A DNA stretch of 24,461 bases from a virus. This document shows positions 1 to 24,461 of this stretch, in pieces. Location: positions 1 through 24,461 of IMG/VR virus record IMGVR_UViG_3300037847_000987. One strand, written 5' to 3'. The position numbers were made by a program, and so were the translations under genes. The notes under the pieces are model-generated. The model ran no database searches. It was given only the letters and a program-made list of their open reading frames with translations, and was not told the origin of the DNA. The number at the start of each line of letters is the position of its first letter. The first letter of the stretch is position 1.

Positions 1-252
1 TGCATATAAGAATGTTTCACCATCAGCGTAATCGTGACCTGCATCTAATAACTTCTGCAAACCTTCACGTAGCTTTGAAGATGTTACTTGGTTATCTGTT
101 CCAAGAGTTACATCATTACCAGTCGCAGACTGAAGTACATCCACTGCCAAGTAGTTTTCAACCTTCTTAGCTAATGCATAACCCATAGACTGAGCATATG
201 CACCAAAAAGGTTTGCAGACTCTTGGACGCGAACAATATCTTCAATACGTTT
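1..252 (-). CDS. Major capsid protein, exon 2 (partial, runs off the left edge)
   Basis: This is the continuation of the major capsid protein after the intron. Read on the minus strand from 252, it starts KRIEDIVRVQ and gives 84 codons with no stop up to the window edge. The stretch I-E-D-I-V-x-V-Q followed by a Y-A-x-x-M-G-Y-A-L-A-K-K-V segment is the usual central part of HK97-fold capsid proteins, so the assignment rests on the join with exon 1 (483-752). There is no start codon or ribosome binding site at its upstream end, only the intron 3' end. The C-terminal part lies outside the window. Capsid identity is inferred from these motifs and from the position directly downstream of the scaffold-like gene. 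Confidence 0.85.
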
Positions 253-482
253 CAATCGTTATTGCCTAGCTCTTTATCTAGGCTCTCCACATTTCTATGG
301 AGTATCGGACTATCTCTTCACCCAGTATGGGTGTCGCGGTCTCTTGGGTAGATTATTTCACTACCTAGTCTCTGCGGCTGGCTTACGCCTTCACCTCTGA
401 TTGCCTTATCTTTCGACTTAGGTTTCCAGTTTTTTTCCGCAATCATAATAAGCATAATTACTTATGCAAACGCCAAATTAAT
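253..482 (-). ncRNA. Group I intron (group IA-like, no ORF) in the major capsid gene
   Basis: On the minus strand this 230-nt insert has the group I core. P4 is TGCGG (441-437) with CCGCA (377-373). P5 is CTGG with CCAG. P7 is GACTA (370-366) with TAGTC (312-308). Between P7 and P3' a GGTAG/CTACC hairpin (365-347) looks like P7.1, as in group IA phage introns. P8 is CACCC/GGGTG (333-319). P9-type hairpins are CTCCA/TGGAG (302-285) and GCCTAG/CTAGGC (283-264). A GCATAA/TTATGC hairpin (467-452) may be P2. The 5' splice site follows GAAGCT, whose last U can pair with the G of GGC (474-472) as the P1 U-G wobble. The intron ends in G (253). The TTT beside GGC can pair with AAA at the start of exon 2 (P10). 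Splicing keeps the frame. No homing endonuclease is encoded. Exact splice points are inferred. Confidence 0.9.
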
Positions 483-752
483 AGCTTCGTAATGATGTTG
501 ATCAACAGTAATGGTGACTTCACCATCAGTGTTGTTTGTGTAAGTTACCGCACTTCCTGCGGATTTTGCGGCGGCAGTCTCCTCTGTTACCTTTGGTATA
601 TGGAGTACATCTCCAGAAGGTAATTCGGATGAAAAGTCCATCACCTGGTTACGCAACTCAAACTTACGCTCTGCGTAGTCTAAAATTGCGTCACGCCATA
701 ATTCAGGGATGAACTTAGCCGCGGTGGTAGTTGTTACGTTACCATCAGCCAT
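483..752 (-). CDS. Major capsid protein, exon 1
   Basis: These are the first 90 codons of the major capsid protein. The ATG at 752 follows an AAAAGGA Shine-Dalgarno. The N-terminus has the usual capsid pattern: a short Thr-rich arm, then a F-I-P-E-L-W segment and D-Y-A-E-R-K-F, then P-K-V-T-E-E-T. Without splicing the frame runs six residues into the intron and stops (462-464), giving a useless 96-aa peptide. Removing 253-482 joins ...DQHHYEA to KRIEDIVRVQ, which restores the usual capsid spacing from the Tyr to the IED motif. It lies just downstream of the scaffold-like gene in the head operon. The protein forms the icosahedral shell. Confidence 0.88.
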
Positions 753-770
753 GATTATATCCTTTTACTG

Positions 771-1313
771 TTATTTGCGTTTATAGGAATCTAATATGTT
801 GCTCCAGTTCATACGCCTGTCCTCGTCTTTAATCTTTCTCAATTCAACATTGCTATCATTAACTGGCTTAGATGGAGCATTAGAAACACTAACGCGTTGT
901 GTTTTTAGTTTTTTTACTACAGCACGCAATGCTTCCAGAGGTAACTCTCCGAATGTGGCATGCTCTTCTTCTGGTATCTCCATTAACAATTCAGCACGAA
1001 GCATTGCTTCTTGCTTCTTTGCAGCTTCAACAATGGGTTCAAGTTCCGCTAACTTTGCTGCGCGTTCCTCGGCAAGTAATTTCCATTGCTCTTGCTCTTC
1101 CATTTGAGATACACGAGAATCCTCGATTTCTTTGCGTAATTCTGCAAGTTCCTGCTCACTTTTTTGTGCGCGAGCGCGGTATTTCTTGCTTTCCGCGATA
1201 AGATTACCAACTTCGAGTTGCGGTTGGCTTTCTTCTTCTTTTTTTTCTGGTTCTACAGACTCAACTGTAGGTTCAGGCACTGGCTGTGCAACTTCGTTTT
1301 GTTCTTCGGACAT
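771..1313 (-). CDS. Putative capsid scaffolding protein
   Basis: A 180-aa, highly charged protein that probably acts as internal scaffold during procapsid assembly. The N-terminus is rich in Glu, Pro and Val. Residues about 40-110 are strongly helical with coiled-coil character (K-Y-R-A-R-A-Q-K-S-E-Q-E-L-A-E-L and the stretch after it). The C-terminus is basic (D-E-D-R-R-M-N-W ... S-Y-K-R-K), as in scaffold proteins that bind the capsid through a basic tail. The ATG at 1313 follows a TAGGAG ribosome binding site. It sits between the tail-completion-type gene and the major capsid gene, where scaffold genes usually lie. The call rests on composition and position; no catalytic protease motif is evident. 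Confidence 0.75.
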   Translation of the reverse strand: MSEEQNEVAQPVPEPTVESVEPEKKEEESQPQLEVGNLIAESKKYRARAQKSEQELAELRKEIEDSRVSQMEEQEQWKLLAEERAAKLAELEPIVEAAKKQEAMLRAELLMEIPEEEHATFGELPLEALRAVVKKLKTQRVSVSNAPSKPVNDSNVELRKIKDEDRRMNWSNILDSYKRK

Positions 1314-1323
1314 ACTGTCACTC

Positions 1324-1782
1324 CTATATGTTTAACTTTACGTGTGTCTTGCCCACTCGTGATAGGTTCTTTGCTATGGTATTAGCGAAGTCTTTTACGA
1401 CACCTACTTCAACATCTTCGCCTAATTGTTGATTTTCAGCTATGGAACGTTTAGGCATTTTTTCTGTACCTTCATTATGATTAAATAACTTTGTTCCTTG
1501 CTTATTTTTCTTGATGCCGTACAAATATTGTATTTCTTGATTCTTTTTAACTTTGGTGCGCTGTACATTAAATGCATTTAGCATTTTACCAGATAGTTTT
1601 AAGTTTACATCACCTCTAGATACACCTTTGCGCTTTGCATACGCAGGTGAATATTCTTTAAAATTACTACCTTGAAAATCTTTACCATCTAAAATCTGTT
1701 TCTTATGCCTTCTAACAGTATTCTGCGCCATCCTCTTGACATCAGATTCATTAAACTTTAGTATGTCTTGCAGTTTAAACAT
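1324..1782 (-). CDS. Tail-completion / virion morphogenesis-type protein
   Basis: A 152-aa basic protein. An N-terminal helical region (R-R-H-K-K-Q-I-L-D-G-K-D-F) is followed by a K-L-S-G-K-M-L-N-A-F segment and a middle section with G-I-K-K-N-K-Q-G-T-K, a pattern I associate with phage virion morphogenesis and HK97 gp10-like tail-completion proteins (D-G..F...S..Y...K.......L..TG.L..s). It starts eight bases inside the end of the MuF-like gene, so translation is probably coupled. The position between MuF and scaffold fits a head-tail joining or minor head role. Function is inferred and similarity is weak. Confidence 0.5.
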   Translation of the reverse strand: MFKLQDILKFNESDVKRMAQNTVRRHKKQILDGKDFQGSNFKEYSPAYAKRKGVSRGDVNLKLSGKMLNAFNVQRTKVKKNQEIQYLYGIKKNKQGTKLFNHNEGTEKMPKRSIAENQQLGEDVEVGVVKDFANTIAKNLSRVGKTHVKLNI

Positions 1783-2446
1783 CTATAGGACTCCAGTAAT
1801 GTCTGCAATTCACTCCGCCGCCATGCTCATATGCATCTGGCTTGACTTGTCGTATCTCAGACTTGGTTAATGGTCCACTAGCTAAAAATGTTCTGCATAT
1901 TGGTCTAGTTTTCTCATCATCTGGTCCAATATACTCATATTCAGTATCTTCTGGTAAACCCATAGCCATTGTAGCTATCACAGAACGCCTGTAATCGCCT
2001 AGTAACGTGCCGATTATGTTCTCAGATCGAGGTACATTCGTCTTAACTGAATTACGCATTAAATCTTTTAATTGTTCACCACGCAAACCACTAGAAAGAC
2101 CTGAAACCATTGCATTTTGCATTGAGTTAAACACTTGTCTGCTAACTCCTTCTATTCCCTGCCTTGATAAATTTTGGATAGCCAAGAGTTGTGTTTCGCT
2201 TGGATTCCCAAAAAACGGCAAATCAGTAAGAATATCTTCTGTTGTAGCCATAAAGGAGTTGATTGCGGTAGAAAAGCGTAGCTCTTCAATAAAATAGGAC
2301 GAAAAATCAATTGCAGCGACAATACCCAATATTTCCGCTGTAGAGACACCTTCTTCTTCAAGGCTTTCCACATCTTCTGTAAATCCAGTGATGCTATCAT
2401 CGATGCTACTTTCATACGAGTTAACTGTTTGGTCTATTGTTGGCAT
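1775..2446 (-). CDS. MuF-like minor head protein
   Basis: A 223-aa protein of the Mu F / SPP1 gp7-type minor head family, which is attached to the portal or inner capsid and may be ejected with the DNA. The diagnostic part is C-terminal: a conserved R-R-S-V-I-A segment, then D-D-E-K-T-R-P-I-C-R, a spacer, and E-H-G-G-G-V-N-C-R-H-Y-W-S-P-I (about residues 170-223), the Cys/His pattern typical of MuF domains. The N-terminal half is predicted helical. Its start overlaps the end of the portal gene by 26 bases, and the portal-MuF order is standard. It carries no fused toxin domain. Confidence 0.8.
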   Translation of the reverse strand: MPTIDQTVNSYESSIDDSITGFTEDVESLEEEGVSTAEILGIVAAIDFSSYFIEELRFSTAINSFMATTEDILTDLPFFGNPSETQLLAIQNLSRQGIEGVSRQVFNSMQNAMVSGLSSGLRGEQLKDLMRNSVKTNVPRSENIIGTLLGDYRRSVIATMAMGLPEDTEYEYIGPDDEKTRPICRTFLASGPLTKSEIRQVKPDAYEHGGGVNCRHYWSPIDV

Positions 2447-3782
2447 TTAAGATATTCAGTAGTCTGTTTTGTGGTGCAGGTTCTTGTGCTTGTGCTTGTT
2501 GTTCTACAAACCTCATTTTATCTTCATCACTGGCATCTGGGTTATGATAATCAAACCAATCCATTGGTGTAGATAAATTACGATCAAAACGCCAACTCCA
2601 AAGCATAATCTCTGCTTCTGGTGTTAATGCGTAGTTTGGTTCTAAGAAGTCAACACTATATTCATCACCTACGTTGATATTTGCTTCTACTTCTAAAATC
2701 TTTTTGTCTACCTTATATCTGCGCTGCTCCCAAGGCCTCCATGTATCCTCAGTCATTGCGCTGCGCTCATCCATGTTTTCCATTTCAATAATAGATAAAC
2801 TTGCTGCCGATGGTGCGTTGCCAGAGTCATCTCTGGCGTATTTTGCACGAATGTGATTGTTATTTAATGTGGTTTCCACTAGAAATCTTGTGGAATCTAT
2901 AATTTGGTGAAGGTTGCCGCCACTTGAGGTAACACCAAAATTACTTTGCTCTGGAAGATACAAAATTTTATCAGTGCCAATCGTGATACGACTTGGATCA
3001 TCTACACCAGTGATAAATTTAATACCTAAACATCCATAGCGAATAGCTAAGTTTAATTCTAAGAGTGCCACATTTACTGCTAAATCTGTTTTTGCAACAT
3101 CCATTGCGTTACCTACGTGATAATCTCTGATTGGTGGATAGCGATGGCAAAATGTAACTGGTAATACGCCATATGGATTTATATCGTTTTCGTTCACACT
3201 CATCACTTTGCCTTCTTCATCGACTAAGAAATGCCTTCCTGGTACACCATATCTTTCTTCGGTCCATACTGCGTTAACCACATCCGAAGATCTGGCGTTG
3301 CCTTGGTTTTCGATTGGGTACATAACGCCAATAGGCTTCTCTCTGCTATCTCCAGCTAAGAAAAGCGGTGTAAAATGCGATAATATCTCGTATTCTATCT
3401 TTTGATCTACTTCGTTCCACTTACTCCTAAATGCCATATTACCCAAAAGAAACGTTAAACGCTCCAAGATCCTGCGCTGCGCGTTCAGACCATGCTTGTC
3501 AATTGCATTCATATACAATTCACTTGCTCTCATGCGCGGTGGACGTTTATAAGTCATACTGCGCAGGCTGCAAACTCGGCGTGTTAAATTATTTTCTGGA
3601 ATGACTGTCTGGCGCAGGGTTTCTGGACCAAAATAGTCACTCACGTAGTGTTCTAGGTTGATGCCTTCGTAGAAGTCCATCAAATAGTCACGCTCGCGAG
3701 TGCGCTCATCCTCGATGTATTTTAACTGCTCTTGCAATGCGCCTAATAGTGCGCCTTCTGATTGATCTTGGATAATTAGCAT
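2421..3782 (-). CDS. Portal protein
   Basis: A 453-aa protein forming the dodecameric portal at one capsid vertex, through which terminase pumps DNA and to which the tail connects. It is the right length for the SPP1 gp6-like family and follows large terminase directly. Visible features are an acidic helical N-terminus, an early R-V-C-S-L-R-S-M-T-Y-K-R-P-P segment, a central V-T-F-C-H-R-Y-P-P-I region, a D-P-S-R-I-T-I-G-T-D-K turn and an acidic/Gln-rich C-terminus (E-Q-Q-A-Q-A-Q-E-P). The ATG at 3782 has an AAAGG ribosome binding site. No key part seems to be missing. The call rests mainly on context and overall pattern. Confidence 0.85.
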   Translation of the reverse strand: MLIIQDQSEGALLGALQEQLKYIEDERTRERDYLMDFYEGINLEHYVSDYFGPETLRQTVIPENNLTRRVCSLRSMTYKRPPRMRASELYMNAIDKHGLNAQRRILERLTFLLGNMAFRSKWNEVDQKIEYEILSHFTPLFLAGDSREKPIGVMYPIENQGNARSSDVVNAVWTEERYGVPGRHFLVDEEGKVMSVNENDINPYGVLPVTFCHRYPPIRDYHVGNAMDVAKTDLAVNVALLELNLAIRYGCLGIKFITGVDDPSRITIGTDKILYLPEQSNFGVTSSGGNLHQIIDSTRFLVETTLNNNHIRAKYARDDSGNAPSAASLSIIEMENMDERSAMTEDTWRPWEQRRYKVDKKILEVEANINVGDEYSVDFLEPNYALTPEAEIMLWSWRFDRNLSTPMDWFDYHNPDASDEDKMRFVEQQAQAQEPAPQNRLLNILNANNRPNS

Positions 3783-3791
3783 ATTCTACCT

Positions 3792-5099
3792 TTAAAAGAA
3801 ATCGATGACACCAGCGTGTCGGTTTTTCATTGGAAACAAATTAGTAAGCAAAAAACGCAAAGCATCGCAGTGATGGTCAAACTTACCATCCTTTTTAGGT
3901 TCGTGGCGCAGTGTTTGATCTTCACGATGCTCTGGATAATGATAATTTTCGTAGGCTTCGATACTTGCCTTACACTTAGGATGGATAAAAAAGTGAGGAT
4001 CACCATTGGCATCCTCAAACCACCTGCGTACATGCGATACTCCAGACACTACATTTCTGGTTACTGCATCGCGTTTTATCTTGACGTTTAGATTGTTGGC
4101 TTTAAACACTGCTATATCACTGATTCCTGACTGCAAATTTGTGCCAGATCCTGCTGGATCGCCCCATATACCAGTAAATTCGTAGCCAAGTGAGTTAATT
4201 TTACGTGCAAACTCCTCTGTACGCGTGTTTTGCAGGTTCACTTCGTCAATCTGGTGTATTTCAGCAAAGTTTTTCTCGCGTTTGTGCAACTGCACGATAA
4301 TTGCTGCGCTGTGACGATAGCCAAAATCTATACCCATATATACAGGTTTGGATGGATCGTAGGTTACTTCACGTATCTGCTTTTCTCTATCTAGTGGATA
4401 TACCTTACCCTGGTAAGACTGAAACTCACAAAGAAACTCCTGTCTATAGGTTTCTTTGGTTAGTGTGCGTTTGAGTTCTTCTACATCATCTTTGAAATAT
4501 GGAGAGAGTGTAGATGGAAATCGCCATGATTCCCAGTCAGGAAACTCAGGATTCTTGCCAAAATCTTTGTAGAGCTTGTGCAGGTAGTTGAATCCGCGCG
4601 GTGTACTAATAAATAAACACCAACCTTGGCGATCTGCTAGTGTAGGTCTTAAATACATCTCGTATGTATTGCGTGGGATAAGTGCTGCTTCATCTATTAT
4701 TAAGTAATCTATTCCATCTCCAATTAAAGAATCGACTGCGTCAGCCGATTTTACAACTATTTCACTATTTAAGCCTGCGAGCTTCATATAGTATAAATCA
4801 CCAGAAATTTCTTTCTTGCTTTCTAATGGCAGTTTTAGTTCTGTCATTACAATACGCTTTACCTCACGCGCAATCTTATTTGCCAGTGAGTAGTTTGGTC
4901 CTACAATCCAACCGCGCGTGTTGGGTGTGAGCAGCCAAGGCATGATTTCATGCGCTGCCATGTAGGATTTTCCACTACGTCTGCCCATTAAACAGACGCG
5001 ATACCTAGCTTTGGAATTATGAACGGCCAACTGCTGTGGAGTCGGTTGGTATCCCAAAATCCTCCATAGCTTTTGCTTGTTCAGTATTGACTTTATCAA
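3792..5099 (-). CDS. terL: Terminase large subunit
   Basis: The ATPase/nuclease motor that cuts concatemers and packages DNA. From the TTG at 5099 it is 435 aa. The Walker A motif is GRRSGKS (residues 39-45) and Walker B is LIIDEA (133-138). The motor domain is followed by S-T-P-R-G-F-N coupling motif-like residues (about 165-171). The RNase H-like nuclease starts at GIDFGYRHSAA with catalytic Asp258, followed by W-G-D-P-A-G-S and a C-terminal D-A-L-R-F-L-L acidic position. The start is uncertain. TTG at 5099 overlaps the upstream gene by 83 bases; a second TTG at 5057 sits three bases after GGAGG and still includes the conserved G-Y-Q-P-T-P-Q-Q segment. It heads the packaging/head genes. Confidence 0.95.
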   Translation of the reverse strand: MIKSILNKQKLWRILGYQPTPQQLAVHNSKARYRVCLMGRRSGKSYMAAHEIMPWLLTPNTRGWIVGPNYSLANKIAREVKRIVMTELKLPLESKKEISGDLYYMKLAGLNSEIVVKSADAVDSLIGDGIDYLIIDEAALIPRNTYEMYLRPTLADRQGWCLFISTPRGFNYLHKLYKDFGKNPEFPDWESWRFPSTLSPYFKDDVEELKRTLTKETYRQEFLCEFQSYQGKVYPLDREKQIREVTYDPSKPVYMGIDFGYRHSAAIIVQLHKREKNFAEIHQIDEVNLQNTRTEEFARKINSLGYEFTGIWGDPAGSGTNLQSGISDIAVFKANNLNVKIKRDAVTRNVVSGVSHVRRWFEDANGDPHFFIHPKCKASIEAYENYHYPEHREDQTLRHEPKKDGKFDHHCDALRFLLTNLFPMKNRHAGVIDFF

Positions 5100-5424
5100 T
5101 CGGATTATCCTCGAAACCGCACTCTTTTAGCACTGTTTCTAAATTACCTGTCATGTCTACAGCGGTCTTATCTGTCATGCCAAGATAATTCTTGGCCATG
5201 AAGATCTGCATAGCAATTGAGTTGTTTTCCATTGCGCTAACCCACATGGATCTGCGCAGTTTGAACTTCATCTCTTCTTTGCCAGCTTCTACCTTTGCTT
5301 TGAAATGTTTGCGTATTGTACCTTCGGACACTTCAAAGTATTTGCCGATTTCGATGTAGTTGCAGCCAAAACTAGCAAGCATTTTTACCTTTTCAGGATC
5401 TATTTTCTTTGTTTTCTTATCCAT
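5017..5424 (-). CDS. terS: Putative terminase small subunit
   Basis: A 135-aa protein with an N-terminal helix-turn-helix (about residues 12-42: A-S-F-G-C-N-Y-I-E-I-G-K-Y-F-E-V-S-E-G-T-I), then a basic helical part and a segment around A-M-Q-I-F-M-A-K-N-Y-L-G-M that is common in small terminase proteins (oligomerisation core). Position directly upstream of large terminase supports a role in recognising the packaging site. It overlaps the likely large-terminase start by 41-83 bases, so that stretch encodes two proteins if the longer large-terminase form is used. The neighbouring 110-aa HTH gene is an alternative small-terminase candidate, but the F-M-A-K-N-x-L-G pattern favours this one. Confidence 0.8.
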   Translation of the reverse strand: MDKKTKKIDPEKVKMLASFGCNYIEIGKYFEVSEGTIRKHFKAKVEAGKEEMKFKLRRSMWVSAMENNSIAMQIFMAKNYLGMTDKTAVDMTGNLETVLKECGFEDNPIDKVNTEQAKAMEDFGIPTDSTAVGRS

Positions 5425-5749
5425 CTTCCTTATTAGAGCTTTCGATGACAGCTTTTATTTTAATTAATGTCCTGCGCCAGTATTCTTTGACTGAGGACTC
5501 GGTTATTTCCATTTCCTGCGCAATATCTACAAATGCATGACCACGAATACGTTCTTTAAACACTCGTAGCTCCTGTGGAGACATACGATCGTAGAACTGG
5601 TGCGCTGCGAGTTGTAGGTGGCGCAGGGATGGTTCGATCAAACCACTTCGGAAAACTAGAATCATTGTGTGGTAGCGATCTGCGCGGTCGATAGCATGAA
5701 GCCACTTATCAGTGTTCTCATCTGTTAGGTTACTCCAGACTTCTTCCAT
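5417..5749 (-). CDS. HTH protein, sigma-70 region 4 / LuxR-like
   Basis: A 110-aa protein with a C-terminal helix-turn-helix (about residues 60-100). L-R-V-F-K-E-R-I-R-G-H-A-F-V-D-I-A-Q-E-M is followed by I-T-E-S-S-V-K-E-Y-W-R-R-T-L-I-K-I-K, the layout of sigma-70 region 4 or GerE-type domains. It is the first gene of the packaging/head operon and overlaps the next gene by eight bases. It may activate late transcription or assist terminase in DNA recognition; the sequence alone does not decide. The ATG at 5749 has no clear Shine-Dalgarno. A promoter-like repeat (5848-5876) and a GTGTTGACA motif (5767-5776) lie upstream. Confidence 0.6.
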   Translation of the reverse strand: MEEVWSNLTDENTDKWLHAIDRADRYHTMILVFRSGLIEPSLRHLQLAAHQFYDRMSPQELRVFKERIRGHAFVDIAQEMEITESSVKEYWRRTLIKIKAVIESSNKEDG

Positions 5750-5766
5750 ATCGTAATTTACGCAGG

Positions 5767-5776
5767 GGTGTTGACA
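5767..5776 (+). promoter_or_regulatory. GGTGTTGACA motif, copy 1 (putative operator)
   Basis: The 10-mer GGTGTTGACA lies 18 bases upstream of the first head-operon gene. The same core occurs at 6013-6022 and as an inverted pair at 16703-16737 next to the HTH regulator gene. It contains a -35-like TTGACA, but no convincing -10 sits 16-18 bases downstream, so an operator reading is preferred. Confidence 0.35.
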
Positions 5777-5847
5777 AAAACGAAGAGGAAAATTTTAAGA
5801 CGCGGTAAGTGGCATTTTGAGAGGTTTGCCTTGGTGCATCCGAGTTC

Positions 5848-5876
5848 TATTATACATAATGTATATTATGCGCATA
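5848..5876 (-). promoter_or_regulatory. Promoter-like dyad repeat, copy A
   Basis: On the minus strand this reads ATATGCGCATAA, five variable bases, ATTATGTATAAT. It matches copy B at 7828-7856 at 23 of 24 positions outside the five-base centre. The TATAAT (5854-5849) is a perfect -10 box aimed at the leftward head operon, whose first ATG is about 100 bases downstream. There is no normal TTGACA at -35; the conserved ATATGYGCAT takes its place. CATAA-N6-TTATG also forms a dyad, so it could be an operator as well. Likely a late promoter, by inference. Confidence 0.45.
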
Positions 5877-6012
5877 TAAAGATTGCTGTAACTTCAACAA
5901 TATTAACAGTTAATATTTTACGTAATAATTAAAAAATAATATCCTGACTATTTGACATCGTGCGCCGTTTTTCTTTTTGTTTTTACTTTGACTCAATATT
6001 TTTATTTCAATA

Positions 6013-6045
6013 GGTGTTGACACAGATTAATATGTATAATAAATT
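6013..6045 (+). promoter_or_regulatory. Candidate promoter/operator of the plus-strand cassette
   Basis: GGTGTTGACA (6013-6022) contains a consensus -35. TAAATT (6040-6045) lies 17 bases downstream of it, and a perfect TATAAT lies at 6035-6040 but at only 12 bases. If this promoter is used, transcription starts near 6050, downstream of the GTG (6014) and ATG (6032) starts, and the gene would have to begin at TTG 6101, which has a strong GAGAGAGAG ribosome binding site. Confidence 0.35.
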
Positions 6046-6739
6046 TATAAGCGCATTGAGAGAGCGCAACAATTCAAAACAAACAAAAGAGAGAGAGAAA
6101 TTGAATAAAATACAAGCTAAAGAAATTTTAGGTAGTTACTTATCGTGTACTTCTAAAATGCCATGTTACTCATATAATTTAAGCGCATTAGATTGCATTA
6201 AAGGTTCTAAACTAGTAAATGTCAAAGGTTCTGTATGTTATGGATGTTATGCATTAAATGGTAACTATAAAAGATATAATCTACCTTTAAAACTACAACA
6301 CAAAACAAAAAACATAAGTAAAAATGATTGGTGTAAAGCATTAGCATATTTAATTAATAACCAGGATAATAAAAAAGATAAAAACTTTTTTAGGTGGCAT
6401 GATTCAGGAGACTTGCAAAGTATCGACCATTTAAAGAAAATTATTGAAGTTTGCAAAATGACACCAAACGTTAAACACTGGTTACCGACTAGAGAATATG
6501 GTATTGTCAACAAATATATTAAACAAGGTGGTAAAATACCTAAAAATCTAGTAATTCGTTTTAGTGCGCATATGATTGACACTAAGCCGCCTAAAACATT
6601 TTTTAACACATCTACAGTGCATAAAGATAAATCTTTTATTGGTGTTGAGTGTGTTAGCTATAAAAATAAAAATGAGTGTGGACCGTGTCGTATGTGTTGG
6701 GATGGATCAATAAAAAACATTTCATATAAATATCATTAA
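6032..6739 (+). CDS. GP88-family phage protein
   Basis: From the ATG at 6032 this is a 235-aa protein of the phage 'gene product 88' family, whose function is unknown. Family hallmarks are clear: S-K-M-P-C-Y-S-Y-N-L-S-A with a following Cys (residues 41-55), G-S-V-C-Y-G-C-Y-A-L-N-G-N-Y (66-79), F-R-W-H-D-S-G-D-L-Q-S (120-130), H-W-L-P-T-R-E, and a C-terminal C-G-P-C-R-M-C-W-D ... Y-K-Y-H. The conserved Cys pairs suggest metal binding. The start is uncertain: GTG 6014 and ATG 6032 have no ribosome binding site, whereas TTG 6101 follows GAGAGAGAG and still precedes the conserved domain. It leads the AT-rich plus-strand cassette, opposite to nearly all other genes, which suggests separate acquisition and its own promoter. 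Confidence 0.85.
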   Translation: MYNKFISALRERNNSKQTKEREKLNKIQAKEILGSYLSCTSKMPCYSYNLSALDCIKGSKLVNVKGSVCYGCYALNGNYKRYNLPLKLQHKTKNISKNDWCKALAYLINNQDNKKDKNFFRWHDSGDLQSIDHLKKIIEVCKMTPNVKHWLPTREYGIVNKYIKQGGKIPKNLVIRFSAHMIDTKPPKTFFNTSTVHKDKSFIGVECVSYKNKNECGPCRMCWDGSIKNISYKYH

Positions 6740-6758
6740 ACAAAAAGAGAGGTACAAA

Positions 6759-7304
6759 ATGAAAGAATCAAAAATGACTAAGATATTTAAATATATCGAT
6801 AAAACTCCAAAACTAAGATATAAAAAGTTAATTACTTTTATATGTAGTTTAAATAATCGACCTTATCAAAGAGGTTATTATGGAACGGCTTTGACTAATT
6901 TAAAATATAGTGGTCGTATTCGTGTTAATAAAAAAGGTTATTATCAACTTACAAAATTAGGAAAATCTTTAATTAATACGCCATATGCAAAAACAAAAAA
7001 AGAAAAAGAGAAAGAAAAAGAAAGAAGACAATATTATAAAATAATGCGTGAAATACGAATCGAGGAACAAAATTACCAAGACAGAAAATATAATAGAATT
7101 ATGAAAACTATAAAAAATCGTGGTACGATTGACACTATTGAAGAATTAACATATTTTTTAAAAACTTTTAGATCATATGATAAAATCGAACTTTCAAAAG
7201 ACGAAGAAGGAAACGCATTTGGTCAAATATTCGGACAAGTTTTTACAGATAAAGTTGATGCATTTACTGATAAAATTACTTTAATTCCAAATATTAGACA
7301 TTAG
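6759..7304 (+). CDS. Winged-helix-like protein of the plus-strand cassette
   Basis: A 181-aa, Lys-rich protein. The ATG at 6759 follows GAGAGG with a seven-base gap; a second ATG at 6774 is possible. Residues about 18-70 read like a small winged-helix domain: Y-K-K-L-I-T-F-I-C-S, then R-G-Y-Y-G-T-A-L-T-N-L-K-Y-S-G-R-I and the wing G-Y-Y-Q-L-T-K-L-G-K-S-L-I. A highly charged helix (repeated K-E) follows at about 78-92, then an acidic C-terminal part with no recognised domain. DNA binding is plausible but inferred. The very AT-rich codon use matches the GP88 gene and differs from the minus-strand genes. Specific function unknown. Confidence 0.7.
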   Translation: MKESKMTKIFKYIDKTPKLRYKKLITFICSLNNRPYQRGYYGTALTNLKYSGRIRVNKKGYYQLTKLGKSLINTPYAKTKKEKEKEKERRQYYKIMREIRIEEQNYQDRKYNRIMKTIKNRGTIDTIEELTYFLKTFRSYDKIELSKDEEGNAFGQIFGQVFTDKVDAFTDKITLIPNIRH

Positions 7305-7332
7305 GCTAACTGAAGACGGCTAAATGCTAGAA

Positions 7333-7352
7333 ACTGCGCATTTTTGCGCAGT
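7333..7352 (+). repeat. Perfect hairpin in the leader of the 82-aa gene
   Basis: ACTGCGCA, loop TTTT, TGCGCAGT: eight perfect base pairs in the gap between two cassette genes, 28 bases before the ATG at 7381. No T-run follows, so it is not a standard terminator; it could mark mRNA processing or shield a transcript end. It holds two copies of TGCGCA, the palindrome that is overabundant in this window. Confidence 0.6.
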
Positions 7353-7380
7353 CTTAGTCAAACAAAAGGAAAAAAACAAA

Positions 7381-7629
7381 ATGGAAAAACCAGTTAAACA
7401 AATCGAAAAAGAGTACAATGAAATAATTAGGACTACTGATATATGGTTACATTCTTTAGATGAATTTCTAGAATATGATATTCTCGCAATTATTAATGGT
7501 ATTTTATACTCTGTATTTAATATGATTTATAAAGTTGCGCCTAACTTTGAAATTGCTAAGCAAACTATTGAAAATGCTTTAGATCATTTTGAAAGTGAAT
7601 TAGAAGAAAAACCAAAAGCAAAGGCGTAA
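7381..7629 (+). CDS. Small acidic hypothetical protein
   Basis: From the ATG at 7381, preceded by AAAGGA, this is an 82-aa protein. The frame is open from an ATG at 7324, but that longer form would run through the 7333-7352 hairpin and has no ribosome binding site, so 7381 is chosen. It looks fully helical: an N-terminal K-Q-I-E-K-E-Y-N-E-I-I part, a hydrophobic middle (I-L-A-I-I-N-G-I-L-Y-S-V-F) and a charged C-terminus ending K-P-K-A-K-A. I do not recognise the family. It belongs to the plus-strand cassette. Confidence 0.65.
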   Translation: MEKPVKQIEKEYNEIIRTTDIWLHSLDEFLEYDILAIINGILYSVFNMIYKVAPNFEIAKQTIENALDHFESELEEKPKAKA

Positions 7630-7631
7630 AC

Positions 7632-7718
7632 ATGTTTAAAACACTTGAAAAAATAGCGCATATATACTTAACTATTTGCGTTTTAATATGGATATTAAAA
7701 CTATGTTTGAGTATCTAA
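7632..7718 (+). CDS. Tiny single-span membrane protein (28 aa)
   Basis: ATG at 7632, two bases after the stop of the preceding gene, with AAAGG seven bases upstream. It encodes 28 residues: a short basic N-terminus (M-F-K-T-L-E-K) followed by a hydrophobic stretch I-Y-L-T-I-C-V-L-I-W-I-L-K-L-C-L-S-I that could span a membrane. The good spacing of the ribosome binding site supports translation. A second small frame (7688-7765) begins inside its 3' half. Role unknown; a phage membrane or lysis-related accessory peptide is possible. Confidence 0.5.
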   Translation: MFKTLEKIAHIYLTICVLIWILKLCLSI

Positions 7719-7765
7719 TTTGGTTTATTTTGGCGTTAATTTTGTACTTTAGCGCATCGGAATAA
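7688..7765 (+). CDS. Tiny membrane protein nested with the previous one (25 aa)
   Basis: A second small frame overlaps the 28-aa gene by 31 bases in another frame. From ATG 7688 it gives 25 residues, mostly the hydrophobic segment Y-L-I-W-F-I-L-A-L-I-L-Y-F, ending S-A-S-E. No clear Shine-Dalgarno precedes 7688; an internal ATG at 7703 is an alternative. It ends 24 bases before the terminator stem, so it is the last frame of the cassette. Support is weaker than for the upstream partner. Confidence 0.35.
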   Translation: MDIKTMFEYLIWFILALILYFSASE

Positions 7766-7781
7766 CTAAACAACACTTAAC

Positions 7782-7814
7782 AAAAAAAGCCACGTTTTTA
7801 CGTGGTTTTTTTTT
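7782..7814. terminator. Bidirectional rho-independent terminator
   Basis: CCACGT, loop TTTT, ACGTGG (7790-7805) is a perfect six-base-pair stem. It is followed by nine T on the plus strand and preceded by seven A plus G, so it also has a T-run on the minus strand. It sits where the plus-strand cassette (ending 7765) and the leftward replication operon (last gene ending 7969) converge, and should stop both. Confidence 0.92.
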
Positions 7815-7827
7815 GCTCAAAATTTTA

Positions 7828-7856
7828 ATTATACATAATCTTTTTTATGCACATAT
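7828..7856 (-). promoter_or_regulatory. Promoter-like dyad repeat, copy B
   Basis: On the minus strand it reads ATATGTGCATAA, five bases, ATTATGTATAAT, nearly identical to copy A at 5848-5876. Together they flank the whole plus-strand cassette as direct repeats. A transcript started here leftwards would meet the bidirectional terminator at once, so this copy may be an operator, a source of a very short RNA, or a boundary left by cassette insertion. Confidence 0.4.
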
Positions 7857-7926
7857 TGTTTTTTTGATTACTTTTTTTTGCATTTTTGATCGATTTTTGC
7901 ACATATAATAAGCCATATTTGTGCTA

Positions 7927-7959
7927 ATTATATTATACTGCTAGGGTTATTATATTATA
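7927..7959. repeat. AT-rich direct repeat ATTATATTATA
   Basis: ATTATATTATA occurs at 7927-7937 and 7949-7959, 22 bases apart, in a very AT-rich stretch between the terminator and the 68-aa gene. Each holds TATAAT-like hexamers on the minus strand. It may be an unwinding element or a pair of protein sites; nothing else is seen in this gap. Confidence 0.4.
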
Positions 7960-7968
7960 TGCCCAAGG

Positions 7969-8175
7969 TTATTTTTGTTTTTTGATTTGTCGGTTGCGCC
8001 ATGACAACTTGGCGCGGTTCTTAATTTTCAAAAAACACTTGTCTAACTGGCTAACTCTGGTGTCATGCCACCACTCCAAAACCAGCGCACAATGAGTCTC
8101 GCCACGTATGTTTTGAGCAAACTCGCAGTAATTCTCTTTCTTATCCGAAAGTACGCATTTTTCAGGGTAAATCAT
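7969..8175 (-). CDS. Small Cys-containing hypothetical protein
   Basis: A 68-aa frame with ATG at 8175 and no clear Shine-Dalgarno. It has four Cys (residues 7, 17, 29 and 47) in an N-terminal K-C-V-L ... N-Y-C-E-F ... T-H-C-A-L layout that could bind a metal, then a very basic C-terminus (K-I-K-N-R-A-K-L-S-W-R-N-R-Q-I-K-K-Q-K). The latter suggests nucleic-acid binding. Not recognised. It is the last minus-strand frame of the replication region, downstream of the repeat array, and ends just before the convergent terminator region. Whether it is translated is uncertain. Confidence 0.45.
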   Translation of the reverse strand: MIYPEKCVLSDKKENYCEFAQNIRGETHCALVLEWWHDTRVSQLDKCFLKIKNRAKLSWRNRQIKKQK

Positions 8176-8190
8176 CGATAGGCGTAGGAA

Positions 8191-8317
8191 TGAGAATATT
8201 GAGAATATTGAGAATATCTCTCTCTCTCTTCTCTATAAACTTAGTTTCGCATATTCTCATTTTTTTCTCATATGAGAATTTCAAATTCTCCATATTCTCA
8301 ATATTCTCATTTTCTCC
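8191..8317. repeat. TGAGAATAT repeat array with nested palindromes (candidate origin or operator array)
   Basis: Three perfect tandem TGAGAATAT units (8191-8217) face three inverted units ATATTCTCA (8251-8259, 8292-8300, 8301-8309). Between them are the perfect palindrome TTCTCATATGAGAA (8265-8278), an overlapping GAGAATTT-C-AAATTCTC palindrome (8274-8290) and a CT-rich tract (8218-8234). An 18-bp perfect inverted repeat (8191-8208 or 8200-8217 with 8292-8309) results. It lies between the primase-helicase gene and the 68-aa gene and has no ORF. Iterons of this kind mark replication origins or cooperative regulator sites. Confidence 0.75.
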
Positions 8318-8326
8318 TGCATCGAG

Positions 8327-10177
8327 TTAATCAATAAAATCATCTAATTCTGTTACAATTTTACGATAATTTCCATGATCTATCTTGCGTATTAATCCTT
8401 GATCCTCTAGTCTTTTTAGCCATCCATACACTGCATTATTACTACTCAACTTCATCACACTCTCCAGCGCAGACGCAAACGCAGTGGTACTAAAATTATG
8501 ACCATCTGTCATAACCGCAGCAAGCACTCGTTCTTCATTAGACTCCTTTGGATCACTATACCAATACATCTCATTTTTAGGAAGTGGCTTCATATATTTA
8601 AAATACAATTCACGCCGATCCTCTTCATCAATATTAATCATCTTAATTCCAACTGGTACATTATGCAACTCGTTATGACTGCGCACCTTTGTTATCTTCA
8701 TTACCTTTAATCCAGGAACACGCCTAGCATCGGCCATTTGCACCAAACAATCCAAGAAGTTAGAATACGCAGATCCACCTAACAACTGCGATACATCCAG
8801 TGGAGTCATCTCACCAATCTTTTTATGATGCGACACCAACACAATAGCCACCTTATGCCTTTTCTTTATATTCACAATCTTACGCAACAACTCCATTATA
8901 TCCGAGTTCTTAGACATCGACAACTGCGTACTCGTATACAAATTATCTACTACCAGCACATCATATTCTTCATGCACTAAATTAGCGTCAATTATATCCC
9001 ATTTATCCTGAAACAAATTCGATTGCCCATCACCAGTAAAGCGCAGGTTCTTATCCAGATTGTCCGACTCAATTGGGTACTGATCCATCAACGGCTTACT
9101 CACATTCTTAATCAATCCACTAAAACTCTCATCCTTCAACTCAAACTGCACATGCAGCACACGCTGCGCAGTAGGAATCCGATAGTTCATAAACGGCACA
9201 CCCATAGCAAGGCACATCGACAACTGCAAACTAAACACCGACTTACCCACATTCGTACCACCTGCGATACCCATAATATCACCATCATAAAACAATGAAT
9301 CGATAATCGGCCTTGGCAACTGATTAAATGTGGTCCGAAACTGCGACATGCTAAACGACTGCATGCCACCTAGATCCACCGCACTTTCACCATACCTAAC
9401 ACACAAACTAAGCAGGTTTTCCAGCGTATTACCATCACTAAACCAGTCAGTTATATCATAGCCAGAAGGTTTATCTTTCCAATCAACGGCATACAACTCC
9501 AATTCCTTAGAAAACAGCCGTTTTGCTACCTTTTTCGAGCCTTCTATACCTTTTTCATCGTTATCGTATATAATATATAGTTTATTATATTGTGATGGCA
9601 AGGTTACTTCAGCAGGCAGCGCACCTGCACCAGACGTAAACGTGATCGCAGGTGCGCCTTGGCAGTATGCGGTGACTACATCCTTTTCACCTTCGCACAA
9701 TATAAGATAGTCTTTGGAGAGTTGCGGAGTTCCAAACATCTTACACTGCGCATCACCGAACTGCTTTCCTTTATGATGCTTTACATGATTATCATTGATT
9801 TGAAATACTAACTGTGGCTTACCATCATCATTCTTTCGCACGCCTACAGGCATTTTAAGACATTGTTCATTCCAAGGCAGATCCATAGCCTTTACAAATT
9901 TTTCCCATCCATTTATAAATGCATTACGAGCATCTGCGTAGCCACCTTTGTCTACAGATACAACAGCCTTGGTATTGCTTAATACGTATTCTTCTCTCTT
10001 GTGTATTTTCTCATCTTCATCAAAATGCCATGTTTTCTGACACTTATGGCAAAAGGCATAATCCTCATTAATAGTTACTGTACCTTGAGGACGATTAGAG
10101 CCTAGATCACACTCAGGACACCAAGCTCGTAACCGATTATTTGATATGCGAGTAAATACATCCTCTAGACGAATCAC
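8327..10177 (-). CDS. Bifunctional primase-helicase
   Basis: A 616-aa replication protein. A zinc-binding primase N-terminus has C20-P-E-C23 and C43-H-K-C46. A TOPRIM domain follows, with the acidic motif C-E-G-E-K-D (E162, E164) and I-Y-D-N-D-E (D205, D207). The C-terminal half is a RecA-fold motor: Walker A GGTNVGKS (306-313), Walker B V-L-V-V-D-N (D411), and a V-S-H-H-K-K loop with a Q-L-L-G-G-S-A-Y motif. The last about 70 residues look like a winged helix (Y-G-W-L-K-R-L-E-D-Q-G-L-I-R-K). The layout matches T7 gp4-type or RepA-like phage primase-helicases, with an added C-terminal winged helix. The start is GTG at 10177, overlapping the nuclease stop as GTGA. It should unwind DNA and make primers at the fork. 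Confidence 0.93.
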   Translation of the reverse strand: MIRLEDVFTRISNNRLRAWCPECDLGSNRPQGTVTINEDYAFCHKCQKTWHFDEDEKIHKREEYVLSNTKAVVSVDKGGYADARNAFINGWEKFVKAMDLPWNEQCLKMPVGVRKNDDGKPQLVFQINDNHVKHHKGKQFGDAQCKMFGTPQLSKDYLILCEGEKDVVTAYCQGAPAITFTSGAGALPAEVTLPSQYNKLYIIYDNDEKGIEGSKKVAKRLFSKELELYAVDWKDKPSGYDITDWFSDGNTLENLLSLCVRYGESAVDLGGMQSFSMSQFRTTFNQLPRPIIDSLFYDGDIMGIAGGTNVGKSVFSLQLSMCLAMGVPFMNYRIPTAQRVLHVQFELKDESFSGLIKNVSKPLMDQYPIESDNLDKNLRFTGDGQSNLFQDKWDIIDANLVHEEYDVLVVDNLYTSTQLSMSKNSDIMELLRKIVNIKKRHKVAIVLVSHHKKIGEMTPLDVSQLLGGSAYSNFLDCLVQMADARRVPGLKVMKITKVRSHNELHNVPVGIKMINIDEEDRRELYFKYMKPLPKNEMYWYSDPKESNEERVLAAVMTDGHNFSTTAFASALESVMKLSSNNAVYGWLKRLEDQGLIRKIDHGNYRKIVTELDDFID

Positions 10178-10830
10178 AGCGCACTGCGCAACTTATTTAG
10201 TGCGCAGCAATGCTTGAAAACCTGCGCACCAGCGTCTAGCTTTTTGCGATCAATAACATGTTGATGAAACTTGCCATCTTCCTTTCCAAAACGCATTATG
10301 ATACCATGAGATACTTTAGCCTTCGGCTGCGCAGCTTCGTACATCATAGTATATGCACCTAATTGAACAATCATTTCTGGGTATGGTCCACCTTTTGACG
10401 TTTTCCAATCTACCACAATCAATTCATTATCTTTCTTCGCAATGGCATCCACTGTACCTCCAACCTGCAACTCTTCATTTACCAGAACCAGTTCACTGGC
10501 TAATATTTTTATGCCTGCGCCTTCGTACCATTCTTTAAAACCAAAGAATGCTTTGAGTGCTTTTTCTTCTTGATTAGGTGTGAAATCACGTGTGTCAACA
10601 TCAAAACCTTGGAAAAAACCTTGTATTAATAGGTGTGTCAACGTTCCTATACGACCTGCTTCACGCATCACTGCATCTGCATCCTCACCTTGCGCAGTCA
10701 TCCGCTTTGCCCACGCAATCAACGTATTCTTATTCCATCCCAACATAGCGTTGATAATGGTAGTTACAGAACTAGCACGATTGCCATTCTGAAGGACATA
10801 ATTTTGTCCATGTAGCTTTGTTTTACTCAT
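10174..10830 (-). CDS. PD-(D/E)XK nuclease, RecB/Cas4-like
   Basis: A 218-aa nuclease. It carries the RecB-family pattern: an early T-H-L-L-I-Q motif (His66), E113 in A-S-E-L-V-L, G-G-T-V-D-A-I (D128), then I-V-V-D-W-K-T-S-K (D141, K143) and a Q-L-G-A-Y-T-M motif (Q156). These are the catalytic and motif III residues of exonuclease-type PD-(D/E)XK enzymes. It is translationally coupled to the primase-helicase (GTGA overlap), pointing to recombination-dependent replication or end processing. No separate recombinase gene is obvious nearby. Start ATG 10830. Confidence 0.9.
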   Translation of the reverse strand: MSKTKLHGQNYVLQNGNRASSVTTIINAMLGWNKNTLIAWAKRMTAQGEDADAVMREAGRIGTLTHLLIQGFFQGFDVDTRDFTPNQEEKALKAFFGFKEWYEGAGIKILASELVLVNEELQVGGTVDAIAKKDNELIVVDWKTSKGGPYPEMIVQLGAYTMMYEAAQPKAKVSHGIIMRFGKEDGKFHQHVIDRKKLDAGAQVFKHCCALNKLRSAL

Positions 10831-10936
10831 TCTCTTTCCTTTTATATGTATTAATTAAAAACAATATGTAATGCACTATAATAAGTGCCAATATTCCATT
10901 TAGCAGGTATTCTGATATATCAATTAATATCATCAT
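10823..10936 (-). CDS. Small membrane protein (37 aa), nested
   Basis: ATG at 10936 (a second ATG at 10933) opens a 37-residue frame with a hydrophobic segment L-L-N-G-I-L-A-L-I-I-V-H-Y-I-L-F-L-I and a basic C-terminus (Y-K-R-K-E-N-E). It begins inside the last 17 bases of the 55-aa gene and ends eight bases inside the RecB-like gene. The chained overlaps are what suggest it is real; the ribosome binding site (GGATAT) is weak. Possible small inner-membrane peptide of unknown role. Confidence 0.45.
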   Translation of the reverse strand: MMILIDISEYLLNGILALIIVHYILFLINTYKRKENE

Positions 10937-11087
10937 ATATATCCAATAACATTTCTTTTATTTCTGCTAATTCTTTATGTATATACCAGCGCATCAAATA
11001 ATGATATACAATAAGCAGCACTGCGATGTATACTAAGGTAAATACATCAAATCCATTCTCGGATAGTGATTGTAGCCAAAAACTCAT
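10920..11087 (-). CDS. Small single-span membrane protein (55 aa)
   Basis: ATG at 11087 overlaps the methyltransferase stop as ATGA and is preceded by AAAGGAG at good spacing, so translation is very likely. The 55 residues comprise a short N-terminus, a transmembrane segment F-T-L-V-Y-I-A-V-L-L-I-V-Y-H-Y-L-M, and a charged helical C-terminus (H-K-E-L-A-E-I-K-E-M-L-L-D-I-Y-D-D-I-N). The topology could suit a membrane regulator or holin-like partner, but a single span in a replication operon is not diagnostic. Confidence 0.7.
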   Translation of the reverse strand: MSFWLQSLSENGFDVFTLVYIAVLLIVYHYLMRWYIHKELAEIKEMLLDIYDDIN

Positions 11088-12118
11088 AATAACTCCTTTA
11101 TTTTCCTGGCTACTGCTGCGACTACATCCACAGTCACTGCATTACCAGCTTGTTTATATCTTTGTGTATCACTAATAGCAACCTTCTTACCATCCAACAA
11201 TCCAAACTCATTATGATTATCTGGAAAGCCTTGTAAGCGCATACATTCCACAGGCGTAAGTCTGCGTATGGAAGTTTGATTAATTTTCACTCCATGCTGA
11301 TCTTGTTGGGTAAGCGTAAACATATCTTCGCCATATTCTTTAAATCTGCGACCATTTTGTCTTTTATTTGCACGATTTGGTGTTAATACTGGTTGAATCA
11401 TCATCGGCACATTGTTACCGCCCATTCCCATCTGACTTGAAAGGCAAGGTGTTTCTCCTGGTACTTTGTGGTAACGTATTGCTCTGCCACCATCGGCACG
11501 TTTGCCATCAAAACTGCGTTCTGTGAATGTTTGTATTAATTTTTTTTTACGTTTTGATTTAAACGATTTATCATCTCTTCCGATAGGAAATACCGATCGT
11601 CCACCTCTGTCTCCAGTATATCCGACAAGGTATAACCGCTCTCTATTTTGGGGTAAAAACCAGCGTGTATTAAGCAGTTGCCATTCGAGTCTATAGCTCC
11701 CAATGTTGGTAAAGGCTTGGATAATTGCCCAAAAGTCTGCGCCATCGTTTGAGGAGAATGTTCCTTTAACATTTTCCCAGACAAAAACACGTGGTTTGCA
11801 CTCAGTGATAAGCCTAATTGCTTCCCAAATAAGAGAACTGCGCGTTCCTTGAGTTGCCCCAGCGCGCTTTCCAGCGATACTAAAATCTTGGCAAGGTGAT
11901 CCAAAAGTGATAATGTCGATTTTGGGAAGGTTTTCTGATCGAATAGATTTAACATCTCCTAACTCCTCTGCAAATGGATTATTATATTTATATACTGCGC
12001 TGGCATATTTGTCTACCTCGGCAAATCCAACGTAATCAAACTCAAAGCCTGCACGTTCAAAGCCTAAATGGAATCCACCTATTCCACTAAATAGATCTAA
12101 AAATTTCACACCTGACAT
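11084..12118 (-). CDS. DNA (cytosine-5) methyltransferase
   Basis: A 344-aa C5-cytosine DNA methyltransferase, counted from the ATG at 12118, which has TTGAGG upstream; in-frame TTG 12139 and ATG 12133 are alternatives. All key motifs are present. Motif I is F-L-D-L-F-S-G-I-G-G-F, and motif IV is G-S-P-C-Q-D-F-S with catalytic Cys76. Motif VI is W-E-N-V-K (115-117 ENV), and motif VIII is Q-N-R-E-R. After a target-recognition region come R-R-L-T-P-V-E-C-M-R-L-Q-G-F-P (IX) and Q-A-G-N-A-V-T-V (X). It transfers a methyl group from SAM to cytosine, probably to protect phage DNA from host enzymes. No cognate restriction enzyme is recognised; the target cannot be read from the sequence. Confidence 0.95.
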   Translation of the reverse strand: MSGVKFLDLFSGIGGFHLGFERAGFEFDYVGFAEVDKYASAVYKYNNPFAEELGDVKSIRSENLPKIDIITFGSPCQDFSIAGKRAGATQGTRSSLIWEAIRLITECKPRVFVWENVKGTFSSNDGADFWAIIQAFTNIGSYRLEWQLLNTRWFLPQNRERLYLVGYTGDRGGRSVFPIGRDDKSFKSKRKKKLIQTFTERSFDGKRADGGRAIRYHKVPGETPCLSSQMGMGGNNVPMMIQPVLTPNRANKRQNGRRFKEYGEDMFTLTQQDQHGVKINQTSIRRLTPVECMRLQGFPDNHNEFGLLDGKKVAISDTQRYKQAGNAVTVDVVAAVARKIKELL

Positions 12119-12166
12119 GGCTGCCTCAACCATAGCCAAACCAAGGAATCTACATTTATCATCCTT

Positions 12167-12403
12167 CTAAACATTTTTGTCAGGTGTGCATTGATTACAA
12201 ATCTTTTTTTCTTTACCATATGTCACAAAATCTTCGTAATACTCTATGTGGTACTTTGTTGTTTGCTTAGATCTCTCCCAGCACCGATTGCATGCAGTAC
12301 AATGGTATATATGCTCATCTGCCTTGAATGCATCAGTATTCTTTCGATCTTGGTTTCTATTATACTCAAATATAGTTTTACTCCAGTTTAATACATCATC
12401 CAT
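12167..12403 (-). CDS. Small zinc-ribbon-like protein
   Basis: A 78-aa protein with two Cys pairs: H-C-T-A-C-N-R-C-W-E in the middle and K-K-I-C-N-Q-C-T near the C-terminus, about 35 residues apart. This is the spacing of a small zinc ribbon or treble-clef fold. The N-terminus is helical and charged. No HNH catalytic His-Asn pattern is complete. It overlaps the upstream 72-aa gene by eight bases and precedes the cytosine methyltransferase. Role unknown; DNA or protein binding is plausible. Confidence 0.65.
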   Translation of the reverse strand: MDDVLNWSKTIFEYNRNQDRKNTDAFKADEHIYHCTACNRCWERSKQTTKYHIEYYEDFVTYGKEKKICNQCTPDKNV

Positions 12404-12614
12404 TTATCTCTCTCCTTACTTTGTTAGTTATATCTACTTCAGAGCCATCAAACAATATCTGCGCAGCAAACAATAGCTCTCCACCTCTCCTTAAACTTTT
12501 TAATTTTTTAAGGTCTTTAATTAAATCTTTTAAGTCTAGCCTTGTAATCACCTCATCGGCTGTTTGTAAATCTTCAGTATCATACTGGATACTACCTGCG
12601 TAATATTCTATCAT
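12396..12614 (-). CDS. Small hypothetical protein
   Basis: ATG at 12614 overlaps the stop of the PP-loop ATPase gene as ATGA, which decides the start over an in-frame ATG at 12638. The 72 residues look helical: an acidic N-terminal half (Y-D-T-E-D-L-Q-T-A-D-E-V), a Lys/Leu-rich helix (L-I-K-D-L-K-K-L-K-S-L-R-R) and an amphipathic C-terminus. I recognise no family. It sits in the DNA-modification part of the operon. Confidence 0.6.
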   Translation of the reverse strand: MIEYYAGSIQYDTEDLQTADEVITRLDLKDLIKDLKKLKSLRRGGELLFAAQILFDGSEVDITNKVRREING

Positions 12615-13387
12615 AAGCCACAAAATCCTTCTTCGCACATAAACAATTCCTGTTGATCTGCAAATTCTATTCTTTCTAATGGTATTAGCGATCTATGTAA
12701 ATACATTTTATCTTTTAAACCTCTCTTTGATGAATCTCTTATAGCATGATCTACTTCCACGCATTGCTGCCATTCTTTTGGGTGATTATCTTTTATATCC
12801 TTCCAGTTTTTGTCTGAATGATAAGGACAAAACGTACAGGATGACTTAGGTGGTGTTGGAAAAGAAAATCGCTCAAAAACTTTTATACAATCTCCTCTAC
12901 TCATTCTTTTATCTATTAATGGATATTTATAATCAATTCTTGGTAATTGACTTTCTTTCATTCGTTGAATTTCATCTAAAGTAATACCTAGCCACATTTC
13001 TGTTTTTGGCATTCTTTGTCGTGGTTTCAAACCATGCAATTCTCTCACCTTCTTAATCACTGGCTGTATCTTGTATTCGCTAGTACACTGCCTTCTCACC
13101 ATTCCACCAGTTTCACTAAAGGCAGGTATAGATGCCCATCTTTGACCAGTGCTATTTTGTTTTTTTAAAATATCTTGTAATAAATTTTTTTTATTAACTA
13201 CATGTATTGGTATACCATCATTACATTTTGCCCACTCCTGTAACATTTCTAATATTTCATAGGTCCTTGGTAACTCTGCGCCAGGATCAGCAAAAACTGC
13301 GTGATCTGCTCTCTTAATCATTTTAATACTACTTAAAAAATATAAAGCAGTGCTTTGCACACCTAAACCAAGTGAAATCACTTTCAT
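12611..13387 (-). CDS. PP-loop ATPase, PAPS reductase / adenine-nucleotide alpha-hydrolase family
   Basis: A 258-aa protein. The N-terminal S-L-G-L-G-V-Q-S-T-A-L (residues 5-15) is the PP-loop nucleotide-binding signature in the form seen in phage PAPS-reductase-like proteins, and F-A-D-P-G-A-E follows at the expected distance. A middle R-R-Q-C-T-S-E-Y-K-I segment and a C-terminal K-S-S-C-T-F-C-P-Y-H carry Cys residues that may hold a metal or iron-sulfur cluster. True sulfate assimilation is unlikely in a phage. Family members activate substrates by adenylation in RNA or DNA modification, and the neighbours (two methyltransferases, an Nmad1-like protein) make a base-modification role attractive. 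That role is inference. It overlaps the upstream stop as TGATG. Confidence 0.8.
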   Translation of the reverse strand: MKVISLGLGVQSTALYFLSSIKMIKRADHAVFADPGAELPRTYEILEMLQEWAKCNDGIPIHVVNKKNLLQDILKKQNSTGQRWASIPAFSETGGMVRRQCTSEYKIQPVIKKVRELHGLKPRQRMPKTEMWLGITLDEIQRMKESQLPRIDYKYPLIDKRMSRGDCIKVFERFSFPTPPKSSCTFCPYHSDKNWKDIKDNHPKEWQQCVEVDHAIRDSSKRGLKDKMYLHRSLIPLERIEFADQQELFMCEEGFCGL

Positions 13388-13773
13388 CAGCTAAACTCTG
13401 GAAACCTTTCGTAAGAATAAAACCACTTTCTGCCTTTGCTCTGATTATTCTTACCTGTACTCAGCGCAAGGCACAATCCATGCGTATTTTCATATGGTAC
13501 ATACGCAACTATATCTTTAGGTACATAATACACTGCCACCACATCAACGCGTCCAGTATTGCGATATTTACTAAGGTTTATTTCTATCGCTGTGCCTCTA
13601 GATACTTCAACTACTGACTTGACCTGCACACGCTTCATTGCACCATTAGTCATCTCAACTACCAGATCTACTTGATCTGCATCTACAATAGGATGATACA
13701 CATTATAACCTTGTAAAATTAAATCTTTTTGTACTGCTAGTTCACCCAGCGCACCTTTAAATTGACTCAGCAT
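13387..13773 (-). CDS. PD-(D/E)XK endonuclease, resolvase-like
   Basis: A 128-aa protein with a small restriction-endonuclease fold: G-A-L-G-E-L-A-V (Glu11), D-A-D-Q-V-D-L-V-V-E (Asp36), then K-R-V-Q-V-K-S (Gln50, Lys52), the E...D...QxK arrangement of Holliday-junction-resolvase-like and group I intron-associated nucleases. It could resolve recombination intermediates or cut specific sites. It overlaps the next nuclease gene upstream by 17 bases and leads directly into the PP-loop gene. It is one of four PD-(D/E)XK proteins in the operon. Confidence 0.8.
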   Translation of the reverse strand: MLSQFKGALGELAVQKDLILQGYNVYHPIVDADQVDLVVEMTNGAMKRVQVKSVVEVSRGTAIEINLSKYRNTGRVDVVAVYYVPKDIVAYVPYENTHGLCLALSTGKNNQSKGRKWFYSYERFPEFS

Positions 13774-14257
13774 CTTTCTTCCAATCTATAAAAGTTTCAA
13801 AAAACTCCATCGTAGCTAACGAAGAACTATCCATGTTATAGTTAGGACCATAGCCAGTATCTTTTATATTTGACTCAGAGAGTAATTCTTCTGACCTTGC
13901 CCAGCCTAACAACGTAAATACAGGACTTGCGTCATGCACTAATATAAATGCATCACAGTCTTTTACGTTCTTTTTTAGCTTTGCTTGTAAATATCCAGGA
14001 TTATATTTTGTAGTCTTAACATCGATCTTTACATCACTAATGCTTAGATCATAACCACTATAATGTGGTCCAATTACAAAGTCAGGATAGGCATTATATT
14101 GTTTACACACAGCGAGTTCTCCGCAAACCCCACGCATATCAATAGTTAAATCACGCGGACCGCGAGATGTCACTCCATTGCGTTGATTCTGATTCATTTT
14201 TGCTTGTGCTACGCCCTTCGCTATCCGCAACTCCATTTGGCTTAGTGTTACTTGCAT
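13757..14257 (-). CDS. Second PD-(D/E)XK-type nuclease
   Basis: A 166-aa protein starting at the ATG at 14257, chosen because AAGGA lies eight bases upstream; an in-frame ATG far upstream (14383) would only add residues read from the Nmad1-like gene. Core residues are G-V-C-G-E-L-A-V (Glu47), S-G-Y-D-L-S-I (Asp70) and I-D-V-K-T-T (Asp79, Lys81), a PD-(D/E)XK pattern. The basic N-terminus ([11 protein letters not shown]) may contact DNA. It overlaps the Nmad1-like gene by 107 bases in another frame. Substrate unknown; restriction-like or repair functions are possible. Confidence 0.72.
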   Translation of the reverse strand: MQVTLSQMELRIAKGVAQAKMNQNQRNGVTSRGPRDLTIDMRGVCGELAVCKQYNAYPDFVIGPHYSGYDLSISDVKIDVKTTKYNPGYLQAKLKKNVKDCDAFILVHDASPVFTLLGWARSEELLSESNIKDTGYGPNYNMDSSSLATMEFFETFIDWKKDAESI

Positions 14258-14564
14258 GTGGATTTTCCTTATCGATCGCAGCCAAAAGCACCATGTAATT
14301 TGCCACATCGAGACAACGATTGTATGTGGTTTCATCACTATGGGTTTTGCCTGTCTTTGCATCGTTAGCCAGCGCATCAACATGTTTCAATACATATACC
14401 ATTAGTGCCTGCTTTGGTGTAATTCCAAGCCGATCCGCTACGTGCTTAAAATTGTATAGTTTATCATCATTGCTAATGGTATACTCGATTGATTTGTTAT
14501 CACTTACCTCAGATGCAGTTTTAAAAAAACTATCTCTTAATTGATTAAATTCGTTGTATTTCAT
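14151..14564 (-). CDS. Nmad1-like (nucleotide modification-associated) protein
   Basis: A 137-aa protein. Residues about 41-97 read [16 protein letters not shown], a K-H-V-D-A-L helix, then [14 protein letters not shown], the pattern of the Nmad1 / DUF1599 family found near DNA-modification genes in phages. The family's exact activity is not established. The last 40 residues are Ser/Asn-rich and overlap the start of the downstream nuclease in another frame, so they look like an unstructured tail shaped by the overlap. The ATG at 14564 overlaps the Dam stop as ATGA. Confidence 0.65.
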
Positions 14565-14962
14565 TTTTTACCTGAATGTTTTAAAATTAACAAAAAGCAT
14601 GGTTGCCTCTCAAATTTTCTTGCTGGATTTGGTTCATTATCTTCTAATGCCAACCATTTTGGTAAACCTGCATATCTAATCTCTGCTCCATATTCACCTA
14701 AAACTGCAATCGGTCTAGTCGCAAAACATGGTAAAATAAATATTACATCTTTTCCGAGCTCGTACTCAGATATGCCTTTACGCACCCATTTCATTACACC
14801 ACCTACAAATGGTGGATTTACATAGTTACACTTACCCCACTCCACTGCCAAACCATCATAACCTTCTGGTCTTGGATGTGGACATGGATCATAGTCAAAA
14901 TTAAACTCATCATTTAATTGTTTCATTAGATCTGGTGGTGTTGCCCAATATCTTTTTTTCAT
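14561..14962 (-). CDS. Phage-type DNA N6-adenine methyltransferase
   Basis: A 133-aa enzyme of the short phage Dam family. The N-terminus has the typical Y-W-A-T-P-P-D-L-M opening, F-D-Y-D-P-C-P follows, and the catalytic motif is N-P-P-F (residues 49-52). A hydrophobic V-I-F-I-L-P strand and F-L-L-I-L C-terminal strand complete the fold. It should methylate adenine in DNA with SAM; GATC is the usual family target but is not shown here. It is translationally coupled on both sides by ATGA overlaps. Together with the cytosine methyltransferase it gives the phage two distinct DNA methylation activities. Confidence 0.9.
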
Positions 14963-15135
14963 TCCTCTCTCCTGCGTTGTAACGTTTTTAAAATATCATC
15001 ACATACATCCAGCGCAACATCAACACGCTTATCCTCATCTGGTATGTGCTTTTCTAGTGCTTTTAATACACTCTTTGATACTATGCTGACCATAGCTGCT
15101 TTTGCGTTAATTTTCTTTTTCATTGGATATGGCAT
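14959..15135 (-). CDS. Small hypothetical protein
   Basis: A 58-aa frame filling the gap between the SEC-C gene and the Dam gene. The ATG at 15135 is two bases after the upstream stop; a second in-frame ATG at 15123 gives 54 aa. It ends GAATGA, overlapping the Dam start. Composition is Lys-rich at the N-terminus ([10 protein letters not shown]) followed by helices S-V-L-K-A-L-E-K-H and [13 protein letters not shown]. No known family. The snug fit between neighbours argues that it is translated. Confidence 0.6.
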
Positions 15136-15137
15136 AT

Positions 15138-15326
15138 CTAATTAGTTATGTTACAGCATTTTTTATTTTTCTTACCACTATCACATGGACAAGGATCATT
15201 ACGACCAACCTTTGGCGCAGATCTTTGTATTGTTTTTTGTGATTTTAAAAATTGATAATATTTGCCCCATCCACCAATCTTTCTTATAAATGCACCACTA
15301 TGCTGTTTTTTAGTGTCATTAGTCAT
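15138..15326 (-). CDS. SEC-C motif protein
   Basis: A 62-aa protein from the ATG at 15326, which has AGGAGAGAG upstream (the frame is open further up, inside the neighbouring gene). The C-terminus [18 protein letters not shown] is a SEC-C zinc motif, as in the tail of SecA and several small proteins. The usual Gly after C-P-C is Asp here. The rest ([11 protein letters not shown]) is short and basic. The motif binds zinc and often a protein or nucleic-acid partner. Role in the phage unknown. It overlaps the Hjc-like gene by eight bases. Confidence 0.8.
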
Positions 15327-15714
15327 TTTCTCTCTCCTTAAATTTCGCGGAGTCTTGACTATCACGATCATTAGACACGCCATTTTCTTGGTTATGGGTT
15401 TCTACGACTCCGCGTTTAAATAAATTTTTCATCCATGAATGCTTTGCAATCCATAGCCAAGGCTTTCTATCTTGCCTGACCATCACTACATCTGCATTCT
15501 TAAAATCTAAAAATCCTGCGATTTTTTTTCTTCTCTTGACTTGTACCAAGATGGTAAGATCGCCTTTTGTAGCCTTGACATCTATATCACTCTTTTCGCC
15601 AAAGCTGCGCCCATCACTTCCCCATGAACGCTCGGCGGTGAAGCCAAGATCGCGGAGCAATTCTACGACCTCGACTTCACCTTTGTAGCCTTTTCTGGAT
15701 GCGGAAGAAGGCAT
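15319..15714 (-). CDS. Hjc-like PD-(D/E)XK nuclease (Holliday junction resolvase-like)
   Basis: A 131-aa protein. [15 protein letters not shown] (Glu13), a G-S-D-G-R loop, K-S-D-I-D-V-K-A (Asp45), then [10 protein letters not shown] (Gln58, Lys60) give the classic archaeal Hjc / VRR-like nuclease order. It probably cleaves branched DNA made during phage recombination and replication. It lies just downstream of the SSB-like gene, three bases after its stop codon. The last 30 residues are polar and probably disordered. Confidence 0.82.
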
Positions 15715-15716
15715 AT

Positions 15717-16214
15717 TTAGAAAGGTAGTTCTTCTTCTTGGGTAGCGGCGTTTCCTTCAAATACTGCGTTTGGATCATAGTCGGCTTTAAACTCTTTGTA
15801 AGCCTTGGTTATTTCATCGGTCATAGGTGACTTGGGACATGGCGTTGCAGTGTAGGTAGTGTCCATACCATCGCCATTTCTAGTAACAATCACATCGTAT
15901 TGTGATAGGTTGCCCCACTCACTATTACGATCTAATTCTAGCAACTGCTTCTGCACAGTAGCCTGCGTAATATCCAATATCTTTACCTGACCACTAGACC
16001 AAACAGGCACTTGCCAAAAATGCTTTGGCTTCTCACCAGCAGGTGCTTCGTTAGCTAGTTTAATACGAACTGGTGTCCTATCATCCTGCCAATATTGATA
16101 ACCAACTACTGGTGTATCTAATATTCGGAATCTATTTTCACCTTTTACAAACTTCATATAGCTGCTTTCACCACTGGAAGGCACGCTATAATCAGCATTA
16201 AGTAAACCACTCAT
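15717..16214 (-). CDS. Single-stranded DNA-binding protein
   Basis: A 165-aa protein with a strong AAGGAG ribosome binding site before ATG 16214. The N-terminal F-V-K-G-E-N-R-F-R-I-L (about 22-33) followed by G-Y-Q-Y-W and W-Q-V-P-V-W resembles phage SSBs of the T4 gp32/T7 gp2.5-like OB-fold type. The C-terminus ends in an acidic tip, E-E-E-L-P-F, equivalent to the D-D-I-P-F tip by which SSBs recruit replication proteins. Position at the head of the replication operon agrees. The OB fold itself is not readable from motifs alone. Confidence 0.8.
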   Translation of the reverse strand: MSGLLNADYSVPSSGESSYMKFVKGENRFRILDTPVVGYQYWQDDRTPVRIKLANEAPAGEKPKHFWQVPVWSSGQVKILDITQATVQKQLLELDRNSEWGNLSQYDVIVTRNGDGMDTTYTATPCPKSPMTDEITKAYKEFKADYDPNAVFEGNAATQEEELPF

Positions 16215-16217
16215 CGA

Positions 16218-16427
16218 TTACTCCTTAATTAGTTTATATGAATATCCGCGTCTTTCTAATAAGGCGATCACTTTTTTATATTGTTTTTCAGTTATTTCTG
16301 CCTGAATACCAATATCTGATTCCTTAGACTGCGGTTTGTATGTATTCGACTTATCGAATATTTTGCGACAATCATGTGCAAACTTGAATCGCTCATCACT
16401 GTCTTTAATTGTAATTTTAAATTTCAT
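16218..16427 (-). CDS. Small hypothetical protein upstream of SSB
   Basis: A 69-aa basic protein from ATG 16427; AGGTG lies six bases upstream, favouring this over an in-frame ATG at 16436. It has an alternating strand-like N-terminus (K-F-K-I-T-I-K-D) and a helix K-Q-Y-K-K-V-I-A-L-L-E-R-R-G-Y-S-Y. I recognise no family. It lies three bases upstream of the SSB-like gene, so the two are probably co-translated. Its ribosome binding site and ATG lie inside a large RNA hairpin (16425-16498), so expression may be controlled at translation. Confidence 0.65.
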   Translation of the reverse strand: MKFKITIKDSDERFKFAHDCRKIFDKSNTYKPQSKESDIGIQAEITEKQYKKVIALLERRGYSYKLIKE

Positions 16428-16498
16428 GGGCAGCACCTAATAGTGTTAAGAGAGAGAGAGTAGTTGTGGGTACACTATTAAAAGTGGTACTGCCCATG
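16425..16498 (-). promoter_or_regulatory. Large inverted repeat sequestering the SD and start codon of the 69-aa gene
   Basis: The arms 16425-16446 and 16472-16498 pair over CATGGGCAG/CTGCCCATG (nine pairs), ACC/GGT next to it, and TAATAGTGT/ACACTATTA (nine pairs), with about 25 bases of loop containing a (GA)n tract. In the minus-strand transcript the 3' arm holds both the AGGTG ribosome binding site and the ATG at 16427. The hairpin should block translation of the 69-aa/SSB genes unless opened. It might also be a protein operator. Confidence 0.65.
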
Positions 16499-16513
16499 TC
16501 TTATGGAGCAAAT

Positions 16514-16702
16514 CTAATAAGGCCATTTAATAAAATCCATCTTAATACCAAGTACACGCGCAATGCGGACCTTATGTTCATGTCTAAATTTTCTTTTGCC
16601 ATTCATCATTAATGATAACATGGACTTATCGAGTGCAATATGTTTAGCTAATTGATTTTGTGAAAAGCCACACTCTCTCATATGTTGTTTTAATTCTTTC
16701 AT
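16514..16702 (-). CDS. Cro/C1-type HTH transcriptional regulator
   Basis: A 62-aa single-domain XRE-family DNA-binding protein. The helix-turn-helix is C-G-F-S-Q-N-Q-L-A-K-H-I-A-L-D-K-S-M-L-S-L-M (about 11-32), followed by N-G-K-R-K-F and A-R-V-L-G-I. It is Cro-sized and has no oligomerisation or cleavage domain. There is no Shine-Dalgarno before ATG 16702; instead a perfect dyad (16703-16737) abuts the start codon, so it is probably autoregulated and perhaps leaderless. It opens the replication operon, just after the tail genes. Whether the phage is temperate cannot be told: no integrase is in view. Confidence 0.85.
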   Translation of the reverse strand: MKELKQHMRECGFSQNQLAKHIALDKSMLSLMMNGKRKFRHEHKVRIARVLGIKMDFIKWPY

Positions 16703-16737
16703 AGTGTTGACAGAAACTAAGAAACTTTGTCAACACT
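16703..16737. promoter_or_regulatory. Perfect dyad next to the HTH regulator gene (putative operator)
   Basis: AGTGTTGACA (16703-16712) and TGTCAACACT (16728-16737) are perfect 10-base inverted arms 15 bases apart, immediately upstream of the regulator's ATG. The half-site also occurs at 5767-5776 and 6013-6022. No T-run follows, so it is not a terminator. TTGACA occurs on both strands without a good -10. Confidence 0.6.
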
Positions 16738-16751
16738 TGGCAAGGATTATT

Positions 16752-17819
16752 TTACCAGCTTTCTATAATATCGAATCCTACATTATATACTTGAGGTGCT
16801 ACTTGCTGAGATGAAAATGATGAATTAGCCAATCTATATAATCCATAATCTCCTGACGTAGTGCTATCTTTATCTAATGTCCATAGGAATGGTATATGTT
16901 GGCCAATAATTTTATTATAAAACTGAGAATGTAAATCTGATCCAGTAAAAAATGCAGGATGTGCAGTTTGATCTGCGCTAAATAGGTCAGTATCTTGTAC
17001 AAAACTAAAATTTAAATTATGTTTTTTGCGTCCGTATCTACGTTGAAATCCATATGTATTTTGATTCGATGTAGTAGTATTTACCCAAGGATTGGTCACT
17101 GTCCATGTTGGTGGTCCAAAATAAGACGCGTGAGCATATGTGCTACCACCTACTGAGTTATTAAGTTTTGTCCCATCATAATCATAAGAAGTTGTTAGAT
17201 TTAAATCTACTGAATGTGGCCAATCAACATAAGATCCAAACATAATGCCACCTATATAAACATCGGTATCAAAATTAGTTGAAGGACCGCCATCATCTTC
17301 AATAGTTATACGTAAATATTGATTTCCGACACCTGTTAGCGCAGGAAATGTAATCAAGCTCCATCCATTATTTGCAGGATCAATTTCATTTGCACTATTA
17401 TTGTTTTCTGCGTTTATCTTATTTGTATAATTACTATGATCAGAAACAGTAGTTACACCACTGCTAAAATCTTCTGAATCACTTACCTGAACTTTAAATA
17501 TTGCATCTGCACTAGCAAAGTTGTGATTTAAAATTGCTAAAAAATTATTTGTACCTAAAGTGTTTGTTCCTAATTCTGTATCATATTGTATGTAAAATGA
17601 TTGAGTTGCAGCAGCAATTTGTACTGGATTGTGTGGTTTTAAATCAAATAAATCTTCTTTATTACCAGATAAAAAAGAAACTGTTCTGCCAGTATCGTCT
17701 TTAAGCTCTACTTCACCTAACACAGTTGTTGCTCCAGATGCATTATTCCATGATGTTGCTAAGTTATAATTAATAGTGCAAACATATGCACGTGGTGTTG
17801 TAAATCTTTGGTATCCCAT
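16752..17819 (-). CDS. Distal tail / tail-tip structural protein
   Basis: A 355-aa protein rich in Ser, Thr, Asn and aromatic residues, typical of beta-rich tail parts. It starts as TAATG with the stop of the hub gene, and it is the last gene of the tail module. A segment P-A-L-T-G-V-G-N-Q-Y-L-R-I-T-I-E-D is jelly-roll-like, and the C-terminus ends Y-N-V-G-F-D-I-I-E-S-W, a pattern frequent at the ends of tail proteins. A role in the tail tip or host recognition is inferred from position and composition; no specific family is recognised. Confidence 0.6.
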   Translation of the reverse strand: MGYQRFTTPRAYVCTINYNLATSWNNASGATTVLGEVELKDDTGRTVSFLSGNKEDLFDLKPHNPVQIAAATQSFYIQYDTELGTNTLGTNNFLAILNHNFASADAIFKVQVSDSEDFSSGVTTVSDHSNYTNKINAENNNSANEIDPANNGWSLITFPALTGVGNQYLRITIEDDGGPSTNFDTDVYIGGIMFGSYVDWPHSVDLNLTTSYDYDGTKLNNSVGGSTYAHASYFGPPTWTVTNPWVNTTTSNQNTYGFQRRYGRKKHNLNFSFVQDTDLFSADQTAHPAFFTGSDLHSQFYNKIIGQHIPFLWTLDKDSTTSGDYGLYRLANSSFSSQQVAPQVYNVGFDIIESW

Positions 17820-20626
17820 TATCCAACCTCTCTTGCAGTTATTATTATTTGTCCTGGTGATCTTTTTGTTTCTACAATCATAAATTTAGTGCTAGTAGTA
17901 AAATTTGTTCCAAACATTTCAACTGGCATATCTGTAAACGTAATTATATCGCCTGTTTCTAATTGATAACCTTTAGCAAGATTGACTACCTCGCATTGCA
18001 CTAAAACTTTCATATCACCTATTAAATTATCGTAATAAGAGTAAAAATCTGTATTTGGATCAGAATTAGCAGATGTTGGAATTGCTCCTATATTATAATC
18101 TAAATTAATATTTTTTATGCCTTCTTTTTCACCAAGATTGTATTTGAATCTGTTATCATTGACCACAGATGAGCTACTATAATATTTATTATTTTCAGCA
18201 GGATGTAAATTATTATTAATATCCATTTGTGTAATAACACTGTTAAGTCCAGTAGTGCTAATTGAAATATTTTTTACATCATTTTTTGATAAGTTTAACA
18301 CTGCGTTTAACTCACTGGATTGCTTTACGTAAATATACTTTACGTTATTTTCAGCATCAAACTTTTGCACAAATCCAAATTCGTAAGCAAGTTTATCTAA
18401 ATTATCTTTTAATGATGTAGGCTCTAATTGCCAATATCGTATTTTCCAACCATCAACAGTACGATCTGTATTTAAAGCACTCCAATTTGTAGGATCATCA
18501 CTAGATATACCTGCAAAACGTTGCAAAAGATCTCTATGTGCATCATGTCCATAAACTATTGCATCAGAATCCCATGATGCAGTTAGACCAGCGCCGCCAC
18601 TATAAAAATATTTTAAATCACTAAGTCTTTTTAGATCATCCTCATCAGTATCAAACTCAATGGCTGGGTTTAATGTAACTCCAAAAACTGTTAGTGTATG
18701 ATCTGCATGTATATTTGGAGAAAAACTATCGTGTACCCATTTAATAAGCAATTCATCTGGACATGCAACTCCTGTAACACTATTAATTGCATTGGAAGGT
18801 GCGGTGTCAAAACCAAAAGCAGTAACATTACCTGAAGAGCTTTGTCCTATAACTCGATTATTGTCTGTTAAGATATTATCAGCATTATTATTGCTAAAAA
18901 AACTAATATCATATGCTTGATCTACACCACCACCAGAAATAATTCCAGACATTGTAATTCTGCAACTCCTGATTGTAGTTCTATCAAATACTCTTGGTAA
19001 AGTTTGACATTGTAAAAATCTTGTATCGCCTACGCTAGTTATACTTGAAGTAGCTGAAGTTGATGTATCAATACCACCATCTGAAGCTATATCAAAAACA
19101 TTTTGAGTATTATTTAAAAAGGTTACAGCAGAAGTGGTGTAAGATGAAACTTTAGGAACAAAATTACCACGAGCAACATAAGTAGCTGGAGTTTCTAAAA
19201 TATTTACTCCATATTCAGTAGATGTAGCTTCTGTAATTGTAGTGTTTGATGCGGATTGTTGCAATCTAAAAAAGTAATCTTGACCACCATAGTAATGTAT
19301 ATGTGAATTATCACTAGCAGAATAAGATTTTGGCATCAATGTAGTAATAGTATGTCTTGAAACTGTTAAAACTGGACAAGGAAATAATCCACCATACGAT
19401 GCCACTAAAGGTGATTGCGTTATAGATGGATTAAATGCACCATATACTATTGGTTCATAAATATTGTATTTAGAATGTTGTGTTTGTGGAAATGAAATTC
19501 CATCCCAAGGCCTATGCGCATTTATTTTAAATGTTACTTGTTGATTTTGATTTAATTTTACATCAACCAATCTACCTGTAAAAATTCTTTGGCAGTTACT
19601 AGAAGAACTAGCATTATTAAACTGCGCATATACTCTTACTTCTTTATTATGATAATTTTTTTCTGAATAATTAAAAACATGTTTATAAAAATCCACATTT
19701 TCAAAAATAAAATTACTACTTACAACACTCATATTACTTGTAGATGCAGTTCCTTGAGTTATATCTATGCTTTCTCTTAATACAATATTTTTATTAACTA
19801 TTGATCCATAATATTGATTTGAATCTAGTGTTGTATGTCCAAAGGCTAATCCAAAAGAATGTATAAATTTATCAAAGCCTTTGATATTATAGCTTGCGCC
19901 ACTAATTGTGCCACTATTACTATTTGTACTAGAATCAAGTGCGCTAGTGCCTGTACCTTCATCAAATTTCCAATATCCAACTAAATTACTAGCACTACTA
20001 TCAATAGATCTTTGATAATATCTTGCGATTTGTGAAGCATCTCTTGCCATACTCCAAACACGAAGATGTGCTAATTCACCATCAAAAAACTTTGAATTAG
20101 CATAATTTGTTCCAATATTGACTCTCATATCAGAACTATCTCCACCTGAAGGATCATTTGCAGATGCAGTAGATGACATGGTGCTAACCAATGTGCCATT
20201 TTTATATATTCGTATATCATCAGTTACTGAACTTCTAACTGCTGCAATGTGAGTCCAAGTATTTGCAGATAATCCCAGTGAATCAAATCCACTTGTACCA
20301 GTTTGTAAATCTACATTAGCTCCACTACCATATTCGTAAAATACTTGTATTTCTGGACCATCTAATGATATTACTAATGAATTATTATCTTCTAAATCTT
20401 CACTAGATCCACCACTTCTATGAAATATTGGGTAATCTGTTCCAGAGACACTATCTGCCTTAACCCAAAACTCCACTGTAAAATCAATGTATGTTGCTAA
20501 TATATTACCATAAGTAACCTTATCATCAGTGCCATCAAACTCTAAACATGTATTATTATCAGCAGTAAACTGAAATAAATAATTTTCATTTACATTGGGA
20601 GATGTTGGTGCGTTAGATAAAGACAT
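17819..20626 (-). CDS. Tail hub/baseplate protein with N-terminal LamG domain
   Basis: A 935-aa structural protein. Residues about 24-240 form a LamG / concanavalin A-like sugar-binding domain: C-L-E-F-D-G-T-D-D-K-V-T-Y, F-T-V-E-F-W-V-K-A, W-T-H-I-A-A-V-R, and A-H-L-R-V-W-S-M-A-R with G-Y-W-K-F-D-E-G-T-G near its end. The middle has beta-rich tail-hub character. The C-terminus (L-E-T-G-D-I-I-T-F-T ... F-M-I-V-E-T-K-R-S-P-G-Q) resembles hub or baseplate proteins that follow tape measure genes. It likely caps the tail tube and binds a host surface glycan through LamG. It is joined to the tape measure gene and to the next gene by TAATG overlaps. Confidence 0.75.
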   Translation of the reverse strand: MSLSNAPTSPNVNENYLFQFTADNNTCLEFDGTDDKVTYGNILATYIDFTVEFWVKADSVSGTDYPIFHRSGGSSEDLEDNNSLVISLDGPEIQVFYEYGSGANVDLQTGTSGFDSLGLSANTWTHIAAVRSSVTDDIRIYKNGTLVSTMSSTASANDPSGGDSSDMRVNIGTNYANSKFFDGELAHLRVWSMARDASQIARYYQRSIDSSASNLVGYWKFDEGTGTSALDSSTNSNSGTISGASYNIKGFDKFIHSFGLAFGHTTLDSNQYYGSIVNKNIVLRESIDITQGTASTSNMSVVSSNFIFENVDFYKHVFNYSEKNYHNKEVRVYAQFNNASSSSNCQRIFTGRLVDVKLNQNQQVTFKINAHRPWDGISFPQTQHSKYNIYEPIVYGAFNPSITQSPLVASYGGLFPCPVLTVSRHTITTLMPKSYSASDNSHIHYYGGQDYFFRLQQSASNTTITEATSTEYGVNILETPATYVARGNFVPKVSSYTTSAVTFLNNTQNVFDIASDGGIDTSTSATSSITSVGDTRFLQCQTLPRVFDRTTIRSCRITMSGIISGGGVDQAYDISFFSNNNADNILTDNNRVIGQSSSGNVTAFGFDTAPSNAINSVTGVACPDELLIKWVHDSFSPNIHADHTLTVFGVTLNPAIEFDTDEDDLKRLSDLKYFYSGGAGLTASWDSDAIVYGHDAHRDLLQRFAGISSDDPTNWSALNTDRTVDGWKIRYWQLEPTSLKDNLDKLAYEFGFVQKFDAENNVKYIYVKQSSELNAVLNLSKNDVKNISISTTGLNSVITQMDINNNLHPAENNKYYSSSSVVNDNRFKYNLGEKEGIKNINLDYNIGAIPTSANSDPNTDFYSYYDNLIGDMKVLVQCEVVNLAKGYQLETGDIITFTDMPVEMFGTNFTTSTKFMIVETKRSPGQIIITAREVG

Positions 20627-22563
20627 TAAGCTAAGTTTTGATTGGATACTTCTTTGAGTTGAGGAATAAGACTATCACGCACAAATTCATCATTACCAAT
20701 CATGTTGCCTTGTATATTCACAGTCACACCACCTGCGCTGCCAGTTCTATTCATATCGGCTAGGTTTTGCACTCCAATGTTTTGCACTGCGCTGCGTTGC
20801 ATAATAAACTCACCTGCCTGCGCAAGTATAGGTACATTATCTTGACCTTGAACCATACCACCAGTAGCAAAGCGTTGGATACCATTATTGCGAATCAATC
20901 CACCAGTATGACCGATAAAACCAGATCCTAGATTTAATAGCGCACTAGGAACAGCACCACCACTTGTCAAAGCTATTAACTGCGCAGCCGTAGATAGAAA
21001 AAACTTTAATCCTGCTGTGGAATCATCAGAATTGTTTTTCAAAGCTCTCATGTTATTTCCAACAATATTTAAAGAAGTAGCAAGATTATTATTTGTTGAA
21101 ATTAGCTCTTTTCCTTTTATAATAGATTCCATCTGCGCACCTACTAATCTATTTAAAGCGTTAAACTCTCCTTGTTCTGCCTCTGTTAATGCTTCTGTGG
21201 CCTCCATACGAAAAATACCTTGGGTAGCTGCTTCTCTGTCTATCTGTACTTTACCTTTTAATGCTTCGCTTAAATTTTGTTCTGCTTGAAAAATAGTTTG
21301 TGCAATCCGAATACGTGTCTCATCTACATCATTATTCTGCATAGTAAGCAATACTGTATCAGCCAATATTTTATTAATTCTATCTTTGGCATCTGCACTT
21401 ATACCTAACGTAATAGTTTGATTACTTAGAGTATTAATGTATTGCTGCGTTGTATTAGTGAGTTGTTGTGTGCTATTTGTTAATGTTTGTGTAGTTGTAT
21501 TTAAAGAACTAAAAGCATTAGTAGCTTTTAAAATATCATCTAAAAGTTTACCGCCAAAAATTGCCACTGCTATTGTAGCCAACAAAGCAAATTTACCAGA
21601 TAATAATGCTGTTGCAGTGGTTAAAGATACTGTTCTTGTTTTTAGCAATACTAAAGTAGCTGCATATGCTTTTGATACTGTTTCAGTAATTACAATCCCA
21701 TTTCTAATTCCAACAAACGCAACTGTTGCAGCGGTAATAGAAGTTGTTAACTGCGCAAGACGTTGTAAGTCTAAACTATTAAAAAATTCTCTAGTTGAGT
21801 TTGCTGCTTCTATTAATGATGGTAGCATTAATGATCCAATACGCGCTGCAAATCTAGTGATTGCATCATTCATGTTGGACACTGCACCAGTAAATGTTTG
21901 CGATAGTCGTTTACTACTTCCTTGAATACCAGCTACTGGATCAACCATAGCACTTAATAATGCTTGCCTAAACTGAGGTAAAGTAATTTTTGTTAAATCT
22001 TTGATTCCTTGTGAATCTTTAATTAATTGGAGTATGCCTCGCTCGCGTAAAATGTCCGCAGCGCCTGCGCCACCTGCGAAGGCACGACCTAATGCACTTG
22101 CCGCTTCAGTTGCAGTTGTACCCATAAACGCAGCCAAATCAGTAACTGAGGATAATGTAGCCTGGGAATTAACACCAAAGGCTTCTAACTGCGCACCTGC
22201 GTTTACTACATCCTGTAATTGAAATGGAGTAGTGGCTGCAATCTGATTGAACGTGGCAAAGGCTTTTTCTGCTTCTTCAACACTACCAGTTAATCCAACC
22301 AATCTAGTCTTAACATCCTCAAAGCCAGATGCAGCTTGAATAAACTTGTTCATACTGCCAACTGCACCACCAATTGCAAAGGTATACACTAAAATTCTGT
22401 TACGCAGTGATCCTAAAGATGCAATCAATCCTTTGTTTTGATTGCGCATTCGTTTTGCAGTTTCTACATATTGCTTACCATTCGTATCTAAATTTTTAAA
22501 ATCTCTTGTAGCTCGTGCAAAACCTTTTGTGCGAACCTCTATAATAAATCTTTTTTCAGCCAT
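20626..22563 (-). CDS. Tape measure protein
   Basis: A 645-aa protein that sets tail length and is ejected with the DNA; at about 1.5 angstroms per residue it would suit a tail near 100 nm. The N-terminus has a coiled region (A-R-A-T-R-D-F-K-N-L) and a tape-measure core with repeated T-x-F-x-x-I-A-A-T-T-P-F and A-F-A-G-G-A-G-A-A-D-I-L-R-E-R-G segments. Two hydrophobic stretches (around residue 60, and L-A-T-I-A-V-A-I-F-G-G near 330) could be membrane-active. The C-terminus has the common G-G-M-V-x-G-x-D-x-V-P-I-L-A-Q-A-G-E-F-I motif. It is preceded by the frameshifted chaperone pair, as expected, and overlaps it by eight bases. Confidence 0.92.
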   Translation of the reverse strand: MAEKRFIIEVRTKGFARATRDFKNLDTNGKQYVETAKRMRNQNKGLIASLGSLRNRILVYTFAIGGAVGSMNKFIQAASGFEDVKTRLVGLTGSVEEAEKAFATFNQIAATTPFQLQDVVNAGAQLEAFGVNSQATLSSVTDLAAFMGTTATEAASALGRAFAGGAGAADILRERGILQLIKDSQGIKDLTKITLPQFRQALLSAMVDPVAGIQGSSKRLSQTFTGAVSNMNDAITRFAARIGSLMLPSLIEAANSTREFFNSLDLQRLAQLTTSITAATVAFVGIRNGIVITETVSKAYAATLVLLKTRTVSLTTATALLSGKFALLATIAVAIFGGKLLDDILKATNAFSSLNTTTQTLTNSTQQLTNTTQQYINTLSNQTITLGISADAKDRINKILADTVLLTMQNNDVDETRIRIAQTIFQAEQNLSEALKGKVQIDREAATQGIFRMEATEALTEAEQGEFNALNRLVGAQMESIIKGKELISTNNNLATSLNIVGNNMRALKNNSDDSTAGLKFFLSTAAQLIALTSGGAVPSALLNLGSGFIGHTGGLIRNNGIQRFATGGMVQGQDNVPILAQAGEFIMQRSAVQNIGVQNLADMNRTGSAGGVTVNIQGNMIGNDEFVRDSLIPQLKEVSNQNLA

Positions 22564-22954
22564 TTTGCTTCTTTATATCTTCGTTTTGGAGTGCATTAAA
22601 TTCTTCATCAATAGCAGAAAAGATGACTAAGCGATGATAATCTGCGTCATCTATAGTTTTTGCTAATGGTAAATTAAACCTTTTCATAGACATATATTCC
22701 TCAAGCGCAAAAATAGTCTCAGGCGTTAAGAAATATGTTGAGTCAGCACAAAACACTAATGAGTAATATAACGCTGCACCAAGCGTAAATTTTCCATCTT
22801 TACTTTCTTCTACTAGCCTTGCTATCTCTTCCCATAATACATCTTCTGTATAGGTAATCTTTTTCTTGAGCGTAGGAGACTGCGCATCGTATGGAAACTG
22901 GAGATTGCGGCTTGGTTGCTGTTTATATGACATCCAAACCGCAACGCGGTGCAT
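22556..22954 (-). CDS. Tail assembly chaperone, downstream frame (T part)
   Basis: A 132-aa frame that is probably made mainly as the C-terminal part of a 221-aa fusion with the 88-aa gene upstream, by -1 frameshifting at 22966-22960; the fusion reads through Val-Leu into this frame's first Met. Independent re-initiation at TAATG (22954) is also possible. The sequence is helical and acidic in the middle (V-L-W-E-E-I-A-R-L-V-E-E-S) and resembles no enzyme. The G/GT arrangement directly before the tape measure gene is what identifies it: such proteins coat the tape measure during tail assembly and are absent from the virion. Confidence 0.82.
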   Translation of the reverse strand: MHRVAVWMSYKQQPSRNLQFPYDAQSPTLKKKITYTEDVLWEEIARLVEESKDGKFTLGAALYYSLVFCADSTYFLTPETIFALEEYMSMKRFNLPLAKTIDDADYHRLVIFSAIDEEFNALQNEDIKKQNG

Positions 22955-23220
22955 TAAGACTTTTTTGGATTAGGCTCTTTATATGCGTTATATACTGACA
23001 TTAATACTGCGTCAATCTCATTATCATCTAGCTTGCCAAGTATTTTTTCTGGATCAGTAAAACTAAAGTTAAGTACCCAATCTAATACATCAAAAAACTT
23101 CTCAGTATTAATTTCGCCTTCTTTAGTGATTGCTTTGACTTCTAGTTTATGTAAGTCTCTACGAGCCTTAAACGTTATATCACGTACTTCAAAAGTGCCA
23201 TGATCTGTTTTTACTTTCAT
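22954..23220 (-). CDS. Tail assembly chaperone, upstream frame (G part)
   Basis: An 88-aa protein with AAGGAT before ATG 23220. It begins with strand-rich G-T-F-E-V-R-D-I-T-F-K-A-R-R-D-L, as in small tail assembly chaperones, and ends P-N-P-K-K-S. Its last codons CCA AAA AAG contain the canonical A AAA AAG slippery heptamer, which allows a share of ribosomes to move to the -1 frame and make the longer GT form. It lies between the major tail protein and tape measure genes, the classic place. Confidence 0.85.
   Translation of the reverse strand: MKVKTDHGTFEVRDITFKARRDLHKLEVKAITKEGEINTEKFFDVLDWVLNFSFTDPEKILGKLDDNEIDAVLMSVYNAYKEPNPKKS
22960..22966 (-). other. Programmed -1 ribosomal frameshift site (A AAA AAG)
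   Basis: On the minus strand the heptamer A-AAA-AAG is phased exactly with the 88-aa frame (CCA AAA AAG TCT TAA). Slipping by -1 gives AAA AAA GTC TTA ATG CAC, entering the 132-aa frame with no stop. The position two codons before the G stop and just upstream of the tape measure gene matches the conserved tail-chaperone frameshift of long-tailed phages. Confidence 0.88.
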
Positions 23221-23248
23221 ATTTCATCCTTAGATGAAAATGGCGTGA

Positions 23249-24229
23249 TTATGCGATCGTGATTGAAATTACATTTGATGCTTCATTTTCAGCAAATGCT
23301 CTAAAAGGTATAGTTTGTAATAAAAAGTCACTGACTTCTGGTTTTGAGTTATCTATCATTACGTCTGGACAACTTATAGTAAAGTTACTTGACTCACCCA
23401 ATGATAAAGCAATACCTGTGCTATCACCTTTGATTTGACTAACTAAATCATGCGTATCATTATCTCTTTTTGCGGTTAAAGTTCCAGTAACTTCGTATGG
23501 ACCTGTTTGCACATATCCAAATGGCTTATAATCAGTTATATTTTGATGATGCACTCTTGCTAAAGGTCTTGCTATAGTTATTTCAAAATTATTTAATACT
23601 AATACTTGACTATTTAATGTTGAGGTTGATAAATCAAAAATATTTTTAGGTGCAGCTTCATCCAAAGTTGGCGTACTACTTGGAGTTAATGCTGTCTCAA
23701 CTGGTTGATAGCCAGAAATAAATGTAGTTTCTACAACTAATTCACCGCCATTTGTACCAACATCTTCTCGCAAAACCATTTGAGTAGCCATGCAACCTGC
23801 CATAACTACATCTACGTTAGTTTCATCTGATCCTGCATTTTCAAATAATAATGTAACTTGATCAGCATTTGAAACACCATCTTTCATCACTCCAGTGTTA
23901 CTTGCTCCAGATAGTGCCGCTGCACTACTTCCTTCACTAAATAAAGATAAACAGCTTTTAAGAACTGAAGTAGGAGTACCTCTCATTGTTAAGGTAACTT
24001 CATAAATTTGTGTATCTGGTCTGTGATGACCTTGTTTTTCCATTTGTGCATAAACACCACTTCTAGATGGTGCAACTTCTACTGGTGCGCTAGCATGTTC
24101 AATGTTAAAATCTACTACTTGTAAAGCATTCCATGTATCATCAGCGACGTGCGCAGTACCTAATGCTTTAGCACCACTACCCATAATTACTTTTACATCA
24201 CCTCTAGGTTGAAAATTTGTCTCAGCCAT
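23249..24229 (-). CDS. Major tail (tube) protein
   Basis: A 326-aa protein expected to polymerise into the tail tube. The N-terminus has G-S-G-A-K-A-L-G-T-A and a W-N-A-L-Q-V-V-D-F-N strand; a Y-E-V-T-L-T-M-R-G-T-P strand pair, Y-E-V-T-G-T-L-T-A-K-R-D and the C-terminal beta segments are in line with a tail-tube fold. Many Ser/Thr/Ala residues and few Cys are typical. It is the gene before the chaperone pair. It starts as TAATG after the 61-aa gene. The name rests on gene order and composition more than on a unique motif. Confidence 0.8.
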   Translation of the reverse strand: MAETNFQPRGDVKVIMGSGAKALGTAHVADDTWNALQVVDFNIEHASAPVEVAPSRSGVYAQMEKQGHHRPDTQIYEVTLTMRGTPTSVLKSCLSLFSEGSSAAALSGASNTGVMKDGVSNADQVTLLFENAGSDETNVDVVMAGCMATQMVLREDVGTNGGELVVETTFISGYQPVETALTPSSTPTLDEAAPKNIFDLSTSTLNSQVLVLNNFEITIARPLARVHHQNITDYKPFGYVQTGPYEVTGTLTAKRDNDTHDLVSQIKGDSTGIALSLGESSNFTISCPDVMIDNSKPEVSDFLLQTIPFRAFAENEASNVISITIA

Positions 24230-24414
24230 TATTTATCTTCCTTTAATTTTTTAACATTTACTTGTTCAAGATGTTTTTTTAATGATTTTGGTAGGTCTGT
24301 CACATCTATTGTGCCACCTGCTAACAACTGTCTATGTTTATTTGCACTCCAATAAGCGCAAAAATTTTCGCTATCTTTTAGCTTAAAGTATGATTTTTTT
24401 GCTTTGTAAATCAT
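24229..24414 (-). CDS. Small hypothetical protein upstream of the major tail protein
   Basis: A 61-aa basic protein. The ATG at 24414 overlaps the stop of the gene upstream as ATGA. It has a K-K-S-Y-F-K-L-K-D strand, a W-S-A-N-K-H-R-Q-L-L-A-G-G-T-I-D-V-T turn and a Lys-rich C-terminal helix. Position between the head-tail genes and the tail tube gene suggests a minor structural or assembly role. Family not recognised. Confidence 0.6.
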   Translation of the reverse strand: MIYKAKKSYFKLKDSENFCAYWSANKHRQLLAGGTIDVTDLPKSLKKHLEQVNVKKLKEDK

Positions 24415-24461
24415 CCTATTATCTCCAATGCTGATACTACAGCAGTCATTTCAGAACGTAA
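24411..24461 (-). CDS. 3' end of an unidentified gene (partial)
   Basis: Only the last 16 codons are in the window, reading L-R-S-E-M-T-A-V-V-S-A-L-E-I-I-G and TGA. The stop overlaps the next gene's ATG as ATGA, which supports the frame. From its place it is probably a head-tail connector or tail terminator gene, but too little is visible to name it. Confidence 0.6.
   Translation of the reverse strand, partial: LRSEMTAVVSALEIIG

What the first reader, a model, noticed from the sequence alone, without database searches (positions are those of the whole stretch)
253..482. A 230-nt group I intron without endonuclease splits the major capsid gene
The sequence shows P4, P5, P7, a P7.1-like hairpin, P8 and two P9-type hairpins, a U-G P1 candidate, a terminal G and a possible P10. 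Removing it restores a continuous capsid frame (HHYEA-KRIEDIV). Phage group I introns are mostly known in replication, nucleotide and lysis genes; a short ORF-less one in the capsid gene links capsid supply to splicing. The 96-aa unspliced peptide would be a dead end.
Basis: partly seen in the sequence, partly recalled or inferred. Interest (0 to 1): 0.78.

Follow-up and report, generated by a model that had tools for sequence, protein, structure and literature searches.

The report
Capsid-gene intron that changes sites
The capsid gene of this uncultured phage is interrupted by a tiny self-splicing RNA (a group I intron) that carries no gene of its own, and near-identical copies sit at other positions of the same gene in related phages, which gives unusually clear natural evidence that such introns can jump to new sites without a DNA-cutting enzyme of their own.

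Summary
Window 482-253 (minus strand) is a 230-nt group I intron without an ORF. It matches Rfam RF00028 (47.8 bits, E 3.5e-11, just under the 50-bit cut-off). Intronless relatives of the same capsid gene show the exact empty site. An alignment of 18 relatives supports P2-P9.1 with 30 doubly changed pairs, and P1 and P10 covary with the exons.

The larger finding is in the relatives. This intron belongs to a family of short introns concentrated in phage major-capsid genes: about 85 of 106 copies found, at 20 or more positions in four capsid families, with up to three in one gene. The window's own intron type, 97-98% identical, sits at codon 90, 108 or 118 of the same gene in different phages, and an 86%-identical copy sits at codon 17. 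No homing endonuclease of the types tested and no reverse transcriptase was found in 25 intron-bearing records, most of them fragments. The 5' exon nucleotides GNU always match the intron's guide triplet.

I read it as a self-splicing intron whose family moves to new sites, most likely by reverse splicing into abundant capsid mRNA. That route is inferred. Capsid-gene introns themselves are already known (mycobacteriophage LittleE, crAss-like phages).

The parts
483..752 (-). Major capsid gene, exon 1 (codons 1-90; ends ...GAA GCU)
   Evidence: ORF list; spliced protein hits phrog_267 major head protein at 2e-19
253..482 (-). Group I intron, 230 nt, no ORF; ends in omega-G at 253
   Evidence: RF00028 47.8 bits; family model R1 259.8 bits (its training set includes this copy); empty sites in relatives
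1..252 (-). Major capsid gene, exon 2 (codons 91-174, cut by the record's end; full-length relatives have 289 aa)
472..485 (-). P1: 5' exon GCU (485-483) with guide GGC (474-472), U.G pair at the splice site
   Evidence: 27 of 27 family members pair GNU (one AUU) with the matching guide triplet; permutation mean 11.4
475..477 (-). P10: intron UUU (477-475) with 3' exon AAA (252-250)
   Evidence: family-wide 82 of 108 pairs, permutation mean 52.5, 0/5000
452..467 (-). P2 hairpin GCAUAA-GUAA-UUAUGC; contains the in-frame stop UAA (464-462) met by ribosomes on unspliced RNA
334..442 (-). P3: 442-437 with 339-334
   Evidence: 100% of cells paired, 2 pairs with double changes
376..429 (-). P4 (429-426/400-397), P5-P5a (422-415/410-404), P6-P6a (395-387/382-376)
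   Evidence: double changes in P4, P5 and P6
308..370 (-). P7: 370-366 with 312-308 (GACUA/UAGUC here, GCAUA/UAUGC in other types); P7.1 hairpin 365-347; P8 332-320
   Evidence: P7 and P7.1 100% paired, 2 and 4 pairs with double changes; P8 98.6%
264..302 (-). P9 (302-285) and P9.1 (283-264) hairpins
   Evidence: 5 pairs with double changes each

Best explanation
The segment is a self-splicing group I intron, most likely subgroup IA because of its P7.1 hairpin. It removes itself from capsid mRNA so that the 289-aa capsid protein can be made; ribosomes that reach unspliced RNA stop at UAA inside P2, before the catalytic core. It belongs to a family of ORF-less introns that relocate to new positions, chiefly within phage capsid genes. 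The most likely route is reverse splicing: freed intron RNA pairs its guide triplet with a GNU in abundant capsid mRNA, inserts, is copied to DNA by a reverse transcriptase from elsewhere, and recombines into phage DNA. Shown from sequence: the intron structure, the exact empty site, the multi-site distribution and the guide-exon matching. Inferred: splicing activity, the reverse-splicing route and the reason for the capsid preference. My sub-estimates are: intron spliced in vivo 0.96; family relocates between sites 0.9; reverse splicing is the route 0.5.
For: Intron identity. Relocation: the window's intron type forms one clade (100/99) spread over codons 17, 90, 108 and 118. Copies at 90, 108 and 118 are 97.4-99.1% identical to the window's, while the host exons are 76-94% identical. 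L109's copy is 91.7% identical although its capsid protein is only 30-43% identical and its exons show no significant DNA similarity. Configurations at codons 90, 108 and 118 recur in at least two different assemblies. Capsid preference: 85 of 106 copies, at 20 or more positions in four capsid PHROG families. RNA-guided targeting: P1 27/27 and P10 82/108, 0/5000 shuffles each; occupied codons 90, 108 and 259 are always GCU although closely related empty sites are mostly GCA or GCG. No RVT_1, HNH, GIY-YIG or HNH_3 in 25 intron-bearing records.
Against: No transcript or splicing data. All four HEG/RT searches cover mostly fragments, LAGLIDADG was not searched, and PD-(D/E)XK nucleases are present in the window. 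No reverse transcriptase was found in the phages, so one must come from the host or another element. U at position -1 is also required for splicing, so its constancy does not by itself prove reverse splicing. The family searches used motifs derived from capsid introns, which inflates the capsid share. Constraint on the ribozyme explains part of its high identity.
Confidence: 0.7

Rival explanations
1. The intron spreads by ordinary DNA homing, helped in trans by a free-standing endonuclease (collaborative homing); the different positions come from relaxed cutting.
For: Copies at the same codon 90 in very diverged phages (window versus L109, L128, L129) look like homing to a conserved site. The window encodes PD-(D/E)XK proteins: PDDEXK_1, PDDEXK_5 and an Hjc-like one.
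Against: No HNH, GIY-YIG or HNH_3 in 25 records. Homing copies an intron between homologous flanks, so it does not place the same intron after codon 90, 108 or 118. The target that is shared is only a GNU matched to the intron guide.
Confidence: 0.25
2. A static, vertically inherited intron whose different positions reflect many old, independent acquisitions, with no recent movement.
For: Some position/type pairs are stable in a lineage, for example the B type at codon 17 in six close records and the C type near codon 259.
Against: Near-identical copies at three positions of 76-94% identical genes, inside one clade, need recent relocation.
Confidence: 0.05
3. Not an intron: a decayed insertion that disrupts the capsid gene, or an assembly artefact.
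For: The Rfam score is just under the curated cut-off.
Against: Covariation in every helix, intact frame at every junction checked, and the same junction in independent assemblies L082 and L094.
Confidence: 0.02
4. The intron has been kept because splicing regulates capsid output, for example through translation-coupled splicing late in infection.
For: An in-frame stop lies close to the 5' splice site in the capsid-gene members checked, which would keep ribosomes out of the catalytic core.
Against: 73 of 80 close relatives have no such intron in the stretch held, so it is not needed for capsid expression.
Confidence: 0.1

Closest known systems
Mycobacteriophage LittleE capsid-gene intron (PMC3706429)
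   Same: A probable group I intron in a phage major capsid gene, shown to be spliced; a 98%-identical 156-bp piece of it also occurs in an intron in a tail gene of related phages.
   Different: 819 bp with a LAGLIDADG-like gene; one capsid position; no sequence relation tested here.
Group I introns in MCP genes of crAss-like Delta and Zeta phages (PMC7886860)
   Same: Introns in core structural genes; one Zeta capsid gene is split into five pieces.
   Different: Found through their endonuclease domains; no report of one ORF-less intron at several positions of the same gene.
Fungal rDNA group I introns proposed to spread by reverse splicing (PMC1299323)
   Same: Related introns at different sites, with short guide-exon pairing as the proposed targeting rule.
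   Different: Nuclear rRNA genes. Here the gene is a phage mRNA gene and copies at different sites are about 98% identical.
ORF-less phage introns with free-standing endonucleases, collaborative homing (reviewed in PMC3984707)
   Same: ORF-less group I introns in phages.
   Different: Those occupy one conserved site cut by a partner enzyme; no such partner of the families tested was found here.

Membership tests
Group I catalytic intron (RF00028) | Conserved core P3-P8 with P7 and the P4-P6 domain | tested here: met
   RF00028 47.8 bits, E 3.5e-11 (below the 50-bit gathering score); P3, P4, P6, P7 and P8 supported by covariation
Group I catalytic intron (RF00028) | U.G pair at the 5' splice site in P1, intron ends in G | tested here: met
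   U483 with G474; terminal G253; 27 of 27 relatives alike
Group I catalytic intron (RF00028) | Precise removal restores the gene | tested here: met
   Empty sites in close relatives; spliced capsid profile match
Group I catalytic intron (RF00028) | Self-splicing with guanosine cofactor | not testable with these tools
   Needs in vitro transcription and a labelled-GTP assay
Subgroup IA group I introns | Extra hairpin(s) P7.1/P7.2 between P7 and P3 | tested here: met
   P7.1 (365-347) 100% paired in 18 sequences, 4 pairs with double changes; no subtype model was run
Homing-endonuclease-mobile group I intron | Endonuclease gene inside the intron | tested here: not met
   230 nt, no internal ORF
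Homing-endonuclease-mobile group I intron | Endonuclease elsewhere in the same genome (collaborative homing) | tested here: inconclusive
   HNH, GIY-YIG and HNH_3 absent from 25 records, mostly fragments; LAGLIDADG not searched; PD-(D/E)XK proteins present
Group I intron spread by reverse splicing | Closely related introns at different sites that share only the guide-exon match | tested here: met
Group I intron spread by reverse splicing | RNA-level insertion, reverse transcription and recombination observed | not testable with these tools
   Needs experiment; no RVT_1 in 25 records

The most novel reading that the evidence does not exclude
A lineage of endonuclease-free group I introns behaves as an RNA-level transposon of phages. 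Excised intron RNA reverse-splices at any GNU matched by its guide triplet, mostly into the most abundant late mRNA (capsid), and is copied back into phage DNA, so capsid genes gather up to three introns at 20 or more positions.
Probability: 0.45. Interest if true: 0.88.

Novelty: new variant of a known kind. Interest (0 to 1): 0.74.

Why it matters
[quoted passage not shown] Here about 98%-identical ORF-less introns sit at three positions of one phage gene, with a fourth, 86%-identical copy elsewhere in it, beside intron-free relatives. The copies are about 230 nt and the target rule is readable, so the question can be tested in a small phage-type system. The family scores below Rfam's cut-off, so automated annotation will report these capsid genes as truncated.

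Tried and rejected
Default Rfam scans of the window and of nine family-bearing loci gave no group I hit; only the E-value search and the home-made model did. DNA search of known phages with the window region gave only short core matches, and the B-type intron matched only Aeromonas jumbo phages and one Exiguobacterium phage at 71-73% over part of its length. One motif scan had a miscounted gap and returned nothing; corrected. My first P1 permutation chose the guide position only for the real pairing and was unfair; redone with re-optimised positions (then). L088 and L103 looked like exceptions until the frame placed their splice site at AAGGU. I rejected a chimera explanation because the window's junction recurs in L082 and L094, the codon-108 junction in L095 and L098, and the codon-118 junction in L087 and L101.

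Full report
What is there. On the minus strand, 482-253 interrupts the major capsid gene between codons 90 and 91. A lax Rfam search matches RF00028 (group I intron) over the model's full length at 47.8 bits, E 3.5e-11; the curated cut-off is 50, so the default search reports nothing. The intron is 230 nt, has no ORF, follows a U and ends in G. Joining the exons gives a protein that matches phrog_267 (major head protein) at 2e-19; exon 1 alone gives 9e-11 and exon 2 alone gives nothing.

Empty sites. Capsid relatives were fetched from IMG/VR (429 confirmed stretches, 80 kept). Nearly all are continuous across the junction; in records 99.6% identical in exon 1 the site reads GAAGCG|AAGAGAATC. 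With the rules that the 5' exon ends in U and the intron in G, the boundaries 483/482 and 253/252 are unique. With the family model, 7 of these 80 loci carry 9 introns and 73 carry none in the stretch held.

Structure. Aligning 18 relatives and counting a hand-drawn structure supports P2, P3, P4, P5, P6, P7, P7.1, P8, P9 and P9.1: 96.5% of cells are standard pairs, 30 of 53 pairs change on both sides, covariation 0.528 against 0.194 shuffled (0/500) and at most 0.08 slid. P7 is GACUA/UAGUC here and GCAUA/UAUGC elsewhere. The structure was drawn on the window's sequence, so percentage paired leans towards it; the double changes do not. MFE is -65.1 kcal/mol, z -4.2. The single P7.1 hairpin suggests subgroup IA (established knowledge of group I classes; no subtype model run).

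Exon pairing. For 27 junctions placed by reading frame and capsid homology, the three exon bases before the intron pair with a guide triplet near the intron's 5' end in every case: GCU/GGC 10, GGU/GCC 12, GAU/GUC 3, GUU/GAC 1, AUU/GAU 1. Shuffled exons with re-optimised guide positions reach 11.4 on average, 0/5000 as high. P10, which was not used to place junctions, gives 82 of 108 pairs against 52.5, 0/5000. Rows are related, so these are not strict probabilities, and a few junctions were chosen between nearby options partly by the group I rules.

The same intron at other positions. The window's intron type forms one clade (100/99) with members at codon 90 (window, L082, L094, L109), 108 (L095), 118 (L087) and 17 (L110) of the capsid gene; L098 and L101 carry identical copies of the L095 and L087 introns, and L128 and L129 add codon 90. 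Copies at 90, 108 and 118 in phrog_267 close relatives are 97.4-99.1% identical to the window's, with exons 76-94% identical; L110's is 85.9%. L109's copy is 91.7% identical while its capsid protein is only 30-43% identical. Other types occupy codons 17, 25, 118 and about 259. At codon 108 the copy has no P10 match, while at 90 and 118 it pairs AAA with UUU; this hints that the codon-108 copy is a newcomer (inference).

Family reach. Three core-motif scans of IMG/VR (one search used the intron's 5' end) and the family model gave the copies tabulated: 85 of 106 lie in capsid genes by flanking tblastn, one more (L128, second copy) very near the start of a capsid gene. They fall at 20 or more positions in four capsid families, phrog_267, 1328, 544 (weak hit) and 9953. 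Sixteen loci carry two or three introns in one capsid gene. Others sit in terminase genes (L083, L104 and probably L113), a probable major tail protein (L086), next to an HNH or dUTPase gene (L099), and unknown genes. Some contigs are the same record fetched twice, and several records share one inherited insertion, so the numbers are copies and not events. The scan motifs came from capsid introns, so the preference is real in these data but its size is uncertain. Six bacterial genome contigs, from Clostridia and Selenomonadales MAGs, also carry more distant members.

No mobility enzyme found. No RVT_1, HNH, GIY-YIG or HNH_3 domain in 25 intron-bearing records, most of them incomplete. The window holds PDDEXK_1, PDDEXK_5 and Hjc-like proteins, common phage nucleases that cannot be excluded as partners. 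LAGLIDADG was not searched.

Mechanism. Endonuclease homing copies an intron between matching flanks and cannot by itself put the same intron after codons 90, 108 and 118. Reverse splicing needs only the guide match, which is what these sites share. Occupied codons 90, 108 and 259 are always GCU; among close empty alleles GCU is 0 of 41 at codon 90, 4 of 42 at 108, 30 of 44 at 118 and 5 of 38 at 259 (codon-118 carriers failed to translate in that script, but their exon is GCU). U at -1 is also needed for splicing, so this fits both insertion and survival. Abundant late capsid mRNA would be the likeliest RNA target, which would explain the gene preference; this is inference. The missing piece is the reverse transcriptase.

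Prior knowledge. Capsid introns are known: LittleE (PMC3706429), and crAss-like Delta and Zeta groups, one Zeta gene in five pieces (PMC7886860). Reverse-splicing spread has been argued for fungal rDNA (PMC1299323), and a review states that no direct experimental evidence supports the complete pathway (PMC3984707). My paper searches found no report of one ORF-less phage intron at several positions of one gene; most subscription papers are not in that library.

Host. The closest terminases are about 30% identical, including Pelagibacter phages, and the closest capsid proteins are from cyanophages at 25-30%, so the host is unknown.

Noticed in passing
L091 4846-5911 (reverse complement) and L096 3663-4190 (reverse complement): phrog_1328 capsid genes with three and two introns; in L096 two introns are separated by an exon of only about 30 nt.
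   Followed up: partly
L093 1394-2266: Three family introns within 0.9 kb in a gene that could not be identified.
   Followed up: no
L108 1748-2202 (-): A 455-nt family member with a large insert in the P5/P6 region holding internally repeated sequence.
   Followed up: no
L099 about 2700-3533: Intron next to an HNH-endonuclease reading frame and a dUTPase gene; possible remnant of an endonuclease-carrying ancestor of the family.
   Followed up: no
window 11084-12139, 14561-14962: C5-cytosine methylase (7.9e-70) and a weak Dam-like methylase in the same phage.
   Followed up: no
window 12611-13387: Weak PAPS-reductase-like protein of unknown role.
   Followed up: no
window 10174-10830, 13387-13773, 15319-15714: Three PD-(D/E)XK-type proteins (PDDEXK_1, PDDEXK_5, Hjc-like).
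   Followed up: partly
L083 2566-2633: int-alpA small RNA (RF02996, 42.8 bits) on a contig that also has a terminase intron.
   Followed up: no
L122-L127: Distant family members in Clostridia and Selenomonadales metagenome genomes, probably prophages; gene context not examined.
   Followed up: no
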